The notes under the pieces: model-generated
The model's database searches: none
Seen by the model: the letters and a program-made list of their open reading frames with translations, nothing else
Told to the model about the DNA's origin: nothing
DNA from: Brevibacillus sedimenti
GTDB taxonomy: Bacteria > Bacillota > Bacilli > Brevibacillales > Brevibacillaceae
Direction of reading: 5' to 3'
Assembly: GCF_020923495.1 (NCBI RefSeq)
Contig: NZ_CP064048.1
Coordinates: forward strand, 335,501-399,500
Length of the DNA: 64,000 bases
Shown: piece after piece, positions 1-64,000 of the stretch
Numbering within the stretch: the first letter of the stretch is position 1
How the letters are laid out: each line of letters opens with the position of its first letter
Program-made: the position numbers and the translations under genes

Positions 1-233
1 CCCGTGTTTCGCTTGTGGGGCGGCAGCGATGTGACATCCCGGCTGCCGAAGCAGATCCGTCCCCTGGTGGGATAGTAAAAGCCGGCGATCATCCGCAGGG
101 TCGTCGTCTTGCCGCAGCCGCTTGGCCCCAAAAAGGTGAAGAATTCGCCTGATTCGATGTGAATGTGAACATCTTCGACCCCTTTTGCGTCGCCAAACTG
201 TTTGCTGACGTGATCAAGTGTTACGCTGCTCAT
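1..233 (-). CDS. ABC transporter ATP-binding protein, N-terminal part (cut by window edge)
   Basis: The first 77 codons of an ABC ATPase run off the left edge of the window. The Walker A loop GPSGCGKTT is visible at about residues 35-43, followed by the usual TLRMIAGF. The start ATG at 233 has a GGGAGG ribosome binding site just upstream. The N-terminal sequence resembles ATPases of Fe(III)/polyamine-type importers. It energises uptake of whatever the lipoprotein encoded immediately upstream binds, and it is the third gene of a ROK regulator-binding protein-ATPase operon. The permease and the rest of the ATPase should lie beyond the window. The substrate cannot be told from this fragment. Confidence 0.9.
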
Positions 234-313
234 CAGGTGTCCTCCCTCTCGAGATTGGCAGGGCGCTGCCCGGCTTCGGCAGTCGCCTGTGCCGGACGGA
301 ACCGGACACGGCC

Positions 314-341
314 AGACGGAAAGGGGTCCCCCTTCCCGTCT
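314..341 (-). other. Intercistronic hairpin between binding protein and ATPase genes
   Basis: A 13-bp stem (AGACGGAAAGGGG with CCCCTTCCCGTCT, one wobble pair) with a 2-nt loop lies between the lipoprotein stop and the ATPase start. No T-run follows on the minus strand. It is more likely an mRNA 3'-end stabiliser or partial attenuator that raises binding protein over ATPase expression, which is a common arrangement in importer operons (inference). Confidence 0.5.
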
Positions 342-362
342 GTTCCTGCTGTCCTCACCCGC

Positions 363-1472
363 TTACTTCTTGCTTTTTCCCTTGATGTTTTCGTCCCAGT
401 ACTGCATCCACTCTTTTTCTTTCTCCGCCATCACATTCCAGTCGAGCTCCAGCGGTTTCAGCTCCAGGTTTTTCATGAAGTCAGGCAGTTCGTCCTTGCT
501 GATGTCGGTGCGTGACGGGAACTGGTAGCGCTCTTTCGCCAACTGCGTGGCGATCTCCGGGCTGAACAGGAACTCGTAGAACTTTTTGGCTGCGTCCATG
601 TTCTTGGCCCCTTTGACGATCGCGACCCCATCGACGAGGATCGGCGCGCCGCTCTCAGGATAGACAAAATCGTACGGATGGTTGTTCTGCTTGCTTTGAA
701 TCAGGACGTCCTGCAGGTTCCACAGGGAAATGACGCCTTCCTGGCGGTCCAGCTTCAGGTAGAGCTGGGTCGGGTCCTGGGCGTACTCCTTGGTGTTGGC
801 GTCCAGTTTTTTCAGCCATTCATACCCTTTTTCCGGCGTGTCTGGCCCCTGACGGTAGATCATCGCCGCGTAAATGGTCCGCATCGTGCCGGACGGCAGG
901 ACGTTGCGGATCACGATTTTATCCTTGTACTTGGGATCGAGCAGGTCGTCCCAGTCCTGCGGCGCTTCTTCTTTCGTCAGCGCCTGCGAATTGTACATGA
1001 TCACCTCGGGCAGCAGCATTTCGCCGTACCAGCGGTCCTGCGGGTCCTTGTACAGATCGGGAATCTTGTCGGCAAACGTCGGTTTGTACGGCTCCAACAG
1101 CCCCTCGTCCGCTGCCGTGCTCAGCGCGGACTGTGTGCCGCCCCACCAGAAATCGGCCTGCGGATTGGCCTTTTCGGCACGCACCCGCTCCAGGATTTGC
1201 TGCGCCCCCATCTCAAATGTTTCCACTTCAATATTGGGATATTTTTCCTTAAACTTGGGCAGGACGATTTCAAAAATATTTTTGTCCCGGGCGGTGTAAA
1301 TGACCAATTTTTGCGATTCGCCGGATGCTGCCGGCTGCGCCTGATCACCGGACTGGCCGCCTGTACCGCTGTCCGCCTGTCCTCCGCCGGAACAAGCGGC
1401 GACGGTCAGGGCCAGCGAGCCGACAAACACGCCGCGAAGCCATTTTTTCCATGTGCTGTTGGACGTTTTCAC
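363..1472 (-). CDS. ABC transporter substrate-binding lipoprotein, family 1 (Fe(III)/polyamine-like)
   Basis: A 369-residue extracellular solute-binding protein. The signal peptide ends in a lipobox (TVAAC) with the lipidated Cys at residue 27, followed by a Gly/Ser/Gln-rich linker. The mature part begins LVIYTARDKNIFEIVLPKF and keeps the pattern of family 1 binding proteins of the Fe(III) type (QADFWWGGTQSAL, GVAIVKGAKN). It should deliver a ligand to the membrane importer whose ATPase follows. The start is GTG at 1472 with an AAGGGGG site. It lies 24 bp after the ROK regulator gene, so the two are co-transcribed. The ligand is uncertain: the fold suggests iron or a small anion, while a ROK regulator suggests a sugar. 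Confidence 0.85.
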   Translation of the reverse strand: MKTSNSTWKKWLRGVFVGSLALTVAACSGGGQADSGTGGQSGDQAQPAASGESQKLVIYTARDKNIFEIVLPKFKEKYPNIEVETFEMGAQQILERVRAEKANPQADFWWGGTQSALSTAADEGLLEPYKPTFADKIPDLYKDPQDRWYGEMLLPEVIMYNSQALTKEEAPQDWDDLLDPKYKDKIVIRNVLPSGTMRTIYAAMIYRQGPDTPEKGYEWLKKLDANTKEYAQDPTQLYLKLDRQEGVISLWNLQDVLIQSKQNNHPYDFVYPESGAPILVDGVAIVKGAKNMDAAKKFYEFLFSPEIATQLAKERYQFPSRTDISKDELPDFMKNLELKPLELDWNVMAEKEKEWMQYWDENIKGKSKK

Positions 1473-1496
1473 AATCGAATCCCCCTTTTTTTCACT

Positions 1497-2675
1497 CTAT
1501 TTGTCCAGCAATTTCGTAGATGGAAACGCTTCCAGGACGCTGTGAACGGCCCCGATCAACCCCGCCTCTTCACCAAGTCGCGCTTTTTCCATACGGGGCA
1601 CAACGGGCACCCATTCCGCCAGCCACTCGCGAATCTGCTTCACCCCTTTTTCGTCGATATGAACCATCTCTCCGCTCAGAATCAACAGCTCCGGGTTCAG
1701 CACGCTGACGATATTGGCCATCGCGTAGGCCCAGTGTCGGTATACGTCATCCAGCAACCGCGCGGCCTCCCGGTTGTCCTGCCGAGCTTGACCGATCAGC
1801 GTCTCTATGATACTCGACCCTTCCTGAAGGTCGGAGAGAAAGGCCTTCGCCTGTGCTTTGACGCCAGGGACGGAGTAATGCGTCTCAAACACGCCGTACG
1901 CTCCGTCGCGCCGGCTGTGTACGGGGCCGATCAGCATGTAACCGATCTCGCCCGCTGCGTCCCGGCTTCCCCGGTATAACTGGCCGTCCAGGATGATGCC
2001 GGAGCCGATCCCCGTGCCGACGTAGATGTAGACAACGTTGGAATAGCCGACACCGACACCGCGGACGCTCTCGCCCAGAGTCATCATGTTGACGTCATTG
2101 TCGATGATGACCGGCACCTCCAGCCGTTCCTCGATGGTCTGCCTGATCGGCGATCCCATCCAGCCCGTGCTGGGAGCAAAGCTGACCGTACCGCTGCCCC
2201 GCTGGGTGACCCCGGGCAGGCCGACACCGATGCCCAGCAGCCTGTCGCGCGGCAAGCTGCTCTCCGCCAGCAGACGGTCCAGTCCCGCTGCCAAATCCTC
2301 GATCACCCGTTCTCCGTCGGCCGGCTGGGCCAGACGTTTGCGGTACCGGGCCAAAAACTCGCCTTTCAGGTCGGCCACCGCCATCTCCAGCGCGGAGCCT
2401 TCAAACACTGCGCCGACGATCGCGTACGCCTGGTAGTTGTACTCCAGCAGGATCGGCTTTCGGCCGCCACGGGAGTCGCCCATCCCCACCTCCTGGAGCA
2501 GCCCATCCTGAATCATCTCCTCCACCAGGGCGGAAACGCAGGGGCGGCTCAGCTGCGTCTGTTTGGCAATGTCGGCGCGGGAGATCTGACCGTGCTGAAT
2601 CACCTGCTGCAAGATCTCTTCCTTGTTCCACTTTTTCACCAGTTTGCTGCTGCCCGTTTTTCTGGACGAACGCAC
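1497..2675 (-). CDS. ROK-family transcriptional repressor (XylR/NagC type)
   Basis: A 392-residue protein with an N-terminal winged helix (residues about 15-75, containing ISRADIAKQTQLSRPCVSALVEEM) and a C-terminal ROK sugar-kinase-like domain (GIGVGLPG, IIDNDVNMMTLGE, GTGIGSGIILDGQLYRG). The ROK zinc-binding CGC motif is not recognisable: the equivalent stretch reads MLIGPVHSRRDGAYGVFE. It starts with GTG at 2675, preceded by GGTGGTGAG. It heads the operon with the ABC importer. A perfect 8-bp inverted repeat of the XylR style lies just upstream of the start, which predicts autorepression relieved by a sugar or sugar phosphate (inference). Confidence 0.85.
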   Translation of the reverse strand: MRSSRKTGSSKLVKKWNKEEILQQVIQHGQISRADIAKQTQLSRPCVSALVEEMIQDGLLQEVGMGDSRGGRKPILLEYNYQAYAIVGAVFEGSALEMAVADLKGEFLARYRKRLAQPADGERVIEDLAAGLDRLLAESSLPRDRLLGIGVGLPGVTQRGSGTVSFAPSTGWMGSPIRQTIEERLEVPVIIDNDVNMMTLGESVRGVGVGYSNVVYIYVGTGIGSGIILDGQLYRGSRDAAGEIGYMLIGPVHSRRDGAYGVFETHYSVPGVKAQAKAFLSDLQEGSSIIETLIGQARQDNREAARLLDDVYRHWAYAMANIVSVLNPELLILSGEMVHIDEKGVKQIREWLAEWVPVVPRMEKARLGEEAGLIGAVHSVLEAFPSTKLLDK

Positions 2676-2698
2676 GCCTTTTCACTCACCACCAAACA

Positions 2699-2717
2699 GT
2701 TAGTTAACCTAACTAAC
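2699..2717 (-). promoter_or_regulatory. ROK-type operator
   Basis: GTTAGTTA-ACC-TAACTAAC is a perfect inverted repeat with a 3-bp centre. It lies between the promoter and the ROK start codon, at about +12 to +30. The half-site resembles XylR operators of Bacillus, which also carry TTAGTT arms. Binding here would block the operon. Confidence 0.7.
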
Positions 2718-2729
2718 AAAGTTATCCAA

Positions 2730-2758
2730 ATTATACCGCCCATACACAGAATAGTCAA
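2730..2758 (-). promoter_or_regulatory. Sigma-A promoter of the ROK-ABC operon
   Basis: Minus-strand TTGACT, a 17-bp spacer and TATAAT. Confidence 0.8.
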
Positions 2759-2917
2759 ACTATTTCGCTTCAATGATATGCACCACCCACAGGTTATCTT
2801 GCCAAACTCCGCACTCGCTCAGCGTTCTTCGCCCCGCCTCTGAATACACATGTAGTACGTTTTGGACGTTTTCCCGCTCGTATCACACTATCCCAGCGAA
2901 GAAGGAAGTGGATCAAC

Positions 2918-3634
2918 GTGAAGCGAACCGGGAGTACCGGGAAAACCGGCATCTCCATTATCACCTGCACCAAACGTCCCGGCATGATGCGCAACCTGTT
3001 TCAGAATTATCTGCGGCAGCGCGGAGTCAACAAGGAATTGATCGTAGTGCTGAACAACGATGCGATGAGCGAAGCGCGCTACAAAAATTACGCCCGTTCG
3101 TTTCCCAACGTGTCCGTCTACAAACTGCCCGGACGGACGTCACTCGGCGCCTGCCTGAACTTTGCCGCAAGCAAGGCACGCTATCCCTACCTCGCCAAAT
3201 TTGACGACGACGATTACTACGCCCCCCGCTACGCGGCTGACACGCTGCGCGCGTTTGCCCGATCAAAGGCGGCCGTCGTCGGGAAGCGCTCGTATTTTAT
3301 GTACTTTTCTGGTTTGCGGCTGCTGACCCTGCAATATCCGGGGAACGAACACAGGATGACAGGGCGGATCGCAGGCGGGACCCTCGCATTTCGGCGAAGC
3401 GTATGGAACCGTGTCCGTTTTGCCAACCGCTCGCTGGGGGAGGATGTCGCGTTCCTGCGGAATTGCCGCCGCCTCGGCTTTCGCATCTACTCGGGCAGCC
3501 GTTTTCACTACTGTGCAATTCGCCGAAAAAACGTCGGCAGCCACACCTGGAAAGCAGGCCACCGGTACCTGCTCTCCCGGCCGCACAGGCGGATTGCCCG
3601 CACGGTCAACTATCGCAAGTTTGTCGTCGGATAG
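2918..3634 (+). CDS. Family 2 glycosyltransferase (GT-A fold)
   Basis: A 238-residue cytosolic glycosyltransferase. It opens with the nucleotide-sugar binding strand ISIITCTKRP, has ELIVVLNND, and carries an acidic metal/nucleotide-binding cluster FDDDDYY at about residues 93-99. A later GGTLAFRRSVW and LGEDVAFLRNC resemble the acceptor and catalytic Asp region of GT2 enzymes. The GTG start at 2918 is preceded by GAAGGAAG. It stands alone on the plus strand between two minus-strand transcription units. It probably transfers a sugar in cell-surface polysaccharide or glycoprotein synthesis, but the donor and acceptor are unknown. Confidence 0.8.
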   Translation: MKRTGSTGKTGISIITCTKRPGMMRNLFQNYLRQRGVNKELIVVLNNDAMSEARYKNYARSFPNVSVYKLPGRTSLGACLNFAASKARYPYLAKFDDDDYYAPRYAADTLRAFARSKAAVVGKRSYFMYFSGLRLLTLQYPGNEHRMTGRIAGGTLAFRRSVWNRVRFANRSLGEDVAFLRNCRRLGFRIYSGSRFHYCAIRRKNVGSHTWKAGHRYLLSRPHRRIARTVNYRKFVVG

Positions 3635-3642
3635 GAGTTGCC

Positions 3643-3695
3643 AGAAAAACAACAGCCCGGGAGGGGGTGATCCCTTGATCTTCCCGCGCCCGGGC
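3643..3695 (-). terminator. Rho-independent terminator of the chemoreceptor gene
   Basis: GCCCGGGC pairs with CCCGGGC across a long loop. The minus strand continues TGTTGTTTTTC. The long loop makes it less certain than the other terminators in the window. Confidence 0.5.
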
Positions 3696-3736
3696 AATCT
3701 GAATACGCACAGATCGTGCTTATACTTCATGTACGG

Positions 3737-5722
3737 TTATACTTTGAAACTGCCTACCATCTCCTGCAGATCTTCGGCCATCTTCGCCAGCGCCGTGGCC
3801 GACGCGTTGATCTCCTCCATGGAAGCCAACTGCTGCTGAGCTGCGGCGGAAACGTTTTGCGTACCAAATGCCGCTTCCTCTGCCACTTCCCGGATCGTAT
3901 GCGTCGTCTCCACCACGCGTTTTGTGCCTTCGGTCAACTGCTGCACCGCGCCGGACACCTCCTGGATTTGTCCAGCCAGCTCTTCCACTGCCGCACGAAT
4001 CTCTTCGAAGGAGGCCCCAGCCGCATGGACCACGTCAATTCCCGCGGCCACCTCCTGGGTCACCGTGTGCATGGAACGAACCGCATCGTTCGTCTCCTGG
4101 CGGATCACCGCAATGAGTTCGGCAATCTTTTGCGTGGATTGCGTCGTCTGCTCTGCCAGCTTGCGCACTTCATCCGCCACCACGGCAAATCCCCGGCCGT
4201 GTTCACCTGCCCGCGCTGCTTCGATAGCGGCATTGAGCGCCAGCAGGTTGGTCTGATCGGCAATCTCGGAGATGACGTCGACGATGCTGCCGATCTCCTG
4301 CGAGCGCTTGCCCAGTCCGTCCACGGTATGCGCCAATTCCTTGACGGTGACACTCATTTCCGTCATTTGGTTGATCGCTGTTTGCACGGTCTGGCTGCCG
4401 GAAGCTGCCTTGTCCGAAGCCTCGGAAGCCAGTCCAGCCACCTGCTGCGTGTTGCCGTTGATCTGTTCCGCAGCGCTTGCCATCATGTTGACCACCTGGT
4501 ACGCCTCTTCCACGCCAGCTACCTGCTTGTCCGCCCCGACGGCCACTTCCTGAATCGCGGACGAGATTTGTTCGCTGGCCTTGCTGCTCTGATCCGCGCT
4601 TGCCATCAGCTCCTCAGCCGACGCCGCCACCTGGACGGCACCCTGGTTCACCTTGGCCAGGACAGACTGCAGCGACAGGCGCATGCCCTCGAAGCTCTCC
4701 GCCAAGCGGCCGATTTCGTCCCTGGCATTTACTCTTACTGGTTCAGACAGGTCGCCCTCGCTGATCTTGGCGGCGGCCGCCATCAATACGGCGAGCGGAC
4801 GCGTGATCAAGCGGACAATCCACAGCACCAGCACGGCGCCGCCGATCACTGCTACGGCCACGATCGTCAAAATGGGAGGCAGCACGTCGGAGGCCTCTGC
4901 TTCCGCTTCACTCACGTAATAGGTGCCCAGCAGCTTCCAACCGGTCAGTCCGTTGGTGACAAACGCCATTCGCTTGCTCTGTCCGTCCTGGTTGACGAAC
5001 TCAAACGTGCCCGCTTCGTTAGCATACACGTGGTCGATATAATCTGCTTTCTCCGCTTCCGTCCCCGCTTTCTGCTGGGGATGGACGATGAACTTCCGCT
5101 GTTTGTCCATCAGCACGACGTAGCCGAATTCGCCGATTTTGACCCGGCTGGTGATTTCGGCCAGTGCCTGCAGACTGAGGTCGAGCCCGACCACTCCGTG
5201 CCCGTCTTTTGTCGTCCGGGCAATGGTGATGACGGGGAGGTCTGTAGACGCAGAAATGTACGGATCAGTGATGACCGTTTTTCCCTTGTTCTCCATGGCT
5301 TGTTGGTACCAGGGTCTAGTACGCGGGTCATACCCGGCCTTTACCGACACCGTGCTGACAAACGCCCCCGTCTCCGTTCCGATGTAGATACCTTCCCACT
5401 CGTTGTGGATGGTGGCGGCCTCCTGCAAATACGCATGCGCTGCGGAATCGTTGCTCGTCAGCCCCTGTCCCGCCAGATGAGAAGCGACCCGCTCCACCTC
5501 CTTCATCTGCAAATCCAGATAGGCATCAATTGTTCCGGCCAGGGTCTTCACCTGCTCGTCAGCCCGCTGCAGCAGTTGGTCCTCGATTTCCTGCTTGGCG
5601 CTGTAGAACGAGACCCCTGAGATCAGCAGACTCGGCAACAGCAGAATCACGGCAAAGGTCAACAGCAGTTTTCCTTTCATCTGCAGCGAACGTGTTCGTT
5701 TTGGCTCGGTAGGCCCATTCAT
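3737..5722 (-). CDS. Methyl-accepting chemotaxis protein (dCache sensor)
   Basis: A 661-residue chemoreceptor. A first membrane helix near residues 19-40 is followed by an extracellular sensor of about 250 residues with dCache features ([27 protein letters not shown]). A second membrane helix ([19 protein letters not shown]) leads into a HAMP domain and a long cytoplasmic coiled coil. The hairpin tip [19 protein letters not shown] contacts CheA/CheW. The ATG at 5722 was chosen because an AGGAGG site lies 7 nt upstream; the reading frame is open further upstream without such a site. The ligand is unknown. No che genes are nearby, so this is an orphan receptor feeding the central chemotaxis cluster. 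Confidence 0.93.
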
Positions 5723-5895
5723 GTCGATTCCTCCTGTTGTTGATGAGCTATAATAAACACAAAAAAAACAGGCCATTCCAAATAAAAAGAACAGCCGTTC
5801 ATCATTGTACAAATATTTCCCGAAAATGACAAGACAAGTATATCCTTCATGCCCATTTTTTTCTTTTTTCTAGATCTTTTTTCGCGGGACGCACG

Positions 5896-8121
5896 TCACT
5901 TCGGTTTCCTAACCTCCAGAAGCGCCTTCATCAACTTGGCAGCCTCCGCCCGGGTCAGCGTTTTGTCTGGTTGGAACGCGTCGGGTGACCCGGAAGGAAG
6001 CAGCCCGTAGGCATGGGCCAGGGCGACGGCGGGCACCAGCCGCTTTTCTACATCCCGATACGGCGACGCAAACAGCCCCGGTTTTTCCAGGAGTTCACCA
6101 TACCCCAGCAGGCGGGCGGCCATTTCCGCCGCTTCTCCGCGGGTCACCGGGCGATCCGGCTCAAACCTGGTCCCCTCCTTGGGGATCAGTCCGTATTGAA
6201 TCGCTTTTTTGATGACACCGTACAGCGGGTGGTTCTCGTCGACGTCAGCAAACCGGTACGGCTGGCGATCTTCGTCGTCATCATCGAGCCCGCTGAACTG
6301 CCGGTGAAACTCGATGCGGTTGACCATGCGCGCCATCATCTGCACCATGTCACCGCGCGTCGCCGCTTTGTCCGGTTCCACCTTGCCGTCAGTCACCGTC
6401 AACAAGCCCTCCCGAATGGCAAACTGCAGTGCTGCCTGCCCGGGATGGTTGTCAATGTCCTGCGGAATTTCTTTTTTCCGCAAGTCGGCAAAACTGAGCC
6501 ACTCCCCGGTCACGGCGTCCACGACTCCCTCATCGCCGACGTAGCTGTAGACAAGCAGCGGTTTGGACTCGCTGTCCGGCAGGTGATAGGCAAGCATCAG
6601 TTTCTTTTGCTCCTGCTCCGTTTTGGCTGCTGCCTTTCGGTCAATTTTGGCCGCCGTTTCCTCTGCACTGACAGGTCCATATTCGTACACGTTCAGCTCT
6701 TCCGCTTCCCCGGTTTCGGGATTGACGATCACGCGGAAATTCCTGTCTTCGATCGGAATGCCGTTCTTCATCCAGCCAAACGTAAACACGTAATACTGCC
6801 CCTGCTCCCGCACCTCCTCCTCGATCGTGCGGGATGCATTGCGGTCGATGAGATAGATGTCCCCCAGCCGTTCGGACAGCAGCGTTTTTACCAGCTTGAC
6901 CGCACTCTCCTGCGCTGCTTTCCACGAGACCGCCTTCTCGATTTTCCGTCCCCGTTCGTAAGAAAACCGCCCTTCCCCGGTGCGGTATTCGACCAAATCC
7001 CCGCGGTCGCTGATGCTGATCTCAAGCGGCTCCACATTTTCCCCCTTGACGTGCAGCGGAGTGAATTCAAAATGCCAGTATCTCGATTCCACGCCATCCA
7101 CTCCCGATCTGGCACCGCCTCCCCTGCTTCCATCGGAACGATAGCTGCCGGGGAGCCGCTTGACCAGCTCTTCGGCGATCTTCTGCGCCTCTTCCTTGCC
7201 GATCAGCTTGTCCGCTGCACGGCTGTTGACCGTGCTCCCCAGCGGCTTGATGCCGACTTCTTCGGCCGGCTCGCCGAGTGCGTTCAGCACCTTCCCGGTC
7301 GTAGCGTCCACGAACTGCGGATCAGTTTGCACGTAGCGATAGACCAGGCGGTACCGATTTGAGTTCGCCGGGTAACGGCCGTTCAGATCACTCTCCCGCG
7401 AGTAGACCAGTGAGGGCGCCGCTTTTTCCGCCAGCAGCCGCTCCGCCTCGTCAGGCTGGATCACTGCCTTGGCGTCAGGCAGTTCTCCCTGGTACCAATT
7501 CCTGATAAACATGATCACTTCGCCGGTTCGATCGACGATCACCAGAACGCCGTTGCCGAGAAAAGGCGTGTCGCCTTCCATGCGCGTATAGGAAAAGACG
7601 CGCGTTCTCCACGGGTCACCCGTAAAATTGGGGAGGCCGGGGTATTCGTTTGGCTTGGACAGCTTCTCCCGCTCTGTTTTGGGGACAACCCGCTCGAGAA
7701 ACTGCTCGGCCTCCCGCAGCGCTTGTTCCTCGCTGACCGCCGACGACGAGTCGCTTTCCCGCTTTTCATCGTAGTGTGAATAATACACCAATTGTCCCGT
7801 CACCGCATCGACGTTGACAGACACACGTCCCTCCCCGCTGTCTTTTACCCAGGTCAGGCTCCACAGCGGATGGTCGAACGGATTTTTTTGATCTTTTTTC
7901 TTGTAGTACGACCGCTCCGGCTTGTAATCGGCCGGTATGTTCAAAAGCTTGCTCATCTGTTGAATCGCCTGCTCCCGCGTCAACTCGTCCGCCTGCTGCC
8001 CGGCGGCCAAGGCGCTCGGCAGGCTGTTCTCCCACACGCCAGCAAGCGGGACGGGAATACCGGCCAGCAGCACCGCTGCCGAAAATCCCGCTGCTACCCG
8101 CAGCATCTTTTTTCTGGTCAT
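5896..8121 (-). CDS. Secreted S-layer-homology protein with YcdB/YcdC (PepSY-like) repeats
   Basis: About 741 residues. A signal peptide (MTRKKMLRVAAGFSAAVLLAG, cleavage near LAAG) is followed by a long region with repeated PepSY/YcdB-like units: TREQAIQQMSKLLNIPADYK, the WHFEFTP segment, and several DAVTGKVL or VNPETGEAEEL motifs. Three SLH modules occupy roughly the last 190 residues (RGDMVQMMARMV, FADVDENHPLYGVIKKAIQYGLI, LTRAEAAKLMKALLEV). The SLH part should anchor it to pyruvylated wall polymer, and PepSY-like domains often inhibit or chaperone proteases. The ATG at 8121 has a GAGAGG site 9-11 nt upstream. A GTG at 8133 is in frame but sits too close to the site. Confidence 0.88.
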   Translation of the reverse strand: MTRKKMLRVAAGFSAAVLLAGIPVPLAGVWENSLPSALAAGQQADELTREQAIQQMSKLLNIPADYKPERSYYKKKDQKNPFDHPLWSLTWVKDSGEGRVSVNVDAVTGQLVYYSHYDEKRESDSSSAVSEEQALREAEQFLERVVPKTEREKLSKPNEYPGLPNFTGDPWRTRVFSYTRMEGDTPFLGNGVLVIVDRTGEVIMFIRNWYQGELPDAKAVIQPDEAERLLAEKAAPSLVYSRESDLNGRYPANSNRYRLVYRYVQTDPQFVDATTGKVLNALGEPAEEVGIKPLGSTVNSRAADKLIGKEEAQKIAEELVKRLPGSYRSDGSRGGGARSGVDGVESRYWHFEFTPLHVKGENVEPLEISISDRGDLVEYRTGEGRFSYERGRKIEKAVSWKAAQESAVKLVKTLLSERLGDIYLIDRNASRTIEEEVREQGQYYVFTFGWMKNGIPIEDRNFRVIVNPETGEAEELNVYEYGPVSAEETAAKIDRKAAAKTEQEQKKLMLAYHLPDSESKPLLVYSYVGDEGVVDAVTGEWLSFADLRKKEIPQDIDNHPGQAALQFAIREGLLTVTDGKVEPDKAATRGDMVQMMARMVNRIEFHRQFSGLDDDDEDRQPYRFADVDENHPLYGVIKKAIQYGLIPKEGTRFEPDRPVTRGEAAEMAARLLGYGELLEKPGLFASPYRDVEKRLVPAVALAHAYGLLPSGSPDAFQPDKTLTRAEAAKLMKALLEVRKPK

Positions 8122-8242
8122 ACCGAAAAACACCTCTCCCCTCTTGGCTTTGCAATTACGAACACAATCTTACCATTTGTCACGAATTGATACAAATTAT
8201 TCCATATACGAGAGGATCATCTATCCACCTGATGCTTTGCAT

Positions 8243-8280
8243 GCAAAAAAAATCTACCCCGGCTGCACCGTGGGTAGATT
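8243..8280 (-). terminator. Terminator of hemQ
   Basis: The 9-bp stem AATCTACCC / GGGTAGATT is followed on the minus strand by an eight-T run. Confidence 0.85.
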
Positions 8281-8293
8281 ATGGTTGAAAGGG

Positions 8294-9046
8294 TTACACC
8301 TGCAGCATTTGCGCAAGCGATTCGGGCGTGACAATGTTGCCCACCAGGAAGTTGCCGAACTCCCCATAGCGTGCGCTCACTTCGTCAAAGCGCATTTCGT
8401 AGACGATGTGCTTGAACTCGAGCGGGTCGTTGGCAAACAGCGTGACGCCCCACTCCCAATCGTCGAAGCCGACCGAGCCGCCGATGATCTGCTTCACTTT
8501 GCCGGCGTACTTGCGGCCGATCATTCCGTGCGAGCGCATCATTTCGGCACGCTGTTCCATCGTCAGCATGTACCAGTTGTCCTGCAGGTTGCGTTTTTTG
8601 TTCATCGGGTAGAAGCAGATGTGCTCCCACTTCGGCAGAATCGGGTAGAGCCGCTCCCGGATTTGCGGATTGGACTTCGGGTCTTCGCCGGGATTATGTA
8701 CGTAGTTGCTCAGCTCCACCACAGAAATATAGGAGTACGGCGCCTCGGTGTACGCGGCGAAGCGGGTCTTGTTGAACGCCGTCTTGATCGCGTCCAGTTC
8801 CTGCATCGTCGGGCGCAGGAACAGGAAGACCAGGTCCGCCTTGTGCCCCAGGATGCTGTAGATGGCCGTGCTGCCTTGCTTCTCCTGTTCATTTGCCTCC
8901 CACTCGCGGATCAGGCCAAACAGCTCGTCCAGTGCGGCCTGGCGCTCTTCGGCCGAAGCCGCTTTCCACTTCTCCCAATTGATCGTGCGGAAATTATGAT
9001 AAGTATACCAGCCTTCCAGCGTAAGCAATGCCTCGTTCGTGCTCAT
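8294..9046 (-). CDS. hemQ: Coproheme decarboxylase HemQ (chlorite dismutase family)
   Basis: A 250-residue protein, the usual length for HemQ. It oxidatively decarboxylates coproheme III to haem b, the last step of the coproporphyrin-dependent pathway of Gram-positive bacteria. The proximal haem ligand His lies in MMRSHGMIGRKY, and the catalytic Tyr region in RERLYPILPKWEHICFYPMNKKR. The true chlorite-dismutase motif is not needed here. The ATG at 9046 is preceded by AAGGAG at 9 nt and matches the usual N-terminus (MSTNEALLTLEGWY). It is monocistronic with its own terminator. No other haem gene is nearby. Confidence 0.95.
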   Translation of the reverse strand: MSTNEALLTLEGWYTYHNFRTINWEKWKAASAEERQAALDELFGLIREWEANEQEKQGSTAIYSILGHKADLVFLFLRPTMQELDAIKTAFNKTRFAAYTEAPYSYISVVELSNYVHNPGEDPKSNPQIRERLYPILPKWEHICFYPMNKKRNLQDNWYMLTMEQRAEMMRSHGMIGRKYAGKVKQIIGGSVGFDDWEWGVTLFANDPLEFKHIVYEMRFDEVSARYGEFGNFLVGNIVTPESLAQMLQV

Positions 9047-9151
9047 CAGGTTCAACTCCTTACGGTAATCTGGTGCATTCTTCTTGGACACTCCCAGTAT
9101 AGCATAACGAACGAAGCGTTATGCGAAACGAATTGGTGAACAAGCGCCGCA

Positions 9152-9183
9152 AACAACGGCCGTTCACACCAGGCGGCCGCTGT
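9152..9183 (-). terminator. Possible terminator of murR-nagB
   Basis: CAGCGGCCG pairs with CGGCCGTTG (one G-U pair) over the nagB stop codon. The minus strand continues TTTG, a weak T-run. Confidence 0.35.
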
Positions 9184-9922
9184 TTTTCGTCTCGGCTGAC
9201 AGCAGCGCTGCCGCCTCCTTGTCCGCGATGACGGTCACATCTGAATGAAGCTGCAGCAGCGACGCGGGCACGTCAGGCGTCTTCTCTCCTTCCAGCATGC
9301 GGCGCACCGCATCCGCCTTGGCCTCGCCGCTCGCAAGCAGCATGATCCGCTTCGCCGCCAGAATCGTTTTGATCCCCATCGATACAGCTTTCGTCGGCAC
9401 TTCGTCGATCGATTCGAAAAAGCGCGCGTTCGCCTTGATTGTACTTTGTGCCAGTTCCACGATCCGCGTGGTCGTCTCCGCGTCGGACCCCGGCTCATTG
9501 AAACCAATGTGGCCGTTTCCGCCGATACCCAGCACCTGCAGGTCGATGCCTCCCGCCGCCGCGATTGCCGCTTCATATCGCCGGCACTCCGCCTGCAGGT
9601 CGGGTGCGTCTCCGCGCGGGATGTTGGTCTGCTCCAGCGGGATGTCCACATGGCGAAAAAAGTGTTCCTGCATGAACGTGTGGTAGCTTTGCGGATGATG
9701 CGGCGGCAGTCCGACGTATTCATCCAGGTTAAACGTCGTCACGCGGGAGAAGTCAACTCCCTCCTCGCGGTGCAGCCGCGCCAGTTCCCGGTACATGCCG
9801 ATCGGTGTGCTGCCCGTAGCCAGTCCCAGTACGGCAGTGGGTTTGGCTGTCACCACCTGCGCCACGATGTGCGCCGCAGCTTTGCCCAACGACTCGTAAT
9901 TCTCCGCAATCAGCAGTTTCAT
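9164..9922 (-). CDS. nagB: Glucosamine-6-phosphate deaminase
   Basis: A 252-residue cytosolic enzyme converting glucosamine-6-phosphate to fructose-6-phosphate and ammonia. The phosphate-binding loop GLATGSTPIGMY, the catalytic stretch NLDEYVGLPPHHPQSY and the ring-opening His in GIGGNGHIGFNEPG are intact. The ATG at 9922 follows a GGAGGGAG site. It lies 23 bp after the MurR/RpiR-type regulator and is co-transcribed with it. No nagA or PTS gene is adjacent, so amino sugar uptake genes must lie elsewhere. Confidence 0.95.
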   Translation of the reverse strand: MKLLIAENYESLGKAAAHIVAQVVTAKPTAVLGLATGSTPIGMYRELARLHREEGVDFSRVTTFNLDEYVGLPPHHPQSYHTFMQEHFFRHVDIPLEQTNIPRGDAPDLQAECRRYEAAIAAAGGIDLQVLGIGGNGHIGFNEPGSDAETTTRIVELAQSTIKANARFFESIDEVPTKAVSMGIKTILAAKRIMLLASGEAKADAVRRMLEGEKTPDVPASLLQLHSDVTVIADKEAAALLSAETKNSGRLV

Positions 9923-9945
9923 GCGCTCTCCCTCCGTCAGCCGCT

Positions 9946-10842
9946 TCAGTATTTTTTGTCCAGCACCGCTTTTGCCGTCTTTTCCTTGTAGGTCAGCGCT
10001 TTCTCCTGGATGCGCATGGCCAGTGCCGTACACAGGATGTCGATGACGTGCAGTTGGGCGATTTTGGCCGCGAGCGAACCGCCCTGCAGCGGCCCTTCCT
10101 TTGCTGCCGTCAAAAGCGTGACATCAGCCACGTTCGTGATCGGCGAGCGGCGGTAGTGGGTGATGCACAGCACTGTTGCCCCTGCTTCCTTCGCCACTTT
10201 CAGCGAATCGATCGTATCCTTGGTGCTGCCCGACACGGAGATGCCCACGGCGACGTCGCCGGGCCCCAGCGTGGCGGCAGCCATCGCCTGCAGGTGTGCC
10301 TCGTAAAAGGCGTCCACTTTCAGCCCCAGGCGCAAGCACGTGTATTTGGCATCCTGGGCCGTCACCCCGGATGTTCCCACGCCGTAAAAGTGGATCGTGT
10401 TGGCGGCTTGCAGCAGGTCGACACACCGCTCCAGCTCGACCGGGTCGATGAGCGAGCTGGTGTCACCAACCGCCTGCATGTTGGTGGCCGTCACCTTTTG
10501 CGCGATGGTCGTCAGCGAATCCTCCTCCGTTACCTCACCGTGCAGGTTTTTCACCGGATGGACCAGCTCCTGGGCCAGCGCCAGCTTGAACTCCTGGTAG
10601 CTGCGAAAACCGATCTTGCGGCAGAAGCGCAGCACGGTGGTTTCGCCCACGCCCGCTTTTTCCGCCAGGTCGATGACGGAAGAGTAAATTACGCTCTCCG
10701 TCTGGCTCAGTACGATCTCCGCCACTTTTTGCTCAGATTTGGTAAACGACGGCCGCAAACTCTGAATGCCCAGCAGGGTGGCATTGGTTTTGGCCGCGCC
10801 GCCGGACGCGCCGGCCGTCTGCTCTTTCTGATTTACCGTCAT
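9946..10842 (-). CDS. MurR/RpiR-family transcriptional regulator
   Basis: A 298-residue regulator with an N-terminal HTH_6 domain (residues about 25-100: SFTKSEQKVAEIVLSQTESVIYSSVIDLAEKAGVGETTVLRFCRKIGF) and a C-terminal SIS sugar-phosphate-binding domain (IHFYGVGTSGVTAQDAKYTCLRLG, DVAVGISVSGSTKDT). The ATG at 10842 is preceded by GGAGGAGG. It sits directly before nagB in one transcription unit, so it most likely senses an amino sugar phosphate and controls nagB and itself (inference from context and family). Confidence 0.9.
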   Translation of the reverse strand: MTVNQKEQTAGASGGAAKTNATLLGIQSLRPSFTKSEQKVAEIVLSQTESVIYSSVIDLAEKAGVGETTVLRFCRKIGFRSYQEFKLALAQELVHPVKNLHGEVTEEDSLTTIAQKVTATNMQAVGDTSSLIDPVELERCVDLLQAANTIHFYGVGTSGVTAQDAKYTCLRLGLKVDAFYEAHLQAMAAATLGPGDVAVGISVSGSTKDTIDSLKVAKEAGATVLCITHYRRSPITNVADVTLLTAAKEGPLQGGSLAAKIAQLHVIDILCTALAMRIQEKALTYKEKTAKAVLDKKY

Positions 10843-10894
10843 CGGCGTCCTCCTCCGTTTATCACCAAAAGAAAACAGCTTTATTCCTACCGCC

Positions 10895-10900
10895 ATTATA
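10895..10900 (-). promoter_or_regulatory. -10 element upstream of murR-nagB
   Basis: A perfect TATAAT on the minus strand, 53 bp before the ATG. No good -35 is visible at 17 bp. Confidence 0.45.
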
Positions 10901-10939
10901 TGCAAAAGCGGAGCATTCCGCCATATTGATTGATATATG

Positions 10940-10954
10940 TGGAGAAGTTCTCCA
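10940..10954. promoter_or_regulatory. Candidate operator for the MurR/RpiR regulator
   Basis: TGGAGAA-G-TTCTCCA is a perfect 7-bp inverted repeat flanked by ATATAT-like sequence, about 45 bp upstream of the murR -10 box. Its assignment to this regulator is inferred from position only. Confidence 0.4.
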
Positions 10955-11042
10955 TTCTATATCAGACCGTTCTGATTCGCGGCGCACTCCGCTTCCGCGA
11001 GCATCCGCCGCTCTTGGCGCCGCTTGTCTTAGCGAACAACAA

Positions 11043-11087
11043 CAAAAAAAGCCTCCACCCGGAACCTTTTGATCCGAGTGAAAGCTT
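11043..11087 (-). terminator. Terminator of yisL
   Basis: An imperfect stem (GCTTTCACTCGGA with TCCGGGTGGAGGC) is followed on the minus strand by TTTTTTT. Confidence 0.75.
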
Positions 11088-11115
11088 TTCGACGTGTGTG
11101 CAAAGCACCCGCCGC

Positions 11116-11469
11116 CTACACGATTACGCGGTACCCGATCAGGATGACAAGCACCATCAGCGCGAGCGCGCCAACGAAAAATCCGATGCTGGCTTCCTGG
11201 CGGCGTGCCCGTCCCAGCGCCATTTCCATCAGCCCGAAGACGACAATCCCCAGCAGTCCCTTCACATAGTACAGGACGTCTCCCGTGTGGAACTTAAACA
11301 ACATCCAACCACCCGTCACGACCACGATCACCATCATCACGCGCAGAAACATGTGAACGATGTTGCCCACTTTTTCCTTGCCGAGACGGAAAAGGATGTA
11401 CCCGACGATCAGCAGGATGAATGCCACTTCCCAACCGCCTACGTGGGCTTTAAGATACGCATAGCTCAC
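11116..11469 (-). CDS. yisL: YisL family membrane protein (DUF1516)
   Basis: About 117 residues with four predicted membrane helices (VAFILLIVGYILF, MFLRVMMVIVVVTGGWMLF, VKGLLGIVVFGLMEMAL, IGFFVGALALMVLVILIGY). Length and layout match the YisL/DUF1516 family of Bacilli, whose function is unknown. The GTG at 11469 follows AAGGAG by 10 nt; the frame is open upstream but without a ribosome binding site. Single gene with its own terminator. Confidence 0.75.
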   Translation of the reverse strand: MSYAYLKAHVGGWEVAFILLIVGYILFRLGKEKVGNIVHMFLRVMMVIVVVTGGWMLFKFHTGDVLYYVKGLLGIVVFGLMEMALGRARRQEASIGFFVGALALMVLVILIGYRVIV

Positions 11470-11630
11470 CGTTTGCTCACTCCTTGCCCAGTGCAATCTC
11501 CATACTCGTCTCATTATAACAGATTGGCAAGGGAAAAGCAGGGCGCGCAATGCTTGGCGGTTTTGTGACAGCTAGTCACTGGACCGGACCCGCTTTTTTG
11601 GAAGCTGCCAGCCAAGATCAGTCTTCCCTC

Positions 11631-11646
11631 CCACAACATATTGTGT
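11631..11646 (+). promoter_or_regulatory. NrdR box 1
   Basis: CCACAACATATTGTGT matches 14 of 16 positions of the NrdR consensus ACACAATATATTGTGT. It lies upstream of the cobalamin riboswitch of nrdAB. Confidence 0.75.
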
Positions 11647-11661
11647 TATAGTACCTTCATA

Positions 11662-11677
11662 CAACCATATATAGTGT
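11662..11677 (+). promoter_or_regulatory. NrdR box 2
   Basis: CAACCATATATAGTGT matches about 13 of 16 consensus positions. It begins exactly 31 bp after box 1, the three-helical-turn spacing typical of paired NrdR boxes. The promoter probably lies within or between the boxes, with TATAGT at 11647 and 11670 as possible -10 elements. Confidence 0.7.
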
Positions 11678-11860
11678 GCTTTGTGGTGCGCTTGCCCAGG
11701 ATTCCGGCAAGCGCTTAAAAGGGAAGACCGGTGCAAGTCCGGCGCGGTCCCGCCACTGTAAATGGGGAGCGACTCTGTCAGATGCCACTGTCGATCGCAT
11801 CGACGGGAAGGTTCAGAGAAGCGATGATCCATGAGCCAGGAGACCTGCCACAAAGACAAC
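11675..11860 (+). promoter_or_regulatory. Cobalamin (B12) riboswitch aptamer
   Basis: The conserved core reads AAAAGGGAAGACCGGTGCAA, then GTCCGGCGCGGTCCCGCCAC and TGTAA. The closing B12 box GAGCCAGGAGACCTGCC is at 11833-11849. It sits in the 5' leader of nrdAB. With the terminator downstream it should stop nrdAB transcription when adenosylcobalamin is plentiful. Confidence 0.93.
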
Positions 11861-11976
11861 ACCGTTGGAACCACGAGGATGGGGAGGTGTGGAATCGGTC
11901 ATTCGCGGCGTGCCGCTCTTTCGGGCGCACGTTCCGCTTTGACACAGGCATGTTTGTTTCCACATGGGCAACATCA

Positions 11977-12010
11977 GCATCCTCTACCCGGCGGGAGAGG
12001 ATGCTTTTTT
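11977..12010 (+). terminator. Riboswitch expression-platform terminator
   Basis: The perfect 9-bp stem GCATCCTCT / AGAGGATGC with a 10-nt loop is followed by TTTTTT. It lies 27 bp before the nrdA start, which fits transcription attenuation by the upstream B12 aptamer. Confidence 0.85.
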
Positions 12011-12036
12011 CATGAACCGCAAAGGAGAGGGATAGA

Positions 12037-14277
12037 TTGCAAACGGTTGTCTCTGACATTGACCAACGTATTACATCGCTGATTGGCGACATTCTGGCCG
12101 ATTTTCCCCGGCTGCGCGCAGATGCCGTCATCCAGTCGGCGGCCATCAGAGCCAAACACAAAACGCTCACGGAACAGGAAGCGGCAAAAATCGTTGCCAT
12201 GTCGGCCGCCGAACTGATTTCCAAAGAGGAGCCGGAATGGACCTACGTCGCCGCCAGGGCGTACCTCGCTGCCCTGTATCACGAAGCGGCCCGCAGCCGG
12301 GCGTATTCCTTTAGTCCTGCGCGTCCCTACGGTTCGTTTTTGAACCTGTTGAAACAGCTGGTGGAAAAGGGCATTTACAAACAGGAACTGCTGACCGCCT
12401 ACCGTCCGGAAGAGATTGCGGAGCTGGAACGGGAGATTGATCCGGAAAAGGACAAGCTGTTTACCTATTTGGGGATCGTGACTCTCGCCGAGCGGTATTT
12501 GGCGAGGGATTACACCGGCAGCCTGTATGAACTGCCCCAGGAGCGGTTTATGGTCATCGCCATGCACCTCATGCTGCAGGAACCCCGCGAAAAAAGACTC
12601 GCGCTGGTAAAGGAAGCCTACTGGGCGCTCAGCCATCAGTACATGACCGTGGCAACGCCCACCATGGCGAATGCCGGCAAAGCACGGGGCGGACAGCTCT
12701 CCAGCTGCTTTGTCGACACGGTCGACGACTCTCTGCAAGGCATCTACGATTCCAACACCGACGTCGCCCGGCTGTCCAAGATGGGCGGCGGCATCGGCGT
12801 GTACATGGGAAAAGTGCGGGCGCGCGGCTCTTCCATCCGCGGCTATGAAAACAAATCCAGCGGGGTCATTCCGTGGATTCGCCAGCTGAACAATACGGCG
12901 GTCAGCGTCGACCAGCTCGGAACGCGCAACGGCAGCGTTGCCGTGTATCTCGACGTGTGGCACAAGGACATCCTGGCGTTTCTCGATTTGAAAATGAACA
13001 ACGGGGACGAACGCCTGCGGGCGCATGACATCTTTACGGGTGTGTGCATCCCTGATCTGTTCATGGAAGCGGTGGAAAACCGGGCCGAGTTTCACTTGTT
13101 TGATCCGCATGAAGTGCGCACCGTCATGGGCTTTTCGCTGGAGGATTGCTACGATGAGGAGCCCGGGCGAGGCACGTTCCGCGAACGGTACGAGGCGTGC
13201 GTGCGGCATCCCCGCTTGAGCCGCGTGACGGTACCCGCCATCGAGATCATGAAGCGGATCATGATCTCCCAGCTGGAGACGGGCACGCCGTTCATGTTCT
13301 ACCGGGATACCGTCAACCGCGCCAACCCCAACAAACATGCGGGCATGATTTACTCCAGCAATTTGTGCACGGAAATCCTGCAGAACATGTCGCCCACCAC
13401 GGTGACAGAAGAAGTGCTGCAGGACGGAGAGATCGTGATTCGGAAAACGCCGGGCGATTTCGTCGTCTGCAATCTCTCCAGCATCAACCTGGGGCGCACC
13501 GTGCCTGCCAACGTGCTGGAGCGGCTGATCCCCATCCAGGTGCGGATGCTGGACAACGTGATCGATGTGAACCGGATCGACGTCCTGCAGGCCCAGCAAA
13601 CCAACAAAAAGTACCGAGGCATCGGGCTGGGGGCGTTTGGCCTGCATCATCTGCTGGCCCTCCAGGAAATCAAATGGGAAAGCGAAGAAGCGGTCGCCTT
13701 CAACGACCGGTTGTTTGAACGCATCCATTACTTGACGATTCGCGCCTCCACGGAACTGGCGAAGGAAAAGGGCGCCTATCCGCTCTTTTCGGGCAGCGAG
13801 TGGGAAAGCGGCAGCTATTTTGCCCGCAGGGGCTATAATTCGCCCGAGTGGGAGGCGCTGGCCAAAGAAGTGGCCCAGCACGGCATTCGCAACGGGTATC
13901 TGATGGCGGTCGCTCCCACCGGCTCCACGTCGCTGATCGCCGGCTCCACCGCTTCCATCGACCCGGTGTTTGAACCGGTCGCCTACGAGGAGAAGACGAC
14001 GTACAAAATCGCCAATCCCGCTCCCGATCTGACTGCCCGCACGATGTGGTACTACAAGGGAGCCTATCACCTAGACCAGCATTGGTCGATCAGACAGGCG
14101 GCCGCCCGCCAGCGCCACCTCGATCAGGGGCAGAGCATCAATCTGTATGTCCGCCCCGACATCCACGCCAGAGAGCTGCTGCAGCTCCATCTGGAGGCAT
14201 GGAAGCAGGGGCTGAAGACGACCTACTACGTCCGCAGCCGGGCCGTAGAGATTGATGAGTGCGAAGCCTGCACCTGA
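12037..14277 (+). CDS. nrdA: Ribonucleoside-diphosphate reductase large (alpha) subunit, class I
   Basis: A 746-residue catalytic subunit reducing ribonucleoside diphosphates to deoxy forms. The active-site set is intact: Cys224 (LSSCFVD), Asn442-Cys444-Glu446 (SNLCTEI), Cys478 (VVCNLSSINL), the TYYVRSR tyrosines, and the C-terminal redox pair Cys742/Cys745 (CEAC). The phosphate-binding APTGSTSLIAGSTASIDP is present. It starts with TTG at 12037 after AAAGGAGAGG. nrdB follows 20 bp later. Control by a B12 riboswitch plus NrdR boxes implies that a B12-dependent class II reductase exists elsewhere and takes over when cobalamin is available (inference). Confidence 0.95.
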   Translation: MQTVVSDIDQRITSLIGDILADFPRLRADAVIQSAAIRAKHKTLTEQEAAKIVAMSAAELISKEEPEWTYVAARAYLAALYHEAARSRAYSFSPARPYGSFLNLLKQLVEKGIYKQELLTAYRPEEIAELEREIDPEKDKLFTYLGIVTLAERYLARDYTGSLYELPQERFMVIAMHLMLQEPREKRLALVKEAYWALSHQYMTVATPTMANAGKARGGQLSSCFVDTVDDSLQGIYDSNTDVARLSKMGGGIGVYMGKVRARGSSIRGYENKSSGVIPWIRQLNNTAVSVDQLGTRNGSVAVYLDVWHKDILAFLDLKMNNGDERLRAHDIFTGVCIPDLFMEAVENRAEFHLFDPHEVRTVMGFSLEDCYDEEPGRGTFRERYEACVRHPRLSRVTVPAIEIMKRIMISQLETGTPFMFYRDTVNRANPNKHAGMIYSSNLCTEILQNMSPTTVTEEVLQDGEIVIRKTPGDFVVCNLSSINLGRTVPANVLERLIPIQVRMLDNVIDVNRIDVLQAQQTNKKYRGIGLGAFGLHHLLALQEIKWESEEAVAFNDRLFERIHYLTIRASTELAKEKGAYPLFSGSEWESGSYFARRGYNSPEWEALAKEVAQHGIRNGYLMAVAPTGSTSLIAGSTASIDPVFEPVAYEEKTTYKIANPAPDLTARTMWYYKGAYHLDQHWSIRQAAARQRHLDQGQSINLYVRPDIHARELLQLHLEAWKQGLKTTYYVRSRAVEIDECEACT

Positions 14278-14297
14278 TCGCGGAAAGGAGAACGGAT

Positions 14298-15329
14298 ATG
14301 CTGCAGAAGCAAAAGGTATTTGATACAAACGCGCCCAACAGGTCAACCAAAATCATCAACGGCGAGTGTTCCGGGGTGTTGAACTGGGATGATATCCGCC
14401 ACCCGGCGATGTACAAGCTGTACAAGGTGCTGATCGCCAACCACTGGATTCCGTCCGAGATTTCGATGAACAAGGACAAGCAGCAGTTTGCTGAACTGAC
14501 GCCGATCGAACAGGACGCCTTCAAGAAGATTATCGGGCTGCTGGCTGTGCTGGACAGCATGCAGACCAACTTTGTGACCGATGTCGGCCAATACTTTACC
14601 GACTCGTCCCTGGTGGCCATTGCCGCCATTATCAACCAGCAGGAGGTGATTCACAACCAGTCCTACTCCTATGTGCTCTCCAGTCTGGTCGACTACCAGA
14701 CGCAAAAGGACGTGTTTGAATACTGGAAACACGACCAGGTGCTTCTGGAGCGCAATCTGTTCATCGCCGACATGTACCAGCGCTTCCGGGACGACAAAAC
14801 CCCCCAGACCTTCCTGGAGGCGCTTGTCGCCGACATGATTCTCGAAGGGGTCTTCTTCTACACCGGGTTTGCGTTCTTCTACAATCTGGCCCGTCATCAA
14901 AAGATGCTGGGAACCAGCCAGATGATCAGCTACATTCAGCGGGACGAGGCGCAGCACACCTACTTTTTCGGGGAAGTGTTCCAGCTCCTGCTGGCCGATT
15001 TTCCCGAACTGGATACGGAACAAAACCGCTTCTTTGTGTATGAAAAGATGAATCAGGCGGTTGAATTGGAGATGAAATGGGCCCGCCATGTGCTGACAGG
15101 CGTCGAGGGTATTGACTTTGACGAATTTGACCGCTACATCCGCTATATCGTCAACAAGCGGTTGGACATGATGGGTCTGGAAAAAGCGTATGAGGGCGTG
15201 GATAACTGCATGCCGTGGATTCGGCCGTTTTCCGACGAAGCCCTGAATCAAACCAAAACGGACTTCTTTGAAGGAAAATCCCGAACGTATGCCAAGGTGA
15301 CAAAAGAAAACGGATTTGACGAGCTGTAA
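14298..15329 (+). CDS. nrdB: Ribonucleoside-diphosphate reductase small (beta) subunit
   Basis: A 343-residue ferritin-like radical subunit. The metal ligands are visible: Asp86 (VLDSM), Glu116 and His119 (QEVIHNQ), Glu in DMILEGVFFYTGF, and Glu/His in IQRDEAQHTYF. Tyr123 sits at Glu116+7, the position of the stable tyrosyl radical in E. coli NrdB (Tyr122), so this is a radical-bearing class I enzyme rather than a Phe-substituted class Ic one. The ATG at 14298 follows AAAGGAG by 7 nt. It is translated from the nrdA message and ends at a strong terminator. Confidence 0.95.
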   Translation: MLQKQKVFDTNAPNRSTKIINGECSGVLNWDDIRHPAMYKLYKVLIANHWIPSEISMNKDKQQFAELTPIEQDAFKKIIGLLAVLDSMQTNFVTDVGQYFTDSSLVAIAAIINQQEVIHNQSYSYVLSSLVDYQTQKDVFEYWKHDQVLLERNLFIADMYQRFRDDKTPQTFLEALVADMILEGVFFYTGFAFFYNLARHQKMLGTSQMISYIQRDEAQHTYFFGEVFQLLLADFPELDTEQNRFFVYEKMNQAVELEMKWARHVLTGVEGIDFDEFDRYIRYIVNKRLDMMGLEKAYEGVDNCMPWIRPFSDEALNQTKTDFFEGKSRTYAKVTKENGFDEL

Positions 15330-15356
15330 TGGCGAAAAACAACTTTTGTGTCAACC

Positions 15357-15393
15357 AAAAAACCAGCGGGCAGCCAATATCCCGCTGGTTTTT
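15357..15393 (+). terminator. Bidirectional terminator between nrdB and the acyl-CoA ligase gene
   Basis: AACCAGCGGG pairs perfectly with CCCGCTGGTT. T-runs follow on both strands, so it serves the two convergent genes. Confidence 0.9.
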
Positions 15394-15400
15394 CCGTTGC

Positions 15401-17029
15401 TTACCGGACATCTGTTTGTGCGGTGAAATGATGCTGGAACTGTTCCCGCAAGGCGCGTTTCATGAATTTCCCCACGGTCGTCTTGGGAATCTCGCTCACG
15501 AAGACGATGTCATCCGGCAGCCACCATTTGGGAAACTGCGGAGCCAGGTACGCGAGCAGCTCTTCTTTGGTCACCTTGCCTTCGCTGCCCGCCTTTGGCA
15601 CCACGCAGGCTACGGGCCGCTCGTCCCACTTGGGATGGGGAACTCCGATGCAGGCCGCTTCCAACACTGCCTCGTGGGCCATGAGCGCGTTTTCGAGATC
15701 GACGGATGAAATCCATTCGCCGCCGCTCTTGATCAAATCTTTCGTCCGGTCGACCAGCTTGATGGTCCCTTCTTCGTCAATCGTCGCCACGTCCCCTGTA
15801 TGCAGCCATCCGTCGATAAACGCCTCCTGGGAGCGTTCATCCCGGTAATACTCATCAGCAATCCACGGTCCGCGGACGAGCAGTTCTCCCATTTCCTGTC
15901 CATCCCATTTCACTTCACCATGGGGTCCGACCACCTTGACTTCCAGCCCGGGTACCACCATCCCCTGCTTGGCGTACACATCCAGTTTGGCTTCCAACGG
16001 CAAATCCTGCTGATAGCTTTTCAGGCGGGAAACGGTAACGAGGGGGCTGGTTTCGGTCATGCCATACGCATGCAGGACAGGGATGTTGAACTTCTCCGCG
16101 TACGCCTTGATCATCCCTCTGGGCGCAGCGGAACCGCCGCAGACGATGTTGCGCAGGCTGCTGGTGTCGTAACGTCCTTTTTCCAGCTCCTGGTACAGGC
16201 CCAGCCAGATCGTCGGGACACCTGCAGCAACGGTTACCTTTTCGGATTCGATCAACTCGGCCAGCAGCTGCGGAGTGAATCTGGGGCCGGGCAGCACTTG
16301 GGTCGTCCCGAACCACGTAGCGGCAAACGGAAGTCCCCAGGCATTCACGTGAAACATGGGAACGACCGGCATGCAGACATCGGACTCGGACAGCGCGAGC
16401 GAATCGACCAGCCCAATGCCCATGCAGTGCAGGACAATGCCGCGGTGCGTGTACACTACTCCTTTCGGCTTCCCTGTCGTGGCTGACGTGTAGCACATGC
16501 CGGCAGGTTCATTCTCCTGGATATCGATGGGGTACTCAAAATGGGGATCGCCCTCCCGCAGCAATGCTTCGTACGAGTAAAGCGGTTGGAGGCTGGAGGC
16601 GGGCAGTTCCTCGTGATCCGTCATGAGGATGTACGCCTTCACTGAATGGAGGTGATCCTTGCAGCCCTCAATGAGCGGCAGTAGGTCTTCGTCGATCAGC
16701 AGCACCTGATCTTCTGCGTGGTTGATGATGTACGTGATGTGGTCGGGGGAAAGACGAATGTTGATCGTATGCAGCACAGCTCCCATCCCCGGGATGGCGA
16801 AATACGCCTCAAGGTGCCGATGGTGATTCCACGCCAGTGTCCCTACGCGATCGCCGCGCTTGACGCCCAATTTTTTCAGGGCACTCGCCAGCCGGCGCGT
16901 TCGTTCGCCGATCTCTCCATACGTCAACCGATGAATCCCGGTCGCCGTTCGGGAGATCACCTGTTTCCTGGAAAAGTATTGTTCCGCCCTCTCCATCATA
17001 GGCGCGATGGTCAACTGGACATTCATCAT
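15401..17029 (-). CDS. Medium/long-chain fatty acyl-CoA ligase (AMP-binding family)
   Basis: A 543-residue adenylate-forming enzyme. The ATP/AMP motif is YTSATTGKPKGVVYTHRG, the A5-type motif YGMTET, the hinge region GWLHTGDVATIDEEG, and the C-terminal catalytic Lys region KTTVGKFMKRALRE. It activates a fatty acid with ATP and CoA. The sequence resembles the AlkK/LcfB-like group acting on medium to long chains, but chain length cannot be read from sequence. The ATG at 17029 (ATGATG) follows GGGGGTGG. It is monocistronic and convergent with nrdAB. An overlapping TATA-rich stretch upstream (17075-17095) probably holds its promoter. Confidence 0.9.
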   Translation of the reverse strand: MMNVQLTIAPMMERAEQYFSRKQVISRTATGIHRLTYGEIGERTRRLASALKKLGVKRGDRVGTLAWNHHRHLEAYFAIPGMGAVLHTINIRLSPDHITYIINHAEDQVLLIDEDLLPLIEGCKDHLHSVKAYILMTDHEELPASSLQPLYSYEALLREGDPHFEYPIDIQENEPAGMCYTSATTGKPKGVVYTHRGIVLHCMGIGLVDSLALSESDVCMPVVPMFHVNAWGLPFAATWFGTTQVLPGPRFTPQLLAELIESEKVTVAAGVPTIWLGLYQELEKGRYDTSSLRNIVCGGSAAPRGMIKAYAEKFNIPVLHAYGMTETSPLVTVSRLKSYQQDLPLEAKLDVYAKQGMVVPGLEVKVVGPHGEVKWDGQEMGELLVRGPWIADEYYRDERSQEAFIDGWLHTGDVATIDEEGTIKLVDRTKDLIKSGGEWISSVDLENALMAHEAVLEAACIGVPHPKWDERPVACVVPKAGSEGKVTKEELLAYLAPQFPKWWLPDDIVFVSEIPKTTVGKFMKRALREQFQHHFTAQTDVR

Positions 17030-17126
17030 GCGCCAACCACCCCCTGTACAAGTACAATTATTATTTTGAAAATACATACTATTTTATACTATATTGCCAT
17101 GCGGAATCCTTCTGCAAACGAGAAAC

Positions 17127-17163
17127 GAGCCCTGGGCTTTGCCTGCCTGCAAAACCCAGGGCT
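17127..17163 (-). terminator. Probable terminator of the gal operon
   Basis: GAGCCCTGGG pairs perfectly with CCCAGGGCTC, extended by inner pairs. The minus strand continues GTTTCTCGTTT, an interrupted T-run. Confidence 0.6.
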
Positions 17164-17203
17164 CACATTTGTTTCGGGGTACGTGCCTAAACGCCTGTCA
17201 CAT

Positions 17204-18424
17204 CTATGTCGCATAATCAGGAGCGAACAGTTTTTTCAGCACCAGCGTGACCGCGCCGATCGCCGTGGCGTGATCGCCCAGCCTGGAGAGTGTGATGGAC
17301 GCGGCTTCTGCGGGCGTCTGCAGCGCCCGGTTGCGCACCGTCTCGTTGACCGCCTGCAGCAGAAAATCTCCCGCTTTGGCCACTCCTCCGCCGATGATCA
17401 CCCGTGCCGGATTAAGGACGTTGATTACAGCGGCGATCCCGATGCCCAGGTAACGTCCCGCAGCCTGCAGCACCTCAATGGCCAGCGCATCCCCCTGCAG
17501 CGCGGCTGCATGGACGGTTTCGCCAGTGACCGCATCCAAGTCTCCGCCCGCCAGTTCGGCGATGATGCTTGTTCGGCCCCGCTGCAGCTCCGCCTTGGCC
17601 CTGCCGGCGATCGCCGGACCGGAGGCGAGGGCTTGCAGACAGCCGTAGTTTCCGCAACTGCACTGCGGCCCTGCGGGATCGACAGTGATGTGACCCAACT
17701 CGCCGGCCGTGTGGGTGGTTCCGTCAAACAGCTTTCGGTCGATGATGATCCCGGCCCCGACCCCCCGTCCTACATTGACGCAGACGAAGTGATCGATATT
17801 CTGGCCGCTGCCGAACCAGCTTTCGCCCAGCGCCATGGCCCGCACGTCATTTTCCACTTCCACCGGCAGTCCAAACGCAGTCTGCAGGCTCTCACGAATC
17901 GGAACGTTGCGCAGGTTCAGGTTGGGGGCGTAGATCGACACCCCTTCGGCCGGATTGACCAATCCGTGCATCCCTACGCCAATCCCGATCACGGACGCTT
18001 TGTTCAACCGATTCCGGTCCATGATGCTGCGGACAGCCTCTGTCAGCAGTGCCAGCAGCCGTTCGCCGGTCAGGCCGGCGGGCATGCTGACCCTAAGCGA
18101 GTCGAGCATCTCCGCATCCAAATTGGTCAGCACCAGTTTGATGTCTTGCGTTCCCACGTCGATGCCGATTACCTGAAATGCCTGAGCATGAATGCGCAGC
18201 AAAATGGGTTTGCGGCCGCCGCTGGAGACGCCCAGATCGCTTTCGATCACCAGACCGGATTCCAGCAGTTCGCCGACGATATTCGTAACCGTCGGAGCGG
18301 TCAACTGCGTCCGTTTTGCAATGTCGGCGCGGGAAATGGGCCCTTCGGTGCGGATGACGTTCAGGATCAGCGACTTGTTCAGCGATTTCATCAGCTGAAA
18401 GCTTCCTGCCATGCCTCGGACCAT
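17204..18424 (-). CDS. ROK-family regulator of the galactose operon
   Basis: A 406-residue repressor. An N-terminal winged helix (residues about 10-70, ISRADIAKRTQLTAPTVTNIVGEL) is followed by a ROK domain with GIGVGMHGLVNP, VENDVRAMALGE, GRGVGAGIIIDRKLFDG and the zinc-binding CSCGNYGCLQAL. The ATG at 18424 has an AAAGGAGGG site 6 nt upstream. It is the last gene after galKTE-pgcA and the M24-like gene, 111 bp behind the latter. An AT-rich palindrome over the galK -10 box is a candidate target. The inducer is likely a galactose- or glucose-derived sugar (inference). Confidence 0.88.
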   Translation of the reverse strand: MVRGMAGSFQLMKSLNKSLILNVIRTEGPISRADIAKRTQLTAPTVTNIVGELLESGLVIESDLGVSSGGRKPILLRIHAQAFQVIGIDVGTQDIKLVLTNLDAEMLDSLRVSMPAGLTGERLLALLTEAVRSIMDRNRLNKASVIGIGVGMHGLVNPAEGVSIYAPNLNLRNVPIRESLQTAFGLPVEVENDVRAMALGESWFGSGQNIDHFVCVNVGRGVGAGIIIDRKLFDGTTHTAGELGHITVDPAGPQCSCGNYGCLQALASGPAIAGRAKAELQRGRTSIIAELAGGDLDAVTGETVHAAALQGDALAIEVLQAAGRYLGIGIAAVINVLNPARVIIGGGVAKAGDFLLQAVNETVRNRALQTPAEAASITLSRLGDHATAIGAVTLVLKKLFAPDYAT

Positions 18425-18535
18425 GCATATCCCTCCTTTTACGTCAGCGTGCCCGATGTGCACAATCCACACACCAGTGATACCACAAGCCGCTGTCCGG
18501 TGCCAGTCCGGTCATTTGTTCCGCTGTCTTTAGAC

Positions 18536-19618
18536 CTAGCGGATCAGGATGTCCGGCCGCAGGTACGTCCGCCCTTCGCTTGCCGCCTCCATGTACACCC
18601 ATTCGCCCGTGTGCGTGATGAATTCAATCTCTTCCTCGTGAACGAGGAAGGTATCTTCCATCTTGATGCCGCGAATCGACGGATTCCAGGCGTAGGCCTG
18701 CTGCGCCCGGACGACGCCTGTTTCGCCCGGACCGACGAGAAATTCGCGGGGGACGTATCCGCTTGGCCCTCCCTGATGCAGCAGCTGCCAGTCGTCAGGG
18801 TATCCCGCCCGTTTGTACGCTTCAATCCCCCGCTGCAGGATGTCCGCCAGCTTCGCCCCCGGTCGCGTCGCCGCAATCATCGCCACCTCGATCTCCGCCA
18901 GCTTCCGCTTGTTTTCTTCCAACTCGGGCGCAAGGTCCCCGAAATGGACGAAGCGGGTGGCGTTTGCCACCAGTCCCCCTTTTTCCGCACACAACACGAG
19001 CATGGCGTAGCGATCCAGCTGCTTCTCCGTCGGAATTGGATGGCGATAACGGAAAATCCGCTCGTCCGTGGCGACCAACAGCACCTGCGGGTTGATTCCT
19101 TCTCTCAGCAGCTTGGCCGCGAGATGGGCGGCGATTTCGTGCTCCGTCCACCCCCGCTGGAGCTCCCGGCAGGTGGCTTCGAGCGCCTTGGCCGCCGTTT
19201 GCCCCAGCTGGCGGTAGCGCTCCATCTCCTCGCCTGTCAGCGTGGACCTGATCTGCGCCAGTTCACTGGCCACATTGGGCAGGTGATGGAACCAGACGTC
19301 GGCACCCACAGCTTTTCCCGCGCACAACTGCAGGATCGCTTCATCGGTTCCTTCATACCATTCAGGCGTGACGAACTCGCAGCCAAAGCCGGCCAGTTCC
19401 TCGTCACGAATGCGGGCGGCTTCCATCCGCGTTGTAATGCAGTACATGCGGTCGGACAGGATCAGCAGGTCCGCCACGCCCAACTCCGTCGTGTTGACGA
19501 TGTGGTTGTCCCCTCCTCCGGTCGCCCAGGCGAAATTGGACCGTGTGCGGAGCAGCACCCCGTCCAGATTTTGCGCGTTCAAAAACGCCCGTATTTTCGT
19601 TACTGCCTCAGTGGGCAT
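18536..19618 (-). CDS. M24-family (pita-bread fold) protein with missing metal ligands
   Basis: A 360-residue protein with the two-domain layout of Xaa-Pro peptidases and creatinase: an N-terminal creatinase-like domain (residues 1-130) and a C-terminal pita-bread domain. In true M24 peptidases two Asp ligands lie in a vDxG...DiTR stretch. Here that stretch reads MLVLCAEKGGLVANATRFVHFG, so both positions are non-acidic (near Cys210 and Asn219). The His (LLHQGGPSGY) and Glu (IKMEDTF) positions remain. The ATG at 19618 overlaps the pgcA stop by 11 bp, so the two are translationally coupled. A metal-independent creatinase-like hydrolase is one alternative; the role in a galactose operon is unknown. 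Confidence 0.75.
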   Translation of the reverse strand: MPTEAVTKIRAFLNAQNLDGVLLRTRSNFAWATGGGDNHIVNTTELGVADLLILSDRMYCITTRMEAARIRDEELAGFGCEFVTPEWYEGTDEAILQLCAGKAVGADVWFHHLPNVASELAQIRSTLTGEEMERYRQLGQTAAKALEATCRELQRGWTEHEIAAHLAAKLLREGINPQVLLVATDERIFRYRHPIPTEKQLDRYAMLVLCAEKGGLVANATRFVHFGDLAPELEENKRKLAEIEVAMIAATRPGAKLADILQRGIEAYKRAGYPDDWQLLHQGGPSGYVPREFLVGPGETGVVRAQQAYAWNPSIRGIKMEDTFLVHEEEIEFITHTGEWVYMEAASEGRTYLRPDILIR

Positions 19619-21323
19619 GGCACAGGTCACTTCCTTTCGTCATTCCGATAAACTGCAAAACGTCCGTTTTCAAGCGGTTGAGCCGTTCGCTCGCATCAGC
19701 CGCATCCGTTCCCTTTACGCCAAAGTAAAACTTGATCTTCGGCTCCGTGCCGGAAGGACGGGCCGCAAACCACGAACCGTCCGCGAGCAGGACTTTGATT
19801 ACGTCGGCCGGCGGCAGCCCATCAATTCCGGGCAGATAATCCTTGCGTGCGGTCACCGCAGCATCACCCACCCGTTCAGGCGGCTCTTTGCGCAGGCGCT
19901 CCATCAGCTGCTGGATTCGCTTGGCACCCTCCCGGCCAGTCCACGTGAACGATACCAGCGCTTCCTGATAAAACCCTACCTGTTCATACAGCGCCAGCAG
20001 CACCTGATGCAGGCTTTTCCCCTGCTTGGCGTAGTAGGCTGCCATCTCCGCCGTCAACATGCACGCCTGCACCCCGTCCTTGTCGCGGCAAAAATCGCCG
20101 ATCAGATAGCCGCAGCTCTCCTCGTAGCCAAAGAGAAACGTCTTCTCTCCCGTCTTCTCCCACTGCCGGATGGCTTCCGCGATATGCTTGAAGCCGGTCA
20201 GCGTCTCCACTGTTTCCACGCCGTACCGGGCGGCAATCGCGGCGCCCATCTCCGATGTGACGATCGTCTTCACGATCGCCCCGTTGCCGGGCAGCGCTTG
20301 TCGTTTTGCACGCTGGGACAGGATGTAGTCGAGCAGCAGCGCTCCCAACTGGTTGCCGGTCAGGCAGACAAATGCGCCGCTGCCGTCCCGCACCGCGACG
20401 CCAACGCGGTCGGCATCGGGGTCGGTGGCCATGGCCAGGTCGGCTTCCGTCTTTTCGGCCGTCTCGATCGCCAAGGCGAACGCCGCCGGGTCTTCCGGAT
20501 TGGGAGAGGCCACTGTCGGAAAATCGGCATCGGGCCGCTCCTGCTCCGGCACGACGGTCACATGCCGGAAGCCGATGTCGAGCAGCGCCCTCTGCACCGG
20601 CGCGCTGCCCGTTCCGTGCAGCGGCGTGTAGACGACGCGGTAGTCTGCGTTGTTCTCCCGGGATTGGAATGCCAACGTGCGCAGCCGGGCGGCATAGGCC
20701 TCGTCCATCGCTGCGCCTATCTCTTCCAGCAGCCCCTGTGCCGCAGCATCCTCCGCGTCCGCCAGCGGCACCGCCAGTTCGTCCACGTCCGCCAATTCCG
20801 CTGCGATTACCTCCGCCGCGTCCGCGGTAAGCTGGGCACCGTCGGCTCCGTACAGCTTGCAGCCGTTGTATTCGGGCGGATTGTGACTCGCCGTGATCAT
20901 GATCCCGGCGGCCGCCCCCAGATGGCGAACGGCAAAGGAGAGTTCCGGCGTGGGACGCACACCTTCAAACAAATACGCCTTTACCTGGTTGGCCGCCAGG
21001 ACCAGCGCCGCCTCCCGGGCAAATGCGGAAGACTGTCGCCGGGAGTCGTACGCGATGACCACTCCCCGCCGCATCGCAGCGTCCCCCTGCCGGACGAGGA
21101 AACGAGCCAGGGACTGCGTCACCTTGCGGACCGTGTAGCGGTTCATCCGGTTGGTGCCGGCTCCCAGAACGCCGCGCAGTCCGCCGGTGCCAAACGTCAG
21201 CGACTGGTAAAACCGATCTTCGATTTCACGCTCGTCTCCTTCGATTTGGAACAGTTCCCGTCTCAGGTCCGGGTCCAGCTCCTCATGCCGAAGCCATCGT
21301 TCGTATTCTGCCTGCGCGTTCAT
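19608..21323 (-). CDS. pgcA: Alpha-D-phosphohexomutase (phosphoglucomutase/phosphomannomutase)
   Basis: A 571-residue enzyme interconverting glucose-1-phosphate and glucose-6-phosphate. All four domain signatures are present: FGTGGLRG, the phosphoserine loop TASHNPPEYNG, the metal loop DPDADRVG, the sugar-recognition GYEESCGYLIGD and the phosphate-binding RPSGTEPKIKFY. The ATG at 21323 follows GAGGAGGGG. It lies 24 bp after galE, completing the route from galactose to glycolysis within one operon. Similarity to B. subtilis PgcA is high in these motifs. Confidence 0.95.
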   Translation of the reverse strand: MNAQAEYERWLRHEELDPDLRRELFQIEGDEREIEDRFYQSLTFGTGGLRGVLGAGTNRMNRYTVRKVTQSLARFLVRQGDAAMRRGVVIAYDSRRQSSAFAREAALVLAANQVKAYLFEGVRPTPELSFAVRHLGAAAGIMITASHNPPEYNGCKLYGADGAQLTADAAEVIAAELADVDELAVPLADAEDAAAQGLLEEIGAAMDEAYAARLRTLAFQSRENNADYRVVYTPLHGTGSAPVQRALLDIGFRHVTVVPEQERPDADFPTVASPNPEDPAAFALAIETAEKTEADLAMATDPDADRVGVAVRDGSGAFVCLTGNQLGALLLDYILSQRAKRQALPGNGAIVKTIVTSEMGAAIAARYGVETVETLTGFKHIAEAIRQWEKTGEKTFLFGYEESCGYLIGDFCRDKDGVQACMLTAEMAAYYAKQGKSLHQVLLALYEQVGFYQEALVSFTWTGREGAKRIQQLMERLRKEPPERVGDAAVTARKDYLPGIDGLPPADVIKVLLADGSWFAARPSGTEPKIKFYFGVKGTDAADASERLNRLKTDVLQFIGMTKGSDLCHAH

Positions 21324-21347
21324 TTCACATCTGCCCCTCCTCTCTCT

Positions 21348-22343
21348 TTACCGGTCCACACTGGCGTAGCCGTGCGGGTGGCGGCGGTGCCAGTTCCACG
21401 CGCTCGCGATGATCGTCTCCAGCTCAGGGCAGCGCGGCTGCCAGTTGAGCAGCCGTTTCGCCTTATCGGCGGAAGCGACCAGCACGGCCGGGTCGCCCGC
21501 CCGCCGGGGGCTAACTTTGGCGGGAATCGGATGGCCCGTCACCTTCCGCGCGGTGTCGATCACCTGTTTCACGGAAAAGCCCGTGCCGTTGCCCAGGTTG
21601 AACACATCGCTCCGGTTGTGCGTGCGGAGGTAGTTCAGGGCGAGCCGGTGTGCGTTCGCCAGGTCCATGACGTGCACGTAATCGCGAATGCAGGTCCCGT
21701 CTTCGGTCGGGTAATCGTCGCCAAACATCTCGATCTGCTCCCGCCGCCCCAGCGCTACCTGCAGGACGAGCGGAATCAGGTGGCTCTCCGGCTCGTGGTC
21801 TTCCCCGATCAGCGCATCCGGGTGGGCGCCGGCCGCGTTGAAGTAGCGCAGCGAGATCGACTTCAGTCCGTACGCCTGGTCGCACCAGCGAAACATCTTT
21901 TCCATGGCCAGCTTGGTCTCGCCGTACGGATTGGTGGGCACCGTCGGGTCTTCTTCCCGGATCGGGATGCGCTCAGGTTCGCCGTAGACGGCCGCTGTCG
22001 ATGAAAAGACCACCTTGCGGACGCCGTGCTCCAGCATCGCCGACACCAGGGTATGAGTGCCGATCACGTTGTTGTCGTAATAGCCAAGCGGATCGCGGAC
22101 ACTCTCCCCGACGAGCGATTTGGCCGCGAAGTGAATCACCGCTTCGATCTCATGGGCGCGGAACACCTCGTCCAGAAACCGCCGGTCCCGGATGTCTCCG
22201 CGGTACAGCGTGCCGCCAAGCACGGCCCGCTCGTGTCCTGTGCGGAGGTTATCCACCACGACGACCTCTTCGCCGTGGGCGAGCAGCTCCGCCACGGTGT
22301 GACTGCCGATATACCCTGTTCCACCTGTCACCAGAATCGCCAT
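21348..22343 (-). CDS. galE: UDP-glucose 4-epimerase
   Basis: A 331-residue short-chain dehydrogenase/reductase family enzyme with NAD-binding GGTGYIGSHT, the catalytic Ser in SSTAAVYG and the YxxxK pair in NPYGETKLAMEK. Sugar-nucleotide contacts LRYFNAAGAHPDALIGEDH and DYPTEDGTCIRDYVHVMDLA are typical of GalE. The ATG at 22343 overlaps the galT stop (TAATG), which indicates translational coupling. It interconverts UDP-galactose and UDP-glucose for the Leloir pathway and wall polysaccharide synthesis. Confidence 0.96.
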   Translation of the reverse strand: MAILVTGGTGYIGSHTVAELLAHGEEVVVVDNLRTGHERAVLGGTLYRGDIRDRRFLDEVFRAHEIEAVIHFAAKSLVGESVRDPLGYYDNNVIGTHTLVSAMLEHGVRKVVFSSTAAVYGEPERIPIREEDPTVPTNPYGETKLAMEKMFRWCDQAYGLKSISLRYFNAAGAHPDALIGEDHEPESHLIPLVLQVALGRREQIEMFGDDYPTEDGTCIRDYVHVMDLANAHRLALNYLRTHNRSDVFNLGNGTGFSVKQVIDTARKVTGHPIPAKVSPRRAGDPAVLVASADKAKRLLNWQPRCPELETIIASAWNWHRRHPHGYASVDR

Positions 22344-23341
22344 TATGCGCCGCCTCCCTCGGGCAATCGCCCATCTTTTTGCAAAAACCGCCGATACGCT
22401 TCCCGCAGCCGGGGCGCCGTCTCTTCCACGGACTGCGGATTGGTCGCCGCCCACGCTCCCATCTCCGAAGAGGCGTAGAACTTGATTTTGTCCCGATCCC
22501 GCAGCGGCGTGTAAAACTCGATGTGGAAATGGTAATAGTCCTCCACGTCGTCGCCGTTGACGGGGCGTTGGTGCATGACCATCATGTACGGGAACAGCCT
22601 ATCGAACAGTTGATCCATCGCTCCGGTGGTGTCGCGAAGGATCGCGGCCAGGCTGCGTTTTTCCTCCGCAGTAAAATCGGTGATCGCCGTTTTGTGCTGT
22701 TTGCTGACGATAAACACGCCGTACGGGTAATCCGTAAAAAAGGGCAGGTAGGCGAGAAAGTGGTCGTTCTCGATGATGACCCGCTGTTGGAAGTTCTTCT
22801 CCTCGTCATTCATCTGGCACAGCAGGCACTTGCCCGTCTCTTGATAGTGCAGCTTGCAGCTTTCCAGCTCCTGCCTGATTTTCAGCGGCATTTTGGAGTA
22901 GGCGTAAATCTGTCCGTGCGGATGGGGCATGGTGACCCCACATTCTTCGCCCCGGTTTTCAAAAATCAGCACGTACTGGTGGCGAGGGTCTTTTTCCAGT
23001 TCAGCAAAACGCTCTGCCCACAGGTCGACCAGCTTGACGATATGATCAACAGAAAGTTCCGGCAATGTTTTCGTGTGATCGGGCGAGTACAAAATCACCT
23101 CGCACTTCCCGTACGACTTCGCCGTTCGGTACAGGGAGGTCTGCACCGGGTCCGGTTCCGGCGGATCGGGCGTCAGCACGGGAAAATCGTTGTCGTACTT
23201 GTACACGTCGTAGTGGTCCGGCACCTTGCCCGAGCCCGGGCAAAACGGGCAGTAATCCTTGGGCATGTGCGGACGGTGCTGCCTGTTGGACGCCACCATC
23301 GTCCAGTCGCGCAGCAGGGGATTGTAGCGCAGTTCAGCCAT
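22343..23341 (-). CDS. galT: Galactose-1-phosphate uridylyltransferase (HIT-type)
   Basis: A 332-residue enzyme transferring UMP from UDP-glucose to galactose-1-phosphate. The nucleophile is in HPHGQIYA and the zinc site includes CPFCPGS. The length matches the GalT type of E. coli and many GC-rich Gram-positives rather than the roughly 500-residue form of B. subtilis. The ATG at 23341 follows AAGGAGG. It sits between galK (54 bp gap) and galE (1-bp overlap). Confidence 0.95.
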   Translation of the reverse strand: MAELRYNPLLRDWTMVASNRQHRPHMPKDYCPFCPGSGKVPDHYDVYKYDNDFPVLTPDPPEPDPVQTSLYRTAKSYGKCEVILYSPDHTKTLPELSVDHIVKLVDLWAERFAELEKDPRHQYVLIFENRGEECGVTMPHPHGQIYAYSKMPLKIRQELESCKLHYQETGKCLLCQMNDEEKNFQQRVIIENDHFLAYLPFFTDYPYGVFIVSKQHKTAITDFTAEEKRSLAAILRDTTGAMDQLFDRLFPYMMVMHQRPVNGDDVEDYYHFHIEFYTPLRDRDKIKFYASSEMGAWAATNPQSVEETAPRLREAYRRFLQKDGRLPEGGGA

Positions 23342-23395
23342 TGGCCAGATTCCTCCTTGCTCTCGTTCATCTCTTATTCAGCATGCGTGCAGCCG

Positions 23396-24592
23396 TTACG
23401 CGGTAGGAGGCAGGACGATTTCGCCCGCTCCGTCTCCGAGCTCGCACACGTAAAAGTCGGGTACCAGCCCTGTGGCTTGCCTGTAACGTCCGGCAACCTG
23501 ACGCTTGAACGCGTCCACGGCGTCCGCCTGCACCAGACTGACCGTGCAGCCGCCGAACCCTGCCCCCGTCATGCGGGTGCCGATGCAGCCGTCAGCCTGT
23601 GCCGCCGCTTCAAACAGCGCATCCAGTTCGCCCCCGGTCACTTCGTACAGGTCGCGCAGCGATTCATGCGAAGCTTTCATCAGGCGGCCGAACGCGTGCA
23701 GATCACCGGCTGCCAGGCATTGCGCCGCCTGGATGACCCGCTCGTTTTCGGCGACTACATGCTCCACCCGCCTGCGAATCACCTCGTTGGAGAGGGACGT
23801 GCTGACCTGCCGCCACTCGTTGCCGGAAAGATCGCCCAGCGAGCGGAGATGCGGCAGACGCTTCTGCAGTTCGCTTAATCCTTCCTCGCACTCCCGGCGG
23901 CGTTCGTTGTACGTGGAGTCGGTCAAGGACCGCCGCTTGTTGGAGTTGGTAATCACCAGCTTGTATCCGTCGATGCGAAACGGCACGTATTCGTAAGTCA
24001 GCGTGTCGCATTTCAGCATGATTGCATGCTCCTTTTTCCCCATCCCGACCGCGAATTGATCCATGATCCCGCAGCGCACCCCGACAAAGCGGTTTTCCGC
24101 CCGCTGCGCCAGTTTGACCAGTTCCATCATCGGCATGTCGATCCCCGCCAGGGCGGTCACGGCCACAGCGGCCGCCAATTCCACGGAAGCCGAAGACGAC
24201 AGGCCCGCCCCGTTGGGAATGTTTCCGAAAAACAGCAAATCGGCCCCCTTCAGCAGCGGAGCGCATTCCGGCAGCGCCGTCAGTTCATGTACAACACCCT
24301 TGGGATAATTGGCCCATCCGTCTTCTGCCCGGTAGACGATGCGGGACGCTTCACACGAGGTTTTCCCGGGAAAATTGACGGAAGCAAACCGGTACACCCC
24401 GTCCTGCCGGGGAGCGGCCAGCGCCCAGGTACCGTACGTGAGGGCGGCGGGAAACACATAACCCCCGTTGTAATCGGTATGCTCCCCGATCAGATTGACC
24501 CGCCCCGGCGCAAAGAAGACGCGGACGTCTTCCCGTATGCCAAACTCCTCGCGAAATCTCGCGTGCAGCTGTGCGTAGATCTCCACAGACAT
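23396..24592 (-). CDS. galK: Galactokinase
   Basis: A 398-residue GHMP kinase phosphorylating galactose with ATP. The galactokinase signature GRVNLIGEHTDYNGG, the ATP-binding GAGLSSSASVELA and the third motif GAGFGGCTVSL are intact. The ATG at 24592 follows GGAGAAAGG. It is the first gene of galKTE-pgcA-M24-ROK and lies about 130 bp downstream of a clear sigma-A promoter overlapped by a palindrome. Confidence 0.96.
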   Translation of the reverse strand: MSVEIYAQLHARFREEFGIREDVRVFFAPGRVNLIGEHTDYNGGYVFPAALTYGTWALAAPRQDGVYRFASVNFPGKTSCEASRIVYRAEDGWANYPKGVVHELTALPECAPLLKGADLLFFGNIPNGAGLSSSASVELAAAVAVTALAGIDMPMMELVKLAQRAENRFVGVRCGIMDQFAVGMGKKEHAIMLKCDTLTYEYVPFRIDGYKLVITNSNKRRSLTDSTYNERRRECEEGLSELQKRLPHLRSLGDLSGNEWRQVSTSLSNEVIRRRVEHVVAENERVIQAAQCLAAGDLHAFGRLMKASHESLRDLYEVTGGELDALFEAAAQADGCIGTRMTGAGFGGCTVSLVQADAVDAFKRQVAGRYRQATGLVPDFYVCELGDGAGEIVLPPTA

Positions 24593-24721
24593 CACCCTTT
24601 CCTTTCTCCTCTCGCCGGCATGATGTCGGCGGCAGCCCTTTCGATTCCAGGTGCTTGCCAACGTCAACCCCTGCTTTTCCGGCTGCCAACCGGCAGGGCC
24701 GTGGAGAGTGGGAAACATACT

Positions 24722-24741
24722 TTATTAAATTAATTAAATAA
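24722..24741 (-). promoter_or_regulatory. Candidate ROK operator over the galK promoter
   Basis: TTATTAAATTAATTAAATAA is a near-perfect palindrome (18 of 20 positions symmetric) overlapping the -10 box. Its TTATT...AAATAA ends resemble NagC/Mlc-type ROK sites. Assignment to the operon's ROK gene is inferred. Confidence 0.6.
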
Positions 24742-24766
24742 TACTACGCACAAAGCTGATTCTCAA
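24738..24766 (-). promoter_or_regulatory. Sigma-A promoter of the gal operon
   Basis: Minus-strand TTGAGA, a 17-bp spacer and TATTAT. Confidence 0.75.
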
Positions 24767-24796
24767 TCATTGATTTTTTTGTTAGGGACGCCCTAC

Positions 24797-25138
24797 TCAG
24801 TACCTTTTGTCTTTCGTGTAGATAAACTGCGGACTCATGAACGACGTAATCATTACTTTTGATTTGTCATTCTTCACTTCATATATGCGTTCGCCATGTT
24901 GTGTTTGCCCGATCAGTTTGCCAAACGTAAAGGCTGCCGGATCAGCAGAAATATCCCAGTAGTAAACATCACCATTGATCGTTACCTTACTGATGGAATA
25001 TTCAGTGCCATTAAAAACCACCACTTGTACGTTGCGTTCTAACGAATATGTGGGGACGTTGAGCAGCTTGTAAATATTAAGGCTTACGAGCAATAGGATG
25101 ATAAAAAATGCACAAATGATAAAGATTTTTCCCTTCAT
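24797..25138 (-). CDS. Small single-pass membrane protein, unknown
   Basis: 113 residues with an N-terminal hydrophobic segment (IFIICAFFIILLLVSLNIY) and an extracytoplasmic beta-rich tail of about 85 residues. I do not recognise the family. The gene is visibly AT-rich compared with its neighbours, suggesting acquisition. The ATG at 25138 has only a close GAGG four nt upstream; an AAGGAG lies further away. It lies upstream of galK on the same strand with no obvious terminator between them, but the gal promoter starts after its stop. Confidence 0.6.
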   Translation of the reverse strand: MKGKIFIICAFFIILLLVSLNIYKLLNVPTYSLERNVQVVVFNGTEYSISKVTINGDVYYWDISADPAAFTFGKLIGQTQHGERIYEVKNDKSKVMITSFMSPQFIYTKDKRY

Positions 25139-25267
25139 ATATCCTCATCAGCTCCTTGGCAGCAATTAACGTTTTACTTGCGGGCAACTCCGGCGGATGG
25201 AGTCGTACCCTCTCTTTTCGTGGCCCAATCATTACGCATCCGCCGCTGCCGTCATTTTGCTCCCGGC

Positions 25268-25978
25268 TCAATGGCCGGGCCGTTCCAACATCAGCGTATG
25301 TAGCGCCGCTTTCACCGCCGCCACCTTCGCCTCGTCCACGGGCTTTTGCGCCTGGCCGTCTTCGCGGACGCCGGTGCCGAAATGGACTTCCGTCGCGCCG
25401 GTAGAGCGGATCACATCAGCCATCGTCGTCAGCGTCAGTCCGCTGCCGGCCATGATGGACAGATGCGTCCCCGCGGTCAACCGCACCAGGTCGGCGATCC
25501 GCTCCGCTCCGTCCAGCGCGCTTTTTTGTCCCCCGGATGTGAGAATCCGCCGCACCTGCGGATAGTGAAGCAGCACGCTTGCCGCTCCCAATTGGTCGGC
25601 GGCTTCGTCAAAGGCGCGGTGGAACGTGACGTCCAGCCCTTCCGCTTCGGCCAAAAGCTCTTCTAGCGCTGCCGTATCCACCTCACCCTGCGGCGTCAGG
25701 GCGCCGAGGACGATGCCCGCCGCACCGCTCTCGCGGATGACGCGGATGTCTTCGCGCATTACCCGCAGATCGTCGGCCGTGTAGCAAAACGACTGGCTGT
25801 GCGGCCGTACCATGACGTTGACCGGGATGGAGACGGCTTTGACCACCGCGTCGATCAAACCGCAGCTGGGCGTCACGCCCCCTTCCAGGATGCCGCTGAT
25901 CAGCTCAATCCGATCCGCCCCTCCCCGCTCTGCCCGTTTGGCGTCCTCCACTGTCGTCGCTATCACTTCCAATACCAT
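25268..25978 (-). CDS. cutC: CutC family protein (copper homeostasis CutC)
   Basis: A 236-residue TIM-barrel protein of the CutC family. It begins LEVIATTVEDAKRAERGGADRIEL and has the conserved VMVRPHSQSFCY, TFHRAFDEA, ILTSGGQ and IMAGSGL stretches. CutC was linked genetically to copper tolerance in E. coli, but its biochemical role is still unsettled. The ATG at 25978 is preceded by a GGAGG-type site. It is monocistronic and divergent from the queuosine operon. Confidence 0.92.
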   Translation of the reverse strand: MVLEVIATTVEDAKRAERGGADRIELISGILEGGVTPSCGLIDAVVKAVSIPVNVMVRPHSQSFCYTADDLRVMREDIRVIRESGAAGIVLGALTPQGEVDTAALEELLAEAEGLDVTFHRAFDEAADQLGAASVLLHYPQVRRILTSGGQKSALDGAERIADLVRLTAGTHLSIMAGSGLTLTTMADVIRSTGATEVHFGTGVREDGQAQKPVDEAKVAAVKAALHTLMLERPGH

Positions 25979-26083
25979 CGCACTTCCTCCGTTCTCGTGT
26001 CTTGCATAGGTAACTGGCCGCAGCCGATCGGACTGATGTAGCAAGCCAAATAACGGCAGTCCGCGCTGACGGCAAAAATAGTG

Positions 26084-26089
26084 TATAAT
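26084..26089 (+). promoter_or_regulatory. -10 element of the queCDEF operon
   Basis: A perfect TATAAT lies about 60 bp upstream of the preQ1 aptamer. The -35 region at 17 bp is poor. Confidence 0.5.
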
Positions 26090-26135
26090 CAGAATAGCCA
26101 TGCCCATACCGACTGACAACTGCATACTGGAAAAT

Positions 26136-26151
26136 CCATGCGCACGCATGG
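26136..26151 (+). other. Perfect hairpin preceding the preQ1 aptamer
   Basis: CCATGCG-CA-CGCATGG forms a 7-bp stem with a 2-nt loop as written; steric limits would open at least the top pair. It abuts the first stem of the riboswitch and is not part of the known class I consensus. Confidence 0.4.
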
Positions 26152-26187
26152 GAGAGGTTCGCGAACTCCCTCTATAAAAAACTAAGG
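26149..26187 (+). promoter_or_regulatory. Class I preQ1 riboswitch
   Basis: GGAGAGGTTCGCGAACTCCC, then TCTATAAAAAACTAAGG, matches the class I consensus: a P1 stem GAGAGG/CCTCT, then the A-rich tail with the CTAAGG pseudoknot strand. It precedes queC, the classic location. Confidence 0.92.
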
Positions 26188-26224
26188 TGAAAAACAGTAC
26201 CCTTGGTATTGTTTTGTTTTTTTT
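26188..26224 (+). terminator. preQ1 riboswitch terminator
   Basis: AACAGTACC pairs with GGTATTGTT (one G-U) and is followed by TTGTTTTTTTT. It follows the aptamer directly, so ligand binding should terminate transcription before queC. Confidence 0.85.
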
Positions 26225-26282
26225 GCAGGATTCAGTTCAAGAACTCTCTTTCTTCCACCACAACGCAAAGGAGATGGAGAGC

Positions 26283-26945
26283 ATGAAACAGGAAAAAGCC
26301 GTCGTCGTCTTCAGCGGCGGCCAGGACAGCACGACCTGCCTGTACTGGGCGCGCAAGCAGTTTGGCGACGTGGCCGCGATTACGTTTGACTATCAGCAAC
26401 GGCACAATCTGGAGATCGAATGCGCCCGGCAAATCGCCGAGGAATTGGGTGTAGAACACACGGTATTGGACATGAGCTTGCTTAATCAGCTGGCACCCAA
26501 CGCGCTGACCCGAACCGACATTCCGATCGCCCAGGAAGACGGCCAGCTTCCCTCCACATTCGTGGACGGCCGCAATCTGCTGTTCTTGTCGTTTGCCGCC
26601 GTCTTTGCGAAACAGCGGGGGGCCCGCCATCTGGTCACCGGCGTGTGCGAAACGGACTTCAGCGGGTATCCCGACTGCCGCGACGCGTTTATCAAGTCGC
26701 TGAACGTCACGCTCAACCTGGCGATGGATTATCCGTTCGTCATCCACACGCCGCTCATGTGGCTGAACAAGGCGGAGACCTGGAAACTGGCCGACGAATT
26801 GGGCGCGTTTGACTATATCCGCGAAAAAACACTCACTTGCTACAACGGCATCAAGGGAGACGGCTGCGGCGAATGCCCCGCCTGCAAGTTGCGGAAAGCC
26901 GGCCTGGAGGCCTACCTGCGGGAACGCGGGGAGGTGAAGGCCTGA
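26283..26945 (+). CDS. queC: 7-cyano-7-deazaguanine (preQ0) synthase
   Basis: A 220-residue ATP-dependent enzyme turning 7-carboxy-7-deazaguanine into preQ0. The PP-loop SGGQDSTTC is at residues 10-18 and the zinc cysteines are in [19 protein letters not shown] near the C-terminus. The ATG at 26283 follows AAAGGAG. An in-frame start at 26187 would include the terminator region and is unlikely. Its stop overlaps the queD start (TGATG), so the operon is translationally coupled. Confidence 0.96.
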
Positions 26946-27433
26946 TGAGCGGCTTTTTTGACTTCCGCATTGTCGACCGGCTGCAAACGCTGGGCAAAGA
27001 GATTCAAAAAGAACAGCTTCGCTATCACCGCAAGCGGGTGCTGGTCAGCAAGGAGTTTACCTTTGACGCCGCTCACCACCTGCACGCCTACGAAGGAAAG
27101 TGCAAAAACCTGCACGGCCACACCTACAAGGTGGTCTTCGGCATCAGCGGCTATCCGAATGAGATCGGCATCGTCATTGATTTCGGCGACATCAAGGAGA
27201 TCTGGAAGCGGCACATCGAAGTGTACCTGGACCACCGCTACCTGAACGAGATGCTTCCGCCGATGAACACCACGGCGGAAAACATGGTGGTCTGGCTGTT
27301 CGAGCAGATGGAGGCGCAGCTGAGCTCGGAAGCGTACCGCGACCGATATGACGGTGCCCGCGTGGAATTTGTCCGCCTGTACGAGACGCCGACCAGCTAC
27401 GCCGAAGTGAGACGGGAGTGGATGTACGAGTGA
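26945..27433 (+). CDS. queD: 6-carboxy-5,6,7,8-tetrahydropterin synthase
   Basis: A 162-residue enzyme of the PTPS fold making 6-carboxytetrahydropterin from dihydroneopterin triphosphate. The zinc-binding histidines lie in DAAHHLHAY and LHGHTYKV, and the catalytic Cys in GKCKNLHGH. It has about 30 residues before the conserved core that E. coli QueD lacks, as in many Bacillota. It overlaps queC by 3 nt and queE by 4 nt. Confidence 0.95.
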   Translation: MSGFFDFRIVDRLQTLGKEIQKEQLRYHRKRVLVSKEFTFDAAHHLHAYEGKCKNLHGHTYKVVFGISGYPNEIGIVIDFGDIKEIWKRHIEVYLDHRYLNEMLPPMNTTAENMVVWLFEQMEAQLSSEAYRDRYDGARVEFVRLYETPTSYAEVRREWMYE

Positions 27434-28158
27434 ACACCATTCCGGTGCTGGAAATCTTCGGCCCCACCATTCAGGGAGAAGGCATGGTGATCGGCCAGAA
27501 AACGATGTTTGTGCGCACCGCCGGCTGCGACTACCGCTGCCGCTGGTGCGACTCCGCCTTTACCTGGGACGGCTCGGCCGCAGGCGAAATCCGGCAGATG
27601 ACGCCCGAGGAAATCTGGGGAGAGCTGCGCCGCATCGGGCAGGACCGCTTTGGCCACGTCACCATCTCGGGCGGCAATCCGGCGCTGATTGCCAACGTCG
27701 GGCAGCTCGTCCGGCTGCTGCGGGAGCAAAACATCCGGACGGCGGTCGAGACGCAGGGCAGCCGGTGGCAGGATTGGCTGCTGCAGGTTGACGACGTGAC
27801 GATCTCGCCCAAACCGCCCAGTTCCGGGATGACCACCGACTTCACCGCGCTGGATGCGATGGTGCACGCGCTGTCCGGCCGAGCCGGCGATGTGCGCACC
27901 AGTCTGAAGGTGGTCGTGTTTGACGAAGCCGATTTTGACTACGCCCGCCAGGTGCATCTGCGGTATCCGCGCGTTCCCTTTTATCTGCAGGCAGGGAACG
28001 ACGACGAGGCGCAGGCCGATCTCGCCGGTCTGCGGGAGCGCTTGCTGGCGGCCTACGAATGGCTGATCGAGCGGACGATGACCGCAGCCGACATGAACGA
28101 CGTCAAAGTGCTGCCCCAGCTTCACGCGCTGGTGTGGGGCAACAAGCGGGGCGTCTGA
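27430..28158 (+). CDS. queE: 7-carboxy-7-deazaguanine synthase (radical SAM)
   Basis: A 242-residue radical SAM enzyme contracting the pterin ring. The [4Fe-4S] motif is CDYRCRWC (CX3CX2C), preceded by FGPTIQGEG, which contacts substrate and SAM. The downstream VTISGGNP is typical of QueE. The GTG at 27430 overlaps the queD stop (GTGA). An in-frame ATG at 27418 would give a four-residue extension and is less likely. Confidence 0.95.
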   Translation: MNTIPVLEIFGPTIQGEGMVIGQKTMFVRTAGCDYRCRWCDSAFTWDGSAAGEIRQMTPEEIWGELRRIGQDRFGHVTISGGNPALIANVGQLVRLLREQNIRTAVETQGSRWQDWLLQVDDVTISPKPPSSGMTTDFTALDAMVHALSGRAGDVRTSLKVVVFDEADFDYARQVHLRYPRVPFYLQAGNDDEAQADLAGLRERLLAAYEWLIERTMTAADMNDVKVLPQLHALVWGNKRGV

Positions 28159-28197
28159 CAAATGGCGCGTTTTTCAAACGAAACGGGGGAATATTGC

Positions 28198-28695
28198 ATG
28201 GATAACCATCAGGAACGAGATCTTTCTTCGCTCACGCTGCTGGGCAACAAGCAGACGAAATACAGCTACACCTACGATCCCGATGTGCTGGAGACGTTTG
28301 ACAACAAGCATCCGTACCGCGACTACTTTGTCAAATTCAACTGTCCGGAGTTCACCAGCCTGTGTCCGATTACCGGACAGCCCGACTTTGCCACCATCTA
28401 CATCAGCTACATCCCGGACAAGAAAATGGTGGAGAGCAAGTCGCTGAAGCTGTACCTGTTCAGTTTCCGCAACCACGGCGACTTCCACGAGGATTGTGTC
28501 AACATCATCATGAACGACCTGATCAAGCTGATGGACCCGAAATACATCGAGGTGTGGGGCAAGTTCACCCCGCGTGGCGGGATCTCCATCGATCCGTACT
28601 GCAACTACGGCAGACCGGGCACCAAGTACGAGAAGATGGCGGAGTACCGCCTGATGAACCACGACATGTACCCGGAGAAGGTGGACAACCGCTGA
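28198..28695 (+). CDS. queF: NADPH-dependent preQ0 reductase (type I QueF)
   Basis: A 165-residue enzyme reducing preQ0 to preQ1. The catalytic Cys56 is in [13 protein letters not shown], followed by the conserved ESKSLKLYL and FHEDCVN. The length is that of the single-domain YkvM type. The ATG at 28198 follows GGGGGAA and aligns with the normal N-terminus (LTLLGNKQT). It closes the queCDEF set, giving GTP-derived preQ1 for tRNA queuosine modification; preQ1 feeds back through the leader riboswitch. Confidence 0.96.
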
Positions 28696-28745
28696 CAGAA
28701 CGGACAGGTGAAGCCGCGGCGCATACACCGCCACCGGCCCACCTC

Positions 28746-28782
28746 AAAAAAATGCCAGACGAGCCGATCGTCTGGCATTTTG
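28746..28782 (+). terminator. Terminator after queF (bidirectional)
   Basis: AAAATGCCAGACGA pairs with TCGTCTGGCATTTT. It also serves the convergent WG-repeat gene. Confidence 0.88.
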
Positions 28783-28863
28783 CCTGTAAAAAACGTCCTG
28801 AAAAGAATGGGCGTGTTGCCATCCGGAGACACAATGAGACGCGGGCCGCCGCTTCGTCTCCCG

Positions 28864-31749
28864 CTAGCGTGCCGCCTGGGCCGCTTTCAGCAGCAGCGGC
28901 GCCTGTTTATTGTACTGGCGGACAAGCTGTTCGAGGTGCCGTTTTACCTCAGCCTGCGGAAGCGGAAGCGGCAGTTGGTCATACTCCCGGCCGTTCACCA
29001 CGATGAGGGATCGCAGCATTTGTTGCTGCGCTTCGCTGAGCGTGGCGAAGGACAGCGGTTTCGGCTTGACGGCCGCCGCCTGTGTCCGCAGCAGCTCCTG
29101 AAAAAAGGACTGCAGGTATTCGGTGTAGTAGCTGTCTATCGACTGCTCAACACCTTTTATCCATCTCTCCCGCACCAGCCCCCGTTTTTCCGCCCAGTCC
29201 CGCAACTGCTGCTGGGTCAGAGACTGGCTCGTCTTTCCATTCACGACGTAATACATCAGCGCGAAGAAGTCGTCATCCGACAGGACAGCGCGGCGGGGAT
29301 CGTCCTTGATGATCCCTTTGGCGATCAGCGCTTGCAGGACTTCGCGCTTCCCGGAATTGACCGGCAAGTTAAAGTAGAGCGCCAGGTTGGCGAAAAACAC
29401 GCGCTCGCTGTTGTCCGCCTCCGGCCATCGGTACGGTTTGCCGAAGTCCGCCAGCTCAAGCGGATTGTTTCGCAACAGCTCCCTGTAGGCTGCAAACGCC
29501 TGCGGCGTCAGCGGACGATACGAGACCGCAGGCTTTTTCGTGAATAGCGCCGTGCGGAACACCTCCTGTCCGCTGCTGTTCAGGTAGCCAAAATGGCCCC
29601 CTGCGGTAAATACGAACGGCGGTGCCTGGTCGGGTGACAGGCCGAACTGGCTGAATACCTTGTCTGCCGGCTTTACGCTTTCGTATTTCGGCGGTGTCAA
29701 CACGCGGAGGTCTGTCCCCAACAGGCCGTACAAACCGGTGCGCTGGTCCTGGTAGGCGACGAACCGCTGCCCGCCGACGGTTTTGATCACTTCCAGCGAG
29801 CGGTATCCGCCGTTTGTCAGCCGGTTTCCGTCTGCCGCGTAGACATCCCAACCGCCATTACCCTGAACGAAGACTAGTCCGCTATTGCTATCGACACGAT
29901 AGCCGCTGATCCCCTCCAACCTGCGGGCGGCCCCGTCTCCCCCTGCGAACCACAGATCGCGTCTGCCGTCCTTCTGTACAAACACGAACAGCGCGCGCTC
30001 GTTTACCTGCCAGGCGGTAAAGCTGTGATAGCGAAAGTCGCTTTCCACCTGCAGGGAGTCGTTTGCGATCTTTACCAGCGCCAGTTCGCCCGTGTCGTTT
30101 TTTGTCCCGGCCGTGTAGATGGCTTCGCCAATGTCGATCAACATGATCGGCCGCTCGATGCTTTTATACCGAGCCGCGATCTTCACGTCTGTCGTCAGCA
30201 TATTGCCATCGGGCGTGTACAGGTCTGCGGCATCACCGTCAACAGCGACCACGAGCTCGTGATCAGTGTACACGGACTGGTATGGCTTGCTGATTGGCTG
30301 CCTGGTCTCCTTTTCGATAATGACCACGTCCCCTTCCTTGTTGACAGACGCGGACAACGTGTCCGTAAGTGGGTAGATGGTCGGCTCGTTCGCATCCTGG
30401 GATGAGCCGTCCGATCGATAGATCCGCTGCTTGCCGTCTGGTCCGGTGACGGTGGCCGTTCCCGCGTACGAATCGTAGCTGATCAGCGTGTGTTCCGCAG
30501 GCGGCACGAGCAGACCCGCCTTCTGCGAATACAGCCCCACCTTTGTCCCGTCCTGCACGCTCACCATATTGTAATCGCCGATCGTGGTCACGGCGTCAAA
30601 CCAGGCGTCCGGCTCCTGTACGGGCCTGCCCCACTCGCCCCGCAGGATGCCTTTCTTGCCGTCGGAGCGGACCAAAAGCCGTATCCCCGACACCCGTTCC
30701 ACGCGCGGGTAGACAAACGGCACAACCGTTTCACCCCGGACGTTTTTGACGCCGTACAACCCGGTGGACGGGTCCTGTCCCAACACATAACCGCCGTGCA
30801 GGTACTCCGACTGCTTGAGCGCAAAGGAGGTTCCCCCGGCCGTCGAATGGTACGTGATGCCTCCCCCAGACACGGTGTAATAGGCGTCCGGCACATCACG
30901 CAGGACACCGACATCAGTAAAGCTGGGGGGAGCCAGCATGCCGTCTTTCCACAGGCCGACGCCCTCCTCAGCTTCCACGCGGAAGAAGCCGTTTTCCAGT
31001 GGAACCAGCGCCTTGTACTTGGGCTCCAGGAGGTATCGCCCGTTCAGGTCGACCAATCCCTGCTTGCCGCCGGATGCGATCCGGATGTACGCCGGTTTCA
31101 ACCCGTTGTTCGGAACCAGCGAGGCGCGGGGCAGAGAAAACAAGGGCTTGAGGGTAACCGGATCGTACACGGTCAGTTTTTGGGCAGTGGTCGCCACCAG
31201 ATAACGGACGCTTTCGTCTTCATCATCCGTTCCCCGTACCGCCACGTCCACCATTTCGATTTTCCCCTGGAACGGCGGCAGCAGCACCTTGCCGGACGGG
31301 TCCAGCAGCATGGAGGTGCTGCCGCCCATCGCAATCACCGTGGGGTATGTCCGGGACAGAAAATATGTGTGGGCGCCGGCAAATTTGCTTGGGGAAAGGG
31401 CCCGTTTCGGCAGATCAATGTAATGAAACCAGCCGCCTTTGCGGACGACGGCGATGTTTTTCCCGTCGGGGATGTCGGCATCATCCCAGACAGACGGCGT
31501 AATCTCCTTGCCGGTGCGACCGTCGAGAATCCCTTTTTTGCCGCCTTTGGTCACGACATAATAATCTCCCCGCTTGGCAGCATCGTCGAAAACCGCGTTG
31601 GTGACCAGCGAGCTGCCGTCGGTGAAGCCGATTTTGTAATCGGTTATATACGGATGAACAGTGCCCTGGCCGGCAGCCTGCCCGGTCGGCATCATCGCGC
31701 TCCATACCAGCGCGACGGACGTGACCAGGGCTGCGATTCGTTTGTTCAC
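28864..31749 (-). CDS. Large secreted WG-repeat protein
   Basis: 961 residues. The start is GTG at 31749 with an AAGGGAG site 7 nt upstream, giving a signal peptide (NKRIAALVTSVALVWSAMMPTG, cleavage near GQAA). The body is a series of WG-type units of about 45-60 residues (GGKKGILDGRTGKEITPSVW, SGGKQGLVDLNGRYLLEPKY, STGLYGVKNVRGETVVPF, DQRTGLYGLLGTDLRVL). The last 180 residues are helical and charged, without repeats, and contain a LALYFNLPVNSGKREVLQAL segment. WG repeats form beta structures thought to bind proteins or polysaccharide; no enzyme motif is visible. Monocistronic. Confidence 0.8.
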   Translation of the reverse strand: MNKRIAALVTSVALVWSAMMPTGQAAGQGTVHPYITDYKIGFTDGSSLVTNAVFDDAAKRGDYYVVTKGGKKGILDGRTGKEITPSVWDDADIPDGKNIAVVRKGGWFHYIDLPKRALSPSKFAGAHTYFLSRTYPTVIAMGGSTSMLLDPSGKVLLPPFQGKIEMVDVAVRGTDDEDESVRYLVATTAQKLTVYDPVTLKPLFSLPRASLVPNNGLKPAYIRIASGGKQGLVDLNGRYLLEPKYKALVPLENGFFRVEAEEGVGLWKDGMLAPPSFTDVGVLRDVPDAYYTVSGGGITYHSTAGGTSFALKQSEYLHGGYVLGQDPSTGLYGVKNVRGETVVPFVYPRVERVSGIRLLVRSDGKKGILRGEWGRPVQEPDAWFDAVTTIGDYNMVSVQDGTKVGLYSQKAGLLVPPAEHTLISYDSYAGTATVTGPDGKQRIYRSDGSSQDANEPTIYPLTDTLSASVNKEGDVVIIEKETRQPISKPYQSVYTDHELVVAVDGDAADLYTPDGNMLTTDVKIAARYKSIERPIMLIDIGEAIYTAGTKNDTGELALVKIANDSLQVESDFRYHSFTAWQVNERALFVFVQKDGRRDLWFAGGDGAARRLEGISGYRVDSNSGLVFVQGNGGWDVYAADGNRLTNGGYRSLEVIKTVGGQRFVAYQDQRTGLYGLLGTDLRVLTPPKYESVKPADKVFSQFGLSPDQAPPFVFTAGGHFGYLNSSGQEVFRTALFTKKPAVSYRPLTPQAFAAYRELLRNNPLELADFGKPYRWPEADNSERVFFANLALYFNLPVNSGKREVLQALIAKGIIKDDPRRAVLSDDDFFALMYYVVNGKTSQSLTQQQLRDWAEKRGLVRERWIKGVEQSIDSYYTEYLQSFFQELLRTQAAAVKPKPLSFATLSEAQQQMLRSLIVVNGREYDQLPLPLPQAEVKRHLEQLVRQYNKQAPLLLKAAQAAR

Positions 31750-32019
31750 GTTGGGTCTCCCTTCTGTTTTGGCTGTCAATTGTAAGACGTTTCCGGACCA
31801 AAATGGTTGCGTTTCCGGTTTTCCGTATTCGCTCTGCTGCGCTCCGCTTATGACGACGGCAGGCAGTTTCGGCACATCGGTCTGCCTTCACATGCTGATA
31901 AGCAGCGACACGAGAATGGGGGTGCCAAAAGCGATACAGGACCGCGCCCGCCGGGGACTGCTCCCGGGACGGACCGGTCCTGCTTTTTGTGCCGATACAT
32001 CACGTCGGCTCTCGCCTTG

Positions 32020-32919
32020 TCACACGGATGACGCGAACTGCTTGTCAAACCATTTGATCAGCGCCTGGGTGCCGCTGTCTTCCTCACCCTGCGCGGCCAG
32101 TTCCTCGTACAGCGATTTGGAGAGCTCCAACCCGGGGGTCATCAGCCCCATCTCCTTGGCCGCTTCCAGCGCGATGGTCATGTCTTTGATGAAATGCTTC
32201 ACGTAAAAGCCGGGCGCGAAGTTGCCGGCGATCATCCGCGGCGCCAGGTTGCTGAGCGACCAGCTTCCCGCCGCTCCCGCCTCGATGCTCTGCAGCACGC
32301 GGGTGGGGTCCAGTCCGGCTCGTTTCGCGTACGCGATCGCTTCGCAGACGCCGATCATGTTGGTGGCGATGGCGATCTGGTTGCACATCTTGGTGTGCTG
32401 GCCGGCGCCGGGGCCGCCCTGCCGAATCACGTTGGTGCCCATCACCCGCAGGATCGGCTCCACCGCCGCATAGGCGTCCTCATCGCCACCCACCATGATC
32501 GTCAGACGCGCTTCCCGAGCTCCCACGTCACCGCCGGAGACCGGTGCGTCCAAGGCAAAGAGCCCGCGCTTTTTCGCCTCTTCGTAAATCGTTCGGGCGA
32601 GCGACGGCTTGGACGTGGTCATGTCAATCAGGTAGGCGCCAGGCTTGGCATGATGCACGATACCATCCGCCTCCAGATAAATCTCTTCCACGTCTTTCGG
32701 ATAGCCGACCATGGTGATGATCACCTGCGCCGCTTTAGCCAGGTCGGACACCCGGTCCATCCACGTCGCTCCCTGGGCGATCAACTCCTCCGCCTTTGCT
32801 TTGGTCCGGTTGTACACGAGTACGCGGTACCCCGCCTTTATCAAATGGGACGCCATGCTTTTCCCCATCACGCCGGTGCCGACAAATCCGATCACCACAT
32901 CTTTGTTCTGTACTGTCAT
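32020..32919 (-). CDS. NAD(P)-dependent beta-hydroxyacid dehydrogenase (tartronate semialdehyde reductase/HIBADH-like)
   Basis: A 299-residue dehydrogenase. The N-terminal Rossmann loop is GFVGTGVMGKSMASHL, the family substrate signature DAPVSGGDVGAREARLTIMVGG, and the catalytic Lys is in GAGQHTKMCNQ. Family members reduce tartronate semialdehyde or oxidise 3-hydroxyisobutyrate; the sequence alone does not decide between them, although the overall pattern is close to GarR. The ATG at 32919 follows GGAAGGGAG. It stands alone downstream of the sigma-54 activator gene on the same strand, about 230 bp away. Confidence 0.88.
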   Translation of the reverse strand: MTVQNKDVVIGFVGTGVMGKSMASHLIKAGYRVLVYNRTKAKAEELIAQGATWMDRVSDLAKAAQVIITMVGYPKDVEEIYLEADGIVHHAKPGAYLIDMTTSKPSLARTIYEEAKKRGLFALDAPVSGGDVGAREARLTIMVGGDEDAYAAVEPILRVMGTNVIRQGGPGAGQHTKMCNQIAIATNMIGVCEAIAYAKRAGLDPTRVLQSIEAGAAGSWSLSNLAPRMIAGNFAPGFYVKHFIKDMTIALEAAKEMGLMTPGLELSKSLYEELAAQGEEDSGTQALIKWFDKQFASSV

Positions 32920-33150
32920 CGTTTCCGCTCCCTTCCGCTGATGGCTTGTTTCACACAGAGGGAACTTCTCCTGCCGCCGTCCAAAATCCTGCACGCCAGC
33001 GCCAACAGCGTGGCAATGCCATAATTGCCGGAATCAGCGCGTGGTTGACTACGGATTATACTGAATATTTCGAATACACATGCGCCGGGTCGCACGGCTG
33101 CCTCGCTTCCTGCCTGATTTTCGGCACTACGGCCGGCCTCCACAATGCTG

Positions 33151-34938
33151 TCACATCCGCAAGTGTCCTTTGTCCGCTTCCGGGCCCAGCCGGATGCCGT
33201 AGCTTTTGATCTTCCGGTACAGCGTGTTGCGGCCGATGTGCAGCAGCCGGGCAGCCTGGGAGATGTTACCCCCGGTCGCCAGCAGCGCCTCCTCGATCGC
33301 TTTTTGTTCGTGACAGCGCAGCGAAGTCGGCGCATCATCCCGCATGGCGGGCTCGTCTATGATCACGTGCTCCGGCCTGATGACTGCTCCCTCCGCCAGA
33401 AACGACGCTTGCTGAAGCACGGCCAACAGCTCCCGGATATTGCCGGGCCAGGAGTGCCTGCACAGCTTGTCCAGCGCTTCCGGGGACAGCTCTGCCGGCG
33501 TGTCTGCATGCTTGCGCAGAAGGTGTCCGGCCAATTGTCGAAGATCACTGCGCTCTCGCAGCGCGGGCAAATGCAGAATAATGCCTTTTAGCCGGTAGTA
33601 CAGATCAGCCCGAAAACGGCCCGCCTGCACCTCAGCCGGCAGGTTCCGGTGCGTGGCGGCGATGACGCGGACGTCCACCCGTCTGGCCACGGCACTGCCC
33701 ACGGGCGTGACCGTTTTTTCCTGCAGCACCCGGAGCAGCGCAGCCTGTGCACGGAGGGACATGTCTCCGATCTCGTCGAGAAAGATCGTTCCCCCGTTGG
33801 CCGCGACAAACTTGCCCGGACTCCCTTCTTTTTGCGCGCCGGTAAACGCTCCTTTCTCGTATCCGAACAGTTCGCTCTCGATCAGGGTGTCAGGAATGGC
33901 ACTGCAGTTGACCGCCACAAACGGCCCCCGTCCGCTGGCCGCATGGATCGCCTGGGCGAACAGCTCCTTCCCGGTCCCGCTCTCCCCGGTGATCAGGACG
34001 GCCAGCGAGCTCCCTGCCGCTTTTCGGGCCAGCTCCTTGGCCCGGAGGATGGCCGGACACTCTCCGTAGATGTCGGCAAAGGTATACGGGCCCCGCTCCT
34101 GCCGGGATGCCTTTTCCCTGGAATGGCTTGTCCCGATCGCAACAGAGCGGTAGACTCGCTGTGTCTCGTCCTTGATCGGGATCACCTGGAAGTGGGATTT
34201 GGGCGAAAAGGTTTGACCGAGGCAATCTTCTCCCAGGAGGCGGAGGGCAGCCCGGTTGGCGCCGGTCACGCGCCGGTCGGCGTCCAGCGTCAGCAGCGGC
34301 AGCGGATGGTGGTCAGACACTGCTTCCAGCTGCCGCAGCGTAATCAGCTGCTCCTTTTCCATCTCTTCGATCATGAAGCGGTTTTGCAGCAGTTCGGCGG
34401 CAAGCGGCGCAAAAGTCGCAATCACCGGGTGGAACCGGTCGTGCAGACCGCTGATGTTGATGACCCCGAGAAAGTCCCCGTTTTTGCCGTACAAGGGGGC
34501 CGAAGCGCAGGTGAGGAAGCGGTTTTCCACAAAATAATGCTCGCTTCCCCTTACGAACGCCGGCTTTTTCTCCTCGATCGCCACTCCGATGGCGTTCGTT
34601 CCTTTTCTCGATTCGTGCCAGTTGGCGCCCACCTGAAGCTGCACCTGAGCGGCGCGGTTGGCAAATTCAGCATCGCCGCTGGCATACAGGATCGTCCCCT
34701 CCCGGTCGGTCAAAAAGACCACGCAGCCAAACTGCCGGATGACCGGATACAGCTTGGAAAAGACCGTTTCGGCATGGCTGACCAGAGAGCGGTGCCGGTC
34801 GATCAGTTCCTTGATCAGCGTGCCGGTAATAATCTGGTCATCCGCCTTGTCATCCGGTTTGAGCCCGCGTTCATGAGAGCGCTTCCACGACAAGGCAACA
34901 TCAGGCGGGAAGTCTGACAGAGACACCTGATCGAACAT
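33151..34938 (-). CDS. Sigma-54-dependent activator with GAF and PAS domains (AcoR type)
   Basis: A 595-residue enhancer-binding protein. A GAF-like sensor (residues about 60-190), a PAS-like segment (about 205-265), an AAA+ domain with Walker A GESGTGKE (about 318-325) and the sigma-54 loop GAFTGA (about 363-368), and a C-terminal Fis-type helix-turn-helix (GNISQAARLLHIGRNTLYRKIKSYGI). The ATG at 34938 follows AAAGGAGG; a TTG directly before it is possible. It is divergent from the aldehyde dehydrogenase gene, whose upstream region holds TGTTCC repeats and a -24/-12 promoter. It most likely activates that operon in response to an aldehyde, alcohol or acetoin-like compound (inference). Confidence 0.92.
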   Translation of the reverse strand: MFDQVSLSDFPPDVALSWKRSHERGLKPDDKADDQIITGTLIKELIDRHRSLVSHAETVFSKLYPVIRQFGCVVFLTDREGTILYASGDAEFANRAAQVQLQVGANWHESRKGTNAIGVAIEEKKPAFVRGSEHYFVENRFLTCASAPLYGKNGDFLGVINISGLHDRFHPVIATFAPLAAELLQNRFMIEEMEKEQLITLRQLEAVSDHHPLPLLTLDADRRVTGANRAALRLLGEDCLGQTFSPKSHFQVIPIKDETQRVYRSVAIGTSHSREKASRQERGPYTFADIYGECPAILRAKELARKAAGSSLAVLITGESGTGKELFAQAIHAASGRGPFVAVNCSAIPDTLIESELFGYEKGAFTGAQKEGSPGKFVAANGGTIFLDEIGDMSLRAQAALLRVLQEKTVTPVGSAVARRVDVRVIAATHRNLPAEVQAGRFRADLYYRLKGIILHLPALRERSDLRQLAGHLLRKHADTPAELSPEALDKLCRHSWPGNIRELLAVLQQASFLAEGAVIRPEHVIIDEPAMRDDAPTSLRCHEQKAIEEALLATGGNISQAARLLHIGRNTLYRKIKSYGIRLGPEADKGHLRM

Positions 34939-35002
34939 CAATAGGCCTCCTTTCCGATCATTACGTACTTCTATGGTACCATAATCGTCCGAATTTTATA
35001 AA

Positions 35003-35060
35003 TGTTCCGTTTTGGAGCACCGCTGTTCCATTATGGCACAGGCAGCCGGAGCAATGTTCC
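35003..35060 (+). promoter_or_regulatory. TGTTCC inverted repeats, candidate activator binding sites
   Basis: TGTTCC-GTTTT-GGAGCA (35003-35019), TGTTCC-ATTAT-GGCACA (35024-35040) and a further GGAGCA-A-TGTTCC (35048-35060) lie 35-90 bp upstream of the sigma-54 promoter. Repeated half-sites on one DNA face are typical of upstream activating sequences for Fis-type regulators. Confidence 0.65.
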
Positions 35061-35093
35061 ACATTTCGCCTGAAAACGACGCAGATTACGGAG

Positions 35094-35110
35094 TTGGCAT
35101 CTTCCTTGCA
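35094..35110 (+). promoter_or_regulatory. Sigma-54 (-24/-12) promoter of aldehyde dehydrogenase operon
   Basis: TTGGCAT-CTTCC-TTGCA fits the consensus, with the invariant GG and GC dinucleotides separated by exactly 10 bp. Confidence 0.88.
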
Positions 35111-35172
35111 CATGGATAGAGGCAGCTGCCATCAACAAATTCATCAACATTTTTCATGAGGAGGGGTATTCC

Positions 35173-36693
35173 ATGATCTATGCGCAACCCGGACAGGACG
35201 GCGCGAAGGTGACGTTCAAGAAACGCTACGAAAACTACATTGGCGGTCAGTGGGTCCCGCCTGTAAAAGGGGAGTATTTTGAAAACGTTTCCCCCGTCAA
35301 CGGCGCGGTCTTTTGCGAAGTGCCCCGCTCCACCGCCGAAGACATCGAACTGGCGCTGGATGCCGCCCATGCCGCCAAAGCCGCGTGGGGCCGGACGTCT
35401 ACAGCGGAGCGCGCCCGCGTGCTCAACCAAATCGCCGACCGGATGGAAGCCAACCTGGAGATGCTGGCGGTGGCGGAGACCTGGGACAACGGCAAGCCCA
35501 TCCGCGAGACCCTGGCTGCCGACTTGCCGCTGGCGATCGACCATTTCCGCTACTTCGCCGGCTGCATCCGCGCCCAGGAGGGAACGCTGGCGGAGATCGA
35601 CGCCAATACCGTTGCCTACCATTTCCACGAGCCGCTCGGCGTCGTCGGCCAGATCATTCCGTGGAACTTCCCGCTGCTGATGGCCGCCTGGAAGCTGGCT
35701 CCGGCGCTGGCCGCAGGCAACTGCGTCGTCATCAAGCCCGCTGAACAGACGCCCGCCTCCATCCTGGTCCTTCTGGAGTTGATCGGCGATCTGTTGCCCC
35801 CGGGCGTGCTGAACGTCGTCAACGGCTTCGGACTGGAAGCCGGGAAGCCGCTCGCATCCAGCAGCCGCATCGCCAAGATCGCCTTCACCGGAGAGACGAC
35901 GACGGGCCGCCTGATCATGCAGTACGCATCCCAGAACATCATCCCCGTCACGCTGGAGCTGGGTGGCAAGTCGCCCAACATCTTCTTCCCCGACGTGTTT
36001 GCCAAGGACGACGCGTTTTTGAACAAGGCGATCGAAGGATTCGTGCTGTTTGCGCTCAACCAGGGGGAAGTGTGCACATGCCCGTCCCGCGCCCTGATCC
36101 ACGAATCGATCTACGAGCCGTTCATGGAAAGAGCGCTGGCCCGTGTCAAGGCGATCAAGCAGGGCAATCCGCTGGACACGGAGACGATGATCGGCGCGCA
36201 GGCCTCTACCGAACAGATGGAAAAAATCCTCTCCTACATCGACATCGGCAAGCAGGAAGGCGCGGAACTGCTGACCGGCGGTGAACGGCAGTTGCTCGGC
36301 GGCGGTCTGGAAAACGGCTACTACATCCAGCCGACCGTCTTCAAGGGGCACAACAAGATGCGCATTTTCCAAGAGGAAATCTTCGGTCCGGTGGTGGCTG
36401 TGACCACGTTTGCCAGCGAAGAAGAGGCGCTGTCCATCGCCAATGACACGCTGTACGGCCTCGGTGCCGGTGTCTGGACGCGGGACATCAGCACAGCCTT
36501 CCGCATGGGCCGGGGCATTCAGGCCGGTCGCGTCTGGACCAACTGCTACCACGCTTACCCCGCCCACGCCGCGTTCGGCGGGTACAAGCAGTCCGGCATC
36601 GGACGGGAAACGCACAAGATGATGCTGGAGCACTACCAGCAGACGAAAAACCTGTTGGTCAGCTACAGCCCCGACGCACTGGGCTTCTTTTGA
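35173..36693 (+). CDS. NAD-dependent aldehyde dehydrogenase (AldB/ExaC-like)
   Basis: A 506-residue enzyme oxidising an aldehyde to the acid. It shows the family motifs [23 protein letters not shown], the general-base Glu in LELGGKSPN and the nucleophile region [11 protein letters not shown]. The CTC arrangement is characteristic of the AldB/ExaC acetaldehyde-type subgroup. The ATG at 35173 follows GAGGAGGGG. It is transcribed from a sigma-54 promoter under the divergent activator and is followed 7 bp later by a DUF779 gene, a recurring partner of this subgroup. Confidence 0.94.
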
Positions 36694-36700
36694 GAAGACC

Positions 36701-37075
36701 ATGGCCAACGTGCAGAAGGTGCTGGCTACCGACGCCGCGCTGGCGCTGATCGAACGGCTAAAAGCCAAGTACGGCCCGCTGATGTTTCATCAATCGGGCG
36801 GCTGCTGCGACGGCAGTTCGCCGATGTGCTACCCGGCAGGAGAGTTTCTCATTGGCGACAGTGACGTGCTGTTGGGTGAAATCGGCGGATGTCCCTTCTA
36901 CATGAGCCGGGCCCAGTACGAATACTGGAAGCACACACGGCTCGTGATCGACGTCGTCGAAGGCCGCGGCGGCATGTTTTCCCTGGAAGGGCCGGAAGGA
37001 GTGCGCTTTCTCACCCGCTCCAGCCTGTTTACCCCGGAAGAGTATCAACAGCTTCAAGACGAATGGAACCGCTGA
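36701..37075 (+). CDS. DUF779 family protein
   Basis: A 124-residue cytosolic protein with MFHQSGGCCDGSSPMCYPAGEF, a Cys cluster conserved in DUF779, and GGCPFYMSRAQYEYWKHT. The Cys residues look suited to metal or thiol chemistry, but no activity is established. The start lies 7 bp after the aldehyde dehydrogenase stop and the two share the sigma-54 promoter. The recurring pairing suggests a helper role for the dehydrogenase (inference). Confidence 0.85.
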   Translation: MANVQKVLATDAALALIERLKAKYGPLMFHQSGGCCDGSSPMCYPAGEFLIGDSDVLLGEIGGCPFYMSRAQYEYWKHTRLVIDVVEGRGGMFSLEGPEGVRFLTRSSLFTPEEYQQLQDEWNR

Positions 37076-37080
37076 ATACG

Positions 37081-37107
37081 CAGCCCGGATCGCCGTGATC
37101 CGGGCTG
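37081..37107 (+). terminator. Possible terminator after the DUF779 gene
   Basis: AGCCCGGATC pairs with GATCCGGGCT and is followed only by GTTCG, so termination may be incomplete. Confidence 0.5.
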
Positions 37108-37143
37108 TTCGCCATCCTCCGGGAGCAGGAGCGCCCCCGGGCA

Positions 37144-37176
37144 GAAAAAAAGCCGATGTTCCAAATGAACATCGGC
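37144..37176 (-). terminator. Terminator of the Liv-type binding protein gene
   Basis: The 11-bp stem AGCCGATGTTC / GAACATCGGCT is followed by TTTTTTT on the minus strand. Confidence 0.9.
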
Positions 37177-37187
37177 TGCTTTCCTCA

Positions 37188-38417
37188 CTACTCGATCTTG
37201 CCCAGGAAGGTCGTCTTGTCCTTCTCGTATTTGTAAATGAACACATCGGCAAATACGTTGTCCCCTTTGTCGTCAAACGAAACTTTGACGAACTGCCCCT
37301 GAAAATCCTTTGTGTTGTGGACCGCCTCCAGCACCTGCTCGCGGGTCGGCTTTTTCCCGCCGTTGGCCTTGATCGCCTGCTTGATGCCGTTGAGGATCAC
37401 ATTCATGGAGTCAAAGGCGTAGACGGAGTAGGTTTCTGGCTTTTTCCCCATCGCCTTTTCGTACTCCTCCGCCCATTTTCGCCCCTCTTCCGTCTGCTTC
37501 ACGTCCCCTGCCAGCGAGGTGAACACCACCCCTTCAGCCGCCTCCGGTCCCGCGATCTTGATCAGATCGGGGGAGTCGATGCCGTCGCCGCCCATAAAGA
37601 TCCCCTTGAAGCCTTTTTCCCGCGCCTGCTTGACGAGGATTCCGGCCTCCGGATAAATGCCGCCAAAATAGATCATGTCAGGGTTTTTCGCCACCACCTG
37701 GTTAATCACAAAGTTGTAGTCCTTCTCCCCCTGATTGACACCTTCATAGCCCAACACCTGCACGCCGTCCTTTTCAAACTGGGCCTTCACCTGGTCGACG
37801 AGCCCCTGCCCGTACGCCGTTTTGTCGTGCAGCAGGAAGACGGATTTGACGCCGAGCGTTTCCTTGGCGTATTTGGCGCCTTTGGGCCCCTGCGCGTCGT
37901 CGCGGGCACAGATCCGGTGTACGGTCTTTTTGCCTTCCTCCGTCAGCTGCACGCCGCTGTTGGCGGGTGAGACCATCACCAGGCTGCCCGTCTCGTACTT
38001 CACGGAGGCGGGGATGGCTACACCGGTGTTGAAATGGCCGACCACGCCGAGCACATCCGGGTTGGAGACCAGCATCTCCGCATTGGTCACGCCAATTTTC
38101 GGATCGGCCTGGTCGTCCTGCGGATACAACTGCAGGTCAAATCCCATCTGCTTGAACTCGTCCTGCTGCAAGCGCAGGGCGTACTCCGCCCCTGTCTTGA
38201 TCGAGTCGCCGACTGCTGACTGAGAGCCGGACAGGGGGCTTTGCGTCGCAATCAAAATCCTGTTGGCGGACGACCCGCTCCCCGCGCCAGCCGCCTCCCC
38301 GGCTTGTCCAGTTTGACCGGCTTGTCCGGACGGTGAGCTTTGCGGGCTGCAGCCGGCGATGGAAACGGCAGCGAGAAGCAGCGGGATGAGGATGGACGCG
38401 CGCTTTTTACGTCTCAT
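37188..38417 (-). CDS. Branched-chain amino acid-type ABC substrate-binding lipoprotein
   Basis: A 409-residue periplasmic-binding-fold lipoprotein of the LivJ/LivK type. The lipobox is SIAGC with Cys at residue 23, followed by a Gly/Ser/Gln linker. The mature domain starts RILIATQSPLSGSQSAVGDSIKTGAEYALR, then LYPQDDQADPKIGVTNAEML and YGQGLVDQVKAQFEKDGVQVLGYEGVNQGEKDYNFVINQV, which are class hallmarks. No permease or ATPase genes are adjacent, so it is an orphan component that either shares a distant Liv transporter or acts as a sensor. The ATG at 38417 follows GAGGGGG. Confidence 0.9.
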   Translation of the reverse strand: MRRKKRASILIPLLLAAVSIAGCSPQSSPSGQAGQTGQAGEAAGAGSGSSANRILIATQSPLSGSQSAVGDSIKTGAEYALRLQQDEFKQMGFDLQLYPQDDQADPKIGVTNAEMLVSNPDVLGVVGHFNTGVAIPASVKYETGSLVMVSPANSGVQLTEEGKKTVHRICARDDAQGPKGAKYAKETLGVKSVFLLHDKTAYGQGLVDQVKAQFEKDGVQVLGYEGVNQGEKDYNFVINQVVAKNPDMIYFGGIYPEAGILVKQAREKGFKGIFMGGDGIDSPDLIKIAGPEAAEGVVFTSLAGDVKQTEEGRKWAEEYEKAMGKKPETYSVYAFDSMNVILNGIKQAIKANGGKKPTREQVLEAVHNTKDFQGQFVKVSFDDKGDNVFADVFIYKYEKDKTTFLGKIE

Positions 38418-38545
38418 GATGTGTACCCCCTCGGTTAATATGTCTAATAATTCTATGAATTTAAATATATGAGAAAATATAGACTTCATGTTCTGACAAC
38501 CTGTCCAATCATTTGTGCAAAAAATCTGACAAAACATCTCTTGAA

Positions 38546-38883
38546 ATGAACATTCGTATTGGGGTACATGCGCATCTGGCGGTCAGCGCCTGGTCCGCTC
38601 GTTTCCCGTCGGGTTGGGCAAAATCGCCACCGCCACGCCGCGCGCCGACTTTACCATCATCAACAAAGTCCCGTACCCAAACTCCTACCCGGGCGGCCCG
38701 CTCAGCGTGTTCGGCACCTACTGGCTGGGGCTGAGCAAGCCTCATTACGGCATCCACGGCACCAACAACCCGGCCTCGATCGGCAAGTACGTCTCCCGCG
38801 CCTGCATCCGCATGCACAACCGGGACGTGGAGTACCTGGCCAAACGGGTGCCGATCGGAACGCCGGTGAAAATCCGCCCGTAG
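38546..38883 (+). pseudogene. Decayed L,D-transpeptidase (YkuD domain)
   Basis: From 38571 the frame reads [20 protein letters not shown], then [11 protein letters not shown] and [18 protein letters not shown], clearly a short YkuD-type L,D-transpeptidase that cross-links peptidoglycan. The N-terminus ([12 protein letters not shown] at 38546) lies in another frame, so a frameshift falls near 38570, and about six residues of the first strands seem missing. The usual SHGCIRM catalytic motif reads SRACIRM, losing His and Gly beside the Cys. No ribosome binding site is visible. The only in-frame start downstream is a TTG at 38614, which would give a truncated domain. Confidence 0.7.
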
Positions 38884-38903
38884 CCGGACGCCGGACAGAC
38901 AAA

Positions 38904-39035
38904 AGGCACAGCTTCCTGTTTGGATGCTGTGCCTCAGCGTGTAGACAAAGTCCGTCGCGCATGGGTGATCGGGCCCGCTCGCTCTCTTGACGACCAGCAA
39001 AGAAGGTGGCAGTGTCCGCTTCAAAACGCGCGGGC
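38904..39035 (+). repeat. Dispersed hairpin-tailed repeat, copy 1
   Basis: A perfect 9-bp hairpin (AGGCACAGC / GCTGTGCCT, 38904-38934) is followed by a conserved tail from CAGCGTGTAGACAAAGTCC through GATCGGGCCCGCTCGCTC and TTGACGACCAGCAAAGAAG to CGGGCAGGG near 39029. It lies just after the L,D-transpeptidase remnant, in the same orientation. Copy 2 (49449-49580) shares nearly the whole tail; copy 3 (63485-63582, minus strand) shares its first 75 bases. Confidence 0.85.
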
Positions 39036-39052
39036 AGGGAAATCTGGCCGTT

Positions 39053-39703
39053 TCACTGGATGTCATCGATAAAAATCTTCACCTGTTCCGAGCGGCTCTC
39101 ATACAATTTGTCCTTGTAAGATTTCCATGCCGTTTGAAAGGACTCAGGGTCTCCAGAGGCATTTGGCAGTACCCCGTCTTGGACGAGTTTATTCAGCAAA
39201 TGTTCGATGCTGAGCTGGCTTTTGTACGCTTCCGGAGCATGCTTCTCCCAGTATTCATCTTCACGCAGACCGGTCAGGGCTATGACCTGCTGCTGAAACG
39301 CTTTTGCTTTTTCATCGGCTGTACTTTCCAGAATGTGTCTCATCTCGTCGGAATACGCTCTGGCCTGCTCCAGACTGACCGCTACCCCTTGCTTTTCAGC
39401 CTCCAGCAGCAGCAACTTTTCGATGATCAAATCTTTTAACAACTCACTGTCGGACAATTCATCTTTACGGTTATTGAGTTGTTGATTGGCCCGCATGTAC
39501 GCCTTGTAGGTCTGAAACTCCCCGCTCGTGATGCCGATATGTTCAACCTGGGCAATGTATCTGTCTTTTGTGGCTTGGATCTCCTTCAGCTCTGCGCTGA
39601 GTGAACGAAATATGTCAGATTTCTCTTCCGTTGCGAAAGAATAAAACACCCATGCAGAGCATGCCAGAACCACTGCGGACAGAGAAATCACCAGCTTTTT
39701 CAT
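39053..39703 (-). CDS. SurA N-terminal-like exported protein
   Basis: A 216-residue protein with an N-terminal membrane or signal segment (LVISLSAVVLACSAWVFYSF) and a mostly helical body. The order ITSGEFQTYKAYM, DSELLKDLIIEKLLLLEAEKQGVAVSLEQARAY matches the N-terminal chaperone domain of SurA/PrsA-type proteins. The peptidyl-prolyl isomerase domain is absent. AC at residues 14-15 is too early and lacks a proper lipobox, so a signal anchor is more likely. Base composition is more AT-rich than its neighbours. The ribosome binding site is an unusual run of nine G. Confidence 0.75.
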   Translation of the reverse strand: MKKLVISLSAVVLACSAWVFYSFATEEKSDIFRSLSAELKEIQATKDRYIAQVEHIGITSGEFQTYKAYMRANQQLNNRKDELSDSELLKDLIIEKLLLLEAEKQGVAVSLEQARAYSDEMRHILESTADEKAKAFQQQVIALTGLREDEYWEKHAPEAYKSQLSIEHLLNKLVQDGVLPNASGDPESFQTAWKSYKDKLYESRSEQVKIFIDDIQ

Positions 39704-39711
39704 CGGCTTTT

Positions 39712-39720
39712 CCCCCCCCC
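39712..39720 (-). repeat. G9 homopolymer at the ribosome binding site of the SurA-like gene
   Basis: Nine consecutive C on the plus strand (G9 in the mRNA) lie 8 nt before the ATG at 39703 and replace a normal Shine-Dalgarno sequence. Such tracts are prone to slippage. Confidence 0.6.
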
Positions 39721-39818
39721 ACTAATTACTCCCATATATTGTAACGCCTTTGTGTTAGCAAATGTTTCCTAATCTTCGAGGTTTTCTTGCAGCAAAGGCA
39801 ATATCGCCGCAATCCCAT

Positions 39819-39863
39819 AAAAAAAGCAGATCACCTTGAAGCCTGGCAGCTTGGTGATCTGCT
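39819..39863 (-). terminator. Terminator of the ssu operon (bidirectional)
   Basis: AGCAGATCACC pairs with GGTGATCTGCT, with inner AAGC/GCTT pairs. TTTTTTT follows on the minus strand and ATTTTT on the plus strand side. Confidence 0.88.
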
Positions 39864-39993
39864 CATTTTTGCAGTTGCGCCTCCCCATAGCAGGGAACGG
39901 GAACGTCTGTTGTACAGGGCCAAAAGCGCGGCAACGCTTTGGGCGAATCCGGCTGTTCGCACCGGACCGCGTCCGATCCGCACCGGATCATGC

Positions 39994-40767
39994 TCAGATG
40001 GAGTAGGCATGCGCTTGATTGTTGGCGAAAAACGGCTCCTCTACCCGCGCACCCAGGATTCTGTCCAGAATCACCCGCTCATAGTGGGCAAAACCGTTGT
40101 CCTTCACCCGGGGCCGGGCCAGGTTGATCTTGATGTCCATCGCCACCTTTCCCTCTTCCAGGAGAACCACACGGTCGGCCAGGGCGACTGCTTCGCTCAC
40201 GTCGTGCGTCACCAAAATGGCGGAGAATCCCTGTTCCAGCCACAGCTTTTCGATCAACCGCTGCATCTCGATCCGGGTCAGCGCATCCAGCGCGCCCAAC
40301 GGCTCATCCAACAGAAGCAGCCGGGGCTCTCCCGCCAAGGCGCGGGCCAGTGCGACGCGCTGCCGCTGCCCGCCGGACAGGACGCGGGGCCATTCGCCGG
40401 CGCGTTCGGACAGACCGACAAGACGCAGCGCTTCTTCCGCTGTCCGCTTCGCTCCCGCCCTGATCCCGAGCGCCACGTTGTCGATGACCTTTTTCCAGGG
40501 GAGCAGTCTGGAGTCCTGAAACATGATGCGCACCTCCGGGTACAGGCCGTAGAGGGGCTGGCGATCCACGTAAATCTGTCCTTCCGTCGGCTGGTCCAGG
40601 CCGGCAATCATCCGCAGCAACGTGCTTTTTCCGCATCCGCTCCGCCCGACGACGGCGACGAATTCGCCGGGCTGCATCGCAAGCCGCACCTGCCGCAGCA
40701 CCCGGGTGGCGCCAAAAGCCTTGCCCACATCCTGCACATCGAGTGACATGCCGTAATTCGCATTCAT
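39994..40767 (-). CDS. ssuB: Alkanesulfonate ABC transporter ATPase
   Basis: A 257-residue ABC ATPase with Walker A GRSGCGKSTL, signature LSGGQRQRVALARAL and Walker B LLLLDEPLGALD. The sequence and the operon place it in the SsuB group energising aliphatic sulfonate uptake. The ATG at 40767 follows GGGGGTGATGG; an internal ATG six codons later is the other option. Last gene of ssuADCB, 20 bp after ssuC. Confidence 0.92.
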   Translation of the reverse strand: MNANYGMSLDVQDVGKAFGATRVLRQVRLAMQPGEFVAVVGRSGCGKSTLLRMIAGLDQPTEGQIYVDRQPLYGLYPEVRIMFQDSRLLPWKKVIDNVALGIRAGAKRTAEEALRLVGLSERAGEWPRVLSGGQRQRVALARALAGEPRLLLLDEPLGALDALTRIEMQRLIEKLWLEQGFSAILVTHDVSEAVALADRVVLLEEGKVAMDIKINLARPRVKDNGFAHYERVILDRILGARVEEPFFANNQAHAYSI

Positions 40768-40787
40768 ACCATCACCCCCACGCCGGA

Positions 40788-41570
40788 TCACCGCTTGCTG
40801 TAGCTCGGATGCCACTGCAGCCACCTTCTTTCGATCGCCTTTGCGATGCTGTCGGACAGTTTGCCCAACAGCGCGTACAAGAGTATGCTCAGCACGACGA
40901 CATCCATCTGCATGAACTCACGGGCATTGGTGGCCATGTAGCCGATGCCGGAATCGGAGGCGATCGTTTCCGCCACGATCAGCGACATCCACATGACTCC
41001 GAGTGCGTAGCGGACCCCTACCAGGATGGAGGGAAGCGCCCCCGGCAGGATGACGTTCCAGAACAGAGCGAATCCGCTCAGCCCGTATACCCTGCCCATT
41101 TCCAGCAGACCGTGATCTACTGTGCGGATGCCGTGAAAGGTGTTGACGTAAATGGGAAACAAGACGCCCAGCGCGACGAGAACCAGTTTTGCTTCCTCTC
41201 CGATCCCGAACCACAGGATCACCAGCGGGATCAAGGCCAGATGAGGAATCGTGCGCACCATCTGCACCGATGTGTCCAGCAGCTTTTCGGCAGGGGGAAA
41301 CACCCCGTTGAGCAACCCCAGGAAAAAGCCGAGGCCGCCGCCGATCAAAAAGCCGATCAGAGCCCGCTTGGCACTGGCTGCTATATAGTCAAACAGTTCC
41401 CCGTCCTGAACCAATTGCACCGCCGCCTCCACTACATGGACGGGCGTCGGCAGAACGCGCGTAGAGATGATCCCCCAGTCGCCGAGCACCTGCCACACGA
41501 GAATGACCAGAAGCGGAATGCTCCAGGGAATTACGTGCGCCAGGCCGCGTGTTTTCAACGTCAAACGCAT
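40788..41570 (-). CDS. ssuC: Alkanesulfonate ABC transporter permease
   Basis: A 260-residue inner membrane permease with about six transmembrane helices (WSIPLLVILVWQVLG, ALIGFLIGGGLGFFLGLL, LALIPLVILWFGIG). The EAA-like loop LLEMGRVYGLSGFALFWNVILPGALPSILVGVRYALG contacts SsuB. The ATG at 41570 follows GGGAGGAG. It lies between ssuD and ssuB. Confidence 0.93.
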   Translation of the reverse strand: MRLTLKTRGLAHVIPWSIPLLVILVWQVLGDWGIISTRVLPTPVHVVEAAVQLVQDGELFDYIAASAKRALIGFLIGGGLGFFLGLLNGVFPPAEKLLDTSVQMVRTIPHLALIPLVILWFGIGEEAKLVLVALGVLFPIYVNTFHGIRTVDHGLLEMGRVYGLSGFALFWNVILPGALPSILVGVRYALGVMWMSLIVAETIASDSGIGYMATNAREFMQMDVVVLSILLYALLGKLSDSIAKAIERRWLQWHPSYSKR

Positions 41571-41600
41571 GGCGAATCTCCTCCCGGGCCCAAGATGATG

Positions 41601-42746
41601 TCAGCCATGGGCGACCACGCTCCGGGACGAGACTTTTTTCTCGGGAAAACGGTCATTGCCGATGATTTCACCAGCCGGAGCTTCCGGCGTTCGATTCGCC
41701 AGCGGCAGATGCGGAAACAGCAGTTCCGCTACTCGATACGCCTCTTCCAGGTGGGGATAGCCGGAAAAGATAAACGTCTCGATGCCAAGCTCGGCGTACT
41801 CCAACATGCGGGCGGCGACAGTCTGCGGGTCGCCCACGAGCGCGGTCCCCGCCCCGCCTCTGACCAGACCGATGCCGGCCCACAGGTTGGGGCTGATCTC
41901 CAGATCGCTGCGGTTGCCGTTGTGCAGCCGAATCATCCGCTTTTGACCTTCGGAGTCGTAGTTGGCGAGCGCTTGCTGCGCCGTGCGGATCGTTTCTTCA
42001 TCCAGGTGCTTGATCAGCTGTTCGGCGGCGTCCCACGCTTCCCGTTCCGTTTCCCGGACGATCACGTGCAGGCGGATGCCAAATCGGACGGTACGCCCGT
42101 TTGCTTCCGCCAGCGCGCGCACCTTCCTGATTTTTTCCGCCACCTGCTGCGGCGGCTCTCCCCATGTGAGATACACATCCACGTGTTCGGCCGCCACTTT
42201 AAGCGCCGCCTCGGACGAACCGCCAAAGTACAGCGGCGGATACGGTTTTTGGAACGGGGGAAACAGCAGACGCCCATTTTTCACATGCAGATACTCACCT
42301 TGAAAATTGACCTGTTCCCCTCTTAACAACGAGCGCCAAATGGTGAGAAATTCATCCGTCAATGCGTAACGGTCATCATGGGACAGATGGAGACCGTCCC
42401 CGGCCAACTCGACCGGGTCGCCGCCCGTCACCACGTTGATTAACAGACGGCCGTCGGAAAAGCGGTCGAGGGTGGCCGCCATGCGGGCTGCCGCCGCAGG
42501 AGAAACAATCCCGGGCCGAACTGCCACGAGAAACTTCATCTGCCGGGTGGCCGCGATCAGGGAAGATGCCACCACCCACGCGTCCTCGCATGACCGTCCC
42601 GTAGGCAGCAGGGCACCGCTGAACCCCAGCTCATCCGCCGCCTGGGCGATCTGACGCAAATAGTTGAACGTGACGGGACGCCCCCCTACGGATGTTCCCA
42701 GATAACGGCCATCCCCGTGAGTCGGTATAAACCAAAAGACTTCCAT
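41601..42746 (-). CDS. ssuD: FMNH2-dependent alkanesulfonate monooxygenase
   Basis: A 381-residue bacterial luciferase-fold flavoenzyme releasing sulfite from C2-C10 alkanesulfonates. It begins [17 protein letters not shown] and has the conserved [10 protein letters not shown] (with the active-site Cys), FLVAVRPG and [15 protein letters not shown]. It needs reduced FMN from an SsuE-type reductase, which is not in the window. The ATG at 42746 follows AAAGGGAG, 18 bp after ssuA. Confidence 0.95.
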
Positions 42747-42764
42747 GAGCCCACTCCCTTTCTC

Positions 42765-43784
42765 TTACCGTGCTGGTCGATAAATTGCTTCCTGGACGGA
42801 AATGTTTTGCGGAATCAGCTTCAGGGCGAAATACGTATCAGCTATTTCCTGCTGCCCTTTTACAATGACGTCGTCAATCGGCTGAAGCCCGTACTCTCTG
42901 CGTTTCGCCGCCTTCTCCAGCGCGGCTGCGTCGATTTTCAACAGCGGCGCCAGCAGCTGGGCCACTTCCTTGGGATGTTCGTTGGCCCACGCGCTCACGT
43001 GCTCCACTTCTTCGAGCAATACGTGGATTATGTCGCCATGCTCCTCGGCAAAGCGTTTGGAGGCGAGGTAGAAATCGCGGTCCTCCGCCAGGCCTACGCC
43101 GTTGGCCAGCACCCGGACCTTGCCGGTGATCTCGATGTCGGCGAAATAGGGGTCCCACACTACCCACGCGTCGATTTTTCCCTGCTCAAACGCAATGCGG
43201 GCATCGGCCGGGGACAAAAACGACAGGGTCACGTCGCTGTACTGGAGGTTGGCCTTTTCCAGCGCCTTCACCAGCAGGTAATGAGCGCTGGACCCCTTGG
43301 CCAGGCCGATGTTCTTCCCTTTCAAGTCGGCCAGCGTGCGTATGCTGGACTCATGTTTGACGAGGATCGCAGAGCCTTCGGACTTTGCCTTGCCCGCAGC
43401 CACGTACACCAGGGGAGAGCCTGCCGCCTGGGCAAACACGGGAGGAGAATCGCCTGTTCGCCCGACGTCAAGATTGCCCGAGCTCAGCGCTTCCAGCAGC
43501 GGAGGACCGGCCGGAAACACGTGCCAGGTCACGTCGTATCCCCGTTCCTTCAATTGTTTTTCCAGGGTGCCGCGCTCTTTAACGATGTTCAGCGGATCCC
43601 CTTTCTGGTAGCCAATGCGCAGGACCTTCGCCGTTTCTTCCGATTGGGCAGCGGCCTGCCCCGCGCTTTCGCGGCTGTCCCCGGAGCATCCGATCAGAAA
43701 GGCGGCCGCCAGAAACAGTCCTGCGAGAAAAGCGGCAGCAGCACGGGTCCGCGGGTTTTTCCGTGAATCTGTGAGTGTCAGCAC
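42765..43784 (-). CDS. ssuA: Aliphatic sulfonate-binding lipoprotein
   Basis: A 339-residue binding protein with a long signal peptide, lipobox FLIGC and Cys at residue 33. The mature domain starts VLRIGYQKGDPLNIVKERG, with GPPLLEALSSGNLDVGRTGDSPPVFAQAAG and DLKGKNIGLAKGSSAHYLL typical of the SsuA/NrtA fold. The GTG at 43784 follows GAGGAGG. It is the first gene of ssuADCB, about 135 nt downstream of a sigma-A promoter, with a terminator-like hairpin in the leader. Confidence 0.92.
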   Translation of the reverse strand: MLTLTDSRKNPRTRAAAAFLAGLFLAAAFLIGCSGDSRESAGQAAAQSEETAKVLRIGYQKGDPLNIVKERGTLEKQLKERGYDVTWHVFPAGPPLLEALSSGNLDVGRTGDSPPVFAQAAGSPLVYVAAGKAKSEGSAILVKHESSIRTLADLKGKNIGLAKGSSAHYLLVKALEKANLQYSDVTLSFLSPADARIAFEQGKIDAWVVWDPYFADIEITGKVRVLANGVGLAEDRDFYLASKRFAEEHGDIIHVLLEEVEHVSAWANEHPKEVAQLLAPLLKIDAAALEKAAKRREYGLQPIDDVIVKGQQEIADTYFALKLIPQNISVQEAIYRPAR

Positions 43785-43818
43785 GAGTTTCCTCCTCTCA
43801 TCAAATGTGGAGTATCAA

Positions 43819-43865
43819 CAAAAAGGCTCCCACATGCTTGCATCAGAGCAAACAGGCAGGAGCCT
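43819..43865 (-). terminator. Leader terminator (attenuator) upstream of ssuA
   Basis: On the minus strand AGGCTCC pairs with GGGAGCCT across a two-tier loop with an inner GTTTGC/GCAAGC stem, followed by TTTTT. It lies inside the 5' leader, 35 nt before ssuA, so it can only act on ssu transcription. Confidence 0.75.
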
Positions 43866-43920
43866 TCAGTTGACTGATCGGCTGCGGATGTTTTATTTTT
43901 TGAACCCGGTGTCGTTGCTT
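43866..43920 (-). ncRNA. Unassigned leader RNA of the ssu operon
   Basis: About 55 nt between the predicted transcription start and the attenuator. I see no S-box (SAM-I), T-box or other recognised motif. It contains a small CAGT-CA-ACTG inverted repeat. With the terminator it makes up a leader of about 135 nt of unknown trigger. Confidence 0.45.
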
Positions 43921-43927
43921 ACGATAC

Positions 43928-43956
43928 AGTCTATTCCAACTATTCATACCTGTCAA
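43928..43956 (-). promoter_or_regulatory. Sigma-A promoter of the ssu operon
   Basis: Minus-strand TTGACA, a 17-bp spacer and TAGACT. Confidence 0.75.
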
Positions 43957-44098
43957 GTATGTTTTTGGCACGAGCAAAGGGAGTGAGGGATATGGCTGTT
44001 GCCGTAACAGCTCATTCCCTGCACTCCGGCATGGCGCTGGCCCCCAGGGATGGGACCGGCCCCGCAGCACGGGGACGAAACTGCCATGTGGCCCATCA

Positions 44099-45139
44099 TC
44101 ATTTTCGCATATTGCGCTTTTCAGCCAGCTCGACGTAATACCCGGTTTCCTTCGCCACATCCTGCGTAAACTGGGCCGAGTCGGCATAGTCCGGCTCCAC
44201 CTGTATGCCGTGCAGCTTTTTCACAAATGCGGGGTCGTTCACCATTTTCGCCACGGCTTCTTCCCACTTGTTGATCACGTAGTCGGGTGTCCCCTTGGGA
44301 AAAGAGACCCCGGTCCACCAGAACACGGTCAGCCCCTTTACTCCCTGCTCTTCGGCGGTGGGAACGTCGGGGAGAAACGGGCTGCGCTCGCTGCCGGACA
44401 CCGCGAGAATCCTCACTTTCTTTGCCTGGAGCATGGGATTGATCTCGCCGACAGTATGGACAGCGAGGATCGCGTGTCCGCCCGCCACTTTGGGCAGTGA
44501 ATCGGACGCGCCCTTCGTCACAATCATCCGGGTCTTGGTAAAATCAGCCCCGATCGCGTCCATCCATTCCGCCACACCGAATGCGGAAAATCCGGCAGGT
44601 CCGACGGAGGTCCAGGTCAACTGTTCCGGGTGCTGTTTCACCCATTGGGAGAATTCGGCGAAGTCCTTCCACGGCGCATCTGCCTTGACCGCGAACGCCA
44701 GCGTCCCTTTTCCGATCCGGGCGGCGTACACCTGGTCCTCATTGGTGATCAGGGGCTGTTTCATCCCCGCCGACAGCATGGACGTGTTGGAAACGTTGAC
44801 GGCCAGCGCCGTGTAGCCGTCGTTTTTCGCCTGTTTCAGAGCGTACTGCGCCCCGACCGTGCCGCCGCCCCCCGGTTTGTTGACGACGACGACCGGCTGC
44901 CCCCACTCTTTGCTCAAATAATCTGCCGCAGCCCGGGCAACCAGATCTACCCCGCCCCCGGCGGAATAGGGAACCACGTACTCAATCTGTCTGTCGGGAT
45001 AGACGGGAGCCGCCTGACCGGCAATGGCCTGCGTCTCAGAACCGACATCGGGTTGGGCAACGTCCGCCCCGCAGGCCGTCACCGCCACGGCTGCCAGGCA
45101 GGAGACGATCCCGCCGATCCATTTCCCATATGCTTTCAA
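44099..45139 (-). CDS. tctC: Tripartite tricarboxylate transporter substrate-binding lipoprotein
   Basis: A 346-residue TctC/Bug-type binding protein. The lipobox is AVTAC with Cys at residue 23. The mature part has YPDRQIEYVVPYSAGGGVDLVARAAA and VNKPGGGGTVGAQYALKQAKNDGYT, the family hallmarks, and FLPDVPTAEEQG. It starts with TTG at 45139 after AGGAGGAG, 39 bp behind tctA. The ligand is a carboxylate such as citrate or an aromatic acid, not resolved by sequence. Confidence 0.93.
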   Translation of the reverse strand: MKAYGKWIGGIVSCLAAVAVTACGADVAQPDVGSETQAIAGQAAPVYPDRQIEYVVPYSAGGGVDLVARAAADYLSKEWGQPVVVVNKPGGGGTVGAQYALKQAKNDGYTALAVNVSNTSMLSAGMKQPLITNEDQVYAARIGKGTLAFAVKADAPWKDFAEFSQWVKQHPEQLTWTSVGPAGFSAFGVAEWMDAIGADFTKTRMIVTKGASDSLPKVAGGHAILAVHTVGEINPMLQAKKVRILAVSGSERSPFLPDVPTAEEQGVKGLTVFWWTGVSFPKGTPDYVINKWEEAVAKMVNDPAFVKKLHGIQVEPDYADSAQFTQDVAKETGYYVELAEKRNMRK

Positions 45140-45178
45140 ACAACACTCCTCCTGTACAACAAGCTGCTCTCAATGATG

Positions 45179-46696
45179 CTAGGCCACGTCCGCGCCGTGT
45201 TGATGCTCTTCCCGCACCCGCTTTTGCGTCCGCCTGTTGAGCGCGAGGGAGATCAGCATCAGAGCGGCTGCCGCCAACAGGATGACCAGCGAGATGGGGC
45301 GCTCCAGCACGATTGCCACATCGCCGGACGACATGACCATCGTCTGGATAAACGACTCCTCCAGCAGCGGTCCGAGAATAAAGCACAACACCAGCGGCAC
45401 GACCGGCCAGCGGTAGGTGTGAAACAGGTAGCCCAGCCCGCCGAACGCAAAGGCCACCGCCACGTCAAACAGGCTGTTTCGCACGCTGTACGCCCCGATG
45501 GTGCACAGCATCAGAATGACGGGCGCCATGATGCCGTACGGAACCTTCGTCAGTTTGACCCACACCCAGACCAGCGGCAGATTGAGTACCAGCAGCATCG
45601 CATTGCCGACGAACATGGACGCGATGACCGTCCAGACAAAGAGCGGGTGCTGCTCAAACAGCACGGGACCGGGCGTCAAACCGTAGATCATGAATCCGGC
45701 CAGCAGGATGGCCAGCGGCGGGGAAGAGGGAATGCCCAGGGAAAACAGGGGAATAAACCCGGCGCTGCTGGTGGCGTTGTTGGCCGCTTCCGGTGCAGCC
45801 ACGCCCTCGATTGCACCCTTGCCAAACTGCTCCGGATGCTTCGACACTTTTTTCTCCAGATCGTAGGCGAGAAACGAGGTGATCGCGGCGGAACAGCCCG
45901 GCAGCAGCCCGAGGAAAAACCCAACCAACCCTCCTCTGATCGTGGGCGCGGCGCACTTTTTCACATCATTTTTTGACGGGTAAACGCTGCCGCGCGTGCC
46001 GATGACGGTGGCAATCCGCTTTTCCCCGATTCCCTTCAGCACTTCGGCAATCGCAAACAGGCCGATAATAATGCTGATCATGTCAAACCCGCCGCTCAGC
46101 AGAGGGATGCCGTAGTCAAACCGGGGCATCCCGGAAGACGGCCCCAGTCCCACCAGCGACAGCGTATATCCGAAGGCCCCCATCAAAAACCCCTTGATCA
46201 AGGAGCCTCCCGACAAGCTGACCATCAGCGTCAGGGCCAGGATCATCAGGGCAAAGTATTCGGGAGGACCAAACTTCAATGCCTGGTCTGCCAGGACGGG
46301 CGCAAAGCAGACCAATCCGACGACGCCCATGATCCCGGCCGCAAAGGAGGCGATGGCCGAAATGCCGAGGGCCGCCCCCCCTTTTCCCTTCTTCGCCAGC
46401 GGATAGCCGTCCAAACAGGTGGGGACCGACGAAATCTCTCCGGGGATGTTGAGGAGAATCGCCGTGGTCGATCCGCCGTACATGGCGCCGTAGTAAATGC
46501 CGGCCAGCATGATGATCCCCTGCGTCGGTTCCATTACGGCGGTGACGGGCAGCAGGATGGAGATGGCGGACGTGGGCCCCAATCCTGGCAGCACCCCCAC
46601 AAACGTGCCAACCAGTGCGCCAAGTGCGGCCACAAGCAGGTTTTCCGGCGTAATCGCCTGTGCGAATCCAGCCAACAACAGGTGTAAGGTGTCCAT
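45179..46696 (-). CDS. tctA: Tripartite tricarboxylate transporter large permease
   Basis: A 505-residue permease with about 12 membrane helices. The family-specific GTFVGVLPGLGPTSAISILLP near the N-terminus and the mirrored GLLPGCSAAITSFLAYDLEK and APEAANNATSSAGFIPLFSLGIP are present. It moves carboxylates with the ion gradient, together with TctB and TctC. The ATG at 46696 follows AAAGGGA, 15 bp after tctB. Confidence 0.95.
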   Translation of the reverse strand: MDTLHLLLAGFAQAITPENLLVAALGALVGTFVGVLPGLGPTSAISILLPVTAVMEPTQGIIMLAGIYYGAMYGGSTTAILLNIPGEISSVPTCLDGYPLAKKGKGGAALGISAIASFAAGIMGVVGLVCFAPVLADQALKFGPPEYFALMILALTLMVSLSGGSLIKGFLMGAFGYTLSLVGLGPSSGMPRFDYGIPLLSGGFDMISIIIGLFAIAEVLKGIGEKRIATVIGTRGSVYPSKNDVKKCAAPTIRGGLVGFFLGLLPGCSAAITSFLAYDLEKKVSKHPEQFGKGAIEGVAAPEAANNATSSAGFIPLFSLGIPSSPPLAILLAGFMIYGLTPGPVLFEQHPLFVWTVIASMFVGNAMLLVLNLPLVWVWVKLTKVPYGIMAPVILMLCTIGAYSVRNSLFDVAVAFAFGGLGYLFHTYRWPVVPLVLCFILGPLLEESFIQTMVMSSGDVAIVLERPISLVILLAAAALMLISLALNRRTQKRVREEHQHGADVA

Positions 46697-46711
46697 GTTA
46701 CCGCGTCCCTT

Positions 46712-47170
46712 TCACAGAAAAAATCCAGCAGGAAACGACATCTGCAGCCACATGATGAAAACCACGTACAGGCATCCAGTCAGGACCGCAGCCGAGGCGA
46801 TGGCCGTCCCCCATCCGTACCTGCCGACGACGCGGAATAGAATCGCCGACACGATCATCGTCGCTGTCAGGTAGCCGACGATGTCAATCAAAAGGCAGTA
46901 CGCTCCCAATAGAGCCAGGCAGCGGAATATGCTCGTTCGGTGGGGCGACGGCGGTTCTTTGTCCCGCTCCTGATCCCGGAACGAGCGAACCAGCAGGACC
47001 GCACCCAACAGCAGAAATCCGAGCCCCAGAATGGCCGGCAGCGTATGATCGCCCACATATGGGGACAGGGCGTAGGCCCGCAGCCGATACGCCTCAAGAA
47101 TGACCACAACGCCCGCAATGATAGACAACACGGCCCCCAGAAAGTCAGGTACGTTGTACGGAAGTCTCAC
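46712..47170 (-). CDS. tctB: Tripartite tricarboxylate transporter small permease
   Basis: A 152-residue membrane protein with four predicted helices (FLGAVLSIIAGVVVILEAY, LPAILGLGFLLLGAVLLV, CLALLGAYCLLIDIVGYLTATMIV, VLTGCLYVVFIMWLQM). The size and position before tctA identify it as TctB, whose sequence is poorly conserved. It starts with GTG at 47170 after GAGGTGATG. First gene of tctBAC, behind the terminator of the two-component system. Confidence 0.85.
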   Translation of the reverse strand: MRLPYNVPDFLGAVLSIIAGVVVILEAYRLRAYALSPYVGDHTLPAILGLGFLLLGAVLLVRSFRDQERDKEPPSPHRTSIFRCLALLGAYCLLIDIVGYLTATMIVSAILFRVVGRYGWGTAIASAAVLTGCLYVVFIMWLQMSFPAGFFL

Positions 47171-47282
47171 GTCATCACCTCGCCATGCGGTAGCCCTTCT
47201 TGCTGCACGTCCCTGACTTTCAGCGACGGCCGCAAGTCATACCACAGCCTATGGCACAGGCGCCCAATGTGTGCCGGCACAA

Positions 47283-47317
47283 CAAAAATCCGAGGCGCTC
47301 GTACACCTCGGATTTCT
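47283..47317 (-). terminator. Terminator of the two-component system
   Basis: AAATCCGAGG pairs with CCTCGGATTT and is followed by TTG after five T on the minus strand. It separates the kinase gene from tctBAC. Confidence 0.85.
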
Positions 47318-47337
47318 TCTATTCCCCTGATGCAAAA

Positions 47338-48615
47338 TCAGCCCGCGTCCTTGACCCGGGAGGGCAGCATGACGGTAAAGCTGGAACCTGCGCCCTCCTC
47401 GCTTTCCACGCGAATCCGGCCGCCGTGGGCATCCACGATCCACTTCGCGATGGACAGGCCCAAGCCGGTGCCTTCCATCTTTCGGGAACGCATTTTGTCC
47501 CCGCGGTAAAACCGGTCGAAGATGAAGGGAAGATCCTCCTTGGCAATGCCGATGCCGGTATCGGCCACGACCATCGTGACCCAATGGTTGTCCCGTCTGC
47601 ACGTGACCTTGATCGTTCCTTTTTCTTTCGTGTATTTCAAAGCGTTGTCCAGGAGAATCACCAGCAGTTGGTACAGCCGTTCCCCATCTCCGCACATGTC
47701 CAGCGGCTGCTCGATGTTTGCCTGCACGTCAATCTCCTTCAGCTCGGCAAGCTGCTGAAAGGACTGCACCGCTTTCCACGCCAGCTCGTCCAGTCGGACG
47801 TGCTGCTTCATAATCTGCAGTTCGTTGGAATCAGAGCGGGCCAGGGTGAGCAAATCGGATACCAGCTTGTTCAACCGCTTCGTCTCTTGTATGCTGACCC
47901 AAATATTTTCGCTTTCCTGTTCAATCGTATGGTCGGGATTGCGGAACAGCCGTTCGAGATGAACGAGAATGACCGACAGCGGCGTGCGCAGTTCGTGGGA
48001 GGCGTCCGCGATAAAACGCTGCTGCTTCTCCCACGACAGTTGAATGGGAATCAGTGCCCTCTTGGCAAGGAACAGCCCCGCGAAGACAGCGATCACGATG
48101 CTGACCACACCGCCGATTCCCAACACGTACAGGAGGGTGTTCAGCATTTTTTCTTCCGGTTCCAGGTTGACCACCATCTGGATCCGTTTCACCTTCCACA
48201 CCCGTCCCTCCGCAAACACCCGCTTGTCGATGGACAAGGTGTAGACGCGGTAGGTCTGCCCGTCCACCGTCAAGGTTTCAATGCCATCCGCCACTCCGTC
48301 CGGCCGGAACTTCAGCAGTTCTGCCGGGTCGATGGAGTCGCCGTATTCCTTGCGAATCAGCTCTCCCCGATCGTCCCAGAGCAGGAAGACCATCCGCCTG
48401 TCCACGTCGAGCATCCGCCTTTTCTCTGCCCGAAAAAACGGAAACGGATCAAACAGCAGACGTTTTCCGATCTGCTTCAATTCTGCGTCCACCTGAGCAT
48501 ACAGCCGATACTGCATGGAGGCGTACAGCGCGCCCCCCAGACCGTTCAACAGCAGGACGAACACGATCACATTCAGCGTGACCAGGCGGATTCGCGTCTT
48601 TCTAAACATGCTCAT
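47338..48615 (-). CDS. Sensor histidine kinase
   Basis: A 425-residue membrane kinase. Two membrane helices (about 11-32 and 163-184) flank an extracytoplasmic domain of about 130 residues (LTVDGQTYRVYTLSID), with no clear HAMP domain. The phosphoacceptor is His207 in FIADASHELRTPLSV. N box (LLDNALKYT), G1 (VADTGIGIA) and G2 (GTGLGLSIAKWIVDAHGG) are complete. The ATG at 48615 overlaps the regulator stop. The signal is unknown. The pair lies upstream of tctBAC, so control of that transporter is possible but a terminator separates them. Confidence 0.92.
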   Translation of the reverse strand: MSMFRKTRIRLVTLNVIVFVLLLNGLGGALYASMQYRLYAQVDAELKQIGKRLLFDPFPFFRAEKRRMLDVDRRMVFLLWDDRGELIRKEYGDSIDPAELLKFRPDGVADGIETLTVDGQTYRVYTLSIDKRVFAEGRVWKVKRIQMVVNLEPEEKMLNTLLYVLGIGGVVSIVIAVFAGLFLAKRALIPIQLSWEKQQRFIADASHELRTPLSVILVHLERLFRNPDHTIEQESENIWVSIQETKRLNKLVSDLLTLARSDSNELQIMKQHVRLDELAWKAVQSFQQLAELKEIDVQANIEQPLDMCGDGERLYQLLVILLDNALKYTKEKGTIKVTCRRDNHWVTMVVADTGIGIAKEDLPFIFDRFYRGDKMRSRKMEGTGLGLSIAKWIVDAHGGRIRVESEEGAGSSFTVMLPSRVKDAG

Positions 48616-49288
48616 TGTTTCCCTTCAGGATGTAGCCGACGTTCCGAATCGTGCGGATATAGTGGTCGCACCCGTGATCGGCCAGTTTTTTGCGCAGATA
48701 ATGGACATACAGGTCCACAATGCCGTAGTTCGCCTCGGATTCGATGCCCCAGACCCGGTCGAAAATCTGGTCGCGCGATAAAATCTGTTCCCGGTTGTAG
48801 AGAAAATACTTGAGCAGATCGTACTCCTTGCTGGTCAACCGCAGCGGATGGGGTCCCACATACCCGTCGTGCTCGTACTCCTTCAGGCAAATCGGGCCAT
48901 AGCTCAGCTCGCCTTCCTTGGCAAACTTCCCGTTGCGCCGCAGCAGCGCTCTCGTTCGCGCCAGCAGTTCTTCCACCGCAAACGGTTTGACCAGGTAATC
49001 GTCGGCTCCGGCGTCCAAGCCTTCGACCCGGGCTTCCACGCTGTCTTTGGCGGTAAGAAACAAAACCGGTGTCAAATTGCCTTTTGACCGCAACGTTCTT
49101 ATCATCGACAAGCCGTCCAAACCAGGCATCATGATATCCAGCACCAGCAGATCGTAAATGCCTCGTTCCGCCAGCAGCAGGCCTTCATCTCCCCGGTCGG
49201 CACAGTCTACCTGATATCCTTCTTCCTTAAACACGGCGCTAATCGCCTGAAGCAAATGACGTTCATCCTCTACTACGAGAATTCGCAT
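48602..49288 (-). CDS. OmpR-family response regulator
   Basis: A 228-residue regulator. The receiver has acidic pocket VVEDE, phosphoacceptor Asp51 in LLVLDIMMPGLDG and Lys in LVKPFAVEEL. The C-terminal winged helix (residues about 130-225) contains LTSKEYDLLKYFLYNREQILSRDQI and VDLYVHYLRKKL. The ATG at 49288 follows GAGGGG; a GTG six bases upstream is in frame. It overlaps the kinase gene and forms an operon with it. Confidence 0.94.
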   Translation of the reverse strand: MRILVVEDERHLLQAISAVFKEEGYQVDCADRGDEGLLLAERGIYDLLVLDIMMPGLDGLSMIRTLRSKGNLTPVLFLTAKDSVEARVEGLDAGADDYLVKPFAVEELLARTRALLRRNGKFAKEGELSYGPICLKEYEHDGYVGPHPLRLTSKEYDLLKYFLYNREQILSRDQIFDRVWGIESEANYGIVDLYVHYLRKKLADHGCDHYIRTIRNVGYILKGNNEHV

Positions 49289-49448
49289 ACCCACCCCTCT
49301 TTCCTACTCCTGTCCCCTGCCTTCTGCGTTGCGGGCGACGGCAGGGAAGAGCGCATTTCTATGTTTATATACTACACCAATTGTGCCTGTGGCCGTACGC
49401 TCCCAATCTATTAGTAAACCATCCGTTTTTTTGAAACAGATTTGAAAA

Positions 49449-49580
49449 AGGCAGGTGATTGCTCACCTGCCTCAGTGTGTAGACAACGTCCATGTCGCAT
49501 GAATGATCGGGCCCGCTCGCTCTCTTGACGACCAGCAAAGAAGCGGATCGCGTCCGCTCCAAAACGCGACGCGGGCAGGG
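49449..49580 (+). repeat. Dispersed hairpin-tailed repeat, copy 2
   Basis: A perfect 10-bp hairpin (AGGCAGGTGA-TTGC-TCACCTGCCT, 49449-49472) is followed by CAGTGTGTAGACAACGTCC, then GATCGGGCCCGCTCGCTC, CTTGACGACCAGCAAAGAAG and CGGGCAGGG. The stem sequence differs from copy 1 while pairing is kept. It lies in the gap between the response regulator and the tandem-repeat protein gene and does not follow a plus-strand gene. Confidence 0.85.
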
Positions 49581-49599
49581 GGCAAACATCTGGGTATTT

Positions 49600-49811
49600 C
49601 GATGAAGTGAGACTTGTGCCCCCTGTTTTCCCCGCGTCGTCTTCCGTTTTTCCGCTGGGCAGGTCGTCAAAGGAGCTCGCATGGCCCATCACTCCATGCC
49701 CGTACTTTATCTCCACCTTCGGTTGATCAATGTGCAGGCCTTTCGGCCCGACAACAATGGAAAGATCGTTTCCTTGCGGAACCTCAATGAAAAAGTACAG
49801 TTTGTCTGCAG
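49600..49811 (-). pseudogene. Possible remnant of a coding sequence, unknown
   Basis: Between the two facing hairpins the minus strand has an open stretch reading KLYFFIEVPQGNDLSIVVG, then PKGLHIDQPKVEIKYGHGVM, with a protein-like composition but no start codon with a ribosome binding site, and it runs into the tail of copy 2. I do not recognise a family. It may be chance openness. Confidence 0.25.
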
Positions 49812-49812
49812 T

Positions 49813-49842
49813 CTGAGGCAGGTGATTGCTCACCTGCCTCAG
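49813..49842 (-). repeat. Short hairpin-tail element, partial fourth copy
   Basis: A perfect 13-bp stem (CTGAGGCAGGTGA / TCACCTGCCTCAG, 4-nt loop) has the same stem as copy 2. Read on the minus strand it is followed by ACTGCAGACAAACTG, matching the start of the conserved tail (CTCAGnnTGYAGACAA). It lies 17 bp after the stop of the tandem-repeat gene, same strand, without a T-run. Confidence 0.7.
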
Positions 49843-49859
49843 TTTCGCTGTTTCAACAA

Positions 49860-50957
49860 TTACTGTTCTACCACGGTCTTTTCAGCGTGACCGGCGGGAA
49901 AGGTCCGCTCGATCAGCTTCTTCACCACGTTCTCGATCTCTGCTTTTCGCTTGTCCGCCTGCTCCTGTGTCAGCTTGCCTTCCTTCACTGCTGCTGCCAG
50001 GCGTTCTTCCTCCTGCTTGGTCAAGAGGCTGACCAGCTCATCCGTGGACACGCCCTGCTCCTTGGCCACGTCGGCCAGTGATTTGCCGTCTTTCAGCTCG
50101 CTTTGCAGTTGTTCCTTATCCAGCTTCAGCAGATCCAGCAGCTCTTCATTGTCGCCGAATCCCGGGAACAGTGCGCGGAACTTCACGAAGCCTTTTCCCG
50201 GATGAGTGTTTTCCACGAAGTGCTTCACCCGCTCGGCAATGTTCTCCTTCAGTTTATCCGCCTGCTCTTGCGTCAGCTTGCCTTCCTTCACCGCTGCTGC
50301 CAGACGTTCTTCCTCCTGCTTGGTCAAGAGGCTGACCAGCTCATCCGTGGACACGCCCTGCTCCTTGGACACGTCGGCCAGCGATTTGCCGTCTTTCAGC
50401 TTGCTTTGCAGTTGTTCCTTATCCAGCTTCAGCAGATCCAGCAGCTCTTCATTGTCACCGAATCCCGGGAACAGTGCGCGGAACTTCACGAAGCCTTTTC
50501 CCGGATGAGTGTTTTCCACGAAGTGCTGCACCCGCTCGGCAATGCTCTCCTTCAGTTTATCCGCCTGCTCTTGCGTCAGCTTGCCTTCCTTCACCGCTGC
50601 TGCCAGACGTTCTTCCTCCTGCTTGGTCAAGAGGCTGACCAGCTCATCCGTGGACACGCCCTGCTCCTTGGACACGTCGGCCAGCGATTTGCCGTCTTTC
50701 AGCTTGCTTTGCAGTTGTTCCTTATCCAGCTTCAGCAGATCCAGCAGCTCATCGTTATCCCAGAGGGACGGCCCTTTTACGAATACTTTACCTTTTCCGA
50801 GTTTCTCCGCGCTGAACCAGCCCTTATGTTCGAACTTGACGCCTTTATCCACAGGCTGCTGATTGTCGGCAGCGGCGTAGACGCTTCCGATGCTGCCAAT
50901 GCTCAACGCCGTAGCCATTGCTCCCAACAGCATTCCGATTTTTGCTTTGCTGAACAT
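49860..50957 (-). CDS. Secreted protein with three tandem DUF2680-like repeats
   Basis: About 365 residues from the ATG at 50957 (an AAAGGA lies 11 nt upstream; two other ATGs lie just before). A signal peptide (SKAKIGMLLGAMATALSIGS, cleavage near VYAAA) is followed by three 101-residue units. Each holds ELLDLLKLDKEQLQSKLKDG, SLADVSKEQGVSTDELVSLL and KEGKLTQEQADKLKE, joined by the linker HPGKGFVKFRALFPGFG. The LADVSKEQGVS...EGKLTQEQAD pattern resembles YckD/DUF2680 proteins (inference). The third unit ends divergently. No enzyme motif is seen. It is probably an exported helical wall-associated protein of unknown role. Confidence 0.82.
   Translation of the reverse strand: MFSKAKIGMLLGAMATALSIGSIGSVYAAADNQQPVDKGVKFEHKGWFSAEKLGKGKVFVKGPSLWDNDELLDLLKLDKEQLQSKLKDGKSLADVSKEQGVSTDELVSLLTKQEEERLAAAVKEGKLTQEQADKLKESIAERVQHFVENTHPGKGFVKFRALFPGFGDNEELLDLLKLDKEQLQSKLKDGKSLADVSKEQGVSTDELVSLLTKQEEERLAAAVKEGKLTQEQADKLKENIAERVKHFVENTHPGKGFVKFRALFPGFGDNEELLDLLKLDKEQLQSELKDGKSLADVAKEQGVSTDELVSLLTKQEEERLAAAVKEGKLTQEQADKRKAEIENVVKKLIERTFPAGHAEKTVVEQ
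49925..50765 (-). repeat. Three tandem 303-bp repeats inside the secreted protein gene
   Basis: The period is exactly 303 bp: for example GTTGTTCCTTATCCAGC begins at 50108, 50411 and 50714. The first two complete units are almost identical at DNA level, including synonymous positions, which points to recent duplication. The copy nearest the gene's 3' end has drifted more. Confidence 0.9.
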
Positions 50958-51097
50958 GATCTCCATCATCCTTTCCAATATTTTAAACTTGTACCCAGGT
51001 ACAGCTTTAGTGTAGGGTTTCAATCTTTGATTCGCCTTAGAGAACTGTGGAAAACTCTAGGAATGATCGTGGAAGAGTTGTGTGTCGGGTGAACGCA

Positions 51098-51130
51098 TGA
51101 AAAAAGGAACCCGCTGTTTTCAGCGAGTTC
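51098..51130 (-). terminator. Terminator of the stalk-domain protein gene
   Basis: GGAACTCGCTG pairs with CAGCGGGTTCC (one mismatch) and is followed by TTTTTT on the minus strand. Confidence 0.85.
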
Positions 51131-51171
51131 CCTGTCGCAAGTGTCCCCCGATGTTTCCCCCGGGGATTCAT

Positions 51172-51930
51172 TCAGATTTCTTTTCCGTCCAATTCAATGT
51201 CGCCGCTGCTGGCATCACCGTAGAAGTCGTGCAGTTCATCGTCGTCGGCGATGTCAATGATGACCCCGTCGATATCAGCATCCTCGAATTCATCCCAGAT
51301 ATCGTTGCAGATATTTTCCACCAGTCTCTCGATGTCTCTGGTAGAAAGATCGTCGTATTCATCCTGATACTCGTCAAGGTCTACTTCAATCTCCACCTCA
51401 ATCTCATCCTCGTCGCCGCTCAAGTAAATCGACCATTCCAGATCCTCATAATCTCCATAGTCGTAGTTCAGGTCATCTTCCAGCTCTTCGATCCGGTCAT
51501 CGACGTCATCGTCTTCGGCTTTTGCCAGCTTGTCCTCCGCATCCTTCAATTTCTTCTCCAGCTCGGCAATCCGGGCATCTTTTAGCGCAATTTCCGCCTG
51601 CAGGGTGGCAATGCGGGGGTCTTCCTTGTCCGTGACGCTCACGGTATACGTGTTCCCGTCCCACGCCACATTCTTGTTAAACACACCGGCCATCATCCGC
51701 AGAGGAATGTAGGTCGTGCCGTTGATCAAAAACGGTTCGATGTCGGTGGGAACAAGCTGGCCGTTGTACGTCACTTTCACATTGTTGTATTTAACCTGCA
51801 CGTTTTTGGTCGCGACCGCGGCATCGGAACTGGATGCCAGAACGCCTGCCAGCAGTACGGAAGACAGGACAACGGCCGACGACTTTTTCCACATGCCCGC
51901 TCTCTTCCCCTTGGTATTTTTCAACACCAT
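51172..51930 (-). CDS. Exported stalk-domain protein with coiled coil and highly acidic tail
   Basis: 252 residues. A signal peptide (SSAVVLSSVLLAGVLASSSDA) is followed by a copper-amine-oxidase-N/stalk domain (residues about 45-100: VKVTYNGQLVPTDIEPFLIN, TTYIPLRMMAGVFNKNVAWD). A coiled coil follows (LQAEIALKDARIAELEKKLKDAEDKLAKAE). The last 110 residues are extremely rich in Asp and Glu (DDDVDDRIEELEDDL, EDEIEVEIEVDLDEYQDEYDD), suggesting cation binding. The ATG at 51930 follows AAGGGGTGAG. Monocistronic; the partner and role are unknown. Confidence 0.82.
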   Translation of the reverse strand: MVLKNTKGKRAGMWKKSSAVVLSSVLLAGVLASSSDAAVATKNVQVKYNNVKVTYNGQLVPTDIEPFLINGTTYIPLRMMAGVFNKNVAWDGNTYTVSVTDKEDPRIATLQAEIALKDARIAELEKKLKDAEDKLAKAEDDDVDDRIEELEDDLNYDYGDYEDLEWSIYLSGDEDEIEVEIEVDLDEYQDEYDDLSTRDIERLVENICNDIWDEFEDADIDGVIIDIADDDELHDFYGDASSGDIELDGKEI

Positions 51931-52041
51931 GTCTCACCCCTTCAGCCAATTCCTGATTTTGGTACCGACCCCGGTACAAGCACAGTGTATCGTTTCTTTT
52001 TTTGAATTCTCTTTGAAATCGGACATTTTTTGCACAAATCC

Positions 52042-53064
52042 TCACCCGCTCAACTGGCGCATGTTTCGCGTCATGCCCTCCACGGTGTACATGATCCGGG
52101 ACAGTCCCCATGACAGGAACACAGTGCCCGCGTAGATCACCAGCAGGTAGAGCAGTGTCAACCCGATGTTGGCGAAAATCCACGACAGATCCCCCGTTAG
52201 CTTGATCAGCGCGAGGTTGCAGCAGATCATGACGGCCGAATGGGTCAAATAGATAAACAGCGTGAGCCCTTTCCGGAAACGTATCGGAATGGAATCTGCC
52301 CAGCGCTCCAGCACCATGATCAGCACGATCAGGGAGACAAACGCCGCCAGCACGAATCGCAGGTGAACCGCCACATAAATGGTGTCAGACAGGATAAACA
52401 GGACCGCGCTAACAACGGACAGCAGCGCACAGGCGAGCAGCAGCCCCCGATGCGTTCGCAGGAAGTGCATCATCTCATGCCGGTACCAATACAGCAGATG
52501 GCCCAGGTAAAAGGTGAAGATCCAGGCGGGAAAGAAATGGCGCGTCGTCAACCCCAGCCATCCGTGATGCAGGTAGTGAATGTACACGTATTGAAGTCCC
52601 ATGAACAACCAGATCAGGACCGTGATGTTTTGCTTGGTGATCATGTTTCGAAACAGGTAGGCAAAGACGTAATACTGGCACAGCATAAACAGAAAGTAGA
52701 GCTGATCGCCCGTCTTGCCCAAGAGAATCGAGACAAACGCTGCTTTCGTATGCGGCCATTCGTCGTAGAGCAAATAATGATACACCACTCCGGCGCACAG
52801 GAACGGCACAACTACATACAGCAGCTTTCCGGAAAAGAACTGCCGCGCCGTTGGCCGTTTGACATCAAAGGTGTGGGCCGTAAAAAACCCGCTGATCATC
52901 GCCAGGAGAACAGTGCCGTACCGGCTCAGCTGATTCAGGGCAGTGGCCCAGAAAGCACTGTCGTACTGAAGCACCAAGGCCGTGTAATGACCCGAAAATA
53001 CGAGAAAGGATGACAACAACTGCATAAGAAAAAGCGTTTTAAACAACCGCGACTCTTTACCCAT
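52042..53064 (-). CDS. Membrane acyltransferase (acyltransferase 3 family)
   Basis: A 340-residue integral membrane protein with about ten helices. It has the acyltransferase 3 layout: an N-terminal helix with a conserved His (FLVFSGHYTALV), a loop with SRYGTVLLAMISGFFTAH, and later YLTHSAVMI. Members O-acylate surface polysaccharides or secreted compounds. The ATG at 53064 follows AAAGGAG by 7 nt. Flanked by terminators or gaps, so probably monocistronic. The substrate is unknown. Confidence 0.85.
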   Translation of the reverse strand: MGKESRLFKTLFLMQLLSSFLVFSGHYTALVLQYDSAFWATALNQLSRYGTVLLAMISGFFTAHTFDVKRPTARQFFSGKLLYVVVPFLCAGVVYHYLLYDEWPHTKAAFVSILLGKTGDQLYFLFMLCQYYVFAYLFRNMITKQNITVLIWLFMGLQYVYIHYLHHGWLGLTTRHFFPAWIFTFYLGHLLYWYRHEMMHFLRTHRGLLLACALLSVVSAVLFILSDTIYVAVHLRFVLAAFVSLIVLIMVLERWADSIPIRFRKGLTLFIYLTHSAVMICCNLALIKLTGDLSWIFANIGLTLLYLLVIYAGTVFLSWGLSRIMYTVEGMTRNMRQLSG

Positions 53065-53226
53065 TTCAACGCTCCTTTGTATAGGGATTGCCGGTCCCAA
53101 GCTGCCCGATCCTCTTTTGGGTAATGTTTTTAATATAAAATAACAATTTTTGATTCAGATTTGAAACGGCGATGGCTACACGGTCTGCTCTCTGGACCTG
53201 GCAGCCACAGCCTTTTTCGCCAAATG

Positions 53227-53255
53227 AAAAGACCCGCGCCAGTCATTGACGCGGG
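53227..53255 (-). terminator. Terminator of metQNI
   Basis: ACCCGCG pairs with CGCGGGT and is followed by CTTTTC on the minus strand. Confidence 0.7.
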
Positions 53256-53286
53256 TGGAGATGTGTGCCGCCAGCCAGCAGTTGGC

Positions 53287-53949
53287 TTACGCGGTTTTCT
53301 TCAGTTTTTTGGCTGCCCAGTTGCCGAGCGATTGGATTGCCTGCACCAGGCAGATCAGAATGATCACCGTCATGATCATCACTTCAATGTCCCACTGCTG
53401 ATAGCCGTAGCGCAACGCCAAATCGCCCAGGCCGCCCGCGCCGACCGCTCCCGCCATCGCCGTCGCCCCGATCAGGCCGATGGTCGCGATGGTCAGGCAC
53501 AAGACGATGCCCGGTCGGGCTTCGCGAATCATGATGCGAAAAATGATTTGCGAGCGGGACGCGCCCATCGCCTGATACGCCTCGATTACGCCCCGGTCCA
53601 CTTCGAGCAGTGCCGTTTCCATCAGGCGGGCGATATACGGCGTGGTGTACACGATAAGCGGCACGATCGCGCCCTCGACACCGATGGAGGTGCCGACGAC
53701 AAACTCTGTGAATGGAATGATCGCCACCATCAAAATGATGAAGGGAAGCGAACGAATCACGTTAATGATGACGTTGAGACTGTGGTAGACCCATTTGTTG
53801 GGGGCAAGGTGATCCGGACGGGTAATGACCAGCAGCACGCCCAGCGGGATGCCCAAGAGCGTGGCGATGAACAGGGAGACCCCGACCATGATCACCGTTT
53901 CTTCAAACGATTGGTAAAACAACGGCAGCAGTTCCACCAGTCGATCCAT
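53287..53949 (-). CDS. metI: Methionine ABC transporter permease
   Basis: A 220-residue MetI-type permease with five or six helices and the EAA loop IEAYQAMGASRSQIIFRIMIREARPGI that docks on MetN. GSLPFIILMVAIIPFTEFVVGTSIG-like helices typical of MetI are present (here RSLPFIILMV). The ATG at 53949 overlaps the metN stop (TAATG) and has GGAGGTGG upstream. Confidence 0.94.
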   Translation of the reverse strand: MDRLVELLPLFYQSFEETVIMVGVSLFIATLLGIPLGVLLVITRPDHLAPNKWVYHSLNVIINVIRSLPFIILMVAIIPFTEFVVGTSIGVEGAIVPLIVYTTPYIARLMETALLEVDRGVIEAYQAMGASRSQIIFRIMIREARPGIVLCLTIATIGLIGATAMAGAVGAGGLGDLALRYGYQQWDIEVMIMTVIILICLVQAIQSLGNWAAKKLKKTA

Positions 53950-54986
53950 TATACCCCCACCTCCGCTTGTGATACGACATCCACCCGGTACACGGACTGG
54001 CGCAGATACGCAATTCCCTCCTGCACCGCCTTGTCTTCACCGGAAATATGCAGCAGCAGAATGCCGAGCGCGGTACCTTTTATCGAGCTGATCGATCCGT
54101 ACAGCAGGTTTGTTTTGACCGGATAGCGGGAGGCAAGCGTTCCCAACACAGGATCGAGCGCCGCATCGCCGCGGAACGCGACGCGCAGGATGTACGCGCT
54201 GGGACCGGCGTTCTTGATTTTGGCCAGCATCTCTTTCGGGACCTTGTCATCAAAAACCGTCTTGATAAAGTTGCCCGTCGTCGGCTGCTGTGGATTGCTG
54301 AAGACATCCAGTACCGTTCCCTGCTCGATGATGACCCCGTTTTCCATAATCGCGACGCGGTCGCAGATTTTTTTAATGACCTGCATCTCGTGGGTGATCA
54401 GCACAATCGTCAGGCCAAACTTTTGGTTGATGTCCAACAGCAGGTCAAGAATCGACTCTGTGGTTTGCGGGTCAAGCGCCGAGGTCGCCTCGTCGCATAG
54501 CAGGATTTCCGGGTCCATGGCCAGCGCCCGGGCGATCCCCACCCGCTGTTTCTGCCCGCCCGACAATTGGGAGGGGTAGGCGTTTGCCTTGTCTTCCAAA
54601 CCTACCAGGCGCAAAAGTTCCTCCACTTTTTTACGAATCTGCTCTTTCGGCACCCGATTCATCCTGAGAATTTCGGCCACGTTGTCAAACACGTTGTACG
54701 ACGACAGCAGGTTAAAATGCTGAAAAATGACGCCAATCTTTTTGCGGGCCTGGCGCAGTTCCTTTTCGGACAGCTTCAGCATGTCCTGCCCGTTGACCAC
54801 AACCGATCCGCTTGTCGGCTTTTCCAGCAGGTTGATCGTTCGCAGCAGGGTGCTCTTCCCTGCTCCGCTGAATCCGATCACGCCAAATATTTCTCCTTTG
54901 TTGACGTGGAGCGTTACGCCCTTTAATGCGTCTACCTGTTTGCTGCCAACCTTGTATGTCTTGTGAATATTCGTCAGCTGTATCAT
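53949..54986 (-). CDS. metN: Methionine ABC transporter ATPase with NIL domain
   Basis: A 345-residue ATPase: Walker A GFSGAGKSTLLR, signature LSGGQKQRVGIARAL, Walker B ILLCDEATSALD. The C-terminal NIL domain (residues about 265-345, LRVAFRGDAALDPVLGTLAS) senses methionine and inhibits transport in family members. The ATG at 54986 has GGAGGAG about 11 nt upstream. Second gene of metQNI. Confidence 0.95.
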   Translation of the reverse strand: MIQLTNIHKTYKVGSKQVDALKGVTLHVNKGEIFGVIGFSGAGKSTLLRTINLLEKPTSGSVVVNGQDMLKLSEKELRQARKKIGVIFQHFNLLSSYNVFDNVAEILRMNRVPKEQIRKKVEELLRLVGLEDKANAYPSQLSGGQKQRVGIARALAMDPEILLCDEATSALDPQTTESILDLLLDINQKFGLTIVLITHEMQVIKKICDRVAIMENGVIIEQGTVLDVFSNPQQPTTGNFIKTVFDDKVPKEMLAKIKNAGPSAYILRVAFRGDAALDPVLGTLASRYPVKTNLLYGSISSIKGTALGILLLHISGEDKAVQEGIAYLRQSVYRVDVVSQAEVGV

Positions 54987-55022
54987 CTGCCCATGCTCCT
55001 CCCTGTTGGGACGCTCCCCTCC

Positions 55023-55847
55023 TTACCAAGAAGGGAGCACCGATCCGGAAAACTCTTCTTCGATGAACTTCTTGACTTCTTCCGACCGATAGAGCGTGAC
55101 CAGTTTTTGATAGAGCGGGTTGTCCTTGTCCTTTGCGTTGACTGCGATAACGTTGACGTACGGGGAGTCCGCACCTTCGGCAAAAATCGCGTCTTTTTTC
55201 GGGTTGTACCCTGCTTCCATGGCAAAGTTGGTGTTGATGCTTGCCGCATCCAGGCTCTTCAGCGTCCGGGCGAGCAGGGCCGCCTCCAGTTCTTTAAAGA
55301 CCAGTCTTTTCGGATTTTCGATGATGTCCTGCGGCGTTGCATTGTCGCCGACGCCGTCTTTCAGCTTGATCAATCCCGCCGCCTGATAAAGCAGCAAAGC
55401 GCGCGCCCTGTTGGTCGGGTCGTTTTGGATGCCGACCGTGCCGCCTTCCGGGATGTCTTCTACCTTCTTGTACTTGGTGGAGTAAATCCCCATCGGGAAG
55501 GTAACGGTTTTGCCAATCTCGACGATCTGCGTTTTGTGATCTTCATTAAATTTCTCTAAAAACGGAATGGTTTGAAAGCTGTTTACGTCAATGTTTCCTT
55601 TATCCAACGCCTGATTGGGAAGAACGTAGTCGTTGAACACGACGACTTCGATGTCCAATCCTTCTTTCGCGGCCACTTCTTTTACCTTGTTCATGATTTC
55701 TTCGTGCGGGCCGGCCGTCACACCCACCTTGATCGACGTTTTCTCCCCAGCAGATGCGGCCGAATCGTCCGACGAGTTACCTCCGCAAGCGGAAAGCAGC
55801 GTGCCGATCACGAGCAGCATGATCATCAACAAACGCGTTTTTTTCAT
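55023..55847 (-). CDS. metQ: Methionine-binding lipoprotein
   Basis: A 274-residue NlpA/MetQ-family lipoprotein with lipobox LLSAC and Cys at residue 21. The mature domain begins IKVGVTAGPHEEIMNKVKEVA and has VVFNDYVLPNQALDKGNIDVNSFQ and the methionine-contact region of the family. The ATG at 55847 follows AGGAGAG. It is the first gene of metQNI. The leader is only about 85 nt, too short for an S-box, so SAM-riboswitch control seen in other Bacillota appears absent here. Confidence 0.95.
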   Translation of the reverse strand: MKKTRLLMIMLLVIGTLLSACGGNSSDDSAASAGEKTSIKVGVTAGPHEEIMNKVKEVAAKEGLDIEVVVFNDYVLPNQALDKGNIDVNSFQTIPFLEKFNEDHKTQIVEIGKTVTFPMGIYSTKYKKVEDIPEGGTVGIQNDPTNRARALLLYQAAGLIKLKDGVGDNATPQDIIENPKRLVFKELEAALLARTLKSLDAASINTNFAMEAGYNPKKDAIFAEGADSPYVNVIAVNAKDKDNPLYQKLVTLYRSEEVKKFIEEEFSGSVLPSW

Positions 55848-55940
55848 GTTGTGTTTCTCTCCTTTTCTCCGATCACACGATGATTTTTGCATAAGTGAAC
55901 ATCATATCTTTGTGTTTATAATTCCGATATGATTAGTTGG

Positions 55941-55969
55941 ATTATAGCGTGTCTCCCAATGTCTGTCAA
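55941..55969 (-). promoter_or_regulatory. Sigma-A promoter of metQNI
   Basis: A perfect consensus promoter on the minus strand: TTGACA, 17-bp spacer, TATAAT. Confidence 0.88.
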
Positions 55970-56196
55970 TGACCACCAATAATCAGAGAATTGCGAACAT
56001 ATCAAGCACGAATGTCAACGATGCAGATGATTTGTCAAATACGTGCCGAAGGAAGTGGAACCTGAATGTGCGAAGAAATGATGTGCAGGATCGTGAATGC
56101 GGACAAAAACCGGGAGAGATTTGAGGATCATGCTGGGGGACAGCAAATCGGGGGTCAGCTGGAGCAAATATGTTTGGCTGACTCAACAGCGGTGAA

Positions 56197-56225
56197 TTGA
56201 GATACTCGCTATGACGGTGTATAAT
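56197..56225 (+). promoter_or_regulatory. Orphan sigma-A-like promoter
   Basis: TTGAGA, 17-bp spacer, TATAAT on the plus strand. No plus-strand gene follows; any transcript would run toward the hairpin at 56360, which lacks a T-run in this direction. Confidence 0.5.
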
Positions 56226-56359
56226 TAGAGATTGTCACATTGCCTTATCGTTCATCGAAAACAAATGATCTACGTCTTCTGCCATGCTTCCGGAGCTTGA
56301 AATCGTCCATGCCGTTCCATGCACGAAGCGGACGAACCTGGAGCAGGCGGTTGTTTGAT

Positions 56360-56396
56360 AAAAAGCTCCGACCATCTAGTCTTTAGATGATCGGAG
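56360..56396 (-). terminator. Terminator-like hairpin, minus strand
   Basis: CTCCGATCATCTA pairs with TAGATGGTCGGAG (one G-U) and is followed by CTTTTTATC. It is a second stop signal downstream of the NYN gene terminator. Confidence 0.65.
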
Positions 56397-56497
56397 AAGT
56401 AGTACGTGAACGATGTCATTATAATTGATCAATATAATAATTTCCTTATATAAATCATGGTAGCTAAGTGAAGTATCTCCTCATTTGGTGCTTTTGC

Positions 56498-56537
56498 GAA
56501 AAAAAGGAGGCAGTCTCCTGCACAATTTGACTGCCTC
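56498..56537 (-). terminator. Terminator of the NYN-domain gene
   Basis: The perfect 9-bp stem GAGGCAGTC / GACTGCCTC is followed by CTTTTTTT on the minus strand. Confidence 0.85.
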
Positions 56538-56673
56538 AAATTTATTCCCAAGAACATTTGTCGAGGAATTGCCTCTTCACCATGTTTATCGGATGGCCAA
56601 GCGGACAAATTCATGCATAAATTATGGTAATTGGTCTGACCACCTGCACTTCAATCAATAACCCACCTTGTGA

Positions 56674-57252
56674 TTATATCGTTTCTGACCTTTCCTCCCT
56701 TTTCCATTTATCAATCATTTCCTGTGTGATCATGTGTCTGGAATCTACAGCGTCCATCAGTTCATCATGGGGCATTGAATTTTCTCCGTTTCCATAAAAT
56801 AACGTGATATGTACTCCTTCTGATTGAGCTATCTCTACTGCGGGGATAAAATCACTATCCCCTGTGATCAAGATTGCGTGAGTTATTAATCTTTTCGTAC
56901 CATGCATCACTAAATCAGTAGCTAAAGCAACATCGACTCTTTTTTGTTCAAACAAAGGTTTTCCGTCATCCGTTTTTCCTCTGTATTGTAATTTACCCTT
57001 CCGAACGGTAAAACTATTCAATCTACTCAATCTTCTGAGAAATCTCTCCGCAGATGAAAACTTTTGTTTTTCCTCAGGTGTCGGCTCGGCGGATTGGTAA
57101 GGTAAACAGTGATAATAATATGCGCGCAGCAAGGGATTTTCGCCGGTCAAGTCTTGAACCATCTTTTCGTAATCGATTTTCGCCTTGCCATAATGAAGCA
57201 ATACATTATCCAGGTACCCGCCATCAATGAAAACTGCCGCCCTTCTCTGCAA
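56674..57252 (-). CDS. NYN-domain protein (LabA/DUF88-like, PIN-fold nuclease)
   Basis: About 192 residues from a TTG at 57252. The NYN (PIN-like) acidic residues are in RAAVFIDGGYLDN, KRVDVALATDLV and ILITGDSDFIPAVEIA, giving the Asp set for a metal-dependent RNase or DNase. The TTG has a strong GGGGAGGG 7 nt upstream. The longer frame starting at 57369 cannot be right, because its first codons are the -10 box TATAAT of the gene's own promoter. The gene is AT-rich relative to its neighbours, which suggests recent gain. No partner gene is adjacent; the target RNA is unknown. Confidence 0.85.
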   Translation of the reverse strand: MQRRAAVFIDGGYLDNVLLHYGKAKIDYEKMVQDLTGENPLLRAYYYHCLPYQSAEPTPEEKQKFSSAERFLRRLSRLNSFTVRKGKLQYRGKTDDGKPLFEQKRVDVALATDLVMHGTKRLITHAILITGDSDFIPAVEIAQSEGVHITLFYGNGENSMPHDELMDAVDSRHMITQEMIDKWKREERSETI

Positions 57253-57279
57253 GTTGCTACCCTCCCCATAACGAAATAG

Positions 57280-57303
57280 CGGGAAAGGTTGCCCTTTCCC
57301 GCT
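57280..57303 (-). other. 5' leader hairpin of the NYN-domain gene
   Basis: AGCGGGAAAGG pairs with CCTTTCCCGCT (perfect, short loop) and lies 27 nt before the TTG start, just ahead of the ribosome binding site. The sequence after it is TATTTCG, so it is not a strong terminator. It could be an RNA stability element or self-cleavage site. Confidence 0.45.
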
Positions 57304-57358
57304 GACTACTCTTGACCTACCATCCGTAAAAGAACGGTAGCGATCATCTCTAGAAATT

Positions 57359-57387
57359 ATTATACGCATAAGCTCCGGTAAAGTAAA
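57359..57387 (-). promoter_or_regulatory. Promoter of the NYN-domain gene
   Basis: Minus-strand TTTACT, a 17-bp spacer and TATAAT, giving a leader of about 100 nt. Confidence 0.65.
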
Positions 57388-57410
57388 CGGACAGCGTTAA
57401 AACGGTCTTT

Positions 57411-58007
57411 TTAATCCCACGCAAACCGCTGCTCTTTCCACGGGTCGCCGTACATGTGATAGCCGTTCTTCTCCCAGAATCCCTGCTTGTCTTTTTCCAA
57501 AAACTCGACGCCGCGCACCCATTTGGCGCTTTTCCAGAAGTACAGGTGCGGGATGACGAAGCGGAGCGGCCAGCCGTGTTCCGGGGTGAGGTCCTGTCCG
57601 TTGTGCTTGTAGGCAAACAGGTTGCCCGGCCTGAGGAAATCGTCCAGCGGCATGTTGGCCGTCCAGCCAAATTCGGCGTGCAGCATCACGTATTTGGCCT
57701 CCGGCTTCACCTTGACCAGCTTCACGATTTCTTCCACGGGAATGCCTTCCCAGACGTTGTCCAGCTTGCTCCAGCCGGTGACGCAGTGAATGTCGTTGGT
57801 CACCTGGGTTTTGGGCAGGGCCATGATCTGCTCATAGGTAAGCGTCACTTCCTGCTCGACCAGGCCGAAAATGCGAAAGCTCCACTGGGTTGCCAAATCG
57901 GTGTACTCCGGTACATCGCCGTAGTGCAGGACGGGAAAGCCGGTCGTCACTTTCTGATTGGGGGGCACGCGGTCATGCCTGCTTTCCAGGGGCTTGTTGG
58001 TAACCAT
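57411..58007 (-). CDS. yuiH: Sulfite oxidase-like molybdopterin oxidoreductase (YuiH)
   Basis: A 198-residue protein holding only the molybdopterin-binding SUOX fold. The cofactor-ligating Cys is in NDIHCVTGWSK. Conserved ALPKTQVTNDIHC, MLHAEFGWTANMPLDDFL and YKHNGQDLTPEHGWPLRFVIPHLY match B. subtilis YuiH. There is no signal peptide, so it is cytosolic. The natural substrate is unknown. The ATG at 58007 follows AAAGGAG by 9 nt. It marks one end of the conserved yui block. Confidence 0.9.
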   Translation of the reverse strand: MVTNKPLESRHDRVPPNQKVTTGFPVLHYGDVPEYTDLATQWSFRIFGLVEQEVTLTYEQIMALPKTQVTNDIHCVTGWSKLDNVWEGIPVEEIVKLVKVKPEAKYVMLHAEFGWTANMPLDDFLRPGNLFAYKHNGQDLTPEHGWPLRFVIPHLYFWKSAKWVRGVEFLEKDKQGFWEKNGYHMYGDPWKEQRFAWD

Positions 58008-58151
58008 GGGGCTTCACTCCTTTGTTCCGACAGGCGTGATCGATTCCCGGGCACAATGCCGTCCCGTGTAGTATATGCGGAGAGCGGCCGGCCATACGGA
58101 ACCGACTCATTGAGGTATACCACCTTCTTACCATATCCTGCAGATCACTGC

Positions 58152-58183
58152 AAGAAAAACACCCCCGCCAATGTGCAGGGGGC
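58152..58183 (-). terminator. Terminator of the pepA-CoA-binding protein unit
   Basis: ACGCCCCC pairs with GGGGGTGT and is followed by TTTTTC on the minus strand. Confidence 0.75.
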
Positions 58184-58245
58184 GTCCTTCGCAATGCGGG
58201 ACAAATCCGCCTGCCGTCCGCTGACGGACGGCGGCGTCCGCCGGT

Positions 58246-58674
58246 TTATTTTTTCCCCACGCGCAGGAGGGCGTGATCCACCTTGATGCACAGGTCCATG
58301 ATGACCTCGATGCCGTGCTGTTTCGCCAGCGCGGCCGCCTCTTCATTGACGATCCCCTGCTGCAGCCAGAGGGCTTTGGGTTTCAGTTTGACCGCTTCTT
58401 CGGCGACCGGCGGCACGTCTTCACTGCGGCGAAATACGTTGACGATGTCCACGGGCTCGTCGATCTCGCTCAGGGAAGCGACCGCTTTTTCCCCCAGGAC
58501 TGTCTCGCCGGCAATCGTCGGGTTTACCGGAATGATGCGATAACCGGCGTTTTGCATGGCAGCGGCGACCATGTGGCTGGTGCGCTCAGGCTTGTTGGAA
58601 AGGCCGACCACCGCGATGGTTTTCGCTTCCTCCAGCAATTGGCGGCGGCGTTCGTCACTCGGATTTTGAAACAT
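58246..58674 (-). CDS. CoA-binding domain protein (YccU/YneT-like)
   Basis: A 142-residue single-domain Rossmann protein. KTIAVVGLSNKPERTSHMVAAAM binds the nucleotide, and VNPTIAGETVLG and DIVNVFRRSEDVPP are typical of the CoA_binding_2 family (residues about 15-135). It lacks the ligase part of succinyl-CoA synthetase. Members bind CoA or related nucleotides but have no assigned reaction. The ATG at 58674 follows AAAGGAG. It lies 15 bp after pepA and is co-transcribed with it. Confidence 0.88.
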   Translation of the reverse strand: MFQNPSDERRRQLLEEAKTIAVVGLSNKPERTSHMVAAAMQNAGYRIIPVNPTIAGETVLGEKAVASLSEIDEPVDIVNVFRRSEDVPPVAEEAVKLKPKALWLQQGIVNEEAAALAKQHGIEVIMDLCIKVDHALLRVGKK

Positions 58675-58689
58675 GGTTTACCAACTCCT

Positions 58690-60198
58690 TTACGCATTGG
58701 ATTGATTGCGATTCATCACAAACTGGGCAAGCGTACGGACCATGACGCCCGTACCGCCCGCCGGCTGCATGTCTTTCGCGCTGCTGGTGTACGCCGTGCC
58801 GGCAATGTCCAGGTGGACCCACGGGGTATCCTCCGCGAATTCCCGCAAAAAGGCGCCGCCGATGATGCAGTGGCCGTAACGGCCGCCCGAGTTTTTCAGG
58901 TCGGCATAGCGGCTTTTGTTCAATTCGCAATACTCCTCAAACAGCGGCAGCTGCCAGAGGCGTTCCCCGGCCTGTGCGGCTGCGGACAGGAGTTCGCTGA
59001 CGAGCGCCTCGTCGTTGGTCAGCGCGGCGGAGCAGTAGTGGCCCAGAGCGACGACGGCCCCTCCGGTCAGGGTGGCGGCATCCACCAGGCAGGAGACACC
59101 CTGCTTTCTGGCGTAGGTGATGCAATCGGCCAGGACCATCCGTCCCTCGGCGTCGGTCGTGATGATTTCCACGGTCTTGCCGCTCATCGTGGTAATCACG
59201 TCGCCCGGCTTGAAGGCTGTTCCCGATGGCATGTTTTCCACGCAGCCGATGACCGCGAGCACGTTCGCCCGGGGTTTGATCTGTCCCAGCGCTTCCAACG
59301 CCCCGATCACCGCTGCCGCGCCGCCCATGTCGGACTTCATGGCTTCCATACCGGCAACCGGCTTGATGGAAATACCGCCCGTATCAAACGTGACGCCTTT
59401 GCCGATCAGGCCGATCACGTCTTCCCAGGTCTCTGTTCCCTGGTATTTCACCACGACGACATACGGCTCCTCGACGCTGCCCTTGGCAACGGCAAGCAGG
59501 CCGCCCATGCCCATTTCCTCCAGCTTATCTTTTGTCAGCACCTCGTACGCCATACCGAAGCGTTTGGCCACAGCCACCGCTGCGTCTTTCAGGGCGCGCG
59601 GCGTCAGGTAATTGCCCGGTTCGTTGACCAGTGTCCGCGCCAGGTTGGTCCCCTGCGCCAGCGCTTCGCCGCGCATCACGCCCAGCATGGCGCTGGCCGC
59701 TTCCTCGTCGCTGCCGACGAGCAGCTTCACCGTCCCGAGCGGCTCCGCCTCCCGCTTCGGCTTTTGCCGATAGCCTTCGTAGTGATACGACGCCAGGCAA
59801 AACGCCTCTGTCACCGCCTGTGCGAAGCGGCTGGTCGACAACTCCCGTCCGCCGCGCAGATCCACGGCCACGGTTTTGCCGCTGCCTTTGCCGCCGACCG
59901 TCTTGGCAGCACGCCCCCAGGCAGCACGGATCGAGACGAAGTCCGCCTTCTCCCGGTCACCCATGCCGATGACAATCAACTTTTTGGCCTGAAGCCGGCC
60001 CATCGTGTGAACGACAGCCACCGACTTGGCCTCTCCGCTGATTTCCTTGTCCTGCTGTAGCGCGGCCAACCCGCCTGCAAACCGTTGATCCAATTCCGGA
60101 TACACCTGCGCCAGTTCTTCCTCTTTCCACAGCGGGAGCACCAGCTCATCGCACGCAACGGTCCACCATGCGCTCCGTTTTTCCACAGTGACGTTCAT
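58690..60198 (-). CDS. pepA: Leucyl aminopeptidase (M17)
   Basis: A 502-residue two-metal aminopeptidase. The metal and catalytic residues lie in LIGKGVTFDTGGISIKP (Lys and Asp) and the family signature TTDAEGRMVLAD; Asp in MKSDMGGAA is the other ligand. It releases N-terminal residues in the cytosol. It corresponds to yuiE in the B. subtilis cluster. The ATG at 60198 follows GAAGGAAAGG. It is followed by the CoA-binding protein gene. Confidence 0.95.
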   Translation of the reverse strand: MNVTVEKRSAWWTVACDELVLPLWKEEELAQVYPELDQRFAGGLAALQQDKEISGEAKSVAVVHTMGRLQAKKLIVIGMGDREKADFVSIRAAWGRAAKTVGGKGSGKTVAVDLRGGRELSTSRFAQAVTEAFCLASYHYEGYRQKPKREAEPLGTVKLLVGSDEEAASAMLGVMRGEALAQGTNLARTLVNEPGNYLTPRALKDAAVAVAKRFGMAYEVLTKDKLEEMGMGGLLAVAKGSVEEPYVVVVKYQGTETWEDVIGLIGKGVTFDTGGISIKPVAGMEAMKSDMGGAAAVIGALEALGQIKPRANVLAVIGCVENMPSGTAFKPGDVITTMSGKTVEIITTDAEGRMVLADCITYARKQGVSCLVDAATLTGGAVVALGHYCSAALTNDEALVSELLSAAAQAGERLWQLPLFEEYCELNKSRYADLKNSGGRYGHCIIGGAFLREFAEDTPWVHLDIAGTAYTSSAKDMQPAGGTGVMVRTLAQFVMNRNQSNA

Positions 60199-60251
60199 AT
60201 ACCTTTCCTTCTTTCTCTGTGATAGGATAAAGCTACGGGCACATGAATGCC

Positions 60252-60623
60252 TTAGGGCCTATCCAGACTCAGATGGAGGGAAGGAAACGGAATGGCTTTC
60301 GCTTCCGTATACGGAATGACGTCCGCCTGCGGCAGTGCGTCCATGCAGTCGTCGAGAAACCGGAGAATTGCGTCGACATCGAGATCCCAGTGGCGCGGAC
60401 CATACCTGGCCAGATATTTGCGGGCATTGGCCAGCATCAGTCGCGCACCCTTGACGTTGCCGCTGGAAAAGTGGTACAGTCCGACCGCCATTTGCAGCAA
60501 ACCCTGGAGAAACTTGTTCGCTTTGTCTTCCATCCAGATTTCCTCAAGCAGGTCGTGGCATTCGTAGTACTCGCCGGCGTTGAACTTCTCGATAAACCGT
60601 ATGTACTGCTCGGGGTATCGCAT
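60252..60623 (-). CDS. DUF309 family protein
   Basis: About 123 residues from the ATG at 60623. The DUF309 hallmark FNAGEYYECHDLLEEIWM and FLQGLLQMAVGLYHFSSGN are present; members are all-helical and of unknown function. An in-frame TTG slightly upstream (near 60629) is possible because the best purine-rich site (AAGGA) is about 15 nt from the ATG. It lies 53 bp upstream of pepA on the same strand. Confidence 0.82.
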   Translation of the reverse strand: MRYPEQYIRFIEKFNAGEYYECHDLLEEIWMEDKANKFLQGLLQMAVGLYHFSSGNVKGARLMLANARKYLARYGPRHWDLDVDAILRFLDDCMDALPQADVIPYTEAKAIPFPSLHLSLDRP

Positions 60624-60772
60624 GGTCAACCGCCACCGTCCTTCCGCTTTCCATCGTAACACAGTTTGCCCGGTCTCGAAATCCTGACGAAAACTTTACG
60701 GATGCCCGAAACGCTGTTCTGTTACAATATACATACGCAGACGCATCAGATCAGAAAGGAATGGATCTTTCT

Positions 60773-61249
60773 ATGGCAGCAATACTTGACAACTTTCCGT
60801 TATGGGCGGCTCTGATTGCCATAGGAATTGCCCAATTGATCAAAATCCCGCTTCACTACATCGCCACCCGGACCTGGCAGTGGTCGCTGATGTTCAGCAC
60901 GGGCGGCATGCCCAGTTCTCATTCGTCCGCAGTAACTGCCCTTTCGACGGCCGTGGGCATCCGGGAAGGGTTCAGCAGCAGCATGTTCGCCATCTCCGCG
61001 ATTATCGGGGTCATCGTCATGTTTGACGCGGCCGGCGTCCGCCGCCATGCCGGCATGCAGGCTGTCGTGCTGAACAAGCTGGTAGACGAATTCAACCATC
61101 TGCTGGAGGGGATGAAGACCTTTAAGGTGCGTCCCAAGCAGGAAAAGGCCCAAAAGCTGAAAGAACTGCTCGGCCACCAGCCGATCGAGGTATTCGTCGG
61201 CGGATGGCTGGGTGTCATGGTCGCGCTGATTACGCATCGGCTGCTGTAG
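60773..61249 (+). CDS. yuiD: Divergent PAP2 membrane phosphatase-like protein (YuiD)
   Basis: A 158-residue membrane protein of the DUF212/divergent PAP2 family. It has FSTGGMPSSHSSAVTALSTAVG, the phosphatase-like SxxSSH motif, and FDAAGVRRHAGMQA, the second conserved His region. It may act on a lipid or isoprenoid phosphate. The ATG at 60773 is 12 nt after AAAGGA; the ATG at 60761 directly abuts that site and is less likely. An extended -10 (TGTTACAAT, 60722-60730) lies upstream. It matches yuiD in the B. subtilis block. Confidence 0.88.
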   Translation: MAAILDNFPLWAALIAIGIAQLIKIPLHYIATRTWQWSLMFSTGGMPSSHSSAVTALSTAVGIREGFSSSMFAISAIIGVIVMFDAAGVRRHAGMQAVVLNKLVDEFNHLLEGMKTFKVRPKQEKAQKLKELLGHQPIEVFVGGWLGVMVALITHRLL

Positions 61250-61321
61250 ACGAAAAGAGACGGACAGAGTTGTCCCGCACCGGAAACGGAGCCGGACAGC
61301 GACGTTTCGGGGAGGGAGAGC

Positions 61322-62101
61322 ATGCGCATCGTTTCCATTTGTCCGAGCAATACGGAAATCCTCTATTACCTGGGACTGGGCGATCAGGTGGTCGGTCTGG
61401 ACGACCACTCCGACTGGCCAGATGAATGGCAGCACCTGCCGCGCGTCGGCCCCGACTTGTCAATTGACATACAGAAAGTGGAGGCGCTGCAGCCCGATCT
61501 GGTTGTCGCCTCGCTCAGCGTTCCCGGTATGGAAAAAAACGTGGAGGAACTGGCGGCTCGTCGGATTCCCCACATCGTGCTGAATCCGTCGCGGATCGCC
61601 GACATTCCCCGCGACATCCTGCTGGTGGGCGAAGCCACCGGTACGATACAAGCCGCCGAACGGCTGGCGCAGCAATTTGCCGAAAGAGTGGAAATAATCC
61701 GTCAGACGGCAGCGAAGCAGAGCACCCGGCCGAAGCTGTATTGGGAATGGTGGCCCAATCCAATCTACACCCCAGGACGGGACAACTGGCTGACCGATGT
61801 AAGCGAAATTGTCGGGGGCGTCAATGTGTTCGCCGACTTTCCCTGTGCCAATGTCAAAGCAACCCCTGACATGGTGCGGGAGCGGAATCCTGATCACGTC
61901 TGCGTCGTCTGGTGCGGCATCGAGCTGCGCCGAATCAAACCGGCAATGATCACCGATCGGCCCGGGTGGGGAGAGATGGACGCCATCCGCCATGGGCACG
62001 TCCATCTGCTGGAAGAAGGACTCTATTGCCGCCCGTCCCCCCGTATTCTCAACGGATTGGAACACCTGGTCAAACTACTGTACCCGGACGATCGCACCTG
62101 A
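61322..62101 (+). CDS. BtuF-like cobalamin/corrinoid-binding-family protein without signal peptide
   Basis: A 259-residue protein with the class III periplasmic-binding fold: RIVSICPSNTEILYYLGLGDQVVGLDDHSDWPDEW, DIQKVEALQPDLVVASLSV and IVGGVNVFADFP. These fit BtuF/FecB-type proteins and the annotation cobalamin-binding protein. It begins directly at the mature domain with no signal peptide or lipobox, so it should be cytosolic. The ATG at 61322 has GGGGAGGGAG upstream. It lies 72 bp after yuiD. A cytosolic role as a corrinoid carrier, sensor or an enzyme-like moonlighter is open. Confidence 0.8.
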   Translation: MRIVSICPSNTEILYYLGLGDQVVGLDDHSDWPDEWQHLPRVGPDLSIDIQKVEALQPDLVVASLSVPGMEKNVEELAARRIPHIVLNPSRIADIPRDILLVGEATGTIQAAERLAQQFAERVEIIRQTAAKQSTRPKLYWEWWPNPIYTPGRDNWLTDVSEIVGGVNVFADFPCANVKATPDMVRERNPDHVCVVWCGIELRRIKPAMITDRPGWGEMDAIRHGHVHLLEEGLYCRPSPRILNGLEHLVKLLYPDDRT

Positions 62102-62127
62102 CCGTTTGATTTCTCCTGTACACAAGC

Positions 62128-62168
62128 AAAGGATTTGCCGCCGGCTCACTCCGGGGCAAATCCTTTTT
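62128..62168 (+). terminator. Bidirectional terminator after the BtuF-like gene
   Basis: AAAGGATTTGCC pairs with GGCAAATCCTTT, followed by TTG after five T. It also serves the convergent yuiC gene. Confidence 0.88.
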
Positions 62169-62188
62169 GTGTTTCCAACCCGCTGCAG

Positions 62189-62806
62189 TCAGTTGATGGG
62201 GTCGGCCATTGCCGCGATTCCTTTTTCGTTGAGTTGGGTCATCATCGCTTCCGTCACCTTGCCGTCGCCGCGGCGGATGACGTACACGTCCAGGGCTTTT
62301 TTGCCCCACTGCTTGTACACATCCTGTTTTGTCTCAAAATAGAGGTCGATCTTGTGGCCGCGAATGGCCCCGCCTTTGTCCGCAACTACGCCGTAACCGT
62401 AACCGGGTATGTAGAGGACCGTTCCCAGCGGAAACACGCGCAGGTCGGCGGCAATGGTGGAGTATTCATCCCGGCGAACCCTTACGCCCGAGTACGTAAT
62501 CCCGTAAGACGGATGGGACGGGTGTTTGCCCGTCGACTCATACCCGGCGTAATACCCGGTCGCCACGACGCGCACCTTGGGATACTGCTCCAGCATCAGT
62601 TCGTTCTTGTCGGTCATCGGGGTGAAGGAGCTGGTGGAAACCGTCCGTTTCTTGACGACCTGCCGGCCATCTCTCATCTCCGAGACGCCGAACACTGTCT
62701 TAACAGAATGGTCTGCCATCACATTGTACCCCAATCCGTCGGTCGCGAATCCGGTCAGTACGGTAACGCCCAGGACGATCATACTCACCAATCGCTTACC
62801 AATCAT
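62189..62806 (-). CDS. yuiC: Exported 3D-domain protein (YuiC, stationary-phase survival lytic type)
   Basis: 205 residues. An N-terminal signal anchor ([21 protein letters not shown]) is followed by a linker and a C-terminal 3D domain (residues about 80-185) with the three Asp that name the family: [25 protein letters not shown] and HKIDLYF. YuiC of B. subtilis is an Sps-type muralytic domain (lytic transglycosylase related to MltA). The ATG at 62806 follows GAGGAGG. Same order as in the yuiABC block. Confidence 0.9.
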
Positions 62807-62934
62807 TCTGATATAAACCTCCTCTCGGTACTAGTCTTGTCCCGAAGAGAAGGAAACTATACACAAAATGACCTGATTACAAAAATATTCTGCATCTTGC
62901 GGCACAATCAGCCGGCCTGTGCAGGAGACGCATC

Positions 62935-62963
62935 AAAAAAGGCAGGCCCGCAACAGGCCCGCC
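62935..62963 (-). terminator. Terminator of yuiB
   Basis: GGCGGGCC pairs with GGCCTGCC (one G-U) and is followed by TTTTTT on the minus strand. Confidence 0.75.
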
Positions 62964-62973
62964 AAACCAACGG

Positions 62974-63234
62974 TTAAAACATACGATATCCTTTTTTGCG
63001 CAGCGTTTGAATCGTCCAACCGCTGAGCACGGTTCCCGCCATGCCGCATCCCAGAATGATCGCGTCCCAGGGGCCGGGAACGATTTTTTTGTACACCAAC
63101 GCCCCGACCACTACGCCGCCGACGAGCACCACAGGCAGCCAGGTCGTCCGCAATATCATGTTTATGATAAAGCCGATGCCAAAGCCGAGCACGGCAAACA
63201 GCACAATTGACACCATAAATTGCAGCAAATCCAT
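62974..63234 (-). CDS. yuiB: YuiB family membrane protein
   Basis: An 86-residue protein with three predicted helices (FMVSIVLFAVLGFGIGFIINMI, LPVVLVGGVVVGALVY, AIILGCGMAGTVLSGWTI). Size, hydrophobicity and position between yuiC and yuiA identify it as YuiB; its function is unknown. The ATG at 63234 follows GGAGG by about 12 nt. Confidence 0.82.
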   Translation of the reverse strand: MDLLQFMVSIVLFAVLGFGIGFIINMILRTTWLPVVLVGGVVVGALVYKKIVPGPWDAIILGCGMAGTVLSGWTIQTLRKKGYRMF

Positions 63235-63484
63235 TGACCGTTCAATCCTCCAGCCTTCTGACGTATCGGGATTTCATCTCAAACACGTCCGTTTCCGTTT
63301 TTTAGTGTAGCCCAATCGCAGGATGAGGTCAATTGGAAAAGCGGCGGAACCACTATGGTCGGCTCTAACGCTCGCGTTCGGCGCGGCCCGTGCTCGCCCA
63401 ACAGGGAAGCACAAACTGCACGCTCCGCATCGATTGCGGGGGATCGCCAAAGCCGCATCGCTACGCAGCCCATTTAGAGGTGGC

Positions 63485-63582
63485 GCTCCTTTTCTATGCT
63501 GGGCGTCAAGCGAGCGAGCGGGCCCGATCTCCCATGCACCTCGGACTTTGTCTGCATGCTGAGAGCCGACTTTGGTCGGCTC
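63485..63582 (-). repeat. Dispersed hairpin-tailed repeat, copy 3
   Basis: On the minus strand an 8-bp hairpin (GAGCCGAC-CAAA-GTCGGCTC, 63563-63582) is followed by TCAGCATGCAGACAAAGTCC, then GCATGGGAGATCGGGCCCGC, TCGCTCGCTTGACGCCCAGC. The stem sequence again differs while pairing is kept. It begins 2 bp after the yuiA stop, same strand. Confidence 0.82.
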
Positions 63583-63584
63583 AG

Positions 63585-63731
63585 CTATGCCTTGACGGCA
63601 GAAGCGGTCGGCATCGGTGCGGACAAAGTCCCGGTGCCGTCACAGCCCGGACAGTTCTCAGTGCCGCCCAGCAGCAGTTGGAAATACCCCTGTCCCTTGC
63701 AGTACGGGCATTGTTCTTGTTCGCTTCTCAT
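63585..63731 (-). CDS. yuiA: YuiA family small zinc-finger-like protein
   Basis: A 48-residue protein with two CxxC pairs arranged like a DnaJ zinc finger: EQCPYCKGQGYFQLLLGG and ENCPGCDGTG. This is the YuiA pattern; function unknown, probably zinc binding. The ATG at 63731 follows AAAGGAGAG. It completes yuiA-yuiB-yuiC and is followed directly by repeat copy 3. Confidence 0.85.
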   Translation of the reverse strand: MRSEQEQCPYCKGQGYFQLLLGGTENCPGCDGTGTLSAPMPTASAVKA

Positions 63732-63850
63732 GGTGATCTCTCCTTTCCCATCCATTCGGGAAATAAATTGTATTTTCTGATTTTTTTGATGTGTCTTACT
63801 ATAGCAGAGAATTCGCAGCCTCGACAACGGGAAAATCACTCGGAAAACAG

Positions 63851-63890
63851 AAAAAAACCGGGATGTAAGCGGCTGCATCCCGGTTTTTCT
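63851..63890. terminator. Strong bidirectional terminator hairpin
   Basis: AAAAACCGGGATG pairs with CATCCCGGTTTTT, with T-runs in both directions. It lies upstream of yuiA and probably ends a gene beyond the right edge or insulates yuiA. The remaining bases to 64,000 hold no gene that I can support. Confidence 0.75.
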
Positions 63891-64000
63891 TGCTCATTCT
63901 CACAAATGCGTGAAGATGGATAGCGCGGGCGTGGCAGCGTGCACGTCTGCCCCGCATTTTACACTGCCCGCGTTTCTTCGCTCTTGTTTTCGCGCTACTC

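Follow-up and report, generated by a model that had tools for sequence, protein, structure and literature searches.

The ssu operon and its leader

The alkanesulfonate operon lies on the minus strand of the window, by which we mean the whole 64-kb stretch of DNA analysed. It consists of ssuA for the sulfonate-binding protein (42765–43784, GTG start; TIGR01728, 243.2 bits against a cut-off of 163.5), ssuD for the alkanesulfonate monooxygenase (41601–42746; TIGR03565, 629.8 bits, cut-off 518.2), ssuC for the permease (40788–41570; NF008470, 354.4 bits, cut-off 347) and ssuB for the ATP-binding protein (39994–40824), the start of which is uncertain and the best match of which, NF008420 with 337 bits, falls under its cut-off of 395. 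A ribosome binding site (AGGAGG, 43791–43796) precedes ssuA, and a gene for a TctC-type receptor of a tripartite tricarboxylate transporter (44099–45139, same strand) is found 5′ of the ssu promoter.

The initial annotation had described a strong promoter followed by a leader with a terminator hairpin and five T only 35 nt ahead of ssuA, and all of these parts are present on the minus strand. The promoter (43928–43956) is of the sigma-A type, with TTGACA (43956–43951) and TAGACT (43933–43928) separated by 17 nt and 10 of 12 positions matching the consensus; a GGAATA box overlaps its −10 element and spacer. The leader (43921–43784), whose 5′ end is assumed from the promoter position, has a folding energy of −46.2 kcal/mol (z −3.47), and one of 200 shuffles folded equally well. 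Within it, the predicted intrinsic terminator (43820–43865) combines ten outer pairs (43865–43856 with 43833–43824) with an inner stem, reaches −27.6 kcal/mol on its own and ends in a run of five T (43824–43820); the GTG start of ssuA, at 43784, is 35 nt further on. This hairpin is absent from the output of a simple terminator scan, probably because the scan permits loops of 3–8 only. Given that the 5′ end is an assumed one, transcription might truly start downstream of the hairpin, as the annotation had also considered. A 1-kb promoter scan gave two promoter-like sites on both strands together (0.3 expected), none of them on the minus strand between the hairpin and ssuA, and many copies of the motif described below lie behind promoters; we regard a downstream start as extremely improbable.

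The earlier statement that no S-box, T-box or other known class fits the leader held when positions 43650–44110 were scanned with Rfam, a check that the annotation had itself proposed: there was no match at gathering thresholds, and at E values up to 5 only matches to a miRNA, an HCV stem-loop and M23 appeared, all far under gathering. The S-box/SAM riboswitch and the T-box (Rfam RF00230) were both rejected as candidates, since neither covariance model matched this region at the gathering score, nor with E relaxed to 5. Rfam 15 likewise gave no match on the motif itself in any of 21 places scanned, the leader and 20 other loci of the motif. Two of these 20 loci hold a separate S-box elsewhere, with SAM riboswitches at L266:1501–2011 and L193:4961–5086 (both minus strand). 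The order in L266 is SAM riboswitch, yezD, motif, with the S-box directly 5′ of yezD, and two RNA controls may operate there in series.

A conserved RNA family in the Bacillota

A DNA search with the leader among 99 relatives found 15 places in 12 genomes, which have in common AGCCGATCAG-NNNN-CTGAAGGCTCC, in varying form, and behind it a terminator arm that matches. Covariance model R1 was built from 10 of the 15 rows of this first alignment (A1), because the terminator arm was misaligned in several of its rows. R1 matched 32 of the 39 genomes belonging to the same family as the host of the window, 30 of 41 in the genus of G189, and 107 of 398 drawn from the class—Bacilli, judging by the named matches—94 of them with E below 1e-4. 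Among 398 genomes drawn from the phylum there were 26 with a match, 18 of which fall outside the class; several are weak, and in several weak ones (e.g. L109–L111) the hairpin proved absent on inspection.

An exact pattern scan of named genomes returned 86 stretches, from taxa that include Brevibacillus, Aneurinibacillus, Peribacillus, Domibacillus, Tumebacillus, Bacillus velezensis and B. nakamurai. Examination of 80 of these stretches gave 81 matches, 50 in Bacillota and 31 elsewhere, and a terminator arm that matches, with TTT behind it, follows the pattern in 48 of the 50 compared with none of the 31. The 31 non-Bacillota matches and the two from Bacillota that have no terminator (L174 and L202) were left out of later work, and merging identical motif rows before counting reduced 108 rows to 96 distinct ones. 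Model R2, which describes the whole conserved element of antiterminator and terminator, places it at 43820–43885 (minus strand) with 59.6 bits. This is the sole R2 match at E ≤ 0.1 in the 64-kb window, which argues that the ssu element is more than a chance occurrence.

As judged by sequence comparison, the ssu leader is one copy of a conserved RNA family that extends across the Bacillota and mostly precedes sulfur-scavenging genes. The RNA family is new, and its mechanistic kind, an antiterminator set against a terminator, is already known. The antiterminator, the breadth of the family and the link to YezD discussed below had not been recognised in the initial annotation and were added by the comparison. 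The genome of the window itself has a second, divergent copy (L243:1880–1932, plus strand; G000:C1:1471379–1471431) with the base stem AACC/GGUU, located before genes for DUF2325 and yezD.

Two covarying and mutually exclusive hairpins

The core consensus of the 96 distinct rows is GCY-GA-YNRG-NNNN-CYNR-A-GGC with a variable apical loop, and the window copy, AGCC-GA-UCAG-UCAA-CUGA-A-GGCU, has the same GA/A internal loop, flanked by GCY/GGC on one side and a 4-bp hairpin on the other. On the minus strand, the 5′ arm of the base stem, AGCC (43880–43883), is followed by the GA side of the internal loop (43878–43879), the apical hairpin UCAG-UCAA-CUGA (43866–43877), the single A on the opposite side of the loop (43865), which is also the first base of the terminator stem, and GGCU (43861–43864), which doubles as 3′ arm of the predicted antiterminator and 5′ arm of the terminator and covaries in both pairings. 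The terminator (43865–43820) overlaps the antiterminator in this way and has the T run behind it. The G of the internal loop and the A facing it occur in all 96 distinct rows, the A next to the G in 95.

Aligning leaders from related genomes for covariation, as the initial annotation had suggested, revealed it in the antiterminator and in the terminator. In the 96 distinct rows, 93.9% of antiterminator cells are paired compared with 86.2% after shuffling, and two-sided changes occur in all eight pairs compared with 4.2 after shuffling; slid pairing registers were tried, and none came near the covariation of the true register. The apical hairpin is paired in 99.7% of cells and has two-sided changes in all four of its pairs. 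The base stem offers only three reliable pairs, with GCC/GGC covariation and a single cell with letters unpaired in GCY/GGC; its distinct two-sided changes are few and partly inherited, and the outermost pair, A–U in the window, is not conserved and fails in 45 of 95 rows. In the terminator, all six modelled pairs have two-sided changes. We also took 32 copies from outside the R2 training set, some of them from relatives of genomes used for R2, with a model that lacked the base stem: GUC/GAC, UCC/GGA and GCU/AGC forms of the base stem recur among them, and four of five covariation measures exceeded all 500 shuffles. Further pair types in the antiterminator were not above shuffles, with 119 of 500 shuffles as high for the 96 rows and 103 of 500 for the 32 copies.

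Folding of the window copy gave −8.5 kcal/mol for the antiterminator hairpin compared with −27.6 kcal/mol for the terminator. When the transcript was folded at increasing lengths, the minimum-energy structure included the hairpin at lengths of 60 to 90 nt; from 96 nt onwards it had switched to the terminator. The two structures are mutually exclusive because GGC(U) is common to both, and we conclude from these alignments and predicted folds that the leader is very probably an attenuator of competing hairpins. A constitutive partial terminator without regulation is conceivable for this strain; such a terminator would need no upstream GCY-GA-YNRG part, yet that part is highly conserved and covaries, and ssu of B. 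subtilis has been reported, as far as the title of that report goes, to be controlled at termination. We consider an unregulated hairpin very unlikely.

Genes and promoters around the motif

The genes downstream of the motif were surveyed in 88 proteins, namely 87 distinct automatic picks from the 96 copies and the ssuA product of the window; eight copies gave no pick, two copies had one pick in common, and some picks may be wrong frames. Among these first downstream genes, Pfam recognised 13 SBP_bac_11 (sulfate-binding), 10 ABC ATPases, 8 NMT1/SsuA-type proteins, 7 luciferase-like monooxygenases, 6 FMN reductases, 5 permeases, 3 DUF2292, 3 FbpB and 1 ATP sulfurylase. The sulfate-binding family TIGR00971 was matched by 13 of the 88, and methionine transporters are also among the gene types behind the motif.

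One genome outside the class (G529) has five copies of the motif within 27 kb. One copy leads sat, accompanied by an APS-reductase-like and a sulfate-binding gene; one leads an ssu-like transporter with cysK, and another nifH with cysK. A fourth is followed by yezD and, at a greater distance, by genes resembling nifB and nifE (both scoring below their cut-offs), and the fifth by an unnamed ORF. Locus L246 (50–8026, plus strand), from a genome outside the class, shows the motif before nifH with cysK and before yezD with the nifB-like and nifE-like genes; these nif-type genes perhaps represent a nitrogenase-like route to sulfur.

In the genome G785, which we take to be B. subtilis strain 168, R1 gave two places. 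One copy leads an ssuB-like ORF and the other, at L244:2737–2787 (plus strand), a small basic ORF in the vicinity of a catalase-like gene; these names were given by eye. In L217, from a Bacillus and hence of the same genus, the small basic ORF behind the motif matches Fur-regulated basic protein B, hinting at an iron–sulfur link. Several loci from the genus of the window (L049, L050, L053, L056 and L058) have the motif ahead of a small MEYxCxxCxx protein of ~93 residues. One of these proteins was scanned and gave nothing over the Pfam cut-off; a LysR gene comes next in several of the loci, as judged by eye.

Two promoter settings can be told apart among the 95 copies whose upstream sequence is long enough: in 28 a yezD gene precedes the motif within 200 nt, and in the other 67 it does not. 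A sigma-A promoter with at least 10 of 12 matches lies within 130 nt of 35 of these 67 copies (2.65 in base shuffles), and a GGAATW box accompanies 22 (5.85 shuffled); these promoters may be the target of a sulfur repressor, for instance CymR. Only one of the 28 copies after yezD has such a promoter (0.5 shuffled), and one has a GGAATW box (2.6 shuffled).

Co-occurrence with YezD

Genomes that carry the motif very often encode YezD (DUF2292, PF10055), a protein of ~60 residues from a family of unknown function. DUF2292 is present in 157 of the 398 class genomes—98 of the 107 with the motif compared with 59 of the 291 without (OR 43, p 3e-40)—and, counted by genus, in 47 of 52 with the motif compared with 24 of 93 without. 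Among 14 control genomes it was found in B. subtilis only. All 94 genomes with a motif at E below 1e-4 carry it. The nine motif genomes that lack it have E values of 1.7e-4 to 9.9e-4, and the four of them that were retested with R2 all lost the motif; R1 matches near 24–26 bits are partly false.

With R2, the motif was detected in 27 of 40 YezD-positive genomes missed by R1 compared with 2 of 40 YezD-negative ones (p 4e-9), and 13 of these 40 YezD-positive genomes gave no motif with R2 either. The 40 positives were chosen by hand from the 59 without an R1 match. To test whether sulfonate genes alone explain the tie to YezD, SsuA was searched for in 80 of 241 YezD-negative genomes and was over its cut-off in 20; these 20 carriers and 20 others of the 80 made up the negatives. 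Both R2 matches among the negatives fall in SsuA carriers. The one in L289 (G316) was rejected, as the hairpin is absent on inspection despite the R2 score. The other, L290:1501–1560 (minus strand; G106), is a good copy with a GUCC/GGAC base stem in a genome where DUF2292 was not detected; it precedes a gene for an XRE-type regulator, by eye.

The association also appears in gene order. Of the 96 distinct copies, 28 have yezD no more than 100 nt away, in 26 cases on the same strand and upstream, and 39 have it within 1.5 kb, many of the stretches spanning just 1.5 kb per side; for 54 copies yezD is absent from the stretch examined. In the second set of loci, examined with R2, 20 of 30 hold yezD inside a 3-kb stretch. 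The genome of the window carries yezD at G000:C1:1471954–1472061 (Pfam 58.6 bits), starting 484 nt after the end of the second, divergent motif copy, which leads the DUF2325 gene. With yezD 5′ of the motif in a setting nearly free of promoters (1 of 28), synthesis of YezD would continue even while transcription is halted at the attenuator.

The hairpin could instead be bound by some other protein, e.g. DUF2325 or a regulator of the Rrf2/CymR or LysR type, with YezD as an accessory. Genes for DUF2325 adjoin motif copies in the genus of the window, including the second copy in its own genome, and Rrf2-like genes (named by eye) lie ahead of some yezD–motif–transporter operons. DUF2325 was profiled as YezD was, as was SsuA in part, and co-occurs with the motif only weakly (43 of 107 motif genomes compared with 67 of 291 without; outside the family of the window 20 of 82 compared with 56 of 280, p 0.44), which rules it out as a universal partner. 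Rrf2 and LysR proteins bind DNA, which argues against a role at an RNA hairpin, and we judge a binder other than YezD decidedly unlikely.

Homology and fold gave no indication of what YezD itself might do: there is no sequence match in the PDB below E 0.5, and the predicted model, which comprises one helix and two strands and is of moderate confidence (mean pLDDT 75.5), has no Foldseek match at E ≤ 0.001 and no recognisable RNA-binding fold. In B. subtilis, yezD is listed with ssuABCD and tcyJKLMN in one set of genes whose expression ratios differ more than 10-fold between two conditions (gene set in PMC3862929). It is described as upregulated in deep starvation, where its deletion mutant is viable and unaffected in survival (deep-starvation data of PMC6385201).

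Proposed mechanism

The comparison of sequences establishes the element, its two competing and covarying folds, the sulfur genes downstream and the genomic tie to YezD. These exclusive helices, downstream genes and co-occurring small protein support what the initial annotation had put forward, namely an attenuator that may answer to a sulfur signal through RNA or an antiterminator protein. In our model, the antiterminator hairpin GCY-GA-YNRG-NNNN-CYNR-A-GGC would form first as RNA polymerase copies the leader. If nothing held it, the downstream arm would capture GGC(U) into the much stronger terminator and transcription would stop before ssuA. When sulfur is scarce, a factor acting in trans, for which YezD is the best candidate, would bind the hairpin at the invariant GA/A internal loop, and with the hairpin held in place the polymerase could read into the ssu operon. 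We infer that binding stabilises the antiterminator, that YezD is what binds and that low sulfur status is the signal. We consider this reading as a whole likely: when sulfur runs short, a factor provided in trans, YezD being the foremost candidate, would open the attenuator. That YezD itself binds the hairpin is a proposition we favour slightly. YezD may also be a mere fellow member of the sulfur regulon, in which case co-occurrence would be expected too.

Such membership is part of a further alternative, in which a small sulfur metabolite works the competing hairpins directly, as a very small riboswitch, and yezD is just one of the regulated genes. The invariance of the GA/A loop, the several routes to cysteine represented by genes behind the motif and the presence of DUF2292 as the first of these genes in 3 of 88 cases would suit a riboswitch. 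At ~23 nt and with an apical loop that varies, however, the hairpin would make a small aptamer compared with known classes; the tie to YezD moreover persists where yezD was not seen near the motif (54 of 96 copies). A metabolite acting on its own seems unlikely to us.

If YezD does bind, it might be the first representative of a new class of very small antiterminators that bind RNA. It would hold a ~23-nt hairpin at the GA/A loop and govern, at the level of elongation, a sulfur-starvation regulon that spans the Bacillota and ranges from the uptake of sulfonate and sulfate to a nitrogenase-like cluster; in many genomes its gene would lie just before its own attenuator. We see this wider proposal as evenly balanced.

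Comparison with known systems

The closest precedent is B. subtilis ssuBACD, an operon of the same type with leader control, which was reported in 2001 to be regulated at both transcription initiation and termination. A motif copy precedes the ssuB-like ORF of G785, and ssuB leaders in the B. subtilis group carry the motif, which fits the published control of ssu at termination. The present analysis supplies the breadth of the family, the covariation of the antiterminator and the tie to YezD. The literature searched, mostly open-access, yielded neither a factor nor a shared RNA element for ssu termination control, and term searches within published work on novel or comparative RNA motifs turned up no similar element. 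What the analysis contributes is an RNA element in many Bacillota, the genes behind it and one named, testable candidate protein, YezD, from a family without known function that is present in the model organism B. subtilis, where the deletion is viable.

The B. subtilis cysH operon has leader control and is said to be sulfur-regulated as well; neither of the two R1 places in G785 lies at a cysH-like ORF, and a divergent copy there is possible. S-box (SAM) and cysteine T-box leaders resemble the motif in their terminator-based control of Bacillota sulfur genes, whereas the motif is shorter, differs in its conserved core and has no Rfam match in the 21 places scanned. Antitermination of the BglG/LicT type also relies on a small, factor-held hairpin (RAT) that overlaps the 5′ arm of a terminator, and comparison and folding point to the same overlap in the motif. 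The conserved sequence of RAT hairpins is probably a different one. The 88 first downstream genes hold 49 Pfam families, and the 25 commonest of these include no PRD or CAT family.

Elsewhere, the window contains a cobalamin riboswitch (11667–11866, plus strand, 127.7 bits), a PreQ1 riboswitch (26148–26191, plus strand, 49.5 bits) and, at 49860–51023 on the minus strand, a gene for a protein with about three near-identical repeats of ~90 residues (LLDLLKLDKEQLQSKLKDGKSLADVSKEQGV...).
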